Position numbers and translations under genes: made by a program
The notes under the pieces: generated by a model
Database searches by the model: none
Told to the model about the DNA's origin: nothing
What the model saw: the letters and a program-made list of their open reading frames with translations, nothing else
Shown here: positions 1 through 64,000 of the stretch, piece after piece
Position numbering within the stretch: position 1 is the stretch's first letter
How the letters are laid out: each line of letters starts with the position of its first letter
From: Actinomycetospora succinea
GTDB taxonomy: Bacteria; Actinomycetota; Actinomycetes; Mycobacteriales; Pseudonocardiaceae
Length of the DNA stretch: 64,000 nt
Assembly: GCF_004363095.1 (NCBI RefSeq)
Contig: NZ_SNYO01000014.1
Span: 1-64,000 of the forward strand
Reading direction: 5' to 3'

Positions 1-77
1 GAACCCGGAAGCTAAGCCCTCCAGCGCCGATGGTACTGCGACCGACAGGTCGTGGGAGAGTAGGACACCGCCGGAAC
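1..77 (+). rRNA. rrf: 5S ribosomal RNA, 3' part
   Basis: The window opens inside a 5S rRNA. The run with AAGCCCTCCAGCGCCGATGG followed by GGGAGAGTAGGACACCGCCGGA is the conserved 3' half of bacterial 5S rRNA. The 5' part, and presumably the 16S and 23S genes of the operon, lie left of the window. The 3' end is estimated to a few bases. Confidence 0.95.
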
Positions 78-154
78 ACCCGACCACCCCCACACCACGG
101 GGTCGGCAACAGAACGACGACCGCAGAGGTCGCCACAGAAGTGAGCAACACTTG

Positions 155-186
155 ACGGGCAGGACTCCGGCCGGAGCCCTGCCCGT
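155..186 (+). terminator. Hairpin terminator after the rRNA operon
   Basis: A 9-bp arm ACGGGCAGG (155-163) pairs with CCTGCCCGT (178-186). Inside it, CTCC/GGAG close a GGCC loop. The stem lies 78 bp after the 5S gene and ends 25 bp before the next start codon, as expected for rRNA operon termination. There is no long T tract, which is usual in high-GC actinobacteria. Confidence 0.7.
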
Positions 187-210
187 TCGCATGTCCACAG
201 GAGGTCCGTG

Positions 211-2193
211 ATGTCGTCCGACCCGTCGGAGGGTGCCGGCGCTCGCGGAGGCGACGACGGCCCTCGCCGCGGCACCACGGCAGGCCCGTCCCGCGACGAC
301 CAGGGCTCGGGCGGGCGCACGCCGTCCGGGCGTGACCGCGGCGCGCCGCGCGGTGGCGGTGACCGGCGCGGTGGCGGACGCCCGACGGGCGGCGGCCACC
401 GTGACGACCGTGGCGGCGACCGTCGCTCGGGCGGTGCCGGCGGGAACGACCGTGGTGGCTCCCGGGGTGGCCCGCGCCGTGGCGACGGCGGCCAGGGCGG
501 GCGGCCGAGCGGGCCCCCGCGCGACCGTGGCGGAGCGTCGAGCTCCCGTGGCGGCAGCGGCGGGCCGGGAGCGCGCGGTGGCCGTCCCGACGACCGGCGC
601 GACGACCGCGGCGCCCGCGACTCCCGCCCGCGCGACGGGCAGGCCCGCGACGACCGCGGCTCTGGGCGCCCGCGTGACGACCGCGGCGGCGACCGGCGCG
701 ACGACCGCTCCCGCGGCACCGGGTCGCGCGGCGGCGGACCGAACGACCGCCGGCCGGACGACCGCCGCGGCAGCGACGGACCCCGTGGTGGGCGCCCGCG
801 TGACGACCAGCGCGGCGGCGACCGTCCGCGGAACGACCGGCCGCGCGATGACCGGCCGCGTGACGACCGGCCCCGTGATGACCGGCCCCGTACCGACCGG
901 GACGACCGGTCCCGCAGTGACCGGCCGCGGACCGATCAGCGCGGTGGTGACCGGCCGCGGACCGACCGGCCGCGTGACGACCGGCCCCGCGAGGACCGGC
1001 CGGGCGGGGCTCGTCCCCGTGGCGGCCGGCCGAACGGCGCGCGTCCACAGAACGGGCGGCCCGGTGGCAGCCGGGACGGCGGTCGTGGGTTCGACCGGCG
1101 CGAAGGTCCGACCCGTCAGGACCGTCCCCGTGGCGGGCCTCGCGACGACCGTCGACCCGACCGCCGGCGCGAGGACGCCCCGGCCGGCGCCGCCGACCGT
1201 CCGGAGCGCGTCGACCACTCGGTCGAGCCCATCGCCCGGCACCAGGACGCGGCCCCGCGCCCGACGGCACCGCCGCTGCCGGACGACATCACCGCCGACC
1301 TCCTCGACCAGGAGGCGCGCCGTGACCTGCGCGGCCTGCCCAAGGACCTCGCCGACATCGTCGCGCGGCACCTCGTGGCCGTCGGCGAGCTCGTCGACGA
1401 CGACCCCGAGGAAGCCCTCGCCCACGCCCGCTTCGCGCGGTACCGGGCGAGCCGTGTCGCGATCGTCCGCGAGGCGTCGGGCCTCGCCGCGTACCACGCG
1501 GGGGAGTGGGCCGAGGCGCTCTCCGAGCTGCGGGCCAGCCGGCGGATGGGTGGTGACGGGCACCTGCCCGTGATGGCCGACGCCGAGCGCGCGCTGGGGC
1601 GCCCCGAGCGGGCGATCGAGCTGTCGCGCAGCCCCGAGGCCCGGGACCTCGCCACCGAGGACGCCGTCGAGCTCCTCATCGTCGTGTCCGGTGCTCGCCG
1701 CGACCTCGGGGAGAACGAGGCCGCGGTCGTCGGGCTCCAGGTGCCCGAGCTCGACGCGTCGCGCGACGACCCGTGGGTGCCGCGCCTCTTCTACGCCTAC
1801 GCCGAGGCCCTCCAGGCGGCCGGGCGCACCGACGACGCGGTCCGCGCGTTCCTCGAGGCCGCCCGCACCGACCTCGACGGCGAGACGGACGCCGAGGAGC
1901 GAGCGATCATGCTCGGCGTCGGGGACCCGGACGCCGGCGAGGACCCCGCCGACGAGACGTCCGCGGCGGACGACGTCCTCGCGGACGACGAGGACGTCGC
2001 GGACGGTGACGCCGTCGTGGACGACAGCGCCGCCGCACATGACGACGCCGTGGCTGACGAGGCCCCGGCGGACGACGACATCGCTGACAGCGACGACGCC
2101 GCCGAGGACACCGGCGTCGAGCACGCGCCCGCCGAGGCGCCGCGCGAGAACGCCCCGACGGGCGCCGCGGAGGCCCCGAGGTTCTCCGGGTGA
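211..2193 (+). CDS. Arg/Asp/Gly-rich protein with a TPR-like helical domain and acidic tail (Rv1691 position)
   Basis: About 660 aa. Residues 1-320 are extremely rich in Arg, Asp and Gly, with tandem RPRDD/RPRTD units. Residues about 350-570 form an Ala/Leu-rich helical region that reads like tetratricopeptide repeats (for example AEALSELRASRRMG, YAEALQAAGRTDDAVRAF). The last 90 residues are an Asp/Ala acidic tail. ATG 211 is preferred over the GTG three bases earlier because AGGAGG (199-204) lies 6 nt before it. In M. tuberculosis a TPR protein (Rv1691) occupies this slot before the same HAD, tlyA and nadK genes. The charged repetitive head resembles RNA-binding or condensate-forming tails, but no function is shown. 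The next gene starts inside this stop codon (GTGA). Confidence 0.8.
   Translation: MSSDPSEGAGARGGDDGPRRGTTAGPSRDDQGSGGRTPSGRDRGAPRGGGDRRGGGRPTGGGHRDDRGGDRRSGGAGGNDRGGSRGGPRRGDGGQGGRPSGPPRDRGGASSSRGGSGGPGARGGRPDDRRDDRGARDSRPRDGQARDDRGSGRPRDDRGGDRRDDRSRGTGSRGGGPNDRRPDDRRGSDGPRGGRPRDDQRGGDRPRNDRPRDDRPRDDRPRDDRPRTDRDDRSRSDRPRTDQRGGDRPRTDRPRDDRPREDRPGGARPRGGRPNGARPQNGRPGGSRDGGRGFDRREGPTRQDRPRGGPRDDRRPDRRREDAPAGAADRPERVDHSVEPIARHQDAAPRPTAPPLPDDITADLLDQEARRDLRGLPKDLADIVARHLVAVGELVDDDPEEALAHARFARYRASRVAIVREASGLAAYHAGEWAEALSELRASRRMGGDGHLPVMADAERALGRPERAIELSRSPEARDLATEDAVELLIVVSGARRDLGENEAAVVGLQVPELDASRDDPWVPRLFYAYAEALQAAGRTDDAVRAFLEAARTDLDGETDAEERAIMLGVGDPDAGEDPADETSAADDVLADDEDVADGDAVVDDSAAAHDDAVADEAPADDDIADSDDAAEDTGVEHAPAEAPRENAPTGAAEAPRFSG
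815..1010 (+). repeat. Low-complexity tandem repeats coding for RPRDD units
   Basis: Degenerate units of about 15 bp built on GACCGGCCGCGTGAC recur head to tail. They code for RPRDD, RPRTD and RSD-type pentapeptides inside the preceding gene. Unit sequence varies mainly at third positions, so protein-level selection or slippage followed by drift is plausible. Confidence 0.75.
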
Positions 2194-3188
2194 GCGACCA
2201 CAGCGACCACACCGACCACGACGCGCTGCTCGTCGACCTCGACGGCACGGTCTACCGCGGGCCCGACGCGATCGAGGGCGCGGTCGAGACCCTCGAGGCG
2301 GTGCGGGCGCGCGCGGCCGTCTCGTACGTCACCAACAACGCGTCGCGCGGCCCCGACGAGGTCGCCGACCACCTGCGCCACCTCGGGCTGACCCTCGACA
2401 CCGACGCCGTGGTGACGAGCGCGCAGGCCGGTGCCGCAGTCGTCGCGGAGCAGGTGCCGTCGGGGTCGAAGGTGCTGGTCGTGGGCACGGAGGCGCTCGC
2501 CGAGGAGATCCGTCTCGTGGGGCTCGAGCCCGTGCGCGCCGAGGACGACGAGCCCGTCGCCGTCGTGCAGGGCCACTCGCCGGACACGGGCTGGCGCATC
2601 CTCGCCGAGGCCGCCCTGGCGCTGAACAGGGGCGCGGTGTGGGTCGCCTGCAACGTCGACCCGACCCTCCCCAACGAGCGGGGCCTCCTGCCTGGCAACG
2701 GGTCGATGGTGGCCGTCCTGCGCACGGCCTGCGTGCGGGAGCCGGTGGTGGCCGGCAAGCCCGCGGCGCCGCTGCTGCGGCAGGCGATCGAGCGGGTGGG
2801 CGCGCGGCGTCCACTGGTCGTCGGCGACCGCCTCGACACCGACATCGCGGGCGCGCACAGCGTCGACGCCGAGAGCCTCCTCGTGCTCACGGGCGTCTCC
2901 ACCGCCGCGGGCCTGCTCGCCGCGCCGGCCGGGCAGCGCCCGACCTACCTGGGCGCCGACCTGCGGGTCCTGGGCGGCGACCTCGCCGCGACCGCCGTGG
3001 ACGACGGCGACACCGGCGGCTTCACCGCGCGCCGCGAGGACGGGCACCTGGTGCTGGAGGGCGACGGCGACGACGCCACCGCCGCTCTGCGCGCCCTCTG
3101 CCGCGCCGCGTGGTCGTCGGACGACGGGTGGGACGGGGTACGGGGCGCCGAGAAGATGATCAGCGCGCTCGGGCTGGCCAGCGCCTGA
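2190..3188 (+). CDS. HAD-superfamily phosphatase, Rv1692-like (NagD / glycerol-3-phosphate phosphatase family)
   Basis: 332 aa HAD hydrolase. Motif I is DLDGT, with the nucleophile Asp about residue 16 and the acid/base Asp two residues later. Motif II lies in YVTNNAS (about 47-53), the motif III Lys in AGKPAAP, and motif IV in VGDRLDTDIAGA. The C2-type cap and the order match the NagD/phosphoglycolate phosphatase-like group. About 75 residues follow the HAD fold. The homologue at this locus in M. tuberculosis, Rv1692, is known as a glycerol 3-phosphate phosphatase in phospholipid head-group recycling; the same role here is inferred from position and family. GTG 2190 overlaps the previous stop by 4 bp, indicating translational coupling. 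Confidence 0.88.
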   Translation: MSDHSDHTDHDALLVDLDGTVYRGPDAIEGAVETLEAVRARAAVSYVTNNASRGPDEVADHLRHLGLTLDTDAVVTSAQAGAAVVAEQVPSGSKVLVVGTEALAEEIRLVGLEPVRAEDDEPVAVVQGHSPDTGWRILAEAALALNRGAVWVACNVDPTLPNERGLLPGNGSMVAVLRTACVREPVVAGKPAAPLLRQAIERVGARRPLVVGDRLDTDIAGAHSVDAESLLVLTGVSTAAGLLAAPAGQRPTYLGADLRVLGGDLAATAVDDGDTGGFTARREDGHLVLEGDGDDATAALRALCRAAWSSDDGWDGVRGAEKMISALGLASA

Positions 3189-3242
3189 CGGGTTAGCGTG
3201 GACGCCGACAGCATCCGGGCCGACGCCGGGGGAGGACGCGCC

Positions 3243-3416
3243 GTGACCGAGCACGACGACGCGCTCGCCGCCCTGCAGGGCGCCGTCGCGGCCCTGCCCG
3301 ACGCGGCGAGCGGTGCTGACGAGGGCGACGACTTCGACGCCGCCGAGCACGCGACCCGGTTCGAGGCGGTGCACGACGCGCTGGTCGCCGTGCTGGCCGA
3401 CGTGGACCGGACCTGA
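3243..3416 (+). CDS. Small acidic protein of unknown function (Rv1693 position)
   Basis: 57 aa, rich in Ala, Asp and Glu, predicted helical, with no membrane segment or metal motif. GTG 3243 is chosen because GGGGGAGGAC (from 3228) gives a good ribosome binding site; an in-frame GTG at 3198 has none. It sits between the HAD phosphatase and tlyA, where M. tuberculosis has the small protein Rv1693. The gap to tlyA is 5 bp, so it is in the same transcription unit. Function is unknown. Confidence 0.7.
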   Translation: MTEHDDALAALQGAVAALPDAASGADEGDDFDAAEHATRFEAVHDALVAVLADVDRT

Positions 3417-3421
3417 CCGCG

Positions 3422-4264
3422 GTGGCCCGGTCCACCGCCCGCCGGCTCCGTCTGGACGCCGAGCTGGTGCGACGCGGTCTCGCCCGGTCCCGCGAGCACG
3501 CCGCCGGGCTGATCGCGGAGGGCCGGGTGACCGTCGGGGGCACGGTGGCCACCAAGCCCGCGACGGGTGTCGAGACCGCGGCGGCGGTGGTCGTGCGCGA
3601 GGACGTCGACGACCCCGGCTGGGCGTCGCGGGGTGCGGGCAAGCTGCTCGGCGCGCTCGAGGCGTTCGGTCCGCGGGGCCTCGCCGTCGAGGGCCGGCGC
3701 TGCCTGGACGCCGGCGCGTCGACCGGCGGGTTCACCGACGTGCTGCTGCGCCACGGGGCGCGCGAGGTCGTCGCCGTCGACGTCGGCTACGGGCAGCTGG
3801 TGTGGGCGCTGCAGACCGACCCCCGGGTCGCGGTGCACGACCGCGTCAACGTCCGCTCGCTGACGCCCGACGACATCGGCGGGCCGGTCGACCTCGTCGT
3901 CGCCGACCTGTCGTTCATCTCGCTGGGCCTGGTCCTCGACGCGCTCGTCGCGTGCACGGTCCCGGGCGGCGACCTCGTCCCGATGGTGAAGCCGCAGTTC
4001 GAGGTGGGCCGCGACCGGCTGGGCGCGGGCGGGGTCGTGCGCGACCCCGCGCTGCGCGTATCGGCCGTCCTCCACGTCGTGGCGTCCGCGCGGGCGCGGG
4101 GGCTGGTGCTGCGCGACGTCGTCGCGAGCCCGCTGCCCGGGCCGTCGGGGAACGTGGAGTACTTCTGCTGGCTGCGACGGGCACCAGCGGGAGAGACCGG
4201 CGTCGACCCCGAGACAGACGACGAGACGCTCGTGCGACGGGCCGTGGAAGCAGGTCCCCAGTGA
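3422..4264 (+). CDS. tlyA: TlyA 16S/23S rRNA 2'-O-methyltransferase (hemolysin A family)
   Basis: 280 aa. An N-terminal S4 RNA-binding domain (about residues 5-65, with RLDAELVRRGLARSREHAAG) precedes an FtsJ-type Rossmann methyltransferase domain. That domain has the SAM loop LDAGASTGGFTDVLL (about 98-112) and the catalytic K-D-K-type residues, including VVADLSFIS and MVKPQFE. TlyA methylates C1409 of 16S and C1920 of 23S rRNA, and its loss gives capreomycin resistance in mycobacteria. It starts with GTG 5 bp after the small acidic gene. Neighbours and length match Rv1694. Confidence 0.95.
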   Translation: MARSTARRLRLDAELVRRGLARSREHAAGLIAEGRVTVGGTVATKPATGVETAAAVVVREDVDDPGWASRGAGKLLGALEAFGPRGLAVEGRRCLDAGASTGGFTDVLLRHGAREVVAVDVGYGQLVWALQTDPRVAVHDRVNVRSLTPDDIGGPVDLVVADLSFISLGLVLDALVACTVPGGDLVPMVKPQFEVGRDRLGAGGVVRDPALRVSAVLHVVASARARGLVLRDVVASPLPGPSGNVEYFCWLRRAPAGETGVDPETDDETLVRRAVEAGPQ

Positions 4265-4283
4265 GGACGACGGGAGTGAGCCG

Positions 4284-5252
4284 GTGACCGACGGGCTCGT
4301 GGAGGCCGACGCCGCAGGCGTCGCGGGGAACGGCGAGCGCGGCACCCGCGACGCGCTCCTCGTCGTGCACACCGGCCGGGAGGCGACGCGGAAGGTGGCG
4401 TCGCAGGCCGCCCGCCGGCTGGCCGACGCCGGGTTCGCGCTGCGGATCCTCCCCGACGAGTACTCCACCGACGAGGGCCTGTTCGACGACCTGCCGGAGG
4501 CGCAGCGCCCGCGCACCGTCACCGCCGAGTCCGACGCAGCGCTCGGCATGGAGATCGTCCTGGTGCTCGGCGGCGACGGCACCCTGCTGCGCGCGGCCGA
4601 GCTCGCCCGTCACGCGCGGGTGCCGATGCTCGGGGTCAACCTGGGTCGCGTCGGCTTCCTCGCGGAGGCCGACCTCGACGACCTCGACGAGGTCCTCGAC
4701 GCCGTCGTCGGGCGCACCTACCGCGTCGAGGAGCGCATGACCGTCGACGTCGTCGCGCACCAGAACGGCACCGAGCTGGGCCGGACGTGGGCGCTCAACG
4801 AGGCGATCGTCGAGAAGATGAACTGGGCGCGGCTGCTCGACGTCGTGCTCGAGGTCGACGGCCGCCCGGTCTCGGAGTTCGCCTGCGACGGGGTGCTGTG
4901 CGCGACGCCGACGGGGTCGACGGCCTACGCGTTCTCCGCGGGCGGGCCGGTGGTGTGGCCCGAGGTGCAGGCGATGCTGCTGGTGCCGAGCAACGCGCAC
5001 GCGCTGTTCGCGAAGCCGCTGGTGATCTCGCCGGACTCGTCGGTGGCGCTCGAGGTGTCCAGCCGCGGGGACGCCGGCGTGCTCGTCTGCGACGGGCGGC
5101 GCACCATCGAGCTGCCGCCGGGCTCGCGCGTGGAGGTCGTCCGCGGCCGCAACCCCGTGCTGCTGGCCCGTCTGCGCGTCCAGCCGTTCACCGACCGGCT
5201 CGTCCGCAAGTTCGGGCTGCCGGTCCAGGGGTGGCGGGGGCGCCGGGGCTGA
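4284..5252 (+). CDS. nadK: NAD kinase
   Basis: 322 aa cytosolic NAD kinase making NADP from NAD and ATP or polyphosphate. The family GGDGT motif lies in VLVLGGDGTLLRAA (about residues 93-106), followed by the LGRVGFLAE substrate segment. The glycine-rich CATPTGSTAYAFSAGGP motif and SPDSS lie in the C-terminal beta domain. The N-terminal 25 residues are a variable extension. The GTG start is 19 bp after tlyA. Order tlyA-nadK-recN is the same as Rv1694-Rv1696. Length is slightly above the usual 300 aa because of the extension. Confidence 0.95.
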   Translation: MTDGLVEADAAGVAGNGERGTRDALLVVHTGREATRKVASQAARRLADAGFALRILPDEYSTDEGLFDDLPEAQRPRTVTAESDAALGMEIVLVLGGDGTLLRAAELARHARVPMLGVNLGRVGFLAEADLDDLDEVLDAVVGRTYRVEERMTVDVVAHQNGTELGRTWALNEAIVEKMNWARLLDVVLEVDGRPVSEFACDGVLCATPTGSTAYAFSAGGPVVWPEVQAMLLVPSNAHALFAKPLVISPDSSVALEVSSRGDAGVLVCDGRRTIELPPGSRVEVVRGRNPVLLARLRVQPFTDRLVRKFGLPVQGWRGRRG

Positions 5253-5314
5253 CCGTGACGATGGGTCGAGCTTCGCTTCGCTCCGTCTCCCGCCGACCGC
5301 GGTGCACCGACCGT

Positions 5315-5330
5315 TCGACCATGTGTTCGA
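5315..5330 (+). promoter_or_regulatory. LexA (SOS) box upstream of recN
   Basis: TCGACCATGTGTTCGA differs at one position from the actinobacterial SOS box TCGAACNNNNGTTCGA. It lies 56 bp before the recN GTG, in the only sizeable gap of this operon, so recN probably has its own DNA-damage-inducible promoter. Its position also argues against an upstream recN start at 5302, which would place the operator inside the coding region. Confidence 0.75.
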
Positions 5331-5385
5331 TCGGATCGGCGTGTTCGGCCCCGGAGCGTCGGGGGTCGTGGTTATCGTGAGGCCC

Positions 5386-7293
5386 GTGCTCGCCGAGCTG
5401 AGGATCCAAGGTCTCGGGGTCATCGAGGATGCCACTCTCGATCTGCACCCCGGGCTCACCGTGGTCACGGGGGAGACCGGGGCAGGCAAGACGATGGTGG
5501 TCACGGGGCTGCACCTGCTGGGTGGCGGTCGCGCCGACTCCTCGCGTGTCCGCCGCGGCGCCACGCGCGCCATGGTCGAGGGCCGCTTCCTGCTGCCGCC
5601 CGCCGAGACGGACGCCGAACCACCGGGAGACGAGGACGCCGACGAGGCGCCACGCTCCGCCCTGCACCTCGCCGCCGACGCGGGCGCCGCGCTCGACGAC
5701 GACGGCAGCCTCATCGCCGCGCGCACGGTGTCGGCCGACGGGCGCTCGCGCGCCCACCTCGGCGGGCGGTCGGTGCCGATGGCGGTGCTCGGCGACGTCA
5801 CCGACGCGGCGCTCGCCGTCCACGGCCAGCACGAGGCGCTGCGCCTGCTGCGGGCCGCCGAGCAGCGGGCCGTGCTCGACAGGTTCGCCGGCGCCGCGGT
5901 CGCCGAGCCGCTGGCCGCCTACCGGCGCACCCGCACGGCGTGGCGGCGCGCGGTCACCGAGCTGACCCGCCGGCGCGACCAGGCGCGCGAGATGAGCCGC
6001 GAGGCCGACATGCTGCGCCACGGGCTCACCGAGATCGAGGCGGTCGACCCCCAGCCGGGCGAGGACGCCGACCTCGTCGCCGAGGCCCGCCGCCTCGCCG
6101 ACGCCGATGACCTGCGCGCCACCGCCACGGGCGCGCTCGCCGCCCTCGCCGGCCCGCCCGACGGCACGGGCGAGGACCCCGACGCCGTCGGGCTGCTGGG
6201 CGAGGCGCGCCGGCGCCTGCAGGGCAGCGACGACCCGGCGCTCGCCGGGCTCGACCCCCGGCTCGCCGAGGCCGCCGCCCTGCTCGGCGACGCCGCCGCC
6301 GAGCTCACCGACTACCTCGAGCGCCTCGAGGCCGACCCGGCGCGCCTCGAGCAGGTGCTCGCCCGCCAGGCCGACCTCAAGGGTCTGACCCGCAAGTACG
6401 CCGCCGACATCGACGGCGTCCTGGCCTGGGCCGACGACGCGCGGGCGAAGCTCGAGGGCCTCGACACCTCCGACGAGGCGCTCGCCGCGCTGGCGGCGGA
6501 GGCCGAGCAGCTCGCGGGCGAGGCCGCCGGGCACGCCGCCACCGTGTCCGCCGCGCGCCGCGAGGCCGCCGACCGGTTCGGCGCCGCCGTGTCCGCCGAG
6601 CTCGACGGGTTGGCGATGGGGTCGGCGTCGGTGCAGATGGCCGTGGCACCCAAGGACGCGGCAGGTCCCGAGGCCCTCACCGTCGAGGGCCGGTCGGTCG
6701 TCGCCGGCCCCGACGGCGTCGACGAGGTGGAGCTGCTGCTCACCCCGCACGCGGGCGCGCCGGCGCTCCCGGTGCACAAGGGCGCCTCGGGCGGCGAGCT
6801 CTCGCGGGTCATGCTCGCCGTCGAGGTCGTGCTCGCGGGGGCGGACACCACGCCGACGCTGGTGTTCGACGAGGTCGACGCCGGGGTCGGCGGGCGCGCG
6901 GCGGTCGAGGTCGGGCGCCGGCTCGCGCGCCTCGCGCGCACCCACCAGGTGGTCGTCGTGACCCACCTGGCGCAGGTCGCGGCCTATGCCGATCGTCACC
7001 TGGTGGTCGACAAGGGCGGGCTCGCGGACGCCGGCGACACCGACGGCGTCACGCGCAGTGCCGTCCGGACGCTCGACGACGGCGACCGCACGATCGAGCT
7101 GGCGCGCATGCTGGCGGGCACCGAGGAGACCGAGACCGGCCGCGCCCATGCCGAGGAGTTGCTCGCGGCCGCCGCGGCCGACCGCTCGGCGAGCACCGAG
7201 GAGGGGGACGCCGGCGCCGACGCCCCCACACCGATCACGCGCGGCGCGACCACGCGGCGTAGCGGCAGCCGCCGGAGTCGCCGGGCCGGGTGA
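5386..7293 (+). CDS. recN: DNA repair ATPase RecN
   Basis: 635 aa SMC-like repair protein. Walker A is GETGAGKT (about residues 29-36), close to the N-terminus as in all RecN. The middle has long Arg/Glu-rich helical arms forming a short coiled coil. The C-terminal half carries the ABC signature ASGGELSRVMLA and Walker B VFDEVDAGVGG. GTG 5386 gives the canonical start LAELRIQGLGVIEDA; the in-frame codons up to 5302 read through the SOS box and are not family-like. The last 60 residues form a variable, disordered tail. It acts in double-strand break repair with RecA and is likely LexA-regulated. Confidence 0.95.
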   Translation: MLAELRIQGLGVIEDATLDLHPGLTVVTGETGAGKTMVVTGLHLLGGGRADSSRVRRGATRAMVEGRFLLPPAETDAEPPGDEDADEAPRSALHLAADAGAALDDDGSLIAARTVSADGRSRAHLGGRSVPMAVLGDVTDAALAVHGQHEALRLLRAAEQRAVLDRFAGAAVAEPLAAYRRTRTAWRRAVTELTRRRDQAREMSREADMLRHGLTEIEAVDPQPGEDADLVAEARRLADADDLRATATGALAALAGPPDGTGEDPDAVGLLGEARRRLQGSDDPALAGLDPRLAEAAALLGDAAAELTDYLERLEADPARLEQVLARQADLKGLTRKYAADIDGVLAWADDARAKLEGLDTSDEALAALAAEAEQLAGEAAGHAATVSAARREAADRFGAAVSAELDGLAMGSASVQMAVAPKDAAGPEALTVEGRSVVAGPDGVDEVELLLTPHAGAPALPVHKGASGGELSRVMLAVEVVLAGADTTPTLVFDEVDAGVGGRAAVEVGRRLARLARTHQVVVVTHLAQVAAYADRHLVVDKGGLADAGDTDGVTRSAVRTLDDGDRTIELARMLAGTEETETGRAHAEELLAAAAADRSASTEEGDAGADAPTPITRGATTRRSGSRRSRRAG

Positions 7294-7388
7294 CCGCGGC
7301 GCGTCCCCTCGGCGCGTCGGCTCCGTCCGCGGCGTCCGGCCGACGACCATCGAGGCATGGGTCGCGGCACGGGTGCGGGGTGGCGGGC

Positions 7389-8581
7389 ATGAAGTGGCCA
7401 CGGGGTCGCACGAAGGAGGCGCCGGCCGGCGTCGTCGGCACGGCACGGCTCGGCGGGCGCTCCGGCGGCGAGGTGTCCCCGGAGCTGCTGCGCCGGCTGG
7501 GACGCGGCGACGTCGCGGTGATCGACCAGGTCGACCTCGACCGCGCGACCGCCCACGCGTTCGTCGACGCGGGCGTCGCCGGCGTCATCAACGTCTCGCC
7601 GTCGATCTCGGGGCGCTACCCGAACCTCGGCCCGGAGATCCTCACCGACGCCGGGATCGCGCTCGTGGACGACGTCGGCGACGGCGTGCTGCGCCGCGTC
7701 CGCGACGGCGCCTCGGTCCGCCTCCACGACGGCGGCGTGTACCTCGGCGAGGACGAGGTCGCCCGCGGCTTCGAGCAGACCGCCGAGACCGTCGCCGACC
7801 AGCTCGCCGAGGCCCGCTCCGGGCTCGCCGCGCAGCTCGAGGCGTTCTCGGCGAACACGACGGAGTTCATGGGCCGCGAGCGGGCCATGCTGCTCGACGG
7901 CGTCGGGGTCCCCGGGCTCGAGACGGCGATGAACGGCAAGACCGTCCTCGTCGTCGCCGGGGGCTCGGACCGCACCGAGGAGCTGAAGAGCCTCAGGCAC
8001 TTCGTCCGCGAGGAGCGGCCGGTCCTCGTCGGGGTCGGCGGCGGCGCCGCGGCCCTGAAGACCGCGGGGTTCACGCCGACGGTCATCGTCGGCACCGCGC
8101 TGGAGATCGACCCGGACCTCGCGCGCAAGGCCGTCGACGTCGTCATCCCCGCCGACACCGACGGCCACATCGCCGGGCTCGCGCGCCTGCAGGATGCCGG
8201 CATCGACCCCGTCGGCTTCCCGTCGTCGGCGAACCCCGAGGACATGGCGCTGATCCTCGCCCAGCGCCACGGCGCCTCGTTGGTGGTCGGGTGCGGGTTC
8301 GACGCGACGCTCTCCGGGTTCCTCGACCGCGGCCGCACGGGGAGCAACCCGTCGACGGTGCTCACGCGGCTGCGCCTGGGGCCGACGCTGGTCGACGCGT
8401 CGGCGGTGGCCGCCCTCCACCGCCACCGGGTCACCACCGGGGCGGTCCTGCTCCTGCTGCTGGCCGTGATCGCGGTCGGCGCGACGGCGCTGTTCGCCAG
8501 CGGCCTGGCCGAGGCCATCGTGATGCTCGTGCGTGAGGGGTGGGCGGCCGCGCTGGCCGCGGCTCAGGGGGTCGGGAAGTG

Positions 8582-8582
<1 letters not shown>
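7389..8582 (+). CDS. steA: SteA-like putative cytokinetic ring protein
   Basis: 397 aa. The bulk is a thiamin-pyrophosphokinase-like soluble domain. It includes GRYPNLGPE (about 75), the conserved EAFSANTTEFM segment and VLVGVGGGAAALKTAGF. A single hydrophobic helix near the C-terminus (TGAVLLLLLAVIAVGATALF) should anchor it in the membrane. ATG 7389 is chosen because homologues begin close to this point; an earlier GTG at 7290 would add 33 low-similarity residues. It matches Rv1697. In Corynebacterium SteA and SteB act together at the septum to control daughter-cell separation. It overlaps steB by one base (TGATG). Confidence 0.88.
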
Positions 8583-11974
<3,392 letters not shown>

Positions 11975-12020
11975 CTGCTCCGCGTGGCCCTTTCCGCTCG
12001 CCCGTCCGCGGCTCGCCCAC

Positions 12021-12075
12021 ACGAACGAACGGCGCTTTCGTTGCTTCGGTAGCAGCGAGAGCTCCGTTCGTTCGT
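12021..12075. terminator. Long bidirectional hairpin between convergent genes
   Basis: A perfect 12-bp arm ACGAACGAACGG (12021-12032) pairs with CCGTTCGTTCGT (12064-12075). The interior CGCTTTCGTTGC/GCAGCGAGAGCT continues the stem with one mismatch and two G-T wobbles, giving a roughly 24-bp stem closed by TTCGGTA. It separates the convergent NUDIX and F420-type oxidoreductase genes and probably terminates both. Confidence 0.75.
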
Positions 12076-12103
12076 CGGGCGGGCGCGCGAGGGGCGGCGC
12101 CGA

Positions 12104-12997
12104 CTACGCGGTCCGGCGGAGCAGGTCGGCCAGCAGGTCCAGGCTCGCGTCGACGCCCGGCGCGACGTACATCGGGTCGACGAACACGTCGGTGAACCCG
12201 GTCCTCTCGACCAGCTCCCGCGCGCCGTCGGCGATCTCCGCGGCCCCGAGACCCTCGGCGACGTTGATCCGCAGCGCGGTCCCGACGTCCTTCGGCTCGC
12301 GTCCCGCCTCCCCGGCGGCGGCGTCGATGTTGGCGCGGAACCGCAGCAGGGCGCGGGCCTGGCCCTCGAGGTCGGTGCTCGGCAGGCGCCCGACCGGAAG
12401 CCACCCGTCGGCGCGTCGCCCGACCCGGCGCAGCGCGGCCTCGCTCCAGGCGGAGAGGTACACCGCCGGGCGGGGCTGCGGGGTCTCGACGTGCACGGCC
12501 GGCAGCGGGAAGCGCGAGCCCGTGAGCGGCGCGGGCGTGTCCGACCAGAGGGTGTCGAGGCCGTCGAGCAGCTCGTCGAGCCGGGCGCCGCGGGCGTCGA
12601 AGCCGAGCCCGGCGCCGGCGTACTCCTCGGGCGACCAGCCGATGCCGAGCCCGGCGAGCAGACGCCCGGGGGCGAGCGCGCCGATCGTCGTCAGCGAGCG
12701 GGCGAGCACCGCCGGCGGGTAGAGCGGCCCGACGAGGACGCTGGTGCCGAGGGTGGCGCGCGTCGTCACCGTCGCGGCCACCGCGAGCAGGGCGACCGGG
12801 TCGAGCGCACGGCGGAACTCGACGGGGATGGTGTCGGTGCCGCCGTAGCCGACCTGCGGGTCGACGGCGGCGAGCAGGCGGTCGCCGACCCACAGGCTCG
12901 CGGCCCCGGCCTCCTCGGCGCGGGCGGCGAACTCCCCGATCCTCGCCACCTCGTCGGCGGCGTCCCCGAACTGCGGCAGTGTGGTCCCGAGTCGCAC
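12104..12997 (-). CDS. F420/flavin-dependent LLM-class oxidoreductase
   Basis: 297 aa single-domain luciferase-like (beta/alpha)8 barrel. The start [39 protein letters not shown] and [11 protein letters not shown] are typical of the TIGR03619 group of probable F420-dependent enzymes. It lacks the long insertion of bacterial luciferase alpha chains. The substrate cannot be predicted. It is transcribed alone on the minus strand, inserted between the NUDIX and alanine dehydrogenase genes in an otherwise conserved gene order, so it is accessory here. Confidence 0.85.
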
Positions 12998-13053
12998 GGT
13001 GATCAGTCTGTCGCTCCCGCGCGCGGCGGGCCGACCGGGGCGGCGGACGCCGC

Positions 13054-13059
13054 TATGGT
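13054..13059 (+). promoter_or_regulatory. -10 element for a leaderless ald transcript
   Basis: TATGGT (13054-13059) matches the actinobacterial TANNNT -10 box. Only six bases separate it from the ald ATG, and no Shine-Dalgarno sequence is present. Transcription would start at or next to the A of the ATG, giving a leaderless mRNA. Confidence 0.5.
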
Positions 13060-13065
13060 CCGGCC

Positions 13066-14184
13066 ATGAAGGTGGGCGTGCCGCGGGAGGTCAAGGACCA
13101 CGAGGACCGGGTGGCGCTGACGCCCATCGGCGTCGCGGAGCTGGTGCGCCACGGTCACGAGGTCGTCGTCGAGGCCGACGCGGGCGTCGGGTCGGCGATC
13201 ACCGACGACGCGTTCCGCGAGGCGGGCGCATCCGTGATCGACGCCGCCGACGACGTGTGGGCGACCAGCGACCTGCTGCTCAAGGTCAAGGAGCCGGTGC
13301 CCGAGGAGTACCACCGGCTGCGCCGCGACCAGGTGCTCTTCACCTACCTGCACCTTGCGGCCTCGCGCGAGTGCACGCAGGCGCTGCTCGACGCGGGCGC
13401 GACGGCCGTCGCCTACGAGACCGTGCAGACCGAGGACGGGGCGCTGCCGCTGCTCGCGCCGATGAGCGAGATCGCGGGGCGCATGGCGCCGCAGGTCGGC
13501 GCGCACCACCTGGAGAACGCGCAGGGCGGGCGCGGCGTGCTGCTCGGCGGCGTGCCCGGGGTGCGGCCGGGCCGGGTCGCGGTGATCGGCGCGGGGACCT
13601 CGGGGCTCGCGGCCACGACGATCGCGGTCGGGCTGCGGGCGTCGGTGGAGGTGCTCGACGTCAACGTGCGCGCGCTGCGGCGCGTCGACGAGATCTTCTC
13701 GGGGTCGGTGCGCACGGTCCTGTCGAGCACCCCGGAGGTCGAGCGCGCCTGCCGCGAGGCCGACCTCGTCATCGGGGCGGTCCTGGTGCCGGGCGCGAAG
13801 GCGCCGGTGCTGGTGCCGAACGAGCTCGTCGCGCAGATGCGCAGCGGGTCGGTGCTCGTCGACCTGGCCGTCGACCAGGGCGGATGCTTCGCCGACACCC
13901 GCCCGACCACCCACGCCGAGCCGACCTACCGGGTGCACGACTCGATCTTCTACTGCGTCGCGAACGTCCCGGGCGCGGTGCCGACGACGTCGACGCGGGC
14001 GCTCACCGGCGTCACGCTGCCCTACGTCGTCGCGCTCGCCGACCAGGGGCTGGCGGCCGCGGCCGCCGCCGACCCGGCGCTGGCCAAGGGCGTGAACGTC
14101 GTCGACGGCGAGCTGACCTCGGCCGCGGTCGGCGCGGCGCACGACCTGCCGGTGCGGTCGCTGGCCGAGATGCTGCCGGGGTGA
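13066..14184 (+). CDS. ald: Alanine dehydrogenase
   Basis: 372 aa, the usual family length. It catalyses NAD-dependent interconversion of L-alanine with pyruvate and ammonia. The N-terminal domain has the signature [17 protein letters not shown] and the substrate Lys in LLKVKEP. YLHLAAS and [11 protein letters not shown] precede the Rossmann motif [11 protein letters not shown] (about residues 172-182). The catalytic Asp region is [11 protein letters not shown]. It runs as an operon with xerD, whose GTG start overlaps its stop (GTGA). This pairing replaces the gap found between the NUDIX gene and xerD in M. tuberculosis. Confidence 0.95.
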
Positions 14185-15104
14185 CGCCGGACCGGGCGGT
14201 GAGCGTCTACCTCGACCACCTGCTCGTCGAGCGGGGCACGGCGGAGAACACGCTCGCGTCCTACCGGCGCGACCTGCGCCGCTATCTCGAGCACCTCGAG
14301 GCGGCGGGCGTCGGGGACCTCGCCGACGTCACCGAGCGCCACGTCGGCGACTTCCTCGTCGCCCTGCGCACCGGCGCCGACGGGCGGGCGCCGCTGGCGA
14401 CGGCGTCGGCGACCCGGGCCGTCGTCGCCGTCCGGGGCCTGCACCGCTTCGCGCTGGCCGAGGGCATGGTGGCGCTCGACGTGGCCCGCGAGGTGCACCC
14501 GCCGTCGCCGCCGCGGCGGCTGCCCAAGGCGCTGGACGTCGCGACCGTCGACCGGCTGCTCGAGGCGCGCGGCGGCGAGGCGGACGACCTCGCCGGCGTC
14601 CGCGACCGGGCCCTGCTCGAGCTGCTGTACTCCACCGGCGCGCGGATCTCCGAGGCCATCGGCCTGGACGTCGACGACGTCGACAGCACCCAGCGCGCAG
14701 TGCGCCTGGCGGGCAAGGGCGGCAAGGAGCGGATCGTGCCGATCGGGCGCCCGGCGCTCGCGGCCCTGTCGGCGTACCAGGTGCGCGCCCGGCCGGGGCT
14801 CGCGAGCAAGGGCCGGGGGACGCCGGCGCTGTTCCTCAACGCGCGGGGGGCGCGCCTGTCGCGGCAGAGCGCGTGGGCGTCGCTGCGCGAGGCCGCCGAC
14901 CGGGCGGGCATCGCCGGCGACATCTCCCCGCACACCCTGCGCCACTCGTTCGCGACCCACCTGCTCGACGGCGGCGCCGACCTGCGCGTCGTGCAGGAGC
15001 TGCTCGGCCACGCCTCGGTGACCACGACGCAGATCTACACCCAGGTCACCGTCGACACCCTGCGCGAGGTCTTCGCGATGGCGCACCCCCGCGCCCGTAT
15101 GTGA
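14181..15104 (+). CDS. xerD: Tyrosine recombinase XerD
   Basis: 307 aa. An N-terminal SAM-like core-binding domain (about 1-90) precedes the catalytic domain. The full R-K-H-R-H-Y set is present: Arg in TGARISEA, Lys in [26 protein letters not shown], and the nucleophile Tyr in TTQIYTQV. It resolves chromosome dimers at dif with XerC. It sits where Rv1701 (xerD) lies. It starts at GTG 14181 inside the ald stop. The TGA stop is the second to fourth base of a long palindromic repeat that probably terminates the transcript. Confidence 0.94.
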
Positions 15105-15140
15105 ACGAAATTCCCGGCTATAGCCGGGGATTTCGCTCAC
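15101..15140. repeat. Palindromic intergenic repeat, copy A (terminator-like)
   Basis: A 20+20 bp inverted repeat: GTGAACGAAATTCCCGGCTA against its near-complement ending in TTTCGCTCAC. There is one A-C mismatch and one T-G wobble. The xerD stop codon (15102-15104) lies in the left arm, and the convergent P450 stop is 10 bp beyond the right arm. The same sequence recurs at 17286-17325. Confidence 0.85.
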
Positions 15141-15149
15141 ATGGGCCGA

Positions 15150-16607
15150 TCAGCGCAGCGGCTCCAGGCGCAGCGGGAGCCCGTCGGCGGGGACGGGCAG
15201 CGAGGTGTTGTCCCAGCGCGGGCGGTAGCCCGGCGCGACGGTGATCCGGTGGTTGCGGAGCAGCTCGTGCAGGATCGCGGTGACCTCCAGCGAGCCGAAG
15301 AGCATGCCCAGGCACTTGTGCACGCCGCCGCCGAACGGGATCCAGGCGTCGCGGTGGGCCTTGTCCTCGCGGCGCGGCTCGGCGAAGCGCTCGGGGTCGA
15401 AGACGTCGGGGGCGGTCCAGACCGCCGGGTCGTGGTGGTTGGTCGCGCCGGCGGCCATGACCAGCTGGCCCGCCGGGACGTGGTGACCCAGCAGCGCGGT
15501 GTCCTTCACCGTCCGGCGCATGACGACCGGCACCGGCGCGGCGAGGCGCAGAGACTCCTTGATGACGAGGTCGAGCGTCGTCAGCGACTGCAGGGCGGCG
15601 AGGTCCGGCGGTGCCCCGGTCATGGAGTCGAGCGCCAGCGACTCCTCGCGCGCCCGTTCCTGCCACTCCAGGTGGGCGGCGAGGTAGTACGCCGCGGCGG
15701 CGCTGGTGATCGTCGAGGTGTCGTGCGCCGCCATCATCAGGAAGATCATGTGATTGACGACGTCGTCGTCCGAGAACGCCTCGCCCTCCGGGGTCGTCGC
15801 CCGGCACAGCACCGAGAACAGGTCGTCCCCGTGGCCGGCGCGCTTGGCCGGGAGCGCCGCGCGGAAGTAGCGCTCGAGCAGGGCGCGCCCGCGCAGGCCG
15901 GCGCGGTAGCGGGTGCCGGGCAGGTCGCGGCGCACGATCGAGCTCGCCGCCTGCACGCAGTCCATGAACGCCTGGTTCACGGCGTCGGACTCGGGGCCCG
16001 AGCGGTCGTCCATGAAGACGTGGGTGGCGACGTCGAGGGTCAGGCTCTTGAGCATCGGGTAGATGCGGATCTGCTGCCCGCGGGGCCAGCTCGGGATCGC
16101 CTCGCGCAGCACCGGCACGGTCCGGTCGACGTACCCGCGGATGCGCGGCGCGGTGAACGCCTCCTGCATGACCCGGCGGTGCACGCGGTGGTCGTCACCG
16201 TCGAGCAGCATGAGGCCGCGGTGGAAGAAGTCGTCGACGAGGAAGCGCCAGCCGTCCTGCGAGTAGGCCTTGTCGGGGTTGGTCAGCACCTCGTGCGTGG
16301 CGTCCGGGCCGGCGGCGATGACGACGTGCTCGCCGACGAACCCGCACCACGAGACCGGGCCCAGGGCGGCGTGCCGCGCGCGGGTGAAGGCGCTGCCGTA
16401 GCGGATGTAGGACAGCGTGTGCCCGATGACCGGCGGGCCGGCGTCGCCCGGGACCGGCTTCAGCCCCGACCCGGCGGGCGGTGCCGCGAGCGGCACGATC
16501 CGCTGCGGCCGCGTCTTGTCGAACAGGCGCCGGTCGACCTTCGCCGGCATCGGCGTGAGCACGACGGACGACAGGCGCTCGCCCGTCGCGGTGCGGACCA
16601 GGGACAC
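15150..16607 (-). CDS. Cytochrome P450
   Basis: 485 aa. The I-helix oxygen-binding motif is AHDTST (about residues 294-299), the K-helix ExxR is ESLR (about 351-354), and the heme loop is FGGGVHKCLG with the axial Cys about 432. There is no membrane anchor or fused reductase, so it needs separate redox partners, none of which is encoded nearby. The GTG at 16607 is preferred because GGAGG lies 5 nt before it; the GTG two codons upstream overlaps that site. The substrate is unknown. The adjacent divergent TetR gene and an AAHS-type aromatic acid transporter suggest a small aromatic or terpenoid substrate and TetR control. Confidence 0.9.
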   Translation of the reverse strand: MSLVRTATGERLSSVVLTPMPAKVDRRLFDKTRPQRIVPLAAPPAGSGLKPVPGDAGPPVIGHTLSYIRYGSAFTRARHAALGPVSWCGFVGEHVVIAAGPDATHEVLTNPDKAYSQDGWRFLVDDFFHRGLMLLDGDDHRVHRRVMQEAFTAPRIRGYVDRTVPVLREAIPSWPRGQQIRIYPMLKSLTLDVATHVFMDDRSGPESDAVNQAFMDCVQAASSIVRRDLPGTRYRAGLRGRALLERYFRAALPAKRAGHGDDLFSVLCRATTPEGEAFSDDDVVNHMIFLMMAAHDTSTITSAAAAYYLAAHLEWQERAREESLALDSMTGAPPDLAALQSLTTLDLVIKESLRLAAPVPVVMRRTVKDTALLGHHVPAGQLVMAAGATNHHDPAVWTAPDVFDPERFAEPRREDKAHRDAWIPFGGGVHKCLGMLFGSLEVTAILHELLRNHRITVAPGYRPRWDNTSLPVPADGLPLRLEPLR

Positions 16608-16646
16608 GGCCACCTCCAGGACACCGGCTGCTGCGTCCGCACGCTA

Positions 16647-16703
16647 GACACGAATTGCTGTTGTGTCCACGGAGGAGACGCAAGGCTCAAGAGCGTCTAC
16701 AGT
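16647..16703. promoter_or_regulatory. Divergent P450/tetR promoter with candidate TetR operators
   Basis: Two inverted repeats lie between the P450 and tetR starts: GACAC...GTGTC (16647-16667) and AGACGC...GCGTCT (16676-16698). TACAGT (16698-16703) fits a -10 box and is 7 bp before GTG 16711, so the tetR mRNA may be leaderless. The overlap of the repeats with the promoter region fits autoregulation and repression of the P450. Confidence 0.45.
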
Positions 16704-16710
16704 CCGGGGC

Positions 16711-17289
16711 GTGCCCAGCCGGACGTTCGCCGACCGCACCCGCGGGCTCGTGCGCGACGAGGCGCTCGAGCGGGCGGCCGAGCTGCTCGTCGCCGGCGGC
16801 TGGCGCGGACTGCGGCTGCAGGACGTCGCCGACGGCATCGGTGTGAGCCGTCAGACGCTCTACAACGAGTTCGCGAGCAAGCAGGGGCTCGCCGCCGCGC
16901 TGGTGCTGCGGCGGACCGAGGAGTTCCTGGCCGGCCTCGAGGCCGCGCTCGACGGCGAGGACGACCTGTACCGGGCGTGGGTCGAGGCGGTCCGCACGAC
17001 GCTCGACACGGTGGCGCGCGACCCGCTGCTGCGGGTGCTCCTCACCGGGCAGGGCGCCCAGGACCTGCTGCCGCTGCTGACCAGCGAGGCGGAACCGCTC
17101 ATCACGGCGGCACGCGACCGCGCGGCGGCGTTCCTGGTGCGTCGCCGGCCCGACCTCGACCCGGCGACGGCGAGCGCGGCGGCCGAGATCGCCGCGCGGC
17201 TGACGATCAGCCACGTCGTGCTCCCGCTACACCCGCCCGACGTCGTCGCCGACCAGATCGCGACGACGGTGGTCCGCTTCCTCATGTGA
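16711..17289 (+). CDS. TetR-family transcriptional regulator
   Basis: 192 aa from GTG 16711. The N-terminal HTH (ALERAAELLVAGGWRGLRLQ followed by DVADGIGVSRQTLYNEFASK) is classic TetR. The remaining helices form the ligand-binding and dimer domain. The start at 16711 follows a -10 box by 7 bp; an earlier GTG at 16663 lies inside a palindrome and has no ribosome binding site. It is divergent from the P450 and convergent with the AAHS transporter, both probable targets. Its TGA stop (17287-17289) lies inside palindromic repeat copy B. Confidence 0.9.
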   Translation: MPSRTFADRTRGLVRDEALERAAELLVAGGWRGLRLQDVADGIGVSRQTLYNEFASKQGLAAALVLRRTEEFLAGLEAALDGEDDLYRAWVEAVRTTLDTVARDPLLRVLLTGQGAQDLLPLLTSEAEPLITAARDRAAAFLVRRRPDLDPATASAAAEIAARLTISHVVLPLHPPDVVADQIATTVVRFLM

Positions 17290-17325
17290 GCGAAATTCCC
17301 GGCTATGACCGGGAATTTCGCTCAC
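17286..17325. repeat. Palindromic intergenic repeat, copy B (shared terminator)
   Basis: A perfect 17-bp stem, GTGAGCGAAATTCCCGG (17286-17302) with its exact complement (17309-17325), closes a CTATGA loop. Both convergent genes end inside it: the tetR TGA at 17287-17289 and the transporter TGA at 17322-17324 on the other strand. It is the second copy of the repeat at 15101-15140. Confidence 0.88.
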
Positions 17326-18560
17326 GTACGAGCGGGCGCCCGGCCGACGAGGGCGACGCCGACGGCGCCGAGAGCGGCGACGACGGCGAAGGCGTAGAAG
17401 CCCCACGGGTAGGCGATGCCGGCCTGGAGCAGGGCGCCGCCGAGGATCGGGCCGGCGATGGCGCCGAGACGCCCGATCCCGCTCGCCGTGCCGAGCGCCG
17501 TGCCCCGTGCCTCGGCGGGGTAGAGCTGCGACACGTACGCGTAGACCAGGACCTGCGCGGAGAACACGAAGATGCCGGCGAGCAGCACGCTCACGTACAC
17601 GCCGATCCCGGGCAGGCGGATCGACAGGAGCGCGAGGAAGAGCGTGCCCGCGGCGAACCAGCCGATGGCCGCGGGGCGCACGCCGATCCGGTTGGCGACG
17701 GTGCCCGCGAGCAGGAGCCCGAGGATCGCGCCGATGTTGAGCACGAGCAGCAGGGCGAGCGCCGCGCCGAGCTCGTAGCCCGCCGAGCGCATGATCTCGG
17801 GCAGCCACGTGTTCAGGCCGTAGACCAGCAGCAGGCCCATGAACGACGCGATCCAGAAGGCGATCGTCGGGCGCGCCAGACCGTCGCGGAAGAGCGAGCT
17901 CAGGGGGTTGCGGCGCTCGCGGCGCCAGCTCGAGTCCCGCGTCCCGCGCCGCTGGAGGAACTCGGCGGACTCGGGCAGCCGCATGATGATCAGCGGCAGC
18001 AGGATCACCGCCGGGATCGCGCCGGCGACGAACATGGCCTGCCACCCGAGCGGGCCGATCAGCAGGATGCCGAGCAGCGCGGTCAGGACCGCGCCGACGT
18101 GGTAGCCGGTCATGAGGATCGTGGTGGCGCTGCTGCCCTTGCCTGCGGGCGCGTACTCGGCGACCAGGGCGAGCGCGACCGGCAGCACGCCGCCGAGCCC
18201 GATCCCCGCGAGGAAGCGCAGCACGCCCAGCACCTCGGGGTTCGGCGCGAACGCGCACGCCAGGGTCAGCACCGAGAAGCCGGCGACCGTGGCGATCATC
18301 GTGGCCCGCCGGCCGATGATGTCGGCGATCGGCCCGACGGCCAGGGCGCCGACCATGACGCCGAGCAGCCCGACGGTGACCACCACCGAGGCGCCGGCGG
18401 GGTCGAGGTCCCAGCTCGGGTCGCGCAGCAGCACGGGCAGCACGACGCCCAGCACCACCAGGTCGAAGCCCTCCAGGGCCACCGCCGACCAGCACAGCGG
18501 GCGCACCCAGCCGGCGGTGGCGGCGCGCGGGCTCGCGGAATCGGTCTGTCGGGTCGTCAT
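17322..18560 (-). CDS. MFS transporter, aromatic acid:H+ symporter (AAHS)-like
   Basis: 412 aa with about 12 predicted membrane helices. The first helix carries SAVALEGFDLVVLGVVLP, matching the conserved GFD...VLG pattern of PcaK/BenK-type aromatic acid permeases. The cytoplasmic loop DIIGRRATM and the GIGLGGVLPVALALVAEYAP segment are further family marks. It probably imports an aromatic or related carboxylate. It ends inside palindromic repeat B, tail to tail with tetR. A short inverted repeat, GTCGT-CAC-ACGAC (18615-18627), upstream of its ATG could be an operator. Confidence 0.85.
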   Translation of the reverse strand: MTTRQTDSASPRAATAGWVRPLCWSAVALEGFDLVVLGVVLPVLLRDPSWDLDPAGASVVVTVGLLGVMVGALAVGPIADIIGRRATMIATVAGFSVLTLACAFAPNPEVLGVLRFLAGIGLGGVLPVALALVAEYAPAGKGSSATTILMTGYHVGAVLTALLGILLIGPLGWQAMFVAGAIPAVILLPLIIMRLPESAEFLQRRGTRDSSWRRERRNPLSSLFRDGLARPTIAFWIASFMGLLLVYGLNTWLPEIMRSAGYELGAALALLLVLNIGAILGLLLAGTVANRIGVRPAAIGWFAAGTLFLALLSIRLPGIGVYVSVLLAGIFVFSAQVLVYAYVSQLYPAEARGTALGTASGIGRLGAIAGPILGGALLQAGIAYPWGFYAFAVVAALGAVGVALVGRAPART

Positions 18561-18807
18561 CGCTCACGTCCTCGTGGTGTCGACGGGGGGCGACAGTGGA
18601 CGGGGAGTATGCGAGTCGTCACACGACGGCGTCTCCGATGGTTCCGCCCACCGGAAGATCGTGACACAACGGGCAGACGGTGTGGCCGTGGGTGATGGGA
18701 CGAGGTGGCGAACGTCCTGCTCGGCGAGTCGCGCGCCGACGCGCGCGGAGCGCCTCCTAGGCTGATCGCACGAGCACACGGCCGGGCACGCGAGGGAGGG
18801 ACACGCG

Positions 18808-19761
18808 ATGTCGAACCCGCAGCCGGTCCTCTGGTCACCGGGCGGGCAAGCCTCTGAGCAGGAGCACCCGCCCGCACGACCGGACACCGGCGTCGGCACC
18901 CCGGGCGTCGCGGACACGGCGGTGGAGCCCGCCGGCGAGGTGCCCCCGGGTCGCCCGCGCCGGCACATCCCGGTCCCCGGCCCCCTCGACGGGCACGGTC
19001 CCGCGACGGTCCTCGCGATGTGCAACCAGAAGGGCGGCGTCGGCAAGACGACGTCCACGATCAACCTCGGTGCGGCGCTCGCCGAGTACGGACGCCGTGT
19101 GCTGCTGGTCGACTTCGACCCGCAGGGCGCCCTGTCGGTGGGCCTGGGCGTCCAGCCGCACCAGCTCGAGACCACGATCTACAACCTGATCATGGAGAAG
19201 GGCGTGACGATCGACGACGTCATCCGCCCGACCACCGTCGAGGGCATGGACCTCCTGCCCTCGAACATCGACCTCTCCGCCGCCGAGGTCCAGCTGGTCA
19301 CCGAGGTCGGCCGCGAGCAGACCCTCGGCCGCACGATCGGGCCGGTGCTCGACCGCTACGACTACGTCCTCGTCGACTGCCAGCCCTCGCTCGGCCTGCT
19401 GACGGTCAACGCCCTGGCCTGCGCGGACGGCGTGCTGATCCCGCTGGAGTGCGAGTTCTTCAGCCTGCGCGGGGTCGCGCTGCTCATGGACACGATCGAG
19501 AAGGTGCAGGACCGGCTGAACCCCAAGCTGGAGATCACCGGCATCCTGGCCACCATGTACGACCCGCGCACGCTGCACACGCGCGAGGTGATGACCCGCG
19601 TCGTCGAGGCGTTCGGCGAGCTCGTCTTCGACGCCGTCATCAACCGCACCGTCCGGTTCCCGGAGACCACCGTGGCCGGCGAGCCGATCACCCGGTGGGC
19701 GTCGCGCTCCACCGGCGCCGAGGCGTACCGCGCCCTGGCCCGCGAGGTCATCGCCCGGTGA
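18808..19761 (+). CDS. ParA-family ATPase (Rv1708-like, upstream of scpAB)
   Basis: 317 aa. The deviant Walker A is KGGVGKTT (about residues 73-80), followed by VDFDPQGALSVGLG (switch I) and VLVDCQPSLGLL (Walker B). The first 60 residues are a Pro/Gly-rich disordered leader. The ATG follows GAGGGAGGG. It is a second, non-parB-linked ParA found in front of scpAB across actinobacteria (Rv1708 in M. tuberculosis). Coupling to scpA by GTGA overlap suggests work with the SMC-ScpAB condensin in chromosome organisation, but the partner is not known from sequence. A TAGGCT -10-like box lies near 18757. Confidence 0.92.
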   Translation: MSNPQPVLWSPGGQASEQEHPPARPDTGVGTPGVADTAVEPAGEVPPGRPRRHIPVPGPLDGHGPATVLAMCNQKGGVGKTTSTINLGAALAEYGRRVLLVDFDPQGALSVGLGVQPHQLETTIYNLIMEKGVTIDDVIRPTTVEGMDLLPSNIDLSAAEVQLVTEVGREQTLGRTIGPVLDRYDYVLVDCQPSLGLLTVNALACADGVLIPLECEFFSLRGVALLMDTIEKVQDRLNPKLEITGILATMYDPRTLHTREVMTRVVEAFGELVFDAVINRTVRFPETTVAGEPITRWASRSTGAEAYRALAREVIAR

Positions 19762-20567
19762 CGCTCACCCCGGAGAGGACGGAGGCTCCCGAGCGCGCGA
19801 GGTTCCAGGTCAGCCTGGACAACTTCACCGGGCCGTTCGACCTGCTGCTCCAGCTGATCGGGCGCCACGAGCTCGACGTCACCGAGGTCGCGCTGTCCCG
19901 CGTCACCGACGACTTCATCGCCTACACCACCGCGCTGGGCGACGACGCCGACCTCGAGGAGACCACCGGCTTCCTCGTCGTCGCGGCGACCCTGCTCGAC
20001 CTCAAGGCCGCGCGGCTGCTGCCGCAGGCCGAGGTGGAGGACGAGGACGACCTCGCGCTGCTCGAGGCGCGCGACGTCCTGTTCGCCCGCCTGCTGCAGT
20101 ACCGCGCGTACCAGCAGGTCGCGGCGCTGTTCCGCGAGCTCGAGGGCGCTGCGCGGATGCGTTACCCGCGGGCCGTGACGCTGGAGCCGCGGTTCGCCGA
20201 GATGCTCCCGCCGGTCCAGCTGGGCGTGGACGCGGACGGGTTCGCCGAGCTCGCGGCGGCGGTCTTCCGGCCGAAGCCGCCCCCGACGGTCGGCCTGGAC
20301 CACCTGCACGCCTCGACTGTCTCGGTGCCCGAGCAGATGACGATCCTCGCCGGACGCCTGCAGGCGCAGGGTGCGGCGACGTTCGCCGAGCTGGTCGCCG
20401 ACTGCGAGGAGGGCATCGAGGTCGTGGGACGCTTCCTCGCGGTGCTCGAGCTCTACCGGGCCCGCGACGTCGCCCTCGACCAGCCCGAGGCGTTCGCCGA
20501 GCTGCGCGTCCGCTGGGCGCCCGGGGGTGACGCGGGCAGCGCGAGCGCGACCGGGGAGGACGAGTGA
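19758..20567 (+). CDS. scpA: Segregation and condensation protein A (kleisin)
   Basis: 269 aa. The N-terminal helical domain begins with the hallmark FQVSLDNFTGPFDLLLQLI (about residues 16-34), continues with LDVTEVALSRVTDDFI, and has the DLKAARLLP helix. The C-terminal winged helix (about 185-255) would bind the SMC cap. An acidic stretch after residue 95 links the domains. ScpA bridges the SMC heads and binds ScpB. GTG 19758 overlaps the ParA-like stop, and scpB begins inside its own stop. Confidence 0.94.
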   Translation: MTLTPERTEAPERARFQVSLDNFTGPFDLLLQLIGRHELDVTEVALSRVTDDFIAYTTALGDDADLEETTGFLVVAATLLDLKAARLLPQAEVEDEDDLALLEARDVLFARLLQYRAYQQVAALFRELEGAARMRYPRAVTLEPRFAEMLPPVQLGVDADGFAELAAAVFRPKPPPTVGLDHLHASTVSVPEQMTILAGRLQAQGAATFAELVADCEEGIEVVGRFLAVLELYRARDVALDQPEAFAELRVRWAPGGDAGSASATGEDE

Positions 20568-21151
20568 CCGATCCCGACCCGCTGCGGGCGCTCGAGGAGG
20601 ACCTCGAGGACCCCCTCGCCTCCGACGGCGAGCTCGTCGCGGCGCTCGAGGCCGTGCTGCTGGTGGTCGACGCGCCGGCGCCGACCGACCAGCTCGCCGA
20701 CGTCCTCGGCCAGCCCGTCGCCCGCGTCCGGGAGGCGCTGGAGACCCTCGCCGCCGAGTACACCGAGCGCGAGCGCGGGATCGAGCTGCGCGCCACCGGC
20801 GAGGGCTGGCGGCTCTACAGCCGCGACCGGTTCGCCCCGTACGTCGAGCGCTTCGTCCTCGACGGGCAGCGCACGCGGCTGACCCGGGCCGCGCTCGAGA
20901 CCCTCGCCGTCGTGGCCTACCGCCAGCCGGTGACCCGCTCGCGCGTCGCGGCGGTGCGCGGCGTCAACGTCGACGGCGTGATGCGGACGCTCGCCGCCCG
21001 CGGACTGATCATCGAGGCGGGCACCGACGTCGGCGGCGGCACGCTCTACAGCACCACCGAGCTGTTCCTCGAGCGCCTGGGCCTGCAGTCGATCGACGAG
21101 CTCCCGCCGATCGCGCCGCTGCTGCCCGATGTGGACGACATCGACGAATAG
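20564..21151 (+). CDS. scpB: Segregation and condensation protein B
   Basis: 195 aa with two winged-helix domains. LVAALEAVLLVVDAP and DVLGQPVARVREALETLAAEY form the first. LTRAALETLAVVAYRQPVTR and VNVDGVMRTLAARGLI form the second and are the most conserved family segments. It dimerises and binds the ScpA linker in the SMC complex. The GTG start is in the scpA stop. The Asp/Leu-rich first 30 residues are variable. Confidence 0.94.
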   Translation: MTDPDPLRALEEDLEDPLASDGELVAALEAVLLVVDAPAPTDQLADVLGQPVARVREALETLAAEYTERERGIELRATGEGWRLYSRDRFAPYVERFVLDGQRTRLTRAALETLAVVAYRQPVTRSRVAAVRGVNVDGVMRTLAARGLIIEAGTDVGGGTLYSTTELFLERLGLQSIDELPPIAPLLPDVDDIDE

Positions 21152-21166
21152 GGGACCCCGGGCCCG

Positions 21167-22642
21167 ATGTCAGAGATCCGGAAGACCACGGGTGGCGCGG
21201 TCCGCGGACTCGTCGCCGACGGCGTCGCCTCCTTCCTCGGCGTGCCCTACGCCGCCGCGCCGGTGGGGGAGCGGCGCTTCGCCCGCCCCGAGCCCGCGCG
21301 CTGGGACGGCGAGCGCGACGCGACGACCCACGGCCCCACCGCGCCGCAGCTGCCGACCCGCCCTGGCATGCCCGACCTGAGCCCGATCACCGGCCCGGGC
21401 TGGGTGCCCGGCGACGACTACCTGACCGCCGACGTGCGCACCCCCGACACGGGCGCGGCCGGCCTCCCGGTGATGGTGTTCGTCCACGGCGGCGCGTTCA
21501 CCCTCGGCGCGTCCCGGGCCTCGGCGTACGACGGGACCCGGCTGGCACGCGAGGGCGCGGTGGTCGTCACCGTCAACTACCGGCTCGGCGTGCCCGGCTT
21601 CGCCGCCATCCCCGGCGTCGTCGCCAACCGCGGGCTGCGCGACCAGATCGCCGCCCTGCAGTGGGTCCGCGACAACGCCGCGGCGTTCGGCGGCGACCCC
21701 GACCGGATCACCGTGTTCGGCGAGTCCGCGGGCGCCCTGAGCATCGCCGACCTGCTCGCCGCCACTCCGCCCGGCCTCGTGCGCCGCGCGGTCGTGCAGA
21801 GCGGCGGCGGCTCGCACCTCCTCGCGCCCGTGCAGGCCGCCGTGACGACGCGGGCGCTCGCCGACGGGCTCGGGGTCGACCCGGGCGGGCTGGTCGACGT
21901 GTCCGACGAGGACCTCGTCGCCGCCGTCGGCGGGCTCGCGATGAACCCGCCGGACCTCGCCGTCCAGGGCCTGCGCGACCCGCTGATGGACCTCGCGCCG
22001 CTCGGTCCCGTGATCGACGGCGACCTGCTCGACGGCCAGCCGGTCGACGCGCTCGCCGCCGGCGCGGCCGCGGACGTCGACCTGCTCGTGGGCGCCAACG
22101 CCGCCGAGATGGCGCTCTACACCATGATCGGCGAGGCCGTGGGCCTGCCCGCGCCCGACGACGAGGTGCTCCGCGCCGCCGTCGCGCGCCTGCACCCCGA
22201 CCCCGACCGCGTGATCGACGCCTACCGCAGTGCGAAGCGCGGCGCGACGCCCGCCGAGCTGCACGACGCGATCCGCACCGACTACATGTTCGCCGTGCCC
22301 ACCCGCCGCCTCGCCGACGCCCACACGGGCCGGACCTGGCGCTACGAGTTCGCCTGGGGCTCCGGCGACCGGCTCGGCGCCTGCCACGGCCGCGAGCTGC
22401 CGTTCGTGTTCGACGTCGTCGACCGCGTCGACACCGGGGCCTTCGCGATCCCCGACAGCGAGGAGACCCGCGCCCTGGCCGCCCGGATGCGCACCGCGTG
22501 GGTGGCGTTCGCGCGCGACGGCGACCCGGGCTGGCCCGCCTACGAGGCCGACCGGCCGACGACGAGGCGGTTCGACGTCACCGACACCGACGTCGACGCC
22601 CCCGACGGCCCGGAGCGCGACCTCTGGGACGGGGTCCGTTAG
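21167..22642 (+). CDS. Type B carboxylesterase
   Basis: 491 aa alpha/beta hydrolase of the carboxylesterase/para-nitrobenzyl esterase type. The start shows FLGVPYAAAPVGERRFARPE, the oxyanion-hole HGGAFTLG lies at about 104-111, and the nucleophile Ser is in FGESAGALS (about 187). The catalytic His lies in GACHGRELPFVF near residue 407. It has no signal peptide, so it is cytoplasmic. It starts 15 bp after scpB on the same strand, an accessory insertion in the scpB-rluB interval. Its TAG stop overlaps the stop of the convergent next gene. Confidence 0.92.
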   Translation: MSEIRKTTGGAVRGLVADGVASFLGVPYAAAPVGERRFARPEPARWDGERDATTHGPTAPQLPTRPGMPDLSPITGPGWVPGDDYLTADVRTPDTGAAGLPVMVFVHGGAFTLGASRASAYDGTRLAREGAVVVTVNYRLGVPGFAAIPGVVANRGLRDQIAALQWVRDNAAAFGGDPDRITVFGESAGALSIADLLAATPPGLVRRAVVQSGGGSHLLAPVQAAVTTRALADGLGVDPGGLVDVSDEDLVAAVGGLAMNPPDLAVQGLRDPLMDLAPLGPVIDGDLLDGQPVDALAAGAAADVDLLVGANAAEMALYTMIGEAVGLPAPDDEVLRAAVARLHPDPDRVIDAYRSAKRGATPAELHDAIRTDYMFAVPTRRLADAHTGRTWRYEFAWGSGDRLGACHGRELPFVFDVVDRVDTGAFAIPDSEETRALAARMRTAWVAFARDGDPGWPAYEADRPTTRRFDVTDTDVDAPDGPERDLWDGVR

Positions 22643-23031
22643 ACCGGCGCGACGTCCTCGCCGAACCGCACCGACAGCTCGGCGAGGAACGCGTCGGCGA
22701 GGCGCTCGACGGCGTCGGCGTCCGGCGCGATGCGGTCACCGGGCTGCAGGCCCAGCACCGAGCGCTCCGGCTGGTACTTGATGACCTTGTTCGGCGTCAG
22801 CACCCCGCCGTGGTCGAGCAGCGACTCGGCGATGAGCTCCAGCTCGGTGACCGGGTTGGTGTCCTTGCCGGACGCCGACCGGATGCGGTGCACGAAGCGG
22901 CGGTCGAGCGCGAGCAGCAGCGCCGTCGCGAGCACGGGGTCGTCGTGCACCCGCAGCGCCGCGACCTCCGCCCGCACCGCCGTGCGCGCCTGGTCGATCT
23001 CCGCGGGGGTGAAGGTCTTGCGTCCGAGCAT
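22639..23031 (-). CDS. Conserved hypothetical protein
   Basis: 130 aa from the ATG at 23031, which is preceded by GAGGAGGG at 8-nt spacing; an in-frame GTG 10 codons earlier overlaps its own GGAGG. Mostly helical, Leu/Ala-rich, with FTPAEIDQARTAVRAEVAAL near the start and GLQPGDRIAPDADAVERLAD towards the end. No membrane segment, Cys cluster or known catalytic motif is visible. It is convergent with the carboxylesterase (stops overlap) and divergent from rluB. I do not recognise the family. Confidence 0.7.
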   Translation of the reverse strand: MLGRKTFTPAEIDQARTAVRAEVAALRVHDDPVLATALLLALDRRFVHRIRSASGKDTNPVTELELIAESLLDHGGVLTPNKVIKYQPERSVLGLQPGDRIAPDADAVERLADAFLAELSVRFGEDVAPV

Positions 23032-23140
23032 GGTCCGGCCCTCCTCGTCGGTGTTCCTCACCTCCAGGTCGCAGCCCGGGCCGCGAATGTGACGAGATGC
23101 GCTGCGTAGGCTTGAGGACGAGGTCGATCAGAGGAGTGCC

Positions 23141-23881
23141 GTGAGCGGGTCGGAGGGCGTGCGCCTGCAGAAGGTGCTGGCCGAGGCGGGTGTCGCGTCG
23201 CGGCGGCAGGCGGAGATCCTCATGCGGGACGGCCGGGTCGCGGTCGACGGCAAGGTCGTCAAGGAGATGGGCATCCGGGTCGACCCGGACACCGCGGTGA
23301 TCCACGTCGACGGCTCCCGGATCGTCACCGACACCGAGACCGTGCACCTCGCGCTGAACAAGCCCGAGGGGATGCTCTCGACGATGTGGGACGACCAGGG
23401 CCGCCGCTGCGTCGGCGACATCGTCCTGGAGAAGGCCGAGGGCCAGCGCCTGTTCCACGTCGGGCGCCTCGACGCGGCCACCGAGGGCCTGCTGCTGCTG
23501 ACCAACGACGGCGAGCTCGCGAACCGGCTGATGCACCCGTCGTACGAGGTGCCCAAGACCTACCTCGCCGAGATCCGCACGCCGATCCCGAAGGACCTCG
23601 GGCGCCAGCTGCGCGCCGGTGTCGAGCTGGACGACGGCCCGGCGGCCGTCGACAGCTTCAAGGTCATCGACCGCTCGGGCGCGCGGGTGATGGTCGAGCT
23701 CGTGCTGCACGAGGGCCGCAAGCACATCGTGCGGCGCATGCTCGAGGCCGTCGACAAGCCGGTCCAGCGCCTCGTGCGCACCGCCGTCGGCGACGTCCGG
23801 CTCGGTGAGCAGCGCCCGGGCACGCTGCGCAAGCTCGGCCGCGACGAGGTGGCCTCGCTGTACCAGGCCGTGGGGCTGTAG
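23141..23881 (+). CDS. rluB: Ribosomal large-subunit pseudouridine synthase B family
   Basis: 246 aa. An N-terminal S4 domain ([19 protein letters not shown], about 7-25) precedes the RsuA/RluB catalytic domain. The active Asp is in [17 protein letters not shown] (about 110). NKPEGMLST and [11 protein letters not shown] are further family motifs. It converts a uridine of 23S rRNA to pseudouridine. It starts with GTG after AGAGGAG, with a TAGGCT -10-like element near 23107. It is the Rv1711 equivalent, followed by cmk and der. Confidence 0.92.
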
Positions 23882-23933
23882 AACACAACGGCCGGGGCGG
23901 ACATCCCCCCTGTTCGCAGGGCACAATGGTCTT

Positions 23934-23959
23934 CCGAACGAAGAATGCTCGACGTTCGG
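23934..23959 (+). promoter_or_regulatory. Inverted repeat in the cmk leader
   Basis: CCGAACG (23934-23940) and CGTTCGG (23953-23959) form a 7-bp inverted repeat 14 bp before the cmk ATG and just after a CACAAT -10-like element (about 23922-23927). It resembles half-sites of a DNA-binding protein or a small leader hairpin near the GGGAGG ribosome binding site. It does not fit the SOS box spacing. Confidence 0.3.
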
Positions 23960-23973
23960 GAGGCACACCGGTC

Positions 23974-24723
23974 ATGGACGGGACGCTGCGCGGGGTGGTC
24001 GCCGTCGACGGGCCCTCCGGGACGGGCAAGTCGACCACGGCGCGCGGGCTCGCGATGCGCCTCGACGCCCGCTACCTGGACACCGGCGCGATGTACCGGG
24101 CGGTCACGCTCGCGGTGCTGCGCTCCGGGCTGCCGCTCGACGTCGCCACCACCTCCGCGGACGGCAGCGACGACGTGTCCGCGGTGGCCCTCGCGGCGCG
24201 CGTGACCGTGTCGACCGACCCGGCCGAACCCCGCGTGCGCCTCGACGGCGAGGACGTCGCCGCCGAGATCCGCGGGACGGCCGTGACGGGCGCGGTGTCC
24301 GCGGTGTCGGCGCTGACCGATGTGCGGACCCATCTCGTGGCCGAGCAGCGGCGCATCGTCGCCGAGGCGCTCGCGGACGGGGCCGGCATCGTCGTCGAGG
24401 GCCGCGACATCGGCACGGTGGTCCTCCCCGACGCCGGGCTCAAGGTGTTCCTCACCGCCTCGTCGCTCGTGCGCGCGGGCCGGCGCACCGCGGAGGACAC
24501 CGCGGCCGGCCGGGTCGACGCGCCGGACGCGCAGACCGACCTGGCGCGGCGCGACCAGCTGGACTCCTCCCGCGCGGCGTCGCCGCTGCGCCCCGCGGAG
24601 GACGCGGTCGAGGTCGACACCTCGGCCCTGGACATCGACGGCGTGCTCGACCGCCTGCAGGACCTCGCCGGCGACCGGGATATGATCGTGGGCTTCGCCG
24701 ACGCGGGAGTCGGCTCTCACTAG
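23974..24723 (+). CDS. cmk: Cytidylate kinase
   Basis: 249 aa from ATG 23974, with GGGAGG upstream; a longer reading from 23926 has no ribosome binding site. The P-loop is [15 protein letters not shown] (about 10-24), followed by [12 protein letters not shown]. The NMP-binding/insert region has the conserved [20 protein letters not shown], and the [10 protein letters not shown] segment carries the lid Arg. It phosphorylates CMP and dCMP. It equals Rv1712 and lies immediately upstream of der. A TATGAT at 24681-24686 inside its 3' end could be a promoter for der. Confidence 0.93.
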
Positions 24724-24753
24724 GGACACAGATTGAACGAGGAAGGGCCCGCT

Positions 24754-26136
24754 GTGCTCGCCGACGGCGACACGGGAACGGGCATCAACGGAGACGACGC
24801 ACGCCCGGTGCAGCCGGTGCTCGCGGTCGTCGGACGCCCCAACGTCGGCAAGTCGACGCTGGTCAACCGCATCCTGGGGCGCCGCGAGGCCGTGGTCCAG
24901 GACGTCTCGGGCGTGACGCGCGACCGCGTCGCCTACGACGCGCTGTGGAACGGGAAGCGGTTCACGCTGCTCGACACGGGCGGCTGGGAACCCGACGCCA
25001 AGGGCATGCAGGCCGCGATCTCGGCGCAGGCCGAGACGGCGATGGCGACCGCGGACGTGATCCTGCTGGTGGTCGACGGGCAGGTCGGCGCGACCGCGGT
25101 CGACCAGGCGGTCGCGCGCACGCTGCGCCGGTCCGACCGCCCGGTGATCCTGGCCGCCACCAAGATCGACGACTCGCGCGGCGAGGGCGAGATCGCGGCG
25201 CTGTGGCGCCTCGGGCTCGGCGAGCCGCACCCGGTCTCGGGCCTGCACGGGCGCGGGTCGGGCGACCTGCTCGACGTCGTGCTCGACGCGATGCCCGACA
25301 GCCCGCGCGACGACGTCGACCTCACCGGCGGACCGCGCCGTGTCGCGCTGGTCGGCAAGCCGAACGTCGGCAAGTCCAGCCTGCTCAACCAGCTCACCGG
25401 CGAGAACCGCTCCGTGGTCGACGCGGTCGCCGGCACCACCACCGACCCCGTCGACTCGCTGGTCGAGATCGACGGCGAGGTCTGGAAGTTCGTCGACACC
25501 GCCGGCCTGCGCCGCAAGGTCGGCCAGGCGTCGGGCACCGAGTACTACGCGTCGCTGCGCACGAAGGCCGCGATCGAGGCCGCCGAGGTCACCGTGCTGC
25601 TGCTCGACGCCTCGGAGCCGATCAGCGAGCAGGACCTCCGCGTCGCCTCCCAGGTCGCCGAGGCCGGACGGGCGCTCGTGCTGGCCATGAACAAGTGGGA
25701 CCTCGTCGACGAGGACCGCCGCCACGCGATGGTCCGCGAGCTCGAGCGGGCGCTCGTGCGCTTCCCCTGGGTGGAGCGGGTCAACATCTCCGCGCGCACC
25801 GGCCGGGCGGTGCAGAAGCTCGCGCCCGCCATGCGCACCGCGCTGGAGAACTGGGACCGGCGGGTGCCCACCGGCCAGCTCAACCAGTGGATCTCCGACA
25901 TCGTCGCGGCCAAGCCACCGCCCGTGCGCGGCGGCAAGCAGCCGAAGATCCTCTACGCCACCCAGGCGCAGAACCGGCCGCCGACGTTCGTGCTGTTCAC
26001 CTCGGGGTTCCTCGAGGCCGGGTACCGCCGCTTCCTCGAGCGCAAGCTGCGCGAGACGTTCCCGCTGACCGGCACGCCGGTGCAGATCAACGTCCGCGTG
26101 CGCGAGAAGGGTGCCCGCGGCGGCCGCAAACGCTGA
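24754..26136 (+). CDS. der: GTPase Der (EngA), ribosome assembly
   Basis: 460 aa with two tandem Era-like G domains and a C-terminal KH-like domain. G1 motifs are GRPNVGKST (about 27) and GKPNVGKSS (about 204). G3 motifs are LLDTGGWE and [11 protein letters not shown]4 is NKWD in domain 2 but TKID in domain 1. Der acts late in 50S assembly. GTG 24754 follows AGGAAGGG at good spacing and gives the family length; a TTG seven codons earlier is less likely. It is the last gene of the block conserved with M. tuberculosis (Rv1713). Confidence 0.94.
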
Positions 26137-26175
26137 TACATTCCTAGGACCATCGAGTCCTGAGGGGTGAACAGC

Positions 26176-26739
26176 ATGCTCGATCTCGGTCCTGCCGCTC
26201 GTGAGGTGTCCCGCGTGATCGGGGGGATCGGCGACGACGACCTCGACCGGCCGACGCCCTGCGGGGAGTGGCGGGTGCGCGACCTCGTCGGCCACCTGCT
26301 CGCCTTCACCGCCCACTTCATCCGGGTGGCGCGGCACGAGGCGGCGGAGGCCGGGGGCGGGCCCGAGGACGTGCCGGCCGACTGGCGCGCCGTGCTCGAC
26401 GGTCGCCTCACCGAGCTCACGGCGGCCTGGGCGGAGCCGTCGGCCTGGGAGGGCGAGGGGAGCGCCGGCGGGCTGACCATGCCGCGCGCCGACCTCGGGG
26501 TGGTCGCCGTCGAGGAGCTCGTCCTGCACGGCTGGGACCTGGCGCAGTCGGTGGGCGCGGAGTTCTCCGTGCGCGACGAGGACCTCGACGCGGTCCGCGG
26601 CTTCGTCAGCCAGTTCGAGCACGCGCCGCAGGAGTCGCGTACCGGGCTCTACGGGCCGGTGGTGGACGCCGCGGCGAGCACCGAGCTCGAGCGCGTCCTC
26701 ACCCTCGCCGGTCGGGACCCGCGTCAGCCGGTCGGTTAG
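26176..26739 (+). CDS. TIGR03086-type protein, DinB/mycothiol-dependent maleylpyruvate isomerase-like fold
   Basis: 187 aa. The N-terminal part (LDRPTPCGEWRVRDLVGHLL, about 25-44) is the signature of the TIGR03086/MDMPI-like helical-bundle family, with the His of VGHLL as one probable metal ligand and a second His in LVLHGWDLAQSVG (about 119). Family members are putative metal-dependent mycothiol S-transferases; the substrate is unknown here. ATG 26176 lies 8 nt after GAGGGG. Its 3' end overlaps the convergent sigma-factor gene by 41 bp. Confidence 0.8.
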   Translation: MLDLGPAAREVSRVIGGIGDDDLDRPTPCGEWRVRDLVGHLLAFTAHFIRVARHEAAEAGGGPEDVPADWRAVLDGRLTELTAAWAEPSAWEGEGSAGGLTMPRADLGVVAVEELVLHGWDLAQSVGAEFSVRDEDLDAVRGFVSQFEHAPQESRTGLYGPVVDAAASTELERVLTLAGRDPRQPVG

Positions 26740-27649
26740 CGGCCCGGCGCGCCATCGCCTCGTCGCGCAGGCGCCAGGCGTCCGCGACGGGGCCCAGGTG
26801 GGCGAGCTTGTCCGGGTTGACCACCGTGCGGACCGTCTGGACCCGCCCGTCGAGGACGTCGAGGGCCATGACGGCGACGATGTGCCCGTCGGCCTCGGTG
26901 ACGAGCACGCCCGGCTGGTGGTTCACCTCGCGCGGCTCGACGCTCATGGTGCCGTCGAACATCGCCGCGAACGCACCGATCAGGCGGGCCACCTTGGCCG
27001 CGCCGACCACCGGCTTCGTCAGCGCCGGGCCCTTGCCGCCACCGTCCGCGACCGCGGCGACGTCGGCGGCGAGCAGTTCCTCCAGGCCGTCGAGGTGGCC
27101 GTCGGTGATGGCCTCGACGAACCGGGCGGCGAGCTCCTCGCGGGCCCGCCGGTCGGCCTCGAACCGGGGCCGACCAGCGGCCATGTGCTGGCGCGCCCGG
27201 ACCGCGAGCTGGCGGCACGCCGCCTCCGAGCGCTCGACCGCCGCGGCGATCTCCGGGAAGTCGAACGCGAAGACCTCGCGGAGCACGAACACCGCACGCT
27301 CCAGCGGGCTCAGGCGCTCGAGCAGCAGCAGTGCCGCCATCGACACCGAGTCCGCCAGCTCCGCCGAGCGCGCCGGGTCGTCGTAGGGATCGGTGAGCAG
27401 CGGCTCCGGGAACCACGGCCCCACGTACGACTCCCGGCGCACCCGCGCCGAGCGCAGCACGTCGATCGAGATGCGGGTGACGACGGCCGAGAGGAACGAC
27501 TTGACCGACGCCGGCTCGGTGTCCGTCGACGCGAAGCGCAGCCAGGTCTCCTGCACGGCGTCCTCGGCCTCGCTGACGCTGCCCAGGATCCGGTAGGCGA
27601 TCGCGAACAGCAGCGGTCGCAGCTCCGTGAACTCCTCGGACCGGCTCAT
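26699..27649 (-). CDS. ECF41-group RNA polymerase sigma factor with fused SnoaL-like domain (SigJ-like)
   Basis: 316 aa. Sigma region 2 (LLFAIAYRILGSVSEAEDAVQETWLRF) and region 4 (LSPLERAVFVLREVFAFDF) cover residues 1-170. The linker shows the WFPEPLL variant of the ECF41 WLPEP motif. The C-terminal SnoaL-like domain carries the two diagnostic motifs DGGGK (about 207) and NPDKL (about 284). In ECF41 factors this fused domain replaces an anti-sigma factor and modulates activity. It overlaps the upstream FAD oxidoreductase by 4 bp (ATGA), so both are one transcript, driven by the ECF41-type promoter at 28860-28886. Confidence 0.93.
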   Translation of the reverse strand: MSRSEEFTELRPLLFAIAYRILGSVSEAEDAVQETWLRFASTDTEPASVKSFLSAVVTRISIDVLRSARVRRESYVGPWFPEPLLTDPYDDPARSAELADSVSMAALLLLERLSPLERAVFVLREVFAFDFPEIAAAVERSEAACRQLAVRARQHMAAGRPRFEADRRAREELAARFVEAITDGHLDGLEELLAADVAAVADGGGKGPALTKPVVGAAKVARLIGAFAAMFDGTMSVEPREVNHQPGVLVTEADGHIVAVMALDVLDGRVQTVRTVVNPDKLAHLGPVADAWRLRDEAMARRAANRPADAGPDRRG

Positions 27650-28851
27650 GCCGCGGGCTCACCCCGGACGGGTCGCGCCGCCCGCTCGGCGTGCGGCCAG
27701 CGCACGGACCCCGGCAGCCGGCGCTCGACGCCCGCGGCGCGTGCCGTGCCCCGGACCTGCACGTTCTTGGCCAGGACCGCGGCGCGGCCGGTCCACGCCC
27801 GGCCCCGCGCGACGTCCTCCTTCGTCGTCGGCTGCAGCACGGCGTGGCGCCGGCCCAGGCTGACGACGCGGGCGGTGAAGCCGAGGTCGAGGGGGACGTC
27901 GTCGCCGGAGCGCCCGAGTGCCTCGGCGCGCAGCACGTCGGCGGCGTGCGCGGCCGAGGGGAACGCGTACTGGCACGACATGCTGTAGCGATCGCCGCCG
28001 GGCGCGGGGGCGTGCCCGGCGTCGCCCACGGCGACCACGTGCGGGTGGGAGACCGAGCGCAGCGTCCCGTCGGTGAGCACCGCGCCCTGATCGTCGACCG
28101 CGAGGCCGGCCCGCCGGGCCAGGGGAGGGGCGGCGAACCCGCCGCACCAGACGGTGAGGTCGGACGGCAGCACGTGCCCGCCGTCGAGCAGCAGCCGGTC
28201 CCGCTCGACGGCCCGCACCCGCGTCCCGCCCACGAGCTCGACGCCGAGTGTCCCGAGGGTGTCGCGCACGTGCTCGCGCCCGTCCGGGGTGAACCAGCCG
28301 CCGACGTCGCCACTGGTCACGAGTCGGACCGCGACGTCGGGGCGGCTCTCCGCCAGCTCGGCGACCGTCTCCAGGCCGGTGAACCCGCCGCCGACCACGG
28401 ACACCTGGGCGTTCTCCGGCAGCGCGGCGAATGCAGGTCGCAGCCGGCGGGCGGACTCCAGGTCCCCGACGGCGTGCACGTGCTCGGCGCCCGGCACCGG
28501 CACGGTCGTCGTGCTCCCGGCGGCGATGACGACCCGGTCGAACGCGAGGTCCCGCACCCCGTCGGGTCCGGCGACCGTGGCCCGGCCGGTGTCGGGGTCG
28601 AGCTCGGCGACGGTGCCCTCGATCAGGGTGACCCCGGCGCCGAGCAAGTCACGCAGACCCGGCGCGGGGACAGGACGCCCGATCGCGACGTGGTGCAGGC
28701 GCAGCCGGTTGACGAACTGCGGGCGCGGGTTGACGACGGTGACGTCGACGCGGTCGCGGGCGCGCCCGGCGAGGCGGACGGCCGCGGTGGTGCCGGCGTA
28801 GCCCGCGCCGACGACGAGGACCTTCAGAGCAGCGGTGGGTGCGGTGTTCAT
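27646..28851 (-). CDS. FAD-dependent oxidoreductase (NDH-2-like), ECF41 partner
   Basis: 401 aa. Two Rossmann motifs: FAD-binding VLVVGAGYAGTTAAVRL near the N-terminus and NAD(P)-binding VSVVGGGFTGLETVAEL (about 150-166). VVAVGDAGHAP near residue 278 is the FAD-contacting GD motif. The fold matches type II NADH dehydrogenase/ferredoxin reductase-like flavoproteins, but no membrane anchor is visible. ATG 28851 is chosen over a GTG 12 codons upstream because the ECF41 -10 element (CGTC) ends 8 bp before it. Linkage of oxidoreductases, epimerases or carboxymuconolactone decarboxylases to ECF41 factors is the known pattern. Confidence 0.88.
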   Translation of the reverse strand: MNTAPTAALKVLVVGAGYAGTTAAVRLAGRARDRVDVTVVNPRPQFVNRLRLHHVAIGRPVPAPGLRDLLGAGVTLIEGTVAELDPDTGRATVAGPDGVRDLAFDRVVIAAGSTTTVPVPGAEHVHAVGDLESARRLRPAFAALPENAQVSVVGGGFTGLETVAELAESRPDVAVRLVTSGDVGGWFTPDGREHVRDTLGTLGVELVGGTRVRAVERDRLLLDGGHVLPSDLTVWCGGFAAPPLARRAGLAVDDQGAVLTDGTLRSVSHPHVVAVGDAGHAPAPGGDRYSMSCQYAFPSAAHAADVLRAEALGRSGDDVPLDLGFTARVVSLGRRHAVLQPTTKEDVARGRAWTGRAAVLAKNVQVRGTARAAGVERRLPGSVRWPHAERAARPVRGEPAA

Positions 28852-28859
28852 GCTCCCGT

Positions 28860-28886
28860 GACGAGACGGCCGCCGCGGCTGTGACA
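28860..28886 (-). promoter_or_regulatory. ECF41-type promoter of the oxidoreductase-sigma operon
   Basis: On the minus strand TGTCACA (28886-28880) is followed after exactly 16 nt by CGTC (28863-28860). This is the reported ECF41 -35/-10 pair, sited 8 bp before the oxidoreductase ATG. The operon is therefore probably transcribed by its own sigma factor, with little or no leader. Confidence 0.78.
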
Positions 28887-28888
28887 CG

Positions 28889-30388
28889 TCAGCGGGGGAG
28901 ACGTGCCTCGAGCTCCTCGACGGTCGCCCGCGCGCCCTGCTGGTGCAGCGCGTCGAGGTGGGCGCGGTAGGCCGTGGTGAACCGCTCGTCGTCGATCAGG
29001 CCGCCGAACAGGTCGCGGTCGGCGAGGAACGCCAGCGGCTCGTCGGGGTAGCGGCGGGCGGCGGCGATGCGGTCCTCGGCGCGGCCGGTGTCGACGACCT
29101 CGATGGGCTCGCCCGCCTCGTCGACGCCCTCCGCGTACCGGGCCCACGACGCGACGATCAGCGCCGAGCGGTCGATCTCCCCGCCGTTGTCGAGGTTGAT
29201 GCGGATGACCGGCACCAGCCACGTCGGGATGCGGTCGGAGCTCTCGGCGGCGAGCCGGGCGAGGGTGTCGCGGATCTCCGGGTTGGCGAACCGCTCGATC
29301 AGCGTCGCCTTGTAGTCGTCGAGGTCGACGCCCGGCACCGGCTGCAGCGTCGGCGTGCCCTCGCGGTCCATGTAGGCGCGGGTGAAGCCGGCGAACAGGG
29401 GGTCGCCCGCGACCTCGTGGGCGTAGCGGTAGCCCGAGAGGTAGCCGACGTAGGCGATCGCCTGGTGGCTGGCGTTGAGCAGGCGCAGCTTCATCAGCTC
29501 GTAGGGCTCGACGTCCGCGACCACCTGCACCCCGACGTCCTCGAACGGCGGGCGCCCGGCGGCGAACCAGTCCTCGAGCACCCACTGCGTGAACGGCTCG
29601 CACACGACGGGCCAGGCGTCGACGATCCCGGTGCTCGCCTGGAGCTCCTCGCGGTCCTCGTCGGTGGTGCGCGGCGTGATCCGGTCGACCATCGAGTTCG
29701 GGAACGGGACGCTGGCCTCGATCCAGTCGGCGAGCTCGGGGTCGCGCCGCCGCGCGTAGGCCGTGATCATCGCGTGCGCGACGTGCCCGTTGCCCTGGAT
29801 GTTGTCGCAGGACATGACCGTGAACGGGCCGGTGCCGTCGTCCCGGCGGCGGCGCAGGGCCTCGACGACGTAACCGAAGGTGGTCTGCGGCGCGGCGCCC
29901 TGCGCGGCGGCGATGTCCGCCTGGATCGCCGGGTCGCGGTCGTCGAACTCTCCGGTGCTCGCGTTCTTGTGGTAGCCGCCCTCGGTGACGGTGAGGCTGA
30001 CGATCCGGGTGGCCGGGTCGGTCATGCGGTCCAGGACGGCGTCGGGGTCGTCGGGGGCGTAGAGGTAGTCGACGATCGAGCCGATGACGCGCGCCTCGCG
30101 CCGGCCGTCGGCGTGCTTGAGGACCAGCGTGTAGAGGTCGTCCTGCGCCTCGGTGACCTCGGCCATCCGCTTGTCCGACTCGAGCACGCCGACCCCGCAG
30201 ATGCCCCAGTCCAGGGCCTTGCCCTGGTTCATGAGCTCGTCGAGGTACATCGCCTGGTGCGCCCGATGGAACCCGCCCACCCCGAAGTGCACGATGCCGA
30301 CCGACACCGCGCCGCGGTCGTAGGTCGGGCCCGGGACGTCCGCGGGCAGGTGCGCCAGGTTCGCCGCCGTCAGCGTCGTTGCAGCCAC
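28889..30388 (-). CDS. Mannitol 2-dehydrogenase / polyol dehydrogenase family
   Basis: 499 aa long-chain dehydrogenase. The N-terminal Rossmann part starts VSVGIVHFGVGGFHRAHQAMY (about 24-44). The catalytic Lys motif KLRLLNASHQAIAYVGYLSG near residue 300 is the family signature. The C-terminal helical domain is complete. It oxidises D-mannitol, D-arabinitol or a similar polyol to the ketose with NAD; sequence cannot separate these from fructuronate reductase. GTG 30388 is used because CATAGT ends exactly 7 bp upstream, fitting a leaderless start; GTG 30397 is an alternative. It stands alone, with no sugar transporter or kinase beside it. Confidence 0.87.
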   Translation of the reverse strand: MAATTLTAANLAHLPADVPGPTYDRGAVSVGIVHFGVGGFHRAHQAMYLDELMNQGKALDWGICGVGVLESDKRMAEVTEAQDDLYTLVLKHADGRREARVIGSIVDYLYAPDDPDAVLDRMTDPATRIVSLTVTEGGYHKNASTGEFDDRDPAIQADIAAAQGAAPQTTFGYVVEALRRRRDDGTGPFTVMSCDNIQGNGHVAHAMITAYARRRDPELADWIEASVPFPNSMVDRITPRTTDEDREELQASTGIVDAWPVVCEPFTQWVLEDWFAAGRPPFEDVGVQVVADVEPYELMKLRLLNASHQAIAYVGYLSGYRYAHEVAGDPLFAGFTRAYMDREGTPTLQPVPGVDLDDYKATLIERFANPEIRDTLARLAAESSDRIPTWLVPVIRINLDNGGEIDRSALIVASWARYAEGVDEAGEPIEVVDTGRAEDRIAAARRYPDEPLAFLADRDLFGGLIDDERFTTAYRAHLDALHQQGARATVEELEARLPR

Positions 30389-30573
30389 GATGTTCACTAT
30401 GGCGTGGACCACCCGCCGAACGCAGCCGGGTGGCGGGGGAAGATCGCTGCGGATGTTCCCGCGGGCGTGTGGTGTGGGCCGTGCGGAGCAGCGCGGGCGA
30501 TCTTGATCCCCGTGCACGGAGGCGCCGACCCTGTCGGGTACCGTGGTCACGTCGCGGGCACGAGGCGACGGTG

Positions 30574-30648
<75 letters not shown>

Positions 30649-30657
30649 ACGCACCAC

Positions 30658-30699
30658 GAACCCCTCTGGCCAGGGTATCCGCCCAGGTCAGAGGGGTTC
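30658..30699 (+). terminator. Terminator after tRNA-Pro
   Basis: GAACCCCTCTG (30658-30668) pairs perfectly with CAGAGGGGTTC (30689-30699) over 11 bp, followed by TTGT. The inner sequence GGCCAGG...CCAGG can extend the structure. It lies 10 bp past the tRNA 3' end. Confidence 0.75.
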
Positions 30700-30884
30700 T
30701 TGTCGTTCAGGGCGTGGATCATGAGGTTGCTCCCTCGGACGAGCGCTTGGGACCACTTTGGGACCACGGCTGGAGTTGGCTTCGTGGCAGGCCCCGGCTC
30801 GGTGTGCCCGCTGGCTTGCGGGGCGACGGCGGTGCAAGATTGGCCGGCGTCGGTTACTGAACCACTTCTTGGGGGCGCTGGTAG
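30700..30884. other. Gene-free left edge of the island
   Basis: No supported gene. It contains TGGGACCAC-n-TTTGGGACCAC (about 30750-30769), which is closely matched near the right end (about 34028-34048). On the minus strand these read V-V-P-x-W-S-Q, a peptide often met at the C-termini of actinobacterial integrases, so they may be scars of earlier integrase genes. Confidence 0.4.
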
Positions 30885-31625
30885 ATGACGCTAGACTTCG
30901 TCGTCAATGTCGTTGCCGGTGTTTTTCTTCTTGTCGTCGGGTTTGTCTCTCGTCGACTCGTGTCAAGGGTGAGGACTCGTTCGACGAGGCGTCTGTGGCG
31001 ACAGAAGGATCGGCGGAACTCCCTCGTTGTCGCGATGACTACGTACCAGGGGCCGCACCCGTCAAGTGGTGTTCGCACCAGCTTTCGTGAAGCGAGAGTG
31101 TTAGCCGAGCTCATGCCGACCCTTGTCAGTATTGGAGCCTCGGTGTCTGTCAGTGAGACAAGGATCGAGCACGCCACCGGAATAACCAATAACGATATAG
31201 TGGTTCTGGGTGGTACCCATACGAACAAGCTGGCTACTGAGTTCCTTCAAAGATTGGCTCCTCACGTCAAGACCCACGGAGAAGATCGGACTGCCCGGTC
31301 CTTCGAGATCATGGGCAAGCCCTACAAGACCGAGTACTCCGAGAGTGGGTCGCACGTCGAAGTAGATCACGGCCTGATTGTGCGAATGCGAAACCTGTAT
31401 TCCAGTGACCCCGCCCGTTTGGCTACATTCTTGGCTGGCTGCCACGGTCTTGGAACTGGTGGTGCAGCACAGGTGCTGGTGAACGAGCACCTGGCTCGGC
31501 AGGTACTCAAACGGGCCACCGATGCTGACAGTTTCATCGCAGTGATTCGCGCACGCGAAGTCGGATCGGATTACGTAGTAGATGTCGAAGACGTTCACTC
31601 GCCGATCAATCTCCCTGCGCAATAA
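30885..31625 (+). CDS. Unrecognised membrane-anchored island protein
   Basis: 246 aa. One N-terminal hydrophobic helix (FVVNVVAGVFLLVVGFVSRR, about 5-24) is followed by a basic stretch RTRSTRRLWRQKDRR. A soluble alpha/beta domain follows, beginning NSLVVAMTTYQG and including NDIVVLGGTHTNKLATEFL (about 104-122). The strand-glycine-loop pattern (VVLGGTHTN) resembles a Rossmann-like nucleotide- or ligand-sensing pocket, but I cannot name the family. The domain should face the cytoplasm. Base composition is clearly lower in GC than the chromosome, indicating transfer with the island. The ribosome binding site is weak. No partner gene is coupled to it. Confidence 0.7.
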   Translation: MTLDFVVNVVAGVFLLVVGFVSRRLVSRVRTRSTRRLWRQKDRRNSLVVAMTTYQGPHPSSGVRTSFREARVLAELMPTLVSIGASVSVSETRIEHATGITNNDIVVLGGTHTNKLATEFLQRLAPHVKTHGEDRTARSFEIMGKPYKTEYSESGSHVEVDHGLIVRMRNLYSSDPARLATFLAGCHGLGTGGAAQVLVNEHLARQVLKRATDADSFIAVIRAREVGSDYVVDVEDVHSPINLPAQ

Positions 31626-31628
31626 CCG

Positions 31629-32330
31629 TCACGCTTCTTCTGTCGAAGGGGGGGGCGGCTCGCTACACCGCTCGGAGCGTCGGTCCGCCGTGGCACCCCG
31701 CAGGTAGTTCGTCAGCAACTCGCCGTCCCCGAGGACAGCGTCGTGATTTGGGTGCAAGTACCGCTGCGTGGTCGAGAGCAAGCCGTGTCCGGCGATCTTG
31801 CGGAAGATGTGTACCACGCCGGCGTCGGCCATTCACGTCAGTCCGGTGTGCCGGAGATCATGGCGGCGGAGGTAGCCCAGACCGATCGACTCGACGACCT
31901 CGTCCCAGTGCGTCGCGTCTCGCGCGTCTCGCGCGTCTCGCCGCATCGCCGTAGTGATTCGCCCGCTGCGCGGGCCCACGAACAGCCGGCCGTCGGTGAG
32001 CGAGGAGCGAGCGACCAGCTCGGCGATCATGGGCCGAACTTCTTCGATCAGCGGGACGAGCCGAGCGCGCTTGCCCTTGGTGGCCTTATCCACGAGACCG
32101 CCCGGGGAGGGCGTGGTCTGGCGGCGGACGTTCCAGGTCCACGTGGTCGTGTCGATGTCGTGCACCCAGCAGTCGGACACCTCGCCGATGCGGGCCGCGG
32201 TCGCGCCGGCGAAGGTGAGCTGATCCCGACCGGCGCGGGCGGCTGCGATCTTCTCGGCGGGTCGCGGGCGGGTGCCTTCCCGGCGCCGACGGTCCTGGCG
32301 AAGACCTATTGCCCCTTTACCGAGAACCCG
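31629..32330 (-). pseudogene. Tyrosine site-specific integrase, truncated and interrupted by a stop
   Basis: The minus strand encodes the catalytic half of a phage-type tyrosine recombinase: Arg in AARIGEV, Lys in KATKGKRARLVPL, HDLRHT, AGHG, and the nucleophile Tyr in TTQRYLHP. A TGA (31833-31835) splits it between LRHTGLT and MADAGV, where homologues have Trp, so one G-to-A change in TGG explains it. The N-terminal core-binding domain is missing; upstream sequence from about 32330 is unrelated. A 9-bp unit CGCGTCTCG is repeated three times at 31914-31940, adding R-D-A repeats in frame. The enzyme is almost certainly inactive. Confidence 0.85.
31914..31940. repeat. Three 9-bp tandem repeats in the integrase remnant
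   Basis: CGCGTCTCG occurs three times in tandem and reads in frame as Arg-Asp-Ala repeats on the minus strand. It looks like replication slippage in a gene no longer under selection. Confidence 0.8.
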
Positions 32331-33045
32331 CCCGCTCACCGGGCACCACCCACGGTCAGAGCCGGCGCTGGCGCGCCAGCGTGGCCCGGCCCTGCCGGGC
32401 CACGCCTCCCCGCACCCCCAATGACTGCGTCGGGGGCGGGGCGGCGAACCCGGGCGGGCCAGGCCACCACGACAACGACAGCGACGACCTGGACCACGAT
32501 GGCACCAGGAGCAGCACGAGGCTCGGCCTCCGGCGGCCAGGCGCTCCGCCCTGGACCAGGGCACCGACCTCAGGAGAGCCCCCGACAGCGACGAGCTCGG
32601 GGGAGTGGTGGTGGTCGGGGCGGGGCCTCACCCACGACGACGCGCCCGAGGGCTGCCAGACCGCCCGCACAGCCGCAAGCGCCACCAGACAGGCCAGCCG
32701 GCGGATCAGCACGACGGGGGCGCTTGCACCCGCACGAGCGGCCCGGCAGGGCAGAGCCCGCGCCGCCGAGGGAGAGACCCCGAACACGCGCCATGGCGGG
32801 CTCGCCGTGGATCTCTGAGCCGAACCTTGGGCTAGGCACGAATGGGACACACGGGCGACGATGTTGTGGTCTTGTCGCGCTCTAGTCAGTGAACTCGGGA
32901 TAGACGTGAGTGTCCTATTCGGTGGTGGGTGCTGCGAGATTCGAGTCACGGCCGGTAGCTGTGGTCTGCATCGACCGTGATATCGCCTCAGGCTTGACGT
33001 CGATCGCTCTTCCTGCCAAGTTCTCTTCCGTGCCGAGGGGGGACG
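32331..33045. other. Gene-free stretch of the island
   Basis: No gene is supported. The left part is GC-rich, and long open frames in several phases there look like composition artefacts. A minus-strand reading near 32460-32730 is hydrophobic and Pro/Trp-rich and might be a decayed membrane-protein gene, but it has no start signal or family motif. The right 150 bp are lower in GC and probably hold the promoter of the next gene. Confidence 0.4.
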
Positions 33046-33846
33046 ATGACCGCTCACGAATCGAGCAACACAGCCAGTTCCGCGGCTGGGAACGATGGTC
33101 CAATTCGTAACCCGCTCTGGGTCATCTCGCTCTTCCTCGGACTGTGCGAGGTTGTAGCGGGCACTGTCACGGCGCTAACCTTCGGCTTAGTTCAAATCGT
33201 CTTCGCCTTCTTCGTGGTGTCGTTCCCGCTCCTGGTTGCCGGTGCGTTCTTCTACACTCTGTGGTCGCGCCCAATGGTGTTTTATGCCCCTCGGGACTAT
33301 CCAGATGCAGTCGAACCGATGGCCTTTGCAAAGGCCGTTAATACTCGGACTCGACAGGTGGTTGAGGTTGCGACTGATGCAGCTCTCGCCTCCGTCGGAG
33401 GCCTTGCCGACTCGCTGCTGAGCCAAGGGGCTATCAGCACTGACACATGGACGGAGATCGAGCGCGAGAGTCGGGAAAGAGTTCAGGCGTCAATGAAGCG
33501 CAAGGTCATCGACGTGGATTTCAGTGCGCTCGGAGCGCCACGGATCGAGGAGTTCCTAGTGACACCTCTCTCGACCGTGGCTTCCTTTCTTGACGATGTT
33601 TGGTTCTTGCTTGACGATGACGGATATCTAAGCCGGTTTCCCGCTCATACTTATGGTGAGAGATGGGTGTTGCAGGATACGAAGACAGGCCATATCTATT
33701 GGGAGATTGGGGGCACGTGGGCCGCAAAGGATCACGGAAATCGGCAGGATTCGCGGTCGCTGGGCGCGGTGGGGGTGCAGACGGGGGACGTACTAAGGGT
33801 GGTCGACCTGAACGAAAGGAACTCGGAGCCTCAAGCTGATGGCTGA
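33046..33846 (+). CDS. Unrecognised island protein with two N-terminal membrane helices
   Basis: 266 aa. Residues 20-72 form two adjacent membrane helices (NPLWVISLFLGLCEVVAGTV, then IVFAFFVVSFPLLVAGAFFY), followed by the juxtamembrane FYAPRDYPD. The cytoplasmic part has a helical segment (about 95-150) and a C-terminal domain with VWFLLDDDGYLSRFP and ERWVLQDTKTGHIYWEIG. This NPLW...2-TM module in front of a variable soluble domain recalls bacterial membrane-tethered sensors or effectors, but I cannot assign a family. The ATG follows GAGGGGGGAC. Low GC relative to the flanks marks it as island cargo. Confidence 0.72.
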   Translation: MTAHESSNTASSAAGNDGPIRNPLWVISLFLGLCEVVAGTVTALTFGLVQIVFAFFVVSFPLLVAGAFFYTLWSRPMVFYAPRDYPDAVEPMAFAKAVNTRTRQVVEVATDAALASVGGLADSLLSQGAISTDTWTEIERESRERVQASMKRKVIDVDFSALGAPRIEEFLVTPLSTVASFLDDVWFLLDDDGYLSRFPAHTYGERWVLQDTKTGHIYWEIGGTWAAKDHGNRQDSRSLGAVGVQTGDVLRVVDLNERNSEPQADG

Positions 33847-34143
33847 GCTGGAGAGCTGTTCTGGTGCGCAAACTAAACACCAAGCTCAAGCGTTCTGCCG
33901 GTGTGCAGCGGCCTTCTCTGCTGCCATACGCCGGCGGTGCAAGTCGAGGAGACGACGTATCTCATGCATGAGGGACGGCTGAGCGGAGGCGGACTCTCCG
34001 CGGCCCGAGCAGAGGCGGCGCGAGCACTGGGACCAACTTGGGACCACACGAGCCGCGCTACGGGGCACAGCTCCTGCGCATTTGATTCCGCGGGTTCGCC
34101 CCTGCACACGCTCTGAGCTGCAGTGACCGCTTGCCCGCCGTCG
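33847..34143. other. Gene-free right edge of the island
   Basis: No supported gene. It carries GGGACCAACTTGGGACCAC (about 34029-34048), a near copy of the motif at the left edge. A short minus-strand reading with MHEIRRLLDLHRRRMAAEKA could be the tail of a lost integrase or excisionase gene. Confidence 0.35.
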
Positions 34144-34185
34144 TGGGGGTCAACGGGTCGCAGGTTCAACTCCTGTCGTCCCGAC
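34144..34185 (+). repeat. attR: partial tRNA-Pro copy
   Basis: The right copy of the 42-bp att repeat, differing from tRNA-Pro at two positions (C for G in the variable region, C for A in the T loop). It lacks the 5' half of the tRNA and cannot fold as a cloverleaf, so it is an attachment scar, not a tRNA gene. Confidence 0.85.
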
Positions 34186-34225
34186 GCACTTCACGGGTCC
34201 GCTGACCACGGTTTAGCCGCCGGTC

Positions 34226-34247
34226 TGAACCGCCCCGGCGTGTCCGG
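34226..34247 (+). repeat. IS3-family left inverted repeat
   Basis: The 22-bp terminal repeat TGAACCGC..GTGTCCGG matches the inverse of the right end at 20 of 22 positions. Confidence 0.8.
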
Positions 34248-34276
34248 ATTTCAGACCGTCTGAGGAAGATCTGGTC

Positions 34277-34605
34277 ATGTCACGTCGATCCCAGCCGCCG
34301 TATCCCGCGGAGCTGAAGCAACGAGCGGTGCGGATGGTCGGCGAGATCGAGGCGGACTACGAGTCGCGGTGGCAGGCGATGCGCGCGGTCGCTGAGAAGC
34401 GCGGGATCGGGTCGACCGAGACGGTCCGGCTCTGGGTGCGCCAAGTCGAGATCGATGGCGGGACCCGGACGGGCACCACGAGCGAGGACTCCGAGGAGCT
34501 CAAGCGACTGCGCAGGGAGAACGCTGAGCTGCGGCGGGCCAAGCACATCCTCAAGGCGGCGTCGGCTTTCTTCGCGGCCGAGATCGACCGGCCACATCGG
34601 CGCTC

Positions 34606-34609
<4 letters not shown>
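34277..34609 (+). CDS. IS3-family transposase OrfA
   Basis: 110 aa. The N-terminal helix-turn-helix (YPAELKQRAVRMVGEIEADY; GSTETVRLWVRQVEID) is typical of IS3/IS911 OrfA. It is followed by a leucine-zipper-like helix (SEELKRLRRENAELRRAKHI). OrfA binds the terminal repeats and is normally joined to OrfB by -1 frameshifting. The overlap with orfB is 4 bp (GTGA). This frame is intact. Confidence 0.9.
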
Positions 34610-35542
<933 letters not shown>

Positions 35543-35546
35543 CTCT

Positions 35547-35568
35547 CCGGACACGTCGGAGCGGTTCA
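35547..35568 (-). repeat. IS3-family right inverted repeat
   Basis: CCGGACAC..GCGGTTCA, the complement of the left end with two mismatches. It lies 4 bp after the orfB stop. Confidence 0.8.
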
Positions 35569-35726
35569 GGCAGCGGGCCCTTCTCATGCTTGGCGTCTGT
35601 GCCCAGTAGCGGCAGCGTCAGGGGCCGGGGACCGGGAGGGGACCACGGAGGTCGCAAGAGAGGTCGGGCTCCGACGCCGCGCCGCGTGGGGCCTCCGGGG
35701 TGAGGCACGCGGTCGAGCACGGCGCG

Positions 35727-36866
35727 TCAGGCCCAGACCGTCTCGGCGGCGCGGAGCAGCACGTCGAACTTGCGCCACTGCTCGTCCGCGGTGAGGTCGT
35801 TGCCCTCGATGGTGGACGCGAACCCGCACTGCGGGCTGATCGCGATCCGGTCGAGCGGGACGTACCGCGCGGCGTCCTCGATCCGGCCGATGACCTCGTC
35901 GACGGTCTCGACACGGGCGGACTTGGTGCTCACGACACCGAGCACGACGGTGGTCCCCGGGCGCACGAACCGCAGCGCGCGGAAGGACCCGGCCCGTTCG
36001 GTGTCGTACTCCAGCAGGAGCCGCTGATGGACCAGCTCGCCGAAGACCTGCTCCGCGATGGCGTCGTAGGAGCCCTCGCGGTGCCAGTGGCCCTGCTCGT
36101 TGCCGCGGCAGAGATGGATGCCGAACGTCGTGCCCGGTGTGTCCCGGACGACGGCGTTCTCGGCCGCGAGCGTGCGGGTGAGCAGCTCGGCGGGGTCCAG
36201 TCCCCGCCGCCGGAAGCGCTCGAGCGAGGGCGGGTCGACGTAGGCGGTCAGGCCGGGCGCGTCGACGTGGACGTAGCGGCACCCGGCGTCCACCAGGCCG
36301 GCGACGATGTCGCGCTCCACCGCGACGACGTCGTCGAGGAACGCCCACGGGTCGGGGTAGATTGCGGACGAGCCCGCGGCGTCGAAGGTCTGGAAGATCC
36401 TGTCGGGGCCGAGCAGCGTCGTCTTCACCGGACGGTCGGTGCAGTCCTGCGCGAACACGAACTCCCGCCGCGGGGCGCTCTCGCGCAGCCGCAGGTGCTC
36501 GGTGGCGACGGTCGCGCTCGACGCGGACGGGGCCTCGGCGCGGTCGCCGGCGGCCGCGTCGAGCACGCGGTCGGCGTGGGCGGCCCACAGGTTCCCGCCC
36601 AGCTCCCGGTACCCGTCGACCTCCGCGAAGCTGTCCATGAAGGTGGAGCGCCGGTACTCGCCGTCGACCACGACGGGCAGGCCGACCTTCTCCTGCGCGC
36701 GGACGACCTCGCGTACTGCGTCGTCCTGGGCGTCGCGCAGCGCCTCCGGCGAGAGCCCGCCGCTGCGGAACCGGGCGAACGCCTCGATCAGTGACGGCGG
36801 GCGCAGGAGGCTCCCGACGTTGTCGACCCGCAGGTCGTCGAGGGGGCCCGCAGAACCCGGAGTCAT
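35727..36866 (-). CDS. MetE C-terminal-like (cobalamin-independent methionine synthase family) protein
   Basis: 379 aa, about the size of a single MetE catalytic half. The zinc set His-x-Cys...Glu...Cys is present: HLC in GIHLCRGNEQ (about 251-253), Glu in LLLEYDTE (about 286) and Cys in ISPQCGF (347). RVDNVGSLLRP opens the barrel. The absence of the N-terminal MetE half suggests a specialised methyltransferase or lyase, not housekeeping methionine synthesis. ATG 36866 follows AGGAAGGA. It is last in a minus-strand operon with an aldehyde dehydrogenase and a flavin monooxygenase, so a role in using C1 or methylthio groups from a catabolic substrate is possible. Confidence 0.8.
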   Translation of the reverse strand: MTPGSAGPLDDLRVDNVGSLLRPPSLIEAFARFRSGGLSPEALRDAQDDAVREVVRAQEKVGLPVVVDGEYRRSTFMDSFAEVDGYRELGGNLWAAHADRVLDAAAGDRAEAPSASSATVATEHLRLRESAPRREFVFAQDCTDRPVKTTLLGPDRIFQTFDAAGSSAIYPDPWAFLDDVVAVERDIVAGLVDAGCRYVHVDAPGLTAYVDPPSLERFRRRGLDPAELLTRTLAAENAVVRDTPGTTFGIHLCRGNEQGHWHREGSYDAIAEQVFGELVHQRLLLEYDTERAGSFRALRFVRPGTTVVLGVVSTKSARVETVDEVIGRIEDAARYVPLDRIAISPQCGFASTIEGNDLTADEQWRKFDVLLRAAETVWA

Positions 36867-36883
36867 GGCGTCGTCCTTCCTGG

Positions 36884-38371
36884 TCACAGGGCGAGGTTCA
36901 CGGACTTGACCCGCGTGTAGCTGAGTAGCTCGTCGGAGGACTCCTCGAGCCCGACCCCCGAGTTCTTCCAGCCGCCGTAGGGCATGCCGAGGTAGTGCGG
37001 GCCCGCGGTGTTGATCCAGACGTAGCCGGTCTCGAGGGCGCGGGCGACGCGGTGCGCCCGGCGGACGTCGTCGGTGAAGACGCTCCCGGTCAGCCCGTAG
37101 CGCACCCCGTTGGCCATGGCGACGGCCTCGGACTCGTCACGGAAGCGCAGGACGGTCAGCACCGGTCCGAAGATCTCCTCGGTGGCGACCGGGTGCGTCG
37201 GCGGGAGGCCGTCGAGCACGGTCGGCGCGATGAACAGGGCGTCGCCGACGCCGTCGGGGCGCCCACCGCCGACCAGGACCTGCGCTCCGTCGCGCCGTGC
37301 GTCGTCGAGGTAGCCGACGACGCGGTCGAACTGTCGCTGGCTGACCATCGTGCCCTTGTCGGCGGCGGGGTCGAGGGGTGAGCGGTAGTGCTGCTCGCCG
37401 AGCAGGCCGCGGAGCCGGCCGACGACGTCCTCGGCGATCGACTCGTGCAGCAGGAGCCGCGACGTCGAGCCGCACGACTGGCCGGACCAGGTGAAGTTCA
37501 TGCCCTGCACCGCGACGCGCGCGACCTCGTCCGGATCGGTGTCGGGGAACGCGATCAGCGCGTTCTTCCCGCCGAGCTCGAGGGTGACGGTCTTGACGCC
37601 GACCTCGGCGGCGGCGCGCTGGATGCCGCGGCCCGTGCGCTCGCTGCCGGTGAAGCCGATGCGGTGGACGTCGGGATGACGCACCAGGGCGTCCGGGACC
37701 TCGGGGCCGTCGCCGACGACGACGTTCACCACGCCCGCGGGCAGGACCTCGCGACAGATCTCGGCGAGCAGCAGCGCCGAGAGCGGGGTGGCCTCGGCCG
37801 GCTTGAGCACGACGGTGTTGCCGGCGACGAGCGGCGCGGCGATCTTGCTGGCCGCGAACATGATCGGGTGGTTGAAGGGGATGATCTTGGCGACCACGCC
37901 GTAGGGCGCTCGCTCGGTGAAGTGCAGGCCGGTGCTGGCGGGCACCGATGAGCCCTTCATCTCCAGCGCCAGCCCGGCGAACCAGCGCAGCGCGGTGACG
38001 GCCATCCGCACGTCTCCCGCCATCACGGAGATCGGCGCCCCGCCGTCGACGGCGTCGAGCAGCGCCAGGTCGTGGGCGCGTGCGGCGACGGCGTCCGCGA
38101 GGGCGCGCACCACGTCGGCGCGCGCCGTCGCCGGCAGCGCGGCCCACCCGGGGTACGCGCGCCCGGCCGCGTCGACCCCGGCGGTGGCGTCGGCCGCCGT
38201 CCCGTCCGGGACCTCGGCGATCGCGCGCCGGCTGTAGGGGCTGGTGACGGTGAACGACCGTGCGGTCCCCACCAGCTCGCCGCCGATGAGGAGGCGCCAG
38301 TCCCGGTCGAGCAGCTCGCCGGCCCGCCGTTCGTTGGCCTCGAGTGCCGTGGTGGCCTGCAGAGAAGTCAC
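36884..38371 (-). CDS. NAD(P)-dependent aldehyde dehydrogenase
   Basis: 495 aa. Active-site motifs: the oxyanion Asn in IIPFNHPIMFA (about 160), Glu in VTLELGGKNALI (about 258), and the nucleophile Cys in WSGQSCGSTSR (about 292). The cofactor motif FTGSERTGRGI and the C-terminal EEIFGPVLTVLRF are also present. It oxidises an aldehyde to the acid or CoA-independent product. GTG 38371 overlaps the upstream flavin monooxygenase stop (GTGA), so the aldehyde may be the direct monooxygenase product. Confidence 0.92.
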   Translation of the reverse strand: MTSLQATTALEANERRAGELLDRDWRLLIGGELVGTARSFTVTSPYSRRAIAEVPDGTAADATAGVDAAGRAYPGWAALPATARADVVRALADAVAARAHDLALLDAVDGGAPISVMAGDVRMAVTALRWFAGLALEMKGSSVPASTGLHFTERAPYGVVAKIIPFNHPIMFAASKIAAPLVAGNTVVLKPAEATPLSALLLAEICREVLPAGVVNVVVGDGPEVPDALVRHPDVHRIGFTGSERTGRGIQRAAAEVGVKTVTLELGGKNALIAFPDTDPDEVARVAVQGMNFTWSGQSCGSTSRLLLHESIAEDVVGRLRGLLGEQHYRSPLDPAADKGTMVSQRQFDRVVGYLDDARRDGAQVLVGGGRPDGVGDALFIAPTVLDGLPPTHPVATEEIFGPVLTVLRFRDESEAVAMANGVRYGLTGSVFTDDVRRAHRVARALETGYVWINTAGPHYLGMPYGGWKNSGVGLEESSDELLSYTRVKSVNLAL

Positions 38372-39525
38372 CGCACGCCCGCCTGGACGAGCAGCGGGTG
38401 GGTCTCCTCCTGGAACCGGGCCATGTCCTGGAGGTAGCGGGGCCACGACAGCACGATCCCGTCGAGTCCGCCGGTCGTGCTCAGCTCGACGAGGGTGTCG
38501 GTGATCTGCTCCTTCGTCCCGACGATGGGGTAGCCGGCCCAGCCCGCGATGAAGTGGAACTTCATGGCCTCGAGCGTCTCGGGGGCGAACGACTGCGAGT
38601 TGATGCCCATGCCCGTGACGAGGTTGTCGACCGCCTCCCAGTCGCCCCGTTGGTTGACGTAGTAGTCGAGGAACTGCCGGGCCTCGGCCTCGGTGTCCTC
38701 CTGCACGACGTACGCGTTGGTCCAGACCTGCACCTCGCGGCCGTACTCCTCGCGCGCGAGCCGCTTGAGGTCGTCGACCTTCACGCGCATCGCCTCCGGG
38801 CTCTGCTGCGCGAGGTCGGAGCTCGCGAAGAGCACGTCGCAGTTGCGGGCGCCGAAGTGCCGTCCCGCCCCGGAGCTGCCGGCGTTCATCAGCACGGGGT
38901 GGGGCGCCTGCAGCGGCCGGGGCGCGATCGAGGCCTCGGTGACCCGGAAGTACTTCCCGTCGTAGCTGAACGGCTCCTCGGCGGTCCAGAGTCGCACGAT
39001 GATGTCGACCCACTCCTGGCCGACCGCGTAGCGCTCGTCGTGGGGGAGGAGCTCCGCGCCGAACATCTCGATCTCCGGTGCGTGCCAGCCCGTGACGACG
39101 TTGAGCGCGAGCCGCCCGCCGGAGATGTGGTCGATCGTGGCGGCCTGCTTCGCGGCCATGACGGGGTGGATGGTCGGGACGTGCGAGGTCACGAAGAGCC
39201 CCGCACGCTCGGTGGCGCTCGCGATCCCGGCCGCCCAGGTGAAGCACTCGAACCCGGCGCCGTTGAAGTTGGTGGGGCCGCCGAAGCCGCGCCAGCGGCC
39301 CACGGGCACGAGCGCCTCGAACTCCATCGCGTCGCCCATCGCGGCGAGCGCGGTCGTCTGGCCCCAGTCGGCCTCGAGCACGCCGTCGATGGTCGAGATC
39401 GCGCAGCCGCCGGACAGGTTGGTCGAGAAGGTCCCGAGCCGGAGCGTCCGGTCGACGTAGACGGGGTGGCGGGCCTCGCGCAGCTGGTCGGCGCGGCGCG
39501 TCTCCGGGCGGGTTCCCACGGTCAC
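38368..39525 (-). CDS. Flavin-dependent monooxygenase, LLM class (RutA/SsuD-like)
   Basis: 385 aa luciferase-like monooxygenase. GFGGPTNFNGAGFECFTWAA (about 82-101), FVTSHVPTIHPVMAAKQAAT and ISGGRLALNVVTGWHAPEIE are typical of the FMNH2-dependent group that includes RutA, SsuD and DszA-type enzymes. The length also fits that group and not F420 enzymes. A separate flavin reductase is needed and is not encoded nearby. GTG 39525 follows GAGGAGGAC. It is first in an operon with the aldehyde dehydrogenase and MetE-like genes; a CGTATACG palindrome lies 28-49 bp upstream. Confidence 0.88.
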   Translation of the reverse strand: MTVGTRPETRRADQLREARHPVYVDRTLRLGTFSTNLSGGCAISTIDGVLEADWGQTTALAAMGDAMEFEALVPVGRWRGFGGPTNFNGAGFECFTWAAGIASATERAGLFVTSHVPTIHPVMAAKQAATIDHISGGRLALNVVTGWHAPEIEMFGAELLPHDERYAVGQEWVDIIVRLWTAEEPFSYDGKYFRVTEASIAPRPLQAPHPVLMNAGSSGAGRHFGARNCDVLFASSDLAQQSPEAMRVKVDDLKRLAREEYGREVQVWTNAYVVQEDTEAEARQFLDYYVNQRGDWEAVDNLVTGMGINSQSFAPETLEAMKFHFIAGWAGYPIVGTKEQITDTLVELSTTGGLDGIVLSWPRYLQDMARFQEETHPLLVQAGVR

Positions 39526-39552
39526 GGCGTCCTCCTCGACGGCAGGGAAGGA

Positions 39553-39574
39553 AATACAACGTATACGGAGTATT
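39553..39574. promoter_or_regulatory. Operator site 1 (CGTATACG palindrome) before the monooxygenase operon
   Basis: AATAC-AA-CGTATACG-GA-GTATT is a nearly perfect 22-bp palindrome directly upstream of the leftward monooxygenase operon. On the minus strand it runs into TTGTATTTCC. It shares 20 of 25 positions with site 4 in front of the gentisate operon. Confidence 0.6.
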
Positions 39575-39655
39575 GAGGAAGCTACGAGCGCTCTACATGC
39601 CTGTCAACGACCTGATGTGCAGCTTCCGTCGCCTCGGCGGGCTCTCGCCTGCGAT

Positions 39656-39665
39656 CCGTACACGG
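39656..39665. promoter_or_regulatory. Operator site 2 before the double-MarR gene
   Basis: CCGTACACGG lies 15 bp upstream of TACGAT (39680-39685), a -10-like box, and so covers the -35 region of the MarR gene. It is the inverse of the CGTGTACGG motif at site 3, consistent with autoregulation. Confidence 0.55.
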
Positions 39666-39716
39666 TCGACCGGGCCGAGTACGATCTCCGCAGAGGGGGA
39701 AGGGAGGGCTCGCCCG

Positions 39717-40664
39717 GTGACGGACGTGATGCCAGAGCGGGGACGACCCCACGCGCAGGCCTCGATGGTCGAGCTCCGGGAGGCGCCCGGGCACCTCGTC
39801 CGTCGCGCGCAGCAGCGGCACACGCTGCTCTGGTCGCGCGAGTTCGGGGGCGACCTCACCGGCCCGCAGTACGCCGTGATCTGCGCGATCGGCGCCGACA
39901 GCACGCTCGACCAGCGGGCGGTCGGCGAGCGCGCCTCGCTGGACAAGTCGAGCACCGCCGACGTCGTGGCCCGCCTCGAGGGTCAGGGCTGGCTGCGGTT
40001 CCGCAAGGACCCCGCCGACGCGCGGCGCAAGACGCTGAGCCTGACGGCGCTGGCCCGCACCGCGATCCCCGACGTCACCCGCCGGGTCGCCGCGGTCCAG
40101 GCGAGCGTCCTCGCGCCCCTGCCGGCCGGGACGCGGGAGGCGTTCGTGGACGCCCTCCGGCTGGTGGCATACGCCGGGGAGCCCCCGGTGCCCGGCCACG
40201 TCGACGACTCGATCCTGGTCCTGGCGAACTCGCCCGGCCACCTCATCCGGCGCGCCCAGCAGGTGCACACGGTGGCCTGGAACGAGGAGGTCGGCCGCGT
40301 GATGACGGCGCCGCAGTACGCGGTCCTCAGCGCGCTCTGGTCGCACGCCGAGGGCGTCGACCAGGGCACCGGCGCCGAGCTCGCGTCCGTCGACCGGTCG
40401 AGCATGGCCGACATCGTCGCCCGGCTCGCCCGCCGCGGCTGGGTCGCACGGACGCGGGACGTCGCCGACGCCCGCCGACGCCTGCTGACCCTCACCGACG
40501 ACGCCCGCGGCGAGGTCGCCCAGATCACCGCCGCGGTCGAGCGCGTGCAGGTCAGGATGCTCGCCCCGCTGCCGGACGAGCGGGACCGCGGTCTGTTCCT
40601 CGACCGGCTCCGGCTGCTGGCCTACGCCGAGGACGTCGACGGTCCCGACCCGGCGGGTCCGTAG
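39717..40664 (+). CDS. Tandem (fused double) MarR-family regulator
   Basis: 315 aa, twice the length of a normal MarR protein, because two complete MarR domains are fused. Domain 1 (about 18-150) starts APGHLVRRAQQRHTLLW; domain 2 (about 165-305) starts SPGHLIRRAQQVHTVAW. Each has its own winged helix (DKSSTADVVARLEGQGWLRF and DRSSMADIVARLARRGWVAR) and wing (KDPADARRKTLSLT, RDVADARRRLLTLT). A single chain could thus act as a pseudo-dimer or bridge two operators. GTG 39717 follows GGGAGGG. It probably controls the surrounding operons through sites 1-4. Its 3' end overlaps the convergent aldolase gene by 43 bp. Confidence 0.9.
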   Translation: MTDVMPERGRPHAQASMVELREAPGHLVRRAQQRHTLLWSREFGGDLTGPQYAVICAIGADSTLDQRAVGERASLDKSSTADVVARLEGQGWLRFRKDPADARRKTLSLTALARTAIPDVTRRVAAVQASVLAPLPAGTREAFVDALRLVAYAGEPPVPGHVDDSILVLANSPGHLIRRAQQVHTVAWNEEVGRVMTAPQYAVLSALWSHAEGVDQGTGAELASVDRSSMADIVARLARRGWVARTRDVADARRRLLTLTDDARGEVAQITAAVERVQVRMLAPLPDERDRGLFLDRLRLLAYAEDVDGPDPAGP

Positions 40665-41350
40665 AGCGCGTCCGCCCGCCGCACCAGGTAGCGGAAACCG
40701 GCGTCGAGCTGCCGGGTGTTCCAGACGCTCTCGCGCTTGACGCGGACCTCGGCGTCCGGCGTCCAGATCGCCGGGCCGCCGCCCCCGGCGGCGGCGAGCT
40801 GGATCCGGCACGCGCGTTCGAGCAGGGCCGCGAACATCACCGCGCTCGCCACGTCGGCCCCGACGGTGACCAGCCCGTGGCCCGGGACGAGGCACCCCGC
40901 GGCCGTACCGACCGCCACGGCGAGCGCGTCGCCCAGCGCGGCCGTCGCGATCAGGTCGCTCGTGCGGCGGAACCGCACGACGTCGGGGTCGGCGAACGGG
41001 ACCGCGTCGTGGGACAGGGGACGCAGCGGCACGTCGAGCGCCGCGAACGCCGCCGCGGACTCGGCGTGCGTGTGGACGGTCGCCGACGCGTCGGGACGCG
41101 CGCGGAGCAGGGCGGCGTGGATGTGGAACTCGATGTGCCGTGGTCCGTCGCCGGCCAGGACCTCCCCGTCGTCGGACAGCAGCACGACCCGCTCGGGCGT
41201 GACCTCCTCCATGCCCCAGCCCGCGGCCTTCATCCAGAGGCCGCGCCTCGCGGGGTCGCGCACCGCGGCGTGGCCCCACACCAGGTCGGCCTGACCCGCG
41301 GCGGCCAGGGCCCGATGGGCGGCCACGACGTCACCGACGACCTCGGACAC
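40622..41350 (-). CDS. Class II aldolase/adducin-family protein
   Basis: 242 aa from GTG 41350, which follows GAGGAGG. Zinc ligands of the fuculose-phosphate-aldolase fold are visible in SATVHTHAESAA (about 107-118) and in CLVPGHGLVTVG (about 176). The usual catalytic Glu region is HIEFHIHAALL. Members are aldolases or decarboxylases acting on phospho-sugars or 4-hydroxy-2-oxo acids; the substrate is not predictable. Its leader carries operator site 3 (CGTGTACGG), so it likely belongs to the same regulon as the divergent gentisate genes. Confidence 0.82.
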   Translation of the reverse strand: MSEVVGDVVAAHRALAAAGQADLVWGHAAVRDPARRGLWMKAAGWGMEEVTPERVVLLSDDGEVLAGDGPRHIEFHIHAALLRARPDASATVHTHAESAAAFAALDVPLRPLSHDAVPFADPDVVRFRRTSDLIATAALGDALAVAVGTAAGCLVPGHGLVTVGADVASAVMFAALLERACRIQLAAAGGGGPAIWTPDAEVRVKRESVWNTRQLDAGFRYLVRRADALYGPAGSGPSTSSA

Positions 41351-41379
41351 GGCGCCTCCTCGCAGATCGGCAGGACGAA

Positions 41380-41388
41380 CGTGTACGG
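41380..41388. promoter_or_regulatory. Operator site 3 before the class II aldolase gene
   Basis: CGTGTACGG, flanked by GACGAA and ATGATAGTC, lies 30 bp upstream of the leftward aldolase start. It is the inverse complement of site 2. Confidence 0.5.
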
Positions 41389-41450
41389 ATGATAGTCGGC
41401 GGACCGGTGCGGGCTTGACCGCCGATGTGCCCGAACGTAGCGTGCAACAG

Positions 41451-41471
41451 ATAGTCAGTATACGTAGCATT
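41451..41471. promoter_or_regulatory. Operator site 4 before the gentisate operon
   Basis: ATAGTCAGTATACGTAGCAT precedes TTCC and lies 22 bp before the dioxygenase ATG. Aligned with the minus-strand form of site 1 it matches 20 of 25 positions, including GTATACGT and ATTTCC, so the two operons probably share regulator and promoter layout. Confidence 0.55.
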
Positions 41472-41492
41472 TCCGGTGAACGGAGAAGGACG

Positions 41493-42539
41493 ATGGCGAC
41501 CCGGCGCTTCAAGGCCACCGACCCGGAGCTGGACGAGCTGTACGGGCGGTTCGCCGATCAGGGCCTGCAGCCGCTCTGGGAGCTCGCCGGTCTGCTCACC
41601 GCCGAGCCCCGCGTCCAGGCCGTCCCGTACCGCTGGTCCGGTCGGGTCCTGCGCGAGCTCGGCACGCGCGCCGGGGAGCTCGTCCCCGTCGACCGCGGCG
41701 GCGACCGCCGGGTGCTCGCCTGCGCCAACCCTGGACTCGGCGGCGCCCCGTACGCGGTCGGCACGTTGTGGGCGGCGATCCAGTACCTGCGGGGTCACGA
41801 GGTCGCGCCCGCCCACCGCCACACCCCGGCCGCGCTGCGGTTCGTCGTGGAGGGCGAGGGCGTCTGGACACTCGTCGACGGCGATCCCCTGCACATGGGC
41901 ACCGGCGACCTGGTCCTCACGCCGAGCTGGACCTTCCACGAGCACCACAACCCGCGCGACGAGCCGATGATCTGGGTGGACGTGCTCGACCTGCCCGTGG
42001 TCGCGGCGCTCGATGCGATCTTCTTCGAGGAGGGCCCCACCGAGGAGGCGGACACCCGCACCGCGGTGCTCTCGAACTCGGAGGCCCGGTACGGCGGCGG
42101 TCCCGGACTGGTCCCGAGCGGGGCGGCCCCGCCGGTGGGCCGGTCCCCGCTGCTCGCCTATCGCTGGGCGGAAACCGACCGCGCGCTGGCGGGGCTGCTG
42201 GAGGCCACGGGGGAGGGCGACGCCGTCCTGCGCTACACCGATCCGGTCTCGGGCGGCGACGTCATGCCGACCATGCGCTGCGAGATCGCGCGCGTCCTGG
42301 CGGGCGTCGCGACCACCCCGGCCCGTCAGACCGGCGGGCGCGTGCTCTGCGTGCTGCACGGACACGGCGAGATCCGGATCGGCGCGGAGCGCTTCGAGGT
42401 CGAACCGGGCGACCTGCTCGCGGTGCCGTCGTGGACGCCGTGGTCGGTGCACGCCGAGGCCGAGATCGACCTGTTCAGCACCAGCGACGCGCCGGTGCTC
42501 GAGGCACTCGGGCTGCTGCGCGCCGAGACGTGCGGATGA
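41493..42539 (+). CDS. Gentisate 1,2-dioxygenase
   Basis: 348 aa bicupin. The N-terminal cupin holds the iron ligands in APAHRHTPAALRFVVEGEG (His-x-His about 108-110) and the third His in WTFHEHHNPRDEPMIW (about 150). The second cupin (HGHGEIRIGAERFEVEPGD, about 288-306) is structural. The enzyme opens gentisate to maleylpyruvate. ATG 41493 follows GGAGAAGGA. The next gene overlaps by ATGA and encodes a matching hydroxylase, which supports gentisate over 1-hydroxy-2-naphthoate or salicylate as the ring-cleavage substrate. Confidence 0.9.
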   Translation: MATRRFKATDPELDELYGRFADQGLQPLWELAGLLTAEPRVQAVPYRWSGRVLRELGTRAGELVPVDRGGDRRVLACANPGLGGAPYAVGTLWAAIQYLRGHEVAPAHRHTPAALRFVVEGEGVWTLVDGDPLHMGTGDLVLTPSWTFHEHHNPRDEPMIWVDVLDLPVVAALDAIFFEEGPTEEADTRTAVLSNSEARYGGGPGLVPSGAAPPVGRSPLLAYRWAETDRALAGLLEATGEGDAVLRYTDPVSGGDVMPTMRCEIARVLAGVATTPARQTGGRVLCVLHGHGEIRIGAERFEVEPGDLLAVPSWTPWSVHAEAEIDLFSTSDAPVLEALGLLRAETCG

Positions 42540-43789
42540 CCCGGTCGCGACAGGTCCCGGCCCTCGTCGTCGGCGGCGGGATCGGCGGGCTCGCGACGGC
42601 GCTGTCGCTGGCCCGTCACGGTCAGGCCGTGCACCTGATCGAGCGGAACGCGGGCTTCACCGAGATCGGGGCCGGCCTGCAGTTCGGGCCGAACGCGAGC
42701 CGGGCCCTCGACGCGCTCGGGGTGCTCGACGACGTCCTGCCGCGAGCGGTCCGGCCCCCGCGGGCGCAGTTGATGGACGCCCTCACCGGCCGGCCGATCA
42801 CGACCCTCGACCTCGGGCTGGCGTTCGTCGAGCGCTACGGCTACCCCTACCTGGTCCTGCACCGCTCGGACCTGCTCGAGACGCTCGTCGACCACTGCCG
42901 CCGGCACCCCCTCGTCACCCTGGAGAACGGCCGGACCGTGGTCGACGTGGGCCTGCACCCCGGGCTCGCCCGCGTGCGCTGCGCCGACGGCACCGTCTAC
43001 GAGACCCCCGCGCTCGTCGGCGCCGACGGGCTGCACTCGACGCTGCGCGCCGCGGTCGTCGACGACGTGCCCGTCTGCGCCGGGTACGCCGCCTACCGCG
43101 GCACGATCCCGCGGCGCGACGCCGCCCACGCGATCGCGCCCGACGAGGTCGTCCTGTGGATCGGCCCCGGCACGCACCTCATCCAGTACCCGGTGCGCGG
43201 CGGCGAGCTCTACAACCAGGTCGCGGTGTTCCGCAGCCCCCGCTTCCACGCGGGACACACCGCGCCCGGCGACTGGGCGTGGCCCGAGGAGCTCGATGAC
43301 GCCTTCGCCCGGGCGTGCCGGCCGGTGCGCGACGCGGTGGCCAGCATCGGGCGGGACCGCCACTGGCCGATGTACGACCGCGAGCCGGCGAGCACCTGGA
43401 TCAGCGGCCCGCTGGTGCTCACCGGCGACGCCGCGCACCCGATGCTGCAGTACCTCGGGCAGGGCGCGTGCCAGGCGCTCGAGGACGCCGTCGAGCTCGG
43501 GTATCGGTTCGCGTGCCACACGACCGATGTCGACCGGGCGTACCGCGAGTTCGAGGGGGCCCGGTGGGCGCGGACGACGCGGTGCCAGACCAGCGCCCGT
43601 CCCTGGGGGGAGCTCTGGCACACCGAGGACCCGCTGGTCCTGGCCCTGCGCCGTCGCGTGCTCGGCGACCGCGCGGCCGACGACTTCCGCGAGTTCGACT
43701 GGCTCTACGCGCCCCTTCCCGCGGACGCGGCCGCTCCCGCCCTGGCCGGTGTCCCGGCCCCGCCCCCGACCCGACTGGGAGCCCGCTGA
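42536..43789 (+). CDS. FAD monooxygenase, 3-hydroxybenzoate 6-hydroxylase-like
   Basis: 417 aa class A flavoprotein hydroxylase. FAD motif GGGIGGLATALSLARHG (about 14-30), DG motif in VGADGLHSTLRAAV (about 160), and GD motif in VLTGDAAHPMLQYLGQGA (about 300). Coupling to gentisate dioxygenase favours para-hydroxylation of 3-hydroxybenzoate to gentisate, but salicylate- or 6-hydroxynicotinate-type hydroxylases look alike. It starts in the dioxygenase stop (ATGA), and its own stop overlaps the next ATG by one base. Confidence 0.87.
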   Translation: MTRSRQVPALVVGGGIGGLATALSLARHGQAVHLIERNAGFTEIGAGLQFGPNASRALDALGVLDDVLPRAVRPPRAQLMDALTGRPITTLDLGLAFVERYGYPYLVLHRSDLLETLVDHCRRHPLVTLENGRTVVDVGLHPGLARVRCADGTVYETPALVGADGLHSTLRAAVVDDVPVCAGYAAYRGTIPRRDAAHAIAPDEVVLWIGPGTHLIQYPVRGGELYNQVAVFRSPRFHAGHTAPGDWAWPEELDDAFARACRPVRDAVASIGRDRHWPMYDREPASTWISGPLVLTGDAAHPMLQYLGQGACQALEDAVELGYRFACHTTDVDRAYREFEGARWARTTRCQTSARPWGELWHTEDPLVLALRRRVLGDRAADDFREFDWLYAPLPADAAAPALAGVPAPPPTRLGAR

Positions 43790-44685
43790 TGCGCTACTCG
43801 TCCTTCCGCGACCGTGACGGGCGCACCCGGGTCGGCGTCGCGGAGGACGGAGCGCTCCGGGACGTCACCGACCTCCTGCCCGACGGTCCCGGCAGCCCGA
43901 TGCGGCGCCTGATCGCGAGCGTCCCCGACCGGCGGGCGTTCGCCGGGGCCCCGGAGATCGACCCGGCGACCGTCGAGGTGCTGCCGGTCGTCCCCGACCC
44001 CACGAAGATCGTCGCCGCGCCGGTCAACTACCGCGCCCACCAGACCGAGATGAGCTCGGCGAGCACGATCGACGCGCTCGGCGTCTTCCTCAAGGCCCCG
44101 AGCTCGCTCGCCGCCGACCGCGGGGTGATCCGCCTGCCCTACGTCGACCGTCGGGTCGACCAGGAGGGCGAGCTCGCCGCGGTGATCGGGCGGACGGCCC
44201 GCCACGTCGCCGAGAGCGAGGCGCTCGACGTCGTGTTCGGCTACACCGGTCTGCTCGACATGACGATGCGCGGCGGCGAGGACCGCTCCCTGCGCAAGTC
44301 GTTCGACACCTTCACCCCGCTCGGCCCGACGGTGGTGACGCCCGACGAGGTGCCCCCGATCGACGAGCTCGAGCTGCACCTGCGGGTCAACGGCACCCTG
44401 CGGCAGCGCGCCGACCTGCGCGACCTGATCTGGGGTCTCCCGCGCCTGCTCGCCTACGTGTCGAGCGTCATGACGCTGCACCCCGGCGACGTGGTGTCCA
44501 CCGGGACGCCCGAAGGGGTCGGCGAGGTCCACGACGGCGACCGCATCGACCTGAGGATCACCGGCCTCGACGGGCTCACGGTGACCGTGAGCGGCGAGGG
44601 CGCGACGATGTGCCCGACCCTCGGCGCGGGGCGGGGACCGGTCCCTCCGTCCGCACTCACGCCGGTCGCGGAACGCCGGGCATGA
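43789..44685 (+). CDS. Fumarylacetoacetate hydrolase-family enzyme (fumaryl-/maleylpyruvate hydrolase)
   Basis: 298 aa FAH-fold hydrolase. KIVAAPVNYRAH opens the catalytic domain. The metal-binding Glu set lies in VDQEGELAAVIG (about 120-131), with the third acidic ligand in FGYTGLLDMTM (about 149). VSTGTPEGVGEVHDGD closes the family core. In this operon it should cleave fumarylpyruvate or maleylpyruvate to pyruvate and fumarate/malate. No maleylpyruvate isomerase is present in the operon, so it may act directly on maleylpyruvate or an isomerase may be encoded elsewhere. Confidence 0.86.
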   Translation: MRYSSFRDRDGRTRVGVAEDGALRDVTDLLPDGPGSPMRRLIASVPDRRAFAGAPEIDPATVEVLPVVPDPTKIVAAPVNYRAHQTEMSSASTIDALGVFLKAPSSLAADRGVIRLPYVDRRVDQEGELAAVIGRTARHVAESEALDVVFGYTGLLDMTMRGGEDRSLRKSFDTFTPLGPTVVTPDEVPPIDELELHLRVNGTLRQRADLRDLIWGLPRLLAYVSSVMTLHPGDVVSTGTPEGVGEVHDGDRIDLRITGLDGLTVTVSGEGATMCPTLGAGRGPVPPSALTPVAERRA

Positions 44686-44697
44686 CGGGCGGTCCGG

Positions 44698-45171
44698 TCA
44701 CGCGCCGAGCATGACCTGCGGATCGCCCGACCAGAACCTGTTCTCGATCACGAGTCGCGACATGCGCCAGGCCGCGTCGGATCGGACGAAGGTCATGTCG
44801 TAGCGGTTGTGCATGGTGCAGTGGCGGTCACGGACGCCGCGCGGGTGGTGGATGGCGTTGACGGAGGCCGTGACGCGGAGCCCGTCACCCTCGGCGTGCA
44901 GGACTCGGACGTTGGTGGCGAGGTGCAGTGTGTCCATCGGTCCGACGCTGGCCGCGACGCCGTCGAGGATGCCCTGGCGGCCCTCGAGGACGGGGAAGTC
45001 GATGCCCATGGCGCGGGCCGCGGGTCCGAAGTCGAGGGTGGCGTCGGCGGTGAAGACCGGGCCGAGGATCATCGGGTCGTTCTCGTCGATGCCCGCGGCG
45101 AAGTCGGCGAGCGCGGCCTCGATGGCGAGGCGGTCGTCGGCGGTGAGGTCAAGGCTGATGGGCGTGGCCAT
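44698..45171 (-). CDS. SnoaL/NTF2-like protein
   Basis: 157 aa with a cone-shaped NTF2-like fold pattern: helical start DDRLAIEAALADFAAGID, then strands with FTADATLDFG, TLHLATNVRVLHAEG and HNRYDMTFVRSDAAWRMSRL. In catabolic clusters such proteins are small dehydratases, hydratases, isomerases or lyases. It is last in the long leftward operon beginning at the alcohol dehydrogenase, next to an acyl-CoA dehydrogenase. Because the cluster lacks an enoyl-CoA hydratase, a hydratase-like job is worth testing, but this is inference. Confidence 0.78.
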   Translation of the reverse strand: MATPISLDLTADDRLAIEAALADFAAGIDENDPMILGPVFTADATLDFGPAARAMGIDFPVLEGRQGILDGVAASVGPMDTLHLATNVRVLHAEGDGLRVTASVNAIHHPRGVRDRHCTMHNRYDMTFVRSDAAWRMSRLVIENRFWSGDPQVMLGA

Positions 45172-45207
45172 GGGGTGGTCGTCCCTTTCACGAAGTGGCG
45201 GTCGGCG

Positions 45208-46458
45208 TCAGCTGTCGACGGTGACCCAGGGGTCGTAGGAGGGGTTGGCGAGCAGGGTGTGGAGGCGGCGGCGCCGGAAGCCGTTGTTGCCGCCGCTGAA
45301 CAGGGGGTAGGCGAGGGCGTCCTGGAGGAGGCCGGCGAGGGGCAGGTGGTGGCCGTAGGACTCCACGCCGATGACCCGCATGAGCTCGACCAGGGTCTGG
45401 ACCGCGGCTTCGGAGCCGAAGATCTTCGCGTGGACGGACAGCTCCTCGGCGGCCGGTGAGCCGTTGTCCACCGCGGCACACGCCGCCCGGGTCAGGCCGC
45501 GGACGGCCTGGATGCGGGTCTTGACGTCGGCGAGGGCGAACCCGACGCCCTGGTGCGCCACGACCGGGACGAGCCCGCCCCGCCGGTCGGTGCGCGCGAA
45601 CTGCAGGGCGACGTCGAACGCGGCACGCATGACGCCCGTGGCGCAGGCCCCGATGAGGGCGCCGCCGAAGGACGCGGCGACGATGCCGAGCCCGTCGCCG
45701 ACCTCGCCGATCAGGTCGGCGTCCGGGACGCGGACGTCGGTCAGGGTGAAGCGGGGCAGGAGGTGCGCCCGGTGGCCGACCGGATCGAGGAGCTCGGTGA
45801 TCGTCAGTCCCTCGATCGGGCCCGGGACGAGGAACGCCGCCGTCGAGCGCTGCGGGTCGGGGTCGCCCCCGGCGCGGCACACGACGGTCATGAGGTCGGG
45901 CCCGTGGCCGTCCCAGCCCGTCGCGTGCGACACCCACTGCTTCTCGCCCAGGATCGTCCACTGCCCGTCGTCGTGACGGGCCGTGGTCCGGAGGCCTACG
46001 TCCGGGCCGGTTCCGGGGTCGGGCTGGTCGAGGTTGGCGGTGCCGCCGGGCTCGGAGAGGGCGAGGGAGGCGATGGGGGTCCCGGTCGTCGCCAGGAACG
46101 GTCCGAGGAACCGCTCGTGCTGGGCCGGTGAGCCTGCCCGCAGCAGCGGGGTGAGCCCCAGGCCGGTCGAGAAGAGGTGCAGGGCGACGCTCGGGTCGCC
46201 GGCGACCAGTTCCTCGGCCAGCACCGCGGTCGTCGAGGCGCCCGTCCCGTCGCCGCCGAGTGCCTGGGGGACGAGGCGGCGCAGGAAGCCGGCCTCGACC
46301 ATCTGCCGGTAGAAGGGTCGGGTGGCCCGGTAGCGCTCGGTCGCGGTGGGCAGGGGGTCGGTGACGTCACGGACGTGGGCGAGGACGTCGCCGGCGAACT
46401 CGCGGGCCCGGGCGCGCACGGCCGCGTGCTCGCTCCGAGGGGTGGTCGTCGCGGTCAC
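45208..46458 (-). CDS. Acyl-CoA dehydrogenase
   Basis: 416 aa. The FAD/substrate motif ASLALSEPGGTANLD (about 128-142) and ILGEKQWVSHATG (about 167-179) mark the middle domain. The C-terminal helical domain includes GVGFALADVKTRIQAVRGLT and VESYGHHLPLAGLLQDALAY. The usual catalytic Glu near the C-terminus (R-x-x-x-I-Y-EG-type motif) is not obvious; the corresponding stretch reads AYPLFSGGNNGFRRRRLH, so the base may differ or the enzyme may act as a flavin monooxygenase-like ACAD. Directly upstream is an SDR gene with a 1-bp gap. Confidence 0.85.
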   Translation of the reverse strand: MTATTTPRSEHAAVRARAREFAGDVLAHVRDVTDPLPTATERYRATRPFYRQMVEAGFLRRLVPQALGGDGTGASTTAVLAEELVAGDPSVALHLFSTGLGLTPLLRAGSPAQHERFLGPFLATTGTPIASLALSEPGGTANLDQPDPGTGPDVGLRTTARHDDGQWTILGEKQWVSHATGWDGHGPDLMTVVCRAGGDPDPQRSTAAFLVPGPIEGLTITELLDPVGHRAHLLPRFTLTDVRVPDADLIGEVGDGLGIVAASFGGALIGACATGVMRAAFDVALQFARTDRRGGLVPVVAHQGVGFALADVKTRIQAVRGLTRAACAAVDNGSPAAEELSVHAKIFGSEAAVQTLVELMRVIGVESYGHHLPLAGLLQDALAYPLFSGGNNGFRRRRLHTLLANPSYDPWVTVDS

Positions 46459-46459
46459 G

Positions 46460-47173
46460 TCAGTGACCCGCGCTCTGGCCGCCGTCGACGTGCAGCGTCT
46501 CGCCGGTCACGAAGGTCGCGGACTCGAGGTAGAGGACGGCGTGGACGATCTCGTCGATCTCGCCCATGCGGCCCAGCGGGTGGAGCGCGGCGTAGGCGTC
46601 GTGCGCCTCGACGGGGTGCATGGGGGTCTTGATGATCCCGGGCGACACCGCGTTGACCCGCACGCCCGAGCCGGCGTACTCGATGGCCAGCGACCGGGTC
46701 GCCGCGTCGAGCCCGCCCTTGGTGAGCGAGGCGAGCACCGAGGGGACCGCGCGCATCGGGTGGTCCACGAGCGAGGTGGTGAGGGTGACGACGTGGCCGC
46801 CGCCCTGCTCGAGCATCGTCGCGACCGCGCGCCGGGTGATGGCGAAGAAGCCGGCGAGGTTGAGGCCGACCATCGCGGCGAAGTCCTCGTCGGTGTAGGC
46901 GGTGAAGGGCTTGGCGAGGAACGAGCCCGCGTTGTTGACCAGCGTGTCGATGCGCCCGAACCGCTCCAGCGCCGCGTCGACCACCCGCTCGGCGGTCCGG
47001 GGGTCGGTCAGGTCCCCGGGGACGATGTGCACCTGCGGGTCGTCCGTTGGCGCGACGGAGCGCGACGTGGCGACGACGGCGTGGCCGAGCTTGCGGTAGC
47101 CCTCGACGACACCGGCGCCGATGCCCCGTGATGCGCCGGTGACGATGACGACCTTCTGGTCGGTCGCGGTCAT
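46460..47173 (-). CDS. SDR-family oxidoreductase lacking the catalytic Tyr
   Basis: 237 aa. The cofactor motif VTGASRGIGAGVVEGY (about 11-26), NNAGS and the C-terminal VTGETLHVDGG are normal for classical SDRs. The active-site stretch reads SVLASLTKGGLDAATRS, so the Tyr of YxxxK is Ala while Lys remains; the Ser of the triad region reads TLTTSLVD. Either another residue takes over acid catalysis or the protein is non-dehydrogenase. The ATG follows GGAGAGAA. It is co-directional with the acyl-CoA dehydrogenase and downstream of the AraC gene. Confidence 0.83.
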   Translation of the reverse strand: MTATDQKVVIVTGASRGIGAGVVEGYRKLGHAVVATSRSVAPTDDPQVHIVPGDLTDPRTAERVVDAALERFGRIDTLVNNAGSFLAKPFTAYTDEDFAAMVGLNLAGFFAITRRAVATMLEQGGGHVVTLTTSLVDHPMRAVPSVLASLTKGGLDAATRSLAIEYAGSGVRVNAVSPGIIKTPMHPVEAHDAYAALHPLGRMGEIDEIVHAVLYLESATFVTGETLHVDGGQSAGH

Positions 47174-47245
47174 GGTTCTCTCCCTGGACGTGCGTCGTCG
47201 AACGAGCCGCCGTCGGGCGGCCGTGGGGTGGGGTATCGGTGGGGT

Positions 47246-48244
47246 CTAGGCGTGCAGCGGTCGTGGACCGCCGCGCTCCCACCGGCCCGAGCGGCGGATC
47301 TCGCCCGCCGTCATGCCGAACTCGGCCTTCAGGGCCCGGCTCAGGTGCTCGGTGTCGGTGACGCCCCACCGGGCGGCGATCGCCGCCGCGGTGCGGCCGT
47401 GCAGCGACTCGTCGACGAGGTCGCGGCACACCCGCTCCAGGCGTTGCCGCCGGATCCAGGCCGACAGGGTGCTGCCGGTCGGCGCGAGCACCTTGTGCAG
47501 GTAGCGCACGGACACCCCGTGGGCCCGCGCCACCGACTCGACGGTGAGGCCCGGGTCGGACAGGGACGCCAGGCAGTGGGCCAGCACCCTGTCGGCGAGG
47601 TCGTCGCCCGCGCTCTGCGGGGCGATGTCGACCAGCTCGGCGATGACGAGCGAGACGATCGCGTCGGCGAGGTACTCCTTGCTCCGGCTTGCCGCACCGA
47701 GGGTGCAGGCGTCGACCTTGGCGGCGAGGCCCTCGAAGAGCACGCCCACGACGTCGCGGGGGCCGCAGTCGGTACCGACGGCGACGGCCGTCCGCCCGGA
47801 CAACGCATCCGCGTGCGAGCCGAGCGCGGCGACCGGGACGGTGACGACGACGGCCTCGTACGGCTCCCAGAACGTGACCTCGTAGGGCCGCGAGGTGACG
47901 TGGTTGACCAGGTCCCCGGGGCCGAGCAGGCAGTGGCGGCCGTCCTGGGTGACCCCGGCCCGTCCCTCTCGGAGCAGGGCGACGGCGAGGAACGCGGGGT
48001 CGCCGGGATCGATCAGCTCGGGGCCGCGGGTCAGCACGCAGGGACTGCCGCTGACCACGGAGACCTGGACCTCACCCGCCGCGGCGCTGCGCACCGAGCT
48101 GTGGAAGGTCCCGTCACCGAGGGGCCGCACCCGCAGCGGCGCGAGCGACCGCGCGAGGTGCGCGGCGAACCGGTCGCCGTCGTCGGTCTCCGCCGCGGCG
48201 ACCGGGCGGGGCGGCACGGAGTCCTCGAGAGCCCCTGAGCTCAT
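47246..48244 (-). CDS. AraC-family transcriptional regulator
   Basis: 332 aa. The N-terminal AraC-binding (cupin-like) domain covers about 1-200 (CLLGPGDLVNHVTSRPYEVTF). The two C-terminal helix-turn-helix motifs are LTVESVARAHGVSVRYLHKV and TAAAIAARWGVTDTEHLSRA, ending FGMTAGEIR. ATG 48244 is placed 6 nt after GGAGG. It lies in the middle of the leftward catabolic operon and probably responds to the cluster substrate, separately from the GntR regulator in the rightward operon. Confidence 0.9.
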   Translation of the reverse strand: MSSGALEDSVPPRPVAAAETDDGDRFAAHLARSLAPLRVRPLGDGTFHSSVRSAAAGEVQVSVVSGSPCVLTRGPELIDPGDPAFLAVALLREGRAGVTQDGRHCLLGPGDLVNHVTSRPYEVTFWEPYEAVVVTVPVAALGSHADALSGRTAVAVGTDCGPRDVVGVLFEGLAAKVDACTLGAASRSKEYLADAIVSLVIAELVDIAPQSAGDDLADRVLAHCLASLSDPGLTVESVARAHGVSVRYLHKVLAPTGSTLSAWIRRQRLERVCRDLVDESLHGRTAAAIAARWGVTDTEHLSRALKAEFGMTAGEIRRSGRWERGGPRPLHA

Positions 48245-48404
48245 CCGCCACCTCCTCGGTCGACCGAGCCGATCCCCGATCGGGCCCGTGCGACGACTGT
48301 AGGAGGGCCCGACGGGCTCCGGCCGCCACCGAGCGCACCGGCAGGCGCCAGATCGTGCACAGCGACCCCCGCCGCGCTCGCGCCCCGGAGCGAGCATCTC
48401 CCCG

Positions 48405-48749
48405 CTAGGTGCGGGCGCGGAAGAGCAGCGCGGAGTGTCCGACGCGGATGGTGTCGCCGTCGGCGAGTTGCCGGGTCTGCACGGGGACGCCGTTGACGAA
48501 GGTGCCGCTGGTCGACCACCGGTCGTACAGGACGGCGTGCCGACCGTCCCACTCGATCACGAAGTGCCGGCGGGACACGAGGACGTCGGTGAGCACGAAG
48601 GCGGCGTCGTCGCCGCGACCGACGACGTTCGCGCCGAGGACCACTCGGTAGGAGCGGTCCGAGCCGTCGTCGACCGTGAGCAGCGGACCGTCGGTCGCGC
48701 CCTCGATCGGACTCGCCACACGACCGGTGTACCGCATCCGTTCGATCAC
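48405..48749 (-). CDS. Small FHA-domain protein coupled to a transporter
   Basis: 114 aa, essentially one forkhead-associated domain: the phosphothreonine-binding core VVGRGDDAAFVLTD, VSRRHFVIEW (Ser-Arg-Arg-His), and the conserved STSGTFVNG followed by LADGDTIRVG. FHA domains bind pThr peptides made by Ser/Thr kinases. GTG 48749 lies in the stop codon of the MHS transporter gene (GTGA), so the two are translationally coupled. No kinase or phosphatase is encoded in the window; control of the transporter by phosphorylation is inferred. Confidence 0.82.
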   Translation of the reverse strand: MIERMRYTGRVASPIEGATDGPLLTVDDGSDRSYRVVLGANVVGRGDDAAFVLTDVLVSRRHFVIEWDGRHAVLYDRWSTSGTFVNGVPVQTRQLADGDTIRVGHSALLFRART

Positions 48750-50104
48750 GACAATCGGGAGGAGGAGTTCACGGGCCCCAGGTCGGCGGTCGTGGCGGCG
48801 AGCGAGCGGTGCGCGGTCTCCGGCAGGACCTTCAGGAGGACCAGGCCGACCGCCAGCGCGATGGCGGCCAGGTAGATCGCGGGCGCGACCGGGCTGCCGG
48901 TGGCGGCGGCGAGGGCCGCCGCGACGAGGGGAGCGGTGCCGGCGATCGGCCCGACGCCCAGGCTGTAGGCGAGCGCGGCGGCGCTCGAGCGGGTCCGGGC
49001 GGGGAACAGCTCGACCAGGACGATCGACGACATGACGTTGAGTCCGGCCTGCGGGACGGCGAACAGGCACATGCCGACCAGCGCGAGCACGGGCGAGCCC
49101 GACCCGACGAGGAACAGGACCGGGACGGCGAGCACCGCGTGGGCGAGCGCGCCGCCGACGTACACGGGCCGGCGTCCGATCCGGTCGGAGAGCCGGCCGG
49201 CGAGCGGGCACAGCACCACGTAGACGAGCAGGGCGAGCGATACCACGCCGAGAGCGGTGGTGCGGGAGCCCTCCACGGACATCGCGGTCGCGAAGTAGGT
49301 GGCGAGGTAGTAGAAGCCGACGCCGGTCACCGAGGCGCAGGCGAAGGCGATCCACAGGGTTCGGCGCTGGCTGCGGAGGGCCTCGCGCAGGGGCGTGGCG
49401 AGGACGTCGTCGTTGCGGCGCAGCTCCCGGTAGACCGGGGTCTCGTCGAGCCGTAGACGCAGGTAGAGCCCGACGAGTCCGAGCGGCGCCGCGAGCAGGA
49501 ACGGCACCCGCCAGCCCCAGGCCTGCATCTGGGCCGGGTCGAGCAGCGCCTCCAGCGCCAGCACCGAGAGCGTGCCCGCGACGATGGCCAGGCCGCCGGA
49601 GGCGGAGACGAGGCTGGCCCGGGCTCCCCGTCGCGCGGCCGGTGCGTACTCGACGAGGAAGGCCGACGCGCTCGTCCACTCGCCGCCGGCCGAGAGGCCC
49701 TGGATGCAGCGCAGGAGGACGAGCAGGACCGGGGCGGCCAGTCCGATCGACGCGTACGAGGGGAGCAGGGCGATGACGGTGGTCGCCCCGCTGATACCGA
49801 GGACGGCGGCCGACAGGGCGACCCGCCGGCCGTACCGGTCGCCGATGGAGCCGAGCAGGGCGCCGCCGAGGGGACGGAAGACGAACGCGGCGCCGAAGAC
49901 CGCGAGGGAGGCCAGCAGGGAGGCCGTGGGGTCGGTGGACGGGAAGAAGACGCGTCCGAGCACGGTCGCGACCGCGCCGTAGATGGCGAAGTCGAACCAC
50001 TCGGTGAAGTTGCCGATGACCGTCGCGGTGACGACGGATCGCGGCAGCGTCGAGGGCCGCGATGGCTGTGCCGAGGACTCGGTCGAGGAGTCGGTCGATG
50101 ACAT
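48746..50104 (-). CDS. MFS transporter, metabolite:H+ symporter (MHS) family
   Basis: 452 aa with 12 predicted helices. Family segments: NFTEWFDFAIYGAVATVLG near the start, GSIGDRYGRRVALSAAVLGI, and LLRCIQGLSAGGEWTSASAFLVEYAP, the MHS signature shared with proline/betaine, citrate and shikimate symporters. It probably imports the organic acid degraded by the surrounding enzymes. The ATG follows GGAGC. Its stop overlaps the FHA gene downstream. Confidence 0.88.
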   Translation of the reverse strand: MSSTDSSTESSAQPSRPSTLPRSVVTATVIGNFTEWFDFAIYGAVATVLGRVFFPSTDPTASLLASLAVFGAAFVFRPLGGALLGSIGDRYGRRVALSAAVLGISGATTVIALLPSYASIGLAAPVLLVLLRCIQGLSAGGEWTSASAFLVEYAPAARRGARASLVSASGGLAIVAGTLSVLALEALLDPAQMQAWGWRVPFLLAAPLGLVGLYLRLRLDETPVYRELRRNDDVLATPLREALRSQRRTLWIAFACASVTGVGFYYLATYFATAMSVEGSRTTALGVVSLALLVYVVLCPLAGRLSDRIGRRPVYVGGALAHAVLAVPVLFLVGSGSPVLALVGMCLFAVPQAGLNVMSSIVLVELFPARTRSSAAALAYSLGVGPIAGTAPLVAAALAAATGSPVAPAIYLAAIALAVGLVLLKVLPETAHRSLAATTADLGPVNSSSRLS

Positions 50105-50157
50105 GGAGGTGCTCCGGATGTGCTGAGGGCGCGGTGGGCGAGCGAGAAGGGGCGGGC

Positions 50158-50616
50158 TCAGCCGGCGGCGACGCTCGTGCCGCCGTCGGTCATGGCCACC
50201 GACCCGACGAGGTACGAGGCGCGGTCGGAGGCGAGGAAGGCGATGACCTCGGCGATCTCCCGGGGCTGGGCGGCGCGCCCGATCGGGGTGTTGCTGCCGT
50301 GGTCGAGCGTCATGTCGGCGACCGTCTTGTCGATGATGACGCCGGCGTTGTTGACGAGGACGTCGAGCCGCCCGAACCGCTCCCGGGCGAGGGCCACCGC
50401 CCGGCGGGCGCTGTCCTCCTCGGTGACGTCGGCGACAGGCGCGACGTTCTCGCCGCGCAGTTCCTCGACCGCGTCGTCCCGGTCCTCGGCGACGACACGG
50501 ACGCCGCGCTCGACGAGCAGCTCGACGGTCGCGCGACCGATCCCGCTGGCGGCGCCGGTGACGATGGCGACCTTGCCGGCGAGGTCGTCGGGACGGGTGC
50601 TGGGGGAGAGGCTCAC
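50158..50616 (-). CDS. Internally shortened SDR protein (pseudoenzyme or decaying gene)
   Basis: 152 aa, against about 250 for classical SDRs. The N-terminal half is normal (VAIVTGAASGIGRATVELLV, about 16-35; NNAGVII). After KTVADMTLDHG it jumps directly to SNTPIGRAAQPREIAEVIAFL and the C-terminal VGSVAMTDGG. The central 80-90 residues with the catalytic Ser and YxxxK are missing, yet the frame is intact. It is either a precise in-frame deletion or a retained cofactor-binding pseudoenzyme. It starts at GTG 50616, 5 bp after the alcohol dehydrogenase stop. Confidence 0.75.
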   Translation of the reverse strand: MSLSPSTRPDDLAGKVAIVTGAASGIGRATVELLVERGVRVVAEDRDDAVEELRGENVAPVADVTEEDSARRAVALARERFGRLDVLVNNAGVIIDKTVADMTLDHGSNTPIGRAAQPREIAEVIAFLASDRASYLVGSVAMTDGGTSVAAG

Positions 50617-50621
50617 GATGT

Positions 50622-51737
50622 CTACTTGGTGAAGTCGAGGATGCCGCGGATGATCTTGCCGTCGCGGAGGTCCTGGTAGCCGTCGTTGAGCTGGTCGAGC
50701 GTGTAGCGGCTCGTGATGAGCTCGTCGAGCTTGAGCCGGCCGGCGTCGTAGAGGCGCAGCAGTCGGACGATGTCGTACTGGGGGTTCGAGGAACCGAAGA
50801 GCGTGCCCTTGACGGTCTTCTGGTTGTAGACCATCGCCGAGCCGGACAGGTGCACCGTCAGCTTCTCCGGGTTCGCCACCCCCGTGATCACGACGGTGCC
50901 GCCCTTGCCGACCACGTCGAACGCGTCGCTGACGACCTGCTCGTCCATCACGCCGACGACGCACAGCGCCTGGTCGGCGCCCTCGCCCCACGTCAGCTCC
51001 TTCACCGCGGCCGCCGCCTCGGCGGCGTCGGCGAAGGCGTGGGTGGCCCCGAACTCGAGGGCGGTCCGCCGCTTGAAGTCCACGGGGTCGACGGCCACGA
51101 CGTACTTGGCGCCGGCGTGCACGGCGCCCTGGACCGCGTTCATCCCGACGCCGCCGACGCCGTAGACGACGGTGGTGTCACCGGGACGGACGCCACCGGC
51201 GTTGACGGCGGTACCCCAGCCCGTGGGGACGCCGCAGCCCACGAGGACCGCCGAGTCGAGGGGCAGCCACGGGTCGACCTTCACGCACGAGGCGTCCGAG
51301 ACCGTCGCGTACTCGGAGAACGACCCGAGCATGCAGAACGCGCCGACCTCGCCGAGCTCGTCGTGGCGCATGCGGAAGGTGCCGTCGGGCATGCTGCCCT
51401 CGAGGATCGTGGCGCCCATGTTGCACAGGTTCTGGCGGCCGGTGGAGCAGTAGCGGCAGATGCCGCAGGCCGGGGTGAAGCTGCAGACCACGTGGTCGCC
51501 GGGCGCGACCTTGGTGACGGCCGAGCCGACCTGCTCGACGACGCCGGCGGCCTCGTGCCCGCCGACGATCGGGAACCGGACGACGTTGTCGCCGTCGACC
51601 ATGTGCAGGTCGGAGTGGCACAGGCCCGACGCGGTCATCTTCAGCAGCACTTCGTGCGGGCCCGGCTCGTCGAGCTCCAGCTCGAGGATCTCGAACGGCG
51701 TATGCGGTCCGGTCAGGACGGCGGCGCGGGTCTTCAT
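50622..51737 (-). CDS. Zinc-dependent (NDMA-dependent type) alcohol dehydrogenase
   Basis: 371 aa medium-chain dehydrogenase. Catalytic zinc ligands: Cys in GLCHSDLHM (about 38) and GHEAAG (about 60). Structural zinc Cys cluster: CGICRYCSTGRQNLC (about 88-102). Cofactor motif: VYGVGGVGMNAVQG (about 193). The pattern and length fit the actinobacterial NDMA-dependent, tightly NAD-bound alcohol dehydrogenases. ATG 51737 follows CGAGGAG. It heads the leftward operon; a TTTGTATCAAA palindrome lies 26-37 bp before it. Confidence 0.9.
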   Translation of the reverse strand: MKTRAAVLTGPHTPFEILELELDEPGPHEVLLKMTASGLCHSDLHMVDGDNVVRFPIVGGHEAAGVVEQVGSAVTKVAPGDHVVCSFTPACGICRYCSTGRQNLCNMGATILEGSMPDGTFRMRHDELGEVGAFCMLGSFSEYATVSDASCVKVDPWLPLDSAVLVGCGVPTGWGTAVNAGGVRPGDTTVVYGVGGVGMNAVQGAVHAGAKYVVAVDPVDFKRRTALEFGATHAFADAAEAAAAVKELTWGEGADQALCVVGVMDEQVVSDAFDVVGKGGTVVITGVANPEKLTVHLSGSAMVYNQKTVKGTLFGSSNPQYDIVRLLRLYDAGRLKLDELITSRYTLDQLNDGYQDLRDGKIIRGILDFTK

Positions 51738-51762
51738 GGGTTCTCCTCGGTGCGATGCGTAT

Positions 51763-51774
51763 CTTTGATACAAA
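51763..51774. promoter_or_regulatory. TTGTATCAA-type operator, adh side
   Basis: CTTTGATACAAA (read leftward as TTTGTATCAAAG) is an inverted repeat with TTTG/CAAA arms in the leader or promoter of the leftward operon. It is nearly identical to the site at 51882-51893 and resembles the TTGTATACAA-like sites of FCD-type GntR regulators. Confidence 0.55.
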
Positions 51775-51881
51775 CCGACGACTCAAGCGTGGCAAGATCG
51801 GAGTCTCTGACTCGCTTCGCAGCTGCTCAGCGCGGGACAGCGCTGCAGCGGAAGTCCGATCCACCATCGCATGGTGACAAA

Positions 51882-51893
51882 CTTGTATCAAGG
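51882..51893. promoter_or_regulatory. TTGTATCAA-type operator, DUF35/thiolase side
   Basis: CTTGTATCAAGG has perfect CTTG/CAAG arms, 56 bp before the rightward operon's first ATG, next to TTTATT (51895-51900), a -10-like box. Together with the adh-side copy it brackets the divergent promoter region. Confidence 0.55.
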
Positions 51894-51948
51894 ATTTATT
51901 GTCAGTCCTGCTCGCTGGTCCGGCGGGCGTCTGAATCAGGAGGGACCG

Positions 51949-52374
51949 ATGTCCATCCCCGTCGCGGTCGACCGCCCGTTCCGGTCCGACCTGCTCACGC
52001 TCGACCCGCCCCGTCTGCGGGGCTCGCGCTGCCCGCGGTGCGCGACGACCGTCTTCCCGCCGCGCGCGTTCTGCCCCGCGTGCCGCTCGGGCGCCGAGCC
52101 CGAGCACGTCGCCCTGGGCGTGGAGGGCCGCGTCTGCTCGTTCACCGTGGTCCGGCAGGCGCCGGCGGGCATCGAGGTGCCGTACGTCCTGGCCCAGATC
52201 GACCTGCCCGCCGACGGTGTCCGCCTCATGGCGACGGTCGTCGGTGTGGCCCCCGAGGACGTCGTCCTGGACATGCCGGTGACCCTCGAGACCTGCCCCT
52301 TCGGCAGCGACGAGGACGGTGCCGTCCTGGTCGGCTACCGCTTCCGCGCCACCGGGGCGGAGGTGACGGCGTGA
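51949..52374 (+). CDS. DUF35 OB-fold protein with rubredoxin-like zinc ribbon (thiolase partner)
   Basis: 141 aa. The zinc ribbon has four Cys as CPRC (28-31) and CPAC (42-45). The OB-fold follows (VEGRVCSFTVVRQAP, VLAQIDLPADGVRLMATVVG). DUF35 proteins bind thiolases that cleave bulky or alpha-substituted beta-keto-CoA esters, as in BbsA-BbsB and the Ltp/ChsH-type complexes. ATG 51949 follows CAGGAGGG. It overlaps the thiolase start (GTGA), supporting a stoichiometric complex. Confidence 0.9.
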   Translation: MSIPVAVDRPFRSDLLTLDPPRLRGSRCPRCATTVFPPRAFCPACRSGAEPEHVALGVEGRVCSFTVVRQAPAGIEVPYVLAQIDLPADGVRLMATVVGVAPEDVVLDMPVTLETCPFGSDEDGAVLVGYRFRATGAEVTA

Positions 52375-53525
52375 CCCTCGCCCCCGCCCACGTCGCCGGC
52401 GTCGGCATGATCCGTTTCGGGCGCTACCCGGCGGACGTCACCCTCGAGGACATGGCCGTCCGCGCCGCGCGCGCGGCGGTCGACGACGCCGGGACGGACC
52501 TCTCCGTCATCGACGGCCTCTACGTCGGCCACGTGTTCGGCGGGCCGGTCGCCGGGCAGCGCGTCGCCGCCCAGCTGGGTCTCGACGGTCGACCCGTGTC
52601 CAACCACGAGAACTACTGTGCGAGCGGTGCGAGCGCGGTCCGCGAGGCGTGGGTGGCCCTGGCCGCCGGCCTGCACGACGTCGCCCTGGTGATCGGCGTC
52701 GAGAAGATGACCGACCGCGTCTCCGGCGGTGTCCGTCCCGACCCGGGTGACCTCGACGCGGCCGTCGGCTACGTCATGGCCGCCGGGCACGCGATGAGCG
52801 CCCGGCGCTACATGGCCGACCACGGCGCGACCCGCGAGCAGATCGCGGCGGTCGCGGTGAAGAACCACGCCCACTCGGTGCACAACCCGTGGGCGCAGTA
52901 CCAGAAGCCCATCGACCTCCCGACGGTCCTGAACGCCCGCCCGATCGCGGAGCCGCTCGGGCTGCTCGACTGCAGCCCGATCTCCGACGGGGCCGCCGCG
53001 GTGCTGCTCGTCAGCCCCGCCGGCCTGCGCCGACTCGGGATCGACGGGCCGACGCCCCGGGTGCTCGGCGTGGGTCTCGTCAGCGGCTCGGTGCAGACCG
53101 GCCTCGGCGACCCGAACGCCGAGGACGTGTCGCGGCGGGCGGGGGAGCAGGCGTGGGAGCTGTCGGGGGTCGACCCGGCCGACCTCGACCTGGTCGAGAT
53201 GCACGACTGCTTCACCATCGCCGAGATCGTGCGGATGGAGGGGCTGGGCCTGGTCCCGCGCGGCCAGGGGGCGGCGTGGACCGCGGCCGGCGAGACCGCG
53301 CTCGGCGGCCGCCTCCCGGTCAACCCGTCGGGCGGTCTGCTGTCCCGCGGCCACCCGGTGGGCGCGACCGGCGCCGCCCAGGTCTGCGAGCTGACCTGGC
53401 AGCTGCGTGGCAGCGCCGGCGGCCGGCAGGTCGAGGGCGCGCAGGTCGGGCTGGCCTACTGCAAGGGCGGCACCGTCAACGGCACGGACGGCGGCTCGGT
53501 GACCACCGTGGTGATGACGCGATGA
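52371..53525 (+). CDS. Thiolase / SCP2-thiolase-like acyl-CoA acyltransferase
   Basis: 384 aa. The nucleophile Cys lies in ENYCASGASAVREA (about 83), the His-Asp-Cys motif is VEMHDCFTIAEIV (about 280), and the catalytic His is in LLSRGHPVGATGAAQV (about 328). The DUF35 neighbour and missing canonical C-terminal CGG loop place it with lipid-transfer/SCP2-type thiolases, which handle large or branched 3-oxoacyl-CoAs. It is flanked by DUF35 and SDR genes with 4-bp overlaps on both sides, a strict translational relay. Confidence 0.9.
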   Translation: MTLAPAHVAGVGMIRFGRYPADVTLEDMAVRAARAAVDDAGTDLSVIDGLYVGHVFGGPVAGQRVAAQLGLDGRPVSNHENYCASGASAVREAWVALAAGLHDVALVIGVEKMTDRVSGGVRPDPGDLDAAVGYVMAAGHAMSARRYMADHGATREQIAAVAVKNHAHSVHNPWAQYQKPIDLPTVLNARPIAEPLGLLDCSPISDGAAAVLLVSPAGLRRLGIDGPTPRVLGVGLVSGSVQTGLGDPNAEDVSRRAGEQAWELSGVDPADLDLVEMHDCFTIAEIVRMEGLGLVPRGQGAAWTAAGETALGGRLPVNPSGGLLSRGHPVGATGAAQVCELTWQLRGSAGGRQVEGAQVGLAYCKGGTVNGTDGGSVTTVVMTR

Positions 53526-54061
53526 CGGGCGTGCTCGACGACCGCCGCGACCTCGTCGCCGGCGTGCTGGGGGAGGGCTCGCTCGTCCCCGCCGTCCGCG
53601 CGGCCCTCGACAGCATCACCCCGGGGCTAGCCCGCGCCTTCTGCGTCGTCCCGGCCGTCCCGGACCCGGCGCCCCTGACCGACCTGGACGACGGGCGTCT
53701 CGACCGCGAGGTCGGCGACGCCCTGGCCGCCACGCTCGCCCACGTGCAGCAGGCCGCGGCGACGTTCGCCGGCGGTGGGCGACTCGTGGTCGTCCTGCCG
53801 CACGCCCCACTGCTGGGGACCACCCGCGGGGCCGCGGCCTCGGCCGTCACGAACGGCGTGCTCTCGATGGCCCGCACGCTCGCCCTCGAGCTGGCCCGCG
53901 ACCGCGTGACCGTCAACGTCCTCGCCGTCGACGCGGACGCGCCGTCCGTCCGGGCGCTCGCCGCGGAGCTCGAGGCCCTCCTCGGGGACGCGGGCGCCGA
54001 CGTCACCGGGCAGGAGATCTCCCTGACCGCCGGGGCCGGACTGGGGAGGCTGCGACCGTGA
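53522..54061 (+). CDS. SDR-like pseudoenzyme subunit (BbsC-like position)
   Basis: 179 aa. The C-terminal part still reads as SDR (RGAAASAVTNGVLSMARTLA then LELARDRVTVNVLAVDADAP). The N-terminal TGxxxGxG cofactor motif is absent, and the YxxxK site is replaced (SAVTN). It thus should bind neither NAD(P) nor act alone. It is locked between thiolase and an intact SDR by ATGA and GTGA overlaps. The same arrangement of an inactive and an active SDR subunit is known for BbsC/BbsD, which forms a heterotetramer; a scaffolding role with the next gene product is inferred. Confidence 0.8.
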   Translation: MTGVLDDRRDLVAGVLGEGSLVPAVRAALDSITPGLARAFCVVPAVPDPAPLTDLDDGRLDREVGDALAATLAHVQQAAATFAGGGRLVVVLPHAPLLGTTRGAAASAVTNGVLSMARTLALELARDRVTVNVLAVDADAPSVRALAAELEALLGDAGADVTGQEISLTAGAGLGRLRP

Positions 54062-54795
54062 GCAGCACCGGAGCACCCGTCGCGCTCGTGACCGGCGGCG
54101 CGGGCGGCATCGGCCGCGCGATCGCCGCGCGGATGGCCGTCGCGGGCCACACCGTCGTCGTGGGCGACCTGGAGGCAGACGCCGTCCGCGCCACGGCCGA
54201 GGAGACGGCCGGGGCCCACGGCGTCGTCCTCGACGTCGCCGACCCGGGCTCGCGCCGCGCCGCCGTCGCCGCCTGCGAGGACCTCGGCGGGATCGACGTC
54301 CTGGTCAACTGCGCCGGGGTGCTGCGCGACGCGCGGCTGGCGAAGCTCGACCCGGGCCTGTTCCGCCGCCTGCAGGACGTCAACCTCCTCGGCCCGCTCG
54401 CGCTGACGCGGCTCGCCGCGGCGGGGATGGCCGCGCGGGGCAGGGGCGCGGTCGTCAACCTCGCGTCCCGTGCCTGGCTGGGGACGTTCGGGTCCACGGC
54501 GTACTCGACGGCCAAGGGCGGGCTGGTCGGGGCGACCCGCAGCCTCGCGCTCGAGCTCGGTCCCCACGGGATCACGGTCAACGCGCTCGCCCCCGGCTTC
54601 GTCGACACCGCGATGACCGACGGGCTCCCGCCCGAGATCCGCCGGCGGACGCTCGCCGCGATCCCCGTCGGGCGGGCCGGGCGCCCCGAGGACGTCGCCG
54701 ACGCCGTCGCCTACCTGGCCGGCGCCTCCTACGTCACCGGCCAGGTGCTGCCCGTCTGCGGCGGGCGCAGCGTGGCCGACCCCTACGCGGCCTGA
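54058..54795 (+). CDS. SDR-family 3-hydroxyacyl-CoA dehydrogenase-like (BbsD-like position)
   Basis: 245 aa classical SDR. All motifs are intact: LVTGGAGGIGRAIA (about 10-23), VNCAG, the catalytic Ser in NLASRAWLG, and YSTAKGG (about 156-162), then LAPGFVDTAM. It probably oxidises a 3-hydroxyacyl-CoA with NAD, feeding the thiolase. GTG 54058 lies in the pseudo-SDR stop. It is the only catalytically complete SDR of the DUF35-thiolase operon. Confidence 0.9.
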   Translation: MSSTGAPVALVTGGAGGIGRAIAARMAVAGHTVVVGDLEADAVRATAEETAGAHGVVLDVADPGSRRAAVAACEDLGGIDVLVNCAGVLRDARLAKLDPGLFRRLQDVNLLGPLALTRLAAAGMAARGRGAVVNLASRAWLGTFGSTAYSTAKGGLVGATRSLALELGPHGITVNALAPGFVDTAMTDGLPPEIRRRTLAAIPVGRAGRPEDVADAVAYLAGASYVTGQVLPVCGGRSVADPYAA

Positions 54796-54815
54796 CACCA
54801 CCGGAGGTGGACACC

Positions 54816-55895
54816 ATGACCGGCCCCCTCGAGGGCATCCGCGTCGTCGAGTTCGGCGGCCTCGGCCCGGCACCGTTCGCCAGCATGCTGCTCGCCGACG
54901 CCGGCGCGGACGTCGTCCGCATCGACCGCCCCGGCGGACCGGTCGACGGGGGCGCGCTGCTGCGCGGACGCCCGTGGATCGGACTCGACCTCAAGGACGA
55001 CGCCGACCTCGCCACCGCCCGCGAGCTCGTCGACGCGGCCGACGTCCTGCTCGAAGGGTTCCGGCCCGGCGTGATGGAACGTCTGGGACTCGGGCCGGAG
55101 TCGTGCCACACCGGGCTCGTCTACGGCCGGATGACCGGCTGGGGACAGGACGGCCCCCGCGCCCGCCAGCCGGGCCACGACATCAACTACCTGGCCCTCA
55201 CCGGCGCCCTGCGCTCGATCGCGCGCCGTGGCGAGGCGCCGGTTCCACCGCTCAACCTGGTCGGTGACTACGGGGGCGGGGGGATGCTGCTCGCGGTCGG
55301 CGTGCTGGCCGCGCTGCTCGAGCGTGGACGCACCGGGCGGGGGCAGGTCGTCGACGCCGCGATGGTCGACGGGGTCAGCCTGCTGATGACGGGGATCTGG
55401 AGCCGCGCCGCGCAGGGGCGGTGGCCGGGGGAGCCGGGGACCAACGACATCGACACCGGCGCCCCGTTCTACGACGTCTACGCCACGGCCGACGGCGAGT
55501 ACATGGCCGTCGGCAGCATCGAGCCGCAGTTCTGGCGCCGGCTCCTCGACGGCCTGGGGCTCGCCCCGGAGGTCGTGGGCGATCAGTGGGACCGCGCACG
55601 GTGGCCCGAGGTCAAGGTCCTCGTGGCCGCGGCGTTCGCCACCCGCACCCGGGCGGAGTGGACCGAGCGCTTCGACGACGTCGACGCCTGCGTGACGCCC
55701 GTGCTCAGCATGCGCGAGGCCGCCGCCGACCCGCACCTCGCCGCCCGCGCCACCCTCGTCCGGGACGCGGACGGCCACCCCGGACCGGCGCCGGCGCCGC
55801 GGCTGTCGGGGACCCCGTTGCGCTGCGGGCCCGCCGACGACCCGCGGGCCCTGCTCGCGCGCTGGGGCGTCGGGACCGTCGGGGCGGCGTCGTGA
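54816..55895 (+). CDS. Alpha-methylacyl-CoA racemase (CaiB/BaiF superfamily)
   Basis: 359 aa. It starts with the family motif LEGIRVVEFGGLGPAPFASMLLADAGADV. The active-site His-Asp pair of racemases is visible: MTGWGQDGPRARQPGHDINY (His about 122) and LVGDYGGGGML (Asp about 152). This places it with Mcr/AMACR and not with formyl-CoA-type transferases. It inverts the alpha carbon of 2-methylacyl-CoA esters so that beta-oxidation can proceed, hinting at a branched substrate. ATG 54816 follows GGAGG; the stop overlaps an in-frame GTG of the next gene. Confidence 0.88.
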   Translation: MTGPLEGIRVVEFGGLGPAPFASMLLADAGADVVRIDRPGGPVDGGALLRGRPWIGLDLKDDADLATARELVDAADVLLEGFRPGVMERLGLGPESCHTGLVYGRMTGWGQDGPRARQPGHDINYLALTGALRSIARRGEAPVPPLNLVGDYGGGGMLLAVGVLAALLERGRTGRGQVVDAAMVDGVSLLMTGIWSRAAQGRWPGEPGTNDIDTGAPFYDVYATADGEYMAVGSIEPQFWRRLLDGLGLAPEVVGDQWDRARWPEVKVLVAAAFATRTRAEWTERFDDVDACVTPVLSMREAAADPHLAARATLVRDADGHPGPAPAPRLSGTPLRCGPADDPRALLARWGVGTVGAAS

Positions 55896-55960
55896 GCGCG
55901 GCCGGGACCGAGCCCTCGGCGCTGATACGTTATCCGCGACGGCGAGGGCAGGAGGCGGAC

Positions 55961-56635
55961 GTGACGGGACGCCGGGCGGGCCGGCCGACGATCCAGCGAC
56001 GACGCAGCGGCATCGAGGTCGCGGAGTACATCCGCAGCATGATCTTCGACGGCACGCTCTCCGCGGGGCAGCGCGTGCCGCAGGACACCATCGCCGCGGA
56101 CCTCGGCGTCAGCCGCCTGCCGGTCCGCGAGGCACTGATCACCCTCGAGGCCGACGGGCTCGTGGCGTCCGAGCCGCACCGGGGCACCTACGTGGTGCCG
56201 ATCCGGGCCGAGGACATCGAGGACCACTACCGCATCTACGGCATGGCCCAGGGGCTCGCGGCGGCCGGCGCGGCCCGGCGCATCACCGAGCCCGTGCTGG
56301 AGCGTCTCGGGGAGCTGCACCAGCAGATGGCGGGCAGCGACGACCCGGAGCTCGTGCACGACCTCAACTGGGAGTTCCACTCCCTGATCAACCACACCGG
56401 CGCCAGCCGCCGCACCCTCTCGGTGCTGCGTCACCTGTCGCGCAACCTCCCCCGCGAGGTCTACAGCCTGCCCGCGGCAGCGAGCGCGCAGGCCAACGAG
56501 GAGCACGCCGCGATCGTCGCCGCCCTGCGGGCCGGCGACGCCCGCGAGGCCGACCGGACCAACCGCGAGCACATGCAGCACGAGGGCGACCAGGTCGTCG
56601 CGGCGCTCAAGCGCTCCGGGGTCCTCAGCGACTGA
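55961..56635 (+). CDS. GntR-family regulator, FCD type
   Basis: 224 aa. The N-terminal winged helix (EVAEYIRSMIFDGTLSAGQR then TIAADLGVSRLPVREALITL) is GntR. The C-terminal helical FCD domain has the metal/effector His and Asp positions in DLNWEFHSLINHTGAS and EEHAAIVAALRAGD. GTG 55961 follows AGGAGG at 5 nt; an in-frame GTG at 55892 in the racemase stop has none. It is the best candidate to bind the TTGTATCAA-type sites at 51.76 and 51.88 kb, since FCD regulators favour such palindromes, and to respond to a CoA ester or acid of the pathway. Confidence 0.9.
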   Translation: MTGRRAGRPTIQRRRSGIEVAEYIRSMIFDGTLSAGQRVPQDTIAADLGVSRLPVREALITLEADGLVASEPHRGTYVVPIRAEDIEDHYRIYGMAQGLAAAGAARRITEPVLERLGELHQQMAGSDDPELVHDLNWEFHSLINHTGASRRTLSVLRHLSRNLPREVYSLPAAASAQANEEHAAIVAALRAGDAREADRTNREHMQHEGDQVVAALKRSGVLSD

Positions 56636-56681
56636 CGCGGGCCGGAGGCGTCGACGCCTCCCTTGACCACGAGGATTATCA

Positions 56682-58241
56682 ATGATCACAGCTGACCCGC
56701 GTCCGAGCGAGGACTCCGTGGCCACCGCACACCCCCAGACCCTGGTCGACGCCGTCGACCTCGCCCCGCCCGGCGCGGAGGCCGTCGTCGGCGACGAGGG
56801 CCGGCTGACCTACGGCGCACTGCGCGACCGCAGCACGCGCCTGGCCGCCGATCTCGTCCACCGCGGGCTCCGGCCCGGCGACCGCCTCGCGATCCTGCTG
56901 CCGAACGGGGTGCGCTGGGTGGTGACGGCGCTGGCGGCCCACCGCGCCGGTCTGACCGTCGTCCCGCTCAACACCTGGTACCGCGCCGCGGAGCTCGGAC
57001 ACGTCCTGTCGGAGGCCGACGTGGCGCTCGTGGTCACCGACCGCGCCGTCTTCGGCCGCGACACCGTGGCGGAGCTGGACGCCGCCGGGTTCCCGCGCGA
57101 CGGCGTCCTGCTCTGGGGTGACGGCGACGACCTCCCCCTCGCCGGCGACCCGCCGACCGTCGACCTGCCGGGCCCGGCGCCGACCGACCTCGCGCTGATC
57201 CTCTTCACCAGCGGCAGCACCGCGCGCCCCAAGCCGGTGCCTCTCGAGCACGGCAAGCTGATGGCCAACACCCGCGAGATCGCCCGGCGGCTGAACCTGC
57301 GTCCCGACGACCGGCTCTGGCTGGGCGCACCGATGTTCTTCGGCTACGGCTGCTCCAACGCCCTGCCCATGGCTCTCGGCGCCGGTGCCGCGCTGTGCCT
57401 CGAGTCGCGGATCGACGGCGACCGCTCGCTCGCCGTCATCGCCCGCGAGCGCTGCACCGTCTACTACGGCTTCGGCGCCACCACCCGGCTGCTCCTGGCC
57501 GCGCCGACGTTCGCCGACCACGACATCTCCTCGCTGCGCACCGGCACCACGGGCTTCAGCGCCGAGGAGAAGCGGCTGGCGATCGAGGAGCTCGGCGTCG
57601 ACGGCGTCTGCAGCGTCTACGGGCTCTCCGAGGCCTACGGGCACTCGGCGATGTCCGACGCCGACGACGACCGGGAGGTGCGCCTGCACACCAGCGGCAC
57701 GGTCCTGCCGACCCAGGAGCTGCGGATCTGCGACCCCGACGGCGCCGCCCTGCCGCCGGGCGGGACCGGTGAGATCGAGCTGCGCGGCTGCGTCATCGAC
57801 AGCTACCTGGGGCGCGCCGACCTCGACGGCGGTGTCTTCCGGACCGGCGGCTGGATGCGCACCGGTGACCTCGGCACGCTCGACGAGCGCGGCCGCCTGC
57901 GGGTCGTCGGGCGGCGCAAGGAGATGCTCAAGGTCAAGGGCATCAACATCGCCCCGGTGGAGGTCGAGGACCTGCTGGTCGCCCACCCGGAGGTCGCCGA
58001 GGCGTACGTGGTGGGGCTGCCGGGGGAGGCCGGCGACGAGACCATGGTCGCCGCCGTCGTCGCCCCCCGCGCCGACCCCGACCTCCCCGGCACCCTCGTC
58101 GCCTGGATCCGCGAGCGCGCCGCCAGCTACAAGGTCCCGTCGCGCATCGAGCTGCTCGCCGCCGGGGACGTCCCGCTGACGGCGACCGGCAAGGTCAGCA
58201 AGCAGCTGCTGCGCGACGAGCTCGCGAGGAGGACGCGATGA
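56682..58241 (+). CDS. AMP-forming acyl-CoA ligase
   Basis: 519 aa ANL-superfamily enzyme. The P-loop is LILFTSGSTARPKPV (about 171-185), where the usual GTTG...PKG core is GSTARPKP. The adenylate motif is GLSEAYGHS (about 315), then GWMRTGDLGTLDERG (about 392). The catalytic Lys lies in TATGKVSKQLLRDEL near the C-terminus (about 506). It activates a carboxylic acid for the following beta-oxidation steps. The ATG lies after CGAGGA. The GntR and ligase genes are 46 bp apart; the SMP-30 gene starts in its stop (ATGA). Confidence 0.9.
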   Translation: MITADPRPSEDSVATAHPQTLVDAVDLAPPGAEAVVGDEGRLTYGALRDRSTRLAADLVHRGLRPGDRLAILLPNGVRWVVTALAAHRAGLTVVPLNTWYRAAELGHVLSEADVALVVTDRAVFGRDTVAELDAAGFPRDGVLLWGDGDDLPLAGDPPTVDLPGPAPTDLALILFTSGSTARPKPVPLEHGKLMANTREIARRLNLRPDDRLWLGAPMFFGYGCSNALPMALGAGAALCLESRIDGDRSLAVIARERCTVYYGFGATTRLLLAAPTFADHDISSLRTGTTGFSAEEKRLAIEELGVDGVCSVYGLSEAYGHSAMSDADDDREVRLHTSGTVLPTQELRICDPDGAALPPGGTGEIELRGCVIDSYLGRADLDGGVFRTGGWMRTGDLGTLDERGRLRVVGRRKEMLKVKGINIAPVEVEDLLVAHPEVAEAYVVGLPGEAGDETMVAAVVAPRADPDLPGTLVAWIRERAASYKVPSRIELLAAGDVPLTATGKVSKQLLRDELARRTR

Positions 58242-59074
58242 CCCCGCTACGTTCCCTGCGGCTCCTCGCCGAGGGCATCGGGTTCACCGAGGGGCCCCTG
58301 GTCACGCGCGACGGCCGGCTGCTCGTGGTCGCGCTGTCCCGCGGCCTCGTGGTCGAGATCGACCTCGAGCGCGGCGGCGTCCGAGGCGCCGTCGAGACCG
58401 GCGGCGGGCCCAACGGGCTCGCCGAGACCGACGACGGTGCGGTCTGGGTCGCCCAGAACGCCGGAGCGGTGACGTCCAGCCGCTCGTCCCGGCCCACCCG
58501 GCCGGGGCTGCAACGGGTCGTCGGCGACGCGGTCCTCGACGTGCCGGTGCCCGGCACCCGGGCTCCCAACGACGTCGTCGTCGGGCCCGACGGCCGTCTC
58601 TGGTTCACCGATCCCGGACCGCCCGGCGACACCGACCACGGCCGTCTGCTCGCCCTCGACCCCGCGACGGGCGAGAGCGAGACCCTGCTCGACGAGCAGG
58701 ACTTCCCCAACGGGCTGGCGTTCGACCGGGACACCACGACGCTGTGGCTGGCGCACACGGAGGAGGGGCGGATCAGCAGGCACCGCTGGGAGGACGGACG
58801 GCTCCTGCCCCTCGCCGCGGGACCGCGGCTGCCCGACGGGGGCCCGGACGGGCTCGCGCTCGACGCCCACGGGCTGCTCTACGCGGCGGCGCCGGCCGCC
58901 GACGCGGTCTTCGTCTACGCGCCCACCGGGGAGCTGCACGCACGCCTGGACCTCGGGGAGCGCACCTTCCCCACCAACGTCTGCCTCGCGGGTCCGGGTG
59001 GTGAGCAGCTCGTCGTCACCGCCGCGCGCGGTGGTCGCGTGCTCGTGCTGCCCGCGTCGGGCGTCACACGCTGA
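58238..59074 (+). CDS. SMP-30/gluconolactonase-family protein
   Basis: 278 aa six-bladed beta-propeller hydrolase. Metal ligands are suggested by Glu in GFTEGPLVTRDG (about 17), Asn in TRAPNDVVVGPDGRLWFTDP (about 108), and Asn/Asp in FPNGLAFD and GGPDGLALDAHGLLYAA. Family members hydrolyse lactones or organophosphates; here a lactone intermediate from an oxidised cyclic substrate is plausible. It is the last gene of the rightward operon and overlaps the convergent SDR gene by 11 bp. Confidence 0.87.
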   Translation: MTPLRSLRLLAEGIGFTEGPLVTRDGRLLVVALSRGLVVEIDLERGGVRGAVETGGGPNGLAETDDGAVWVAQNAGAVTSSRSSRPTRPGLQRVVGDAVLDVPVPGTRAPNDVVVGPDGRLWFTDPGPPGDTDHGRLLALDPATGESETLLDEQDFPNGLAFDRDTTTLWLAHTEEGRISRHRWEDGRLLPLAAGPRLPDGGPDGLALDAHGLLYAAAPAADAVFVYAPTGELHARLDLGERTFPTNVCLAGPGGEQLVVTAARGGRVLVLPASGVTR

Positions 59075-59906
59075 CCGCCCCGGACGCCGCGGTCAGCTGG
59101 AGCTCGTGCGTCCAGCACGACCGGTCCTGCCGGTGCAGGTAGTGGAAGGCGTCGGCGATGCCCACGGGGTCGATCAACAGGTCCGGACGCTCCTGCAGCG
59201 CGGGGAGGGCCCGTGTGCCGGGCGAGTCGATGAAGCCGTCCACGACGACGTTCGCGACGTGGACGCCGTGCTCGGAGTACTCCTCGGTGAGGGCCTGGGC
59301 GAGGGCCCGCATCATGGTCCGCGGGTAGTAGAGCGACTGGCCGGTCGACCGCTTGCGCCCCCGCAGCGAGTACTGGTTGTTGGAGAACAGGATCGAGCCC
59401 GAGCCCCGCCGTCGCATCGCCGGCAGGACCTCCTTGGCCACCAGGAACGGACCGCGGCACGCGGTCGCCACGGCCTCCTCGAAGAGCTCGTCCGGGAAGT
59501 GCTCCAGGAGCTCCTGGTCCTCGGGCAGCTCGCGCCCCGCCATGTAGCCGGCGTTGTAGATCAGCACGTCCGGGTCGCCCGCCTGCGTGCGGATCGAGGC
59601 GAACGCGCCGGCGACCGACTCCGCCGACCCCACGTCCAGCTCGACGACCGAGCAGGAGCCGCCGTCGTGGTCGATCGTCGCGGCGAGCGCCTCCGCGTTG
59701 GCGCGCCGGCGGGTCGTCAGGACGACGTGGTGACCCTCGCGCGCGAACCGTCGGGCCAGCGCCCCGCCCAGCCCCCACCGGCGCTCGGCCGGGAGGTCCT
59801 GTCCGACGTCGCGGCCGTGGACGAATCGCGTGTTCGGCCCGTCGGGCTGCCACTTCGAGGTGGCGCCGACGATCACGGTGACGGGCAGGGCGCGAGGGTT
59901 GTCCAC
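59064..59906 (-). CDS. SDR-family protein with split glycine motif
   Basis: 280 aa. The cofactor motif is divided: VIVGATSKW at the N-terminus and RWGLGGALARRFAREGHHVV about 30 residues later, separated by an insertion (QPDGPNTRFVHGRDVGQDLP). VLIYNAGY is the NNAG equivalent. The active-site stretch reads STGQSLYYPRTMMRAL, giving Tyr but no Lys at +4. The insertion and altered site mark a divergent SDR subgroup. The product of its GMC neighbour could be its substrate. It lies 36 bp after the GMC oxidoreductase gene on the same strand. Confidence 0.82.
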   Translation of the reverse strand: MDNPRALPVTVIVGATSKWQPDGPNTRFVHGRDVGQDLPAERRWGLGGALARRFAREGHHVVLTTRRRANAEALAATIDHDGGSCSVVELDVGSAESVAGAFASIRTQAGDPDVLIYNAGYMAGRELPEDQELLEHFPDELFEEAVATACRGPFLVAKEVLPAMRRRGSGSILFSNNQYSLRGRKRSTGQSLYYPRTMMRALAQALTEEYSEHGVHVANVVVDGFIDSPGTRALPALQERPDLLIDPVGIADAFHYLHRQDRSCWTHELQLTAASGAVSV

Positions 59907-59942
59907 TCGATCTCCTGTCGTGGGGACGGTGCGCGGCGCCGG

Positions 59943-61463
59943 TCAGCGCAGCAGGGCGGACGCGCGCTCGGCGACGAGGATCGTGGTGGGGTTGGTCGGT
60001 ACGCGGGGGATCGTCGGCAGCACCGAGGCGTCGACGACCGCGAGCCCGTCCACCCCGTGCACCCGGCAGTCGCTGCCGACCACGGCCTGCGGATCGCTCG
60101 ACGGGCCCATCCGGGCGGTCCCGCAGGCGTGGTTGTAGTGCGACGGCGCGCGGCGCACCGCGTCGGCGAGGTCGTCGTCGCCGACGTCCGGGCCGGGCGC
60201 GCGCTCGCCGACGAGCAGCTCGGACAGCGGCGGGGTCGCGGCGAGGCGGCGTGCGATCCGGACCGCCTCCGCGACCCGGGGCGCGTCGTCCGGGTGCGTG
60301 TAGAGACCCAGGTCGATGATCGGTGCGTCGCTCGGGTCCGCCGAGCGCAGCCGCACGCTCCCGCGCGAGCGCGGCTGCACGCAGGCCACGAAGAAGATCA
60401 TGTCCCAGCCGGTCGGGTGCTCGCTGACCGGCGGGACGAACGCCTCCGGCAGCGCCGCGGTCGGGACCGCGGCGGTCGGCAGCACGTGCAGGTCGTAGTC
60501 CGGGTCGGCCGGGTCGTGCCGGACGCTGAGCGCGGTCTGGAACATGGGTGCGGCCGTCGTGTCCGGGGGGCGCGCGGCGTGGATGTTCCACATCACGGGG
60601 TGCTCGGTGAGGTTCTGCCCGACGCCGGGCAGGTCACGGACCAGGTCGACGCCGAGCTCGGCCAGGTGACCCGCCGGTCCGATCCCGGAGCGCAGCAGGA
60701 TCGCCGGGGTGTTGTAGGTCCCGGCCGCCAGGACCACGGTGGCGGCCGCGATCTCCTCGCCGGACCGGAGCCGGACACCGACGGCGCGGTCGCCGTCGAC
60801 GAGGACCCTGTCCACCTCCTCGCCGCCGCGGACCTGCAGATTCGCGCGATCGCGGACGGGGTTGAGGTAGGCCAGCGCCGTGCTCTGGCGGATGCCGTCC
60901 ACGGCGCTGAGCGGAGCGAGGCCGAAGCCGGGCGGGCCCGGCGCGTTGACGTCGTCCACCTCCGCGTAGCCGAGCGCAGCCGCGGCCTTCGCGCTCGCCG
61001 CCGCCGTCGGGGCGAGGTCCTGCCAGCCGTCGCGGGTGATCCGGTAGACGCCCGTGCGGCCGTGGAACTCGTCGGCGCCGTGGGCGAAGCTCTCCATCGC
61101 GCGGTAGTCCGGCAGGACGTCGTCGTAGCCCCAGCCATGGTTCCCGCGGTCGACCCAGGCGGCGTGGTCGGCCGGGCGCGCGCGCATGGCGAAGCAGTAG
61201 TTCGTCGACGACGAGCCGCCGATGACCTTGCCGCGGGGCACGGCGACCGCGTTGCCGAACTCGTCGGGCTCGGCGGTGTAGCCCCAGTCATGGGTCTGCG
61301 GTGCGTAGGCGGCGCCGGCGATGTCCTCGGGGAGCTCCGCCTGCGACAGGTAGTCCGGACCGGCCTCGATCAGCAGCACCGACCGGTCCCCGTCGACGCT
61401 GAGCCGGTTCGCGAGCACGCAGCCGGCCGAGCCACCACCGACGATCACGACGTCGTACGCCAT
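59943..61463 (-). CDS. GMC-family FAD oxidoreductase (choline dehydrogenase-like)
   Basis: 506 aa. The FAD motif VVIVGGGSAGCVLANRLS opens the protein. GMC signature 1 lies in PRGKVIGGSSSTNYCFAMR (about 73-91) and signature 2 in VVLAAGTYNTPAILLRSGIGP (about 244-264). The catalytic His pair is suggested by YNHACGTARMG and PTNPTTILVAERA near the C-terminus. Such enzymes oxidise primary or secondary alcohols, often of alicyclic or polyether compounds. It is divergent from nothing and heads a short leftward unit with the split-motif SDR; a role beside the alcohol dehydrogenase of the main cluster is likely. Confidence 0.9.
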   Translation of the reverse strand: MAYDVVIVGGGSAGCVLANRLSVDGDRSVLLIEAGPDYLSQAELPEDIAGAAYAPQTHDWGYTAEPDEFGNAVAVPRGKVIGGSSSTNYCFAMRARPADHAAWVDRGNHGWGYDDVLPDYRAMESFAHGADEFHGRTGVYRITRDGWQDLAPTAAASAKAAAALGYAEVDDVNAPGPPGFGLAPLSAVDGIRQSTALAYLNPVRDRANLQVRGGEEVDRVLVDGDRAVGVRLRSGEEIAAATVVLAAGTYNTPAILLRSGIGPAGHLAELGVDLVRDLPGVGQNLTEHPVMWNIHAARPPDTTAAPMFQTALSVRHDPADPDYDLHVLPTAAVPTAALPEAFVPPVSEHPTGWDMIFFVACVQPRSRGSVRLRSADPSDAPIIDLGLYTHPDDAPRVAEAVRIARRLAATPPLSELLVGERAPGPDVGDDDLADAVRRAPSHYNHACGTARMGPSSDPQAVVGSDCRVHGVDGLAVVDASVLPTIPRVPTNPTTILVAERASALLR

Positions 61464-61535
61464 CTCCGACCTCCCGCCGCCACGGTCCGGTCATCGCGAC
61501 GTTAGCCCGCGGACGTCGGTGGTCAAGACGTGGCG

Positions 61536-61751
61536 TCAGTCGCTCGTCTCGAACTTGAAGGAGATCTCGAGGCGGACACGGAAGGCGCTCACCCGACCGT
61601 TCTCGATGACGAGGTCCGAACGGACGAGCTCGGCGATGCGGATGTCGCGGACCGTCTTGGCGGCGGTCTCGACGGCGTTGCGGGCAGCGGCCTCCCACGA
61701 CTCGGTGCTGGTGCCGATGACTTCGGTGACGCGGTAGACGGTGTCAGCCAT
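61536..61751 (-). CDS. Dodecin (flavin-storage protein)
   Basis: 71 aa, the exact dodecin size. The pattern MADTVYRVTEVIGTSTESWE, AARNAVETAAKTVRDIRIAE and SAFRVRLEISFKFE matches dodecins, which form hollow 12-mers binding riboflavin, FMN or CoA. The ATG follows AGGAGG. A stand-alone gene; its closeness to many flavoprotein genes may be coincidental. Confidence 0.92.
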   Translation of the reverse strand: MADTVYRVTEVIGTSTESWEAAARNAVETAAKTVRDIRIAELVRSDLVIENGRVSAFRVRLEISFKFETSD

Positions 61752-61855
61752 GTCGAGACCTCCTGAGGGGACGCATCGCGTCGCGGGGTGAACTGTGACC
61801 CAGGCCACAGCGTCCAGCGACGATATCCCCCGCTCGTCGTCGTCGCCAACGTCGC

Positions 61856-62074
61856 TCAGGGAACCGGCTCTCCGTGGGCGACGGGGCACGTCGTCTCGAT
61901 CAGCGGACTCGTCGAGGCGCCGCAGCGGTAGGCCGCGTTGGCCAGGACCGAGCACCCGCACCCGGCGGCGCGCGCCGCCGGGCTCCCCGGCAGCAGCATC
62001 TCCGCGCCGGCCGGTGCTGGCGGGCCCGGTCCGACGTCGGTGCCGGGTCGTGGGGTGGGTTCTGCGGGGTCCAT
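61856..62074 (-). CDS. Small Cys-rich hypothetical protein
   Basis: Possible 72-aa protein. A Pro/Gly-rich N-terminus precedes AARAAGCGCSVLANAAYRCG and a final ETTCPVAHGEPVP, giving Cys-x-Cys and two further Cys. A similar C-x-C-P/S-V-L-x-N pattern is seen in other short actinobacterial proteins, which supports it being real. The ribosome binding site is weak. Function unknown; metal binding is possible. Confidence 0.45.
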   Translation of the reverse strand: MDPAEPTPRPGTDVGPGPPAPAGAEMLLPGSPAARAAGCGCSVLANAAYRCGASTSPLIETTCPVAHGEPVP

Positions 62075-62231
62075 CGCGTACCGAGTCTGCGAGGCCGTCG
62101 GGGGCAGGCGGTGCTGCGATGAGGGAAGTAATTGCCGCATCCGAACGGCGCGGTGACGACGGGCCCGCGATCTGCGGCATCTCACCGGAGCTGTGGACGG
62201 GACGGGACGGCCGACCGCGACGGGCCGGGAC

Positions 62232-63227
62232 TCAGGAGCGGTCGAGGTCCCGGAGGCTCGCCACCAGCTCGGCGAAATGGCTGGGCGGAGGGCTGTCGCC
62301 CGGGCGGTTGAGCCGGATGCGGTCGGCCACCGCGGCGTAGCGCTCCCGGAGGAGCCCGGCGACCTCGCCCGGCGACCCGACGGCGCACATCGCGTGGAGG
62401 AGGTCGTCGTCGACGAGGGCGGGCATGTCGTCCCACCGGCCCTCCTTCGACAGCCGGTGGAGCTCGTCCTGCAGGTCGCCCTGCCCGTGGAGCTCGAGGA
62501 CCCGGCGGTACGCGGGCGTCGAGCCGTAGAAGGAGATCTGTCGACGGACCGCCGCGACGTCGCTCTCGTCGAGCGCGACGAACGGGGAGAGCGCGATCCG
62601 CAGGGGAGGGCGGCCCGGCGGCCGGTGGGTCCTGACCTCGGGGAGGATCACCTCCTCGAGGTAGGCCTGGGTGCAGAAGGGATGGACGAAGAGCCCGTCG
62701 GCTACCTCGGCGGCGACGCGGAGCATCCGCGGCCCGACCGCCGCGAGGAAGACCGGCGGCGGGCCGTCGGGGTTCGGCGGCGGCGTGAAGGCGGGCGGCA
62801 TGAGGGAGTGCTCGTAGAACCGTCCGCGGTGCGCCAGGGGCTCACCGGTCGCCCAGGTGTGCCAGATCGCCCGCAGCGCGACGACGAACTCGCGCATCCG
62901 GTCGGCCGGCTCCGACCAGGGCATGGAGAACCGCCGGGCGACGTGCGGCCGGATCTGGCTGCCCAGCCCGAGGATCAGCCGCCCGCCGGAGAAGCGCTGC
63001 AGATCCCAGGCGGGATACGCGACCGTCATCGGGGTGCGGGCGAAGGCGATCGCGACCGACGGGCCCAGCCGGAGGCGCTGCGAGTGCTCGCACGCCAGGG
63101 TCAGGGACAGGAACGGGTCGGCCCGGTTCTCGGTGTTCCACGCGCCGTCGAACCCGATCTCCTCGCACGCGCGGACGTCGCGGGCGACCGAGGACAGGGC
63201 CGTGTCGAGCCGTGCGTCGATCTCCAT
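62232..63227 (-). CDS. F420/flavin-dependent LLM-class oxidoreductase
   Basis: 331 aa luciferase-like barrel. ACEEIGFDGAWNTENRADPF (about 20-39), RLRLGPSVAIAFARTPMTVA, FSGGRLILGLGSQIRPHVAR and FLAAVGPRMLRVAAEVADGL fit the TIGR03617-like F420-dependent family. The alcohol or aldehyde substrate is unknown. It runs leftward, 18 bp after the cupin gene, so the two are probably co-transcribed. It differs from the oxidoreductase at 12.1 kb in subgroup. Confidence 0.87.
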   Translation of the reverse strand: MEIDARLDTALSSVARDVRACEEIGFDGAWNTENRADPFLSLTLACEHSQRLRLGPSVAIAFARTPMTVAYPAWDLQRFSGGRLILGLGSQIRPHVARRFSMPWSEPADRMREFVVALRAIWHTWATGEPLAHRGRFYEHSLMPPAFTPPPNPDGPPPVFLAAVGPRMLRVAAEVADGLFVHPFCTQAYLEEVILPEVRTHRPPGRPPLRIALSPFVALDESDVAAVRRQISFYGSTPAYRRVLELHGQGDLQDELHRLSKEGRWDDMPALVDDDLLHAMCAVGSPGEVAGLLRERYAAVADRIRLNRPGDSPPPSHFAELVASLRDLDRS

Positions 63228-63245
63228 CGGACGTGGAGTTTGCGC

Positions 63246-63725
63246 CTATGCGCCGGGGACGGAGCCGGGCGGGAGGAACTCCACGTCGTGCAGCGCGGAC
63301 TGCCGGACCACCTCGTCGGGGTCCTGGAGGTCGTGCAGCTGATCGAACAGGTGGGCCAGGTTGCCGGTCGGGCTCACCCAGAACAGGGCGCGGGCGTCGG
63401 ACTCGCCACGGTTGTAGTAGGCGTGGGGGAGGCCGCGCGGCATCAGCACCGTGTCCCCGGGACCGGCCTTCTCCCACTCCCCGTCGAGGTAGAGCGTGAA
63501 GACGCCGCCGAGGACGTGGATGTGCTCGTCCTGCGTGGGGTGGACGTGGGGCGGCACGCCGGTGCCCGGCGGGTCGAGGGTCTCGAACGCGAAGCTGGAC
63601 TCGCTGATCGCCTTCGCCCAGTAGGTGTGGCCGAGCACGTTCCACACCCGTCGGTGCTGACCCTCACCGGCGCGCACGATGCCCTTGGGCAGGGGCCCCA
63701 GCACGATCTCGTCTCCCTCGAACAT
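63246..63725 (-). CDS. Single-domain cupin protein
   Basis: 159 aa. Cupin motif 1 is PPHVHPTQDEHIHVLGGVF (His-x-His-x5-Glu-x-His-type, about 58-76), and motif 2 is GPGDTVLMPRGLPHAYYNRG with the last His ligand (about 101). The set is complete for metal binding. It could be a dioxygenase, isomerase or sensor of a small organic substrate. It lies upstream of the F420-type oxidoreductase in the same direction. Confidence 0.85.
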   Translation of the reverse strand: MFEGDEIVLGPLPKGIVRAGEGQHRRVWNVLGHTYWAKAISESSFAFETLDPPGTGVPPHVHPTQDEHIHVLGGVFTLYLDGEWEKAGPGDTVLMPRGLPHAYYNRGESDARALFWVSPTGNLAHLFDQLHDLQDPDEVVRQSALHDVEFLPPGSVPGA

Positions 63726-63764
63726 GCTCGGACGGTACTGCGGGTGTCCACGCCCCGGACCGGG

Positions 63765-64000
63765 TCAGGCGACGGCGCGCGGCTCAGCGGCCCCCGTGAC
63801 CGCCATGGGCCGGCTGGTCTCGACACCCCGGCGCCGGGACAGGATCAGCACGGAGGTCGCGTAGAGCACCGTCCCGAGCATCGACACGGCGAACACCCCG
63901 GCCCCGACGTCGGTGTAGTCGGCGATGGCGTCGGTGCCGCCGGAGGCGGCCGCGGCGACCCACGCAACGGTGTTGTGGACCAGGTGCAGGGCCAGGGCGG
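63765..64000 (-). CDS. Integral membrane protein, C-terminal part (truncated by window end)
   Basis: The last 77 codons of a leftward gene whose start is beyond 64000. The readable part has HLVHNTVAWVAAAASGG, an acidic DAIADYTDVGAG loop, a membrane helix VFAVSMLGTVLYATSVLILS, a basic RRRGVE stop-transfer, and a short tail. The family cannot be named from this fragment. Confidence 0.65.
   Translation of the reverse strand, partial: ALALHLVHNTVAWVAAAASGGTDAIADYTDVGAGVFAVSMLGTVLYATSVLILSRRRGVETSRPMAVTGAAEPRAVA

Follow-up and report, generated by a model that had tools for sequence, protein, structure and literature searches.

Four adjacent genes in the 64,000-nucleotide stretch of Actinomycetospora succinea DNA analyzed here (contig NZ_SNYO01000014.1; referred to as the window) probably encode a BbsABCD-like machine, in which a DUF35-thiolase would operate together with a heteromeric dehydrogenase built from an intact SDR and a scaffold-like pseudo-SDR. 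The bbs-type design as such is known; new here is the minimal form of its dead subunit. A comparison with bbsABCD (Gmet_1528-1531), as these genes are presented in PMC10818641, bears out the proposal of a sequence-only reading of the window that the same four components are present, and they also stand in the same order.

The four-gene module and its distribution

All four genes lie on the plus strand where the sequence-only reading had placed them: a DUF35 gene (51,949-52,374), a thiolase gene (52,371-53,525; GTG start), the pseudo-SDR gene (53,522-54,061; 179 aa) and the SDR gene (54,058-54,795; GTG start). Read directly from the sequence, each of the three junctions is a 4-bp overlap, and the Pfam and PDB searches agree with the identities originally assigned. 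The DUF35 protein, a BbsA/ChsH2-type thiolase subunit, carries the domains OB_ChsH2_C (PF01796) and zf-ChsH2 (PF12172), hence an OB fold plus a zinc ribbon of the form C-x2-C-x10-C-x2-C, and matches ChsH2 (6ok1_B), 6esq_E and BbsA (7pxp_A) in the PDB. The SCP2/BbsB-type thiolase (Thiolase_N, Thiolase_C_1) possesses the motifs NYC, HDCF, GHPVGA and YCKGG; its PDB matches are SCP2-thiolase (6hsj; E 2.7e-70) and BbsB (7pxp_C; E 1e-68). A C4 zinc-ribbon OB gene thus adjoins an SCP2-like thiolase with a nucleophilic Cys and a GHP motif, as in the benzoylsuccinyl-CoA thiolase BbsAB (7pxp), and six window-type thiolases that we compared are 36-38% identical to BbsB (36.8% for that of the window). However, HDCF and YCKGG stand where BbsB has HDAF and SHVTGG, and the NCBIfam equivalog scores are far under their cut-offs (BbsA, 59.5 of 250; BbsB, 257.9 of 750). 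The intact SDR lies clearly over the Pfam adh_short cut-off, displays the motifs TGGAGGIG, NCAG, ASRAWLG, YSTAK and TGQVLPVCGG, and has BbsD (7pcs_B) as its top PDB match (phmmer; E 9.8e-53; 44.8% identity).

Searches with the thiolase in 297 genomes of the family (an even sample), in named genome contigs and in plasmids at a threshold of at least 67% identity yielded at least 33 places with a window-type thiolase, at least 27 of them distinct once copies were removed. The search for the four-gene order that had been suggested as a check was successful: among the matches listed, 22 of the 27 distinct places carry a pseudo-SDR gene of 165-206 aa between thiolase and SDR. In each of these 22 modules, the window's included, both junctions of the pseudo-SDR gene are 4-bp overlaps, and the dead and live SDR genes are adjacent behind bbsAB-like genes. 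The hosts among these matches include Actinomycetospora, Amycolatopsis, Arthrobacter sp. Y81, R. opacus ATCC 51881 and two Azospirillum; the module also resides on large plasmids in R. opacus 1CP and R. koreensis (plasmid survey, with 20 records under 60% identity set aside), and the pseudo-SDR gene of R. opacus 1CP is annotated as 'hypothetical protein'. The pseudo-SDR/SDR pair of this strain has the accessions WP_065493663 and WP_065493664, and its module the locus tags R1CP_RS36960-36995. Since only four of 18 genomes of the own genus (A. succinea itself being one of them) contain the module, and a thiolase of at least 67% identity occurs in two of 82 genomes from the Azospirillum order, the module is patchy and probably mobile. 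The tandem pair is missing, among the matches listed, from all 69 thiolase loci of lower similarity (L075-L143; identity up to 43%), six of which possess an SDR-like gene no more than 4 kb away. A profile of the pseudo-SDR alignment matched 390 of 394 genomes of the class, mostly through ordinary SDRs, and is therefore unusable as a count; its top non-self match was in genome G536.

The DNA of the 179-aa gene has a G+C content of 78%. The reading frame is nevertheless more than a product of chance, since the 22 distinct window-type homologues in the same place span 58 to 81% G+C and dN/dS of the pseudo-SDR ranges from 0.17 to 0.53 in the eight gene pairs evaluated. The corresponding values are 0.05-0.14 for the thiolase, 0.08-0.22 for the SDR and 0.13-0.39 for DUF35; the pseudo-SDR is under constraint, yet it is the loosest of the four genes in seven of the eight pairs.

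A shortened SDR fold and its probable kinship with BbsC

The 179-aa protein scores 22.6 bits against the Pfam SDR profiles (residues 50-135), under the curated cut-off of 27, and its top PDB match is BbsC (7pcs_A; phmmer, E 2.4e-5). TGxxxGxG and YxxxK are missing from all 22 window-type pseudo-SDRs and the catalytic Ser is replaced by Pro in each of them, that of the window included, whereas the motifs are intact in 24 of 24 active SDRs. SDR dimer interfaces are formed by alphaE, alphaF, alphaG and beta7, the elements from which SDR tetramers are built. These elements are kept in the pseudo-SDR, while those for cofactor binding, catalysis and the lid are lost; alphaF, beta7 and a C-terminal tail ending in GRLRP are conserved. 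Structure predictions of single chains gave an SDR fold for the pseudo-SDR, in which the strongly conserved tail was unstructured. We also considered a fold ranking against the PDB and discarded it as a discriminator, because BbsC was tied there with ordinary SDRs such as FabG.

The likeness to BbsCD goes beyond gene order, with a dead SDR gene next to a live one downstream of DUF35 and thiolase, and beyond the best PDB sequence matches: the live subunits have SRAWLG and TGQVL.VCGG in common, and the dead subunit lacks the catalytic residues. There are also clear differences. The window-type dead subunit comprises 165-206 aa (BbsC, 250 aa), is devoid of the cofactor and lid segments and ends in GRLRP, and BbsC ends in FSMSI; the live partner is 38-45% identical to BbsD (7 of 22 compared). 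Two different SDR subunits are likewise found in the heteromeric KAR (17beta-HSD8/CBR4; 4cql), chains of which are among the PDB matches of both SDR-type proteins; the KAR subunits, however, are full-length and eukaryotic, and are not known to have a thiolase neighbor.

The dead and the live SDR appear to be closely tied to each other. Among the matches listed, both genes are present at 22 of 27 window-type thiolases and neither of them at the remaining five, and a pseudo-SDR was never found without an SDR in the loci examined. The five pair-less thiolases fall on three distinct branches of the thiolase tree, which would correspond to three joint losses if the pair is ancestral. Genome-wide searches detected no pseudo-SDR in two of the genomes with a pair-less thiolase (G082 and G708), and in a third (G292) found it solely at the other thiolase copy. 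We consider it quite likely that the pseudo-SDR is an obligate partner of the SDR.

A second flavor of the module (type 2) emerged with thiolases of 40-43% identity in genomes G182, G061, G151 and G536, and a pseudo-SDR (191-209 aa) is encoded behind each of them. The type-2 pseudo-SDRs end in SSLSV, and a BbsD-like SDR follows in all three loci with enough flank; the sequence of L062 (G151) ends before this point. In L171 (G182), the order is CaiB, enoyl-CoA hydratase, DUF35, thiolase, pseudo-SDR and SDR, and a MatC dicarboxylate carrier lies 1.1 kb upstream; L172 (G061) has a similar arrangement, MatC not being seen there, and L175 (G536) has an acyl-CoA dehydrogenase, two hydratases, PrpF and MmgE/PrpD. 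The type-2 loci are close to a bbs operon minus benzylsuccinate synthase. BbsB forms a group with the type-2 thiolases plus three relatives that lack the pair (support 98/94, on a long branch) and shares HDAF with the type-2 enzymes, while the window type has HDCF plus YCKGG. A type-2 thiolase search in 394 genomes of the class gave four matches; directly behind the three at 50% identity there was neither a pseudo-SDR nor an SDR.

Kinship of the window-type pseudo-SDR with BbsC is likely on sequence grounds, but it is not proven, given mixed bit scores, a weakly supported branch and a longer loop. BbsC scores higher than BbsD for 17 of 22 pseudo-SDRs and lower for four (one has no match), and for all three type-2 proteins BbsD outscores BbsC. 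An SDR tree was built from 11 window-type pseudo-SDRs (out of 22), three type-2 proteins, 13 active SDRs (out of 24), BbsC and BbsD, with 28 SDRs from loci drawn in by the own-genus search as background. There, the background SDRs are set off at 88/88 (not starred), a clade of the active SDRs with BbsD is not rejected (p 0.19), and the pseudo-SDRs and BbsC lie on one side of a branch with a support of 67/63 and long branches. The profile match of the pseudo-SDRs to the 28 background SDRs (99.0%) surpasses those to BbsC (97.5%; a single sequence) and to the own partners (96.7%). Common descent is moreover unsure because the Ser-Tyr loop of the aligned window-type pseudo-SDRs exceeds by one residue that of BbsC, BbsD, the active SDRs and the type-2 pseudo-SDRs aligned with them. 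The BbsABCD-like reading stands with regard to gene order, to BbsC and BbsD as the best solved matches and to the lack of a PFL-like enzyme (see below), but the dead subunit is not simply a BbsC, and the active-site motifs of the thiolase are unlike those of BbsB.

Competing explanations

The sequence-only reading had named as its weak point that the 179-aa gene might merely be a decaying duplicate of the neighboring SDR gene, absent in relatives. Its product is 40% identical to the own SDR across 85 residues, and in the eight pairs its dN is 2.3-5.7 times that of the thiolase and 1.1-3.1 times that of the SDR. Conservation of the gene nevertheless refutes this explanation, to which we assign almost no residual probability: among the matches listed there are 22 distinct open frames with a common C-terminus, the dN/dS values point to purifying selection, the gene is present or absent jointly with the SDR gene, and 18 of the 22 proteins score better against BbsC than against their own SDR. 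This last count, the better score of BbsC over BbsD for 17 of 22, the shared A-B-C-D order and the related partners also argue against an independent origin of the pseudo-SDR with convergent likeness to BbsC, under which its function may still be alike; in view of the loop length and the weak tree with its long branches, we give such convergence a modest probability, lower than that of kinship.

A different role, namely that of a separate assembly factor, chaperone or bridge (e.g., from thiolase to SDR) rather than a stoichiometric SDR subunit, would be compatible with the 4-bp overlaps to both neighbors and with a strongly conserved tail that is unstructured alone. We judge it unlikely, since the retained elements are those that make SDR tetramers and the five thiolases without a pseudo-SDR (of 27 among the matches listed) are also without the SDR. 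Dead subunits that take part in a heterotetramer are moreover known from BbsCD (title of reference 26 in PMC10818641). Very unlikely is a genuine benzylsuccinate or alkylsuccinate pathway, despite the identical order of the four components and the CoA-transferase and hydratase genes ahead of the module in two type-2 relatives, with MatC further upstream in L171. A PFL-like glycyl-radical enzyme (PF02901) was found in none of nine module-bearing genomes (G151 left out; control matches 3/14), among them the own assembly, which is 97% complete; this supports the original statement that benzylsuccinate synthase is lacking. The low NCBIfam scores point in the same direction, as do a racemase and an AMP ligase in the window, where no BbsEF-like transferase is found among the annotated genes.

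Genetic neighborhood and candidate substrates

The gene behind the module (54,816-55,895, plus strand) had been read as an alpha-methylacyl-CoA racemase, and this assignment is confirmed. The protein belongs to the CaiB/BaiF superfamily and is much nearer to the MCR/AMACR enzymes (mycobacterial MCR, 1x74, E 1.8e-112) than to the best CoA-transferase (9.5e-33); it carries GHDINY and a downstream GD. His and Asp are the catalytic residues of alpha-methylacyl-CoA racemase. Further along the plus strand follow genes for a GntR/FCD regulator (55,930-56,635; start approximate, the domains lying in the 3' part of ORF 55,421-56,635), an AMP-forming acyl-CoA ligase (56,682-58,241; Pfam, NCBIfam) and an SMP-30/gluconolactonase family protein, a candidate lactonase (58,238-59,074; Pfam). 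The minus strand encodes an NDMA-dependent alcohol dehydrogenase (50,622-51,773; start approximate; TIGR03989, 539 bits, over its cut-off) and an MFS transporter (48,746-50,104) with relatives beside other modules.

A motif search revealed paired inverted operator-like sites (ATCTTTGATACAA and TTGTATCAAGGAT; 51,761-51,895) between the divergent alcohol dehydrogenase and DUF35 genes. Their core, TTGATACAA, has two exact matches in the window (0.00 expected), and the pair at a distance of 90-118 bases occurs in one place of the 6.47-Mb assembly. Core sites flank the same gap in eight of 15 loci, are single or displaced in four more and missing in three. From these paired sites, co-regulation of alcohol dehydrogenase and module is probable.

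Among 16 loci whose flanks were long, we counted genes resembling the query sets (E ≤1e-10): ligase and SMP-30 family protein 16 each, MFS transporter and DUF35 15 (L074 has a weaker DUF35 match), racemase and alcohol dehydrogenase 14, GntR/FCD regulator 13, acyl-CoA dehydrogenase nine, aldehyde dehydrogenase eight and MaoC three. Weak matches may represent unrelated genes because these families are large; that of the window to acyl-CoA dehydrogenase (27% identity) is perhaps another gene, and the window operon has no clear acyl-CoA dehydrogenase or hydratase. No racemase was found in either Azospirillum cluster. Ten of the 16 clusters contain a thiolase-fold paralogue (58% identity or more) with YDNF replacing the thiolase motif in the three that were read; it is probably an aldolase. 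The Ltp2-ChsH2(DUF35) and Sal-Shy steroid aldolases share the DUF35 plus thiolase-fold architecture, but the window thiolase carries HDCF together with the thiolase Cys instead of their YDHF motif (Y-D-[HC]-[FY] as defined in PMC12329534).

The racemase (14 of 16 clusters) and the analogy to BbsABCD suggest alpha-substituted 3-hydroxyacyl-CoAs as substrates. Racemase, lactonase-like protein, ligase and dehydrogenases together point to an alpha-methyl, possibly lactone-derived acid; we give the alpha-methyl group about an even chance, and derivation from a lactone is tentative. After uptake by the transporter, the lactonase and/or the alcohol dehydrogenase would yield the acid, the ligase its CoA ester, and the racemase would set the alpha-methyl center. 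An acyl-CoA dehydrogenase and a hydratase, encoded in some clusters and otherwise elsewhere, would lead to the alpha-substituted 3-hydroxyacyl-CoA, for whose oxidation, in this presumed order of reactions, the pseudo-SDR reduced to a scaffold would pair with the intact SDR as a heteromeric 3-hydroxyacyl-CoA dehydrogenase. The C-terminal tail, which is invariant, probably binds at the active site of the partner or next to it. The zinc-finger thiolase putatively formed by DUF35 protein and thiolase would then cleave the oxidized intermediate, with propionyl-CoA and a shortened acyl-CoA as the fragments in the case of a methyl substituent. A monoterpene-lactone substrate, 6-hydroxy-5-isopropenyl-2-methylhexanoate (PMC7794910), fits lactonase, alcohol dehydrogenase and racemase; it stays an example because no Baeyer-Villiger oxygenase was identified among the annotated neighboring genes. 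A word search of the main text of an R. opacus 1CP transcriptome paper (PMC13101518) did not find the locus-tag prefixes of the module.

In the literature as far as consulted, anaerobic toluene degradation is the one pathway for which a dead and a live SDR encoded beside a DUF35-thiolase have been described, and we found no report of the module outside toluene-type degraders. Two further flavors without benzylsuccinate synthase, with a dead partner shorter by about a fifth to a third, suggest that the pair design predates the toluene pathway or reaches beyond it; it may offer a general way of handling crowded 3-hydroxyacyl-CoAs. Somewhat short of an even chance, we envisage a hitherto undescribed family of mini pseudo-SDRs that have retained the oligomer-forming part only and are indispensable subunits of heteromeric 3-hydroxyacyl-CoA dehydrogenases, their invariant tail completing the active site of the partner or guiding the 3-oxoacyl-CoA to the adjoining DUF35-thiolase; the family would have spread, also by plasmids, between aerobic actinobacteria and proteobacteria for the use of alpha-methyl, lactone-derived acids. 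As a compact system, the module lends itself to studying what purpose a catalytically dead subunit serves, and the 'hypothetical protein' of R. opacus 1CP can be recognized from it as a probable catabolic subunit. That a soil actinobacterium keeps a shrunken, apparently dead dehydrogenase beside an intact one suggests a wider tool for the breakdown of branched acids.

Surroundings and putative control region of the window cluster

The gap between the divergent NDMA-alcohol dehydrogenase and DUF35 genes contains paired, inverted, operator-like TTGATACAA sites (window 51761-51895). The assembly contains the spaced pair at a single location, and core sites are present at the same gap in 8 of the 15 loci examined; the pair may therefore be the site of the GntR/FCD regulator. 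Downstream of the cluster, a GMC oxidoreductase and a dodecin gene are encoded on the minus strand (window 59943-62180); relatives of the frames kept from this segment were found in none of the 11 related loci compared.

DUF35/thiolase sets in other gene contexts

Three loci (L166, L167, L071) represent a paralogous cluster with the order ALDH-ADH-CaiB-DUF35-thiolase that carries neither SDR gene; its thiolase is 71-72% identical, and these clusters are probably served by another dehydrogenase. The genome of the window itself possesses a second DUF35/thiolase pair (L002; G000:C9:103864-105182; thiolase 46-48% identical), and no SDR match was detected within the 3.2 kb examined there.

The actinobacterial operons L171, L172 and L175, representing the second module type, encode a hydratase, DUF35, thiolase, a pseudo-SDR of about 200 aa and an SDR, with a CoA-transferase additionally present in two of them. 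No PFL-like enzyme was found in the three genomes carrying them. Possibly, these operons serve a bbs-like beta-oxidation of a 2-substituted dicarboxylate.

An aldolase-like thiolase-fold protein

A thiolase-fold paralogue in which YDNF replaces the thiolase motif is encoded at L064:14201-15352, with equivalents in 10 of the 16 clusters. It looks like an Ltp2/Sal-type aldolase; the pathways of clusters possessing it may therefore combine a thiolytic with a retro-aldol step.
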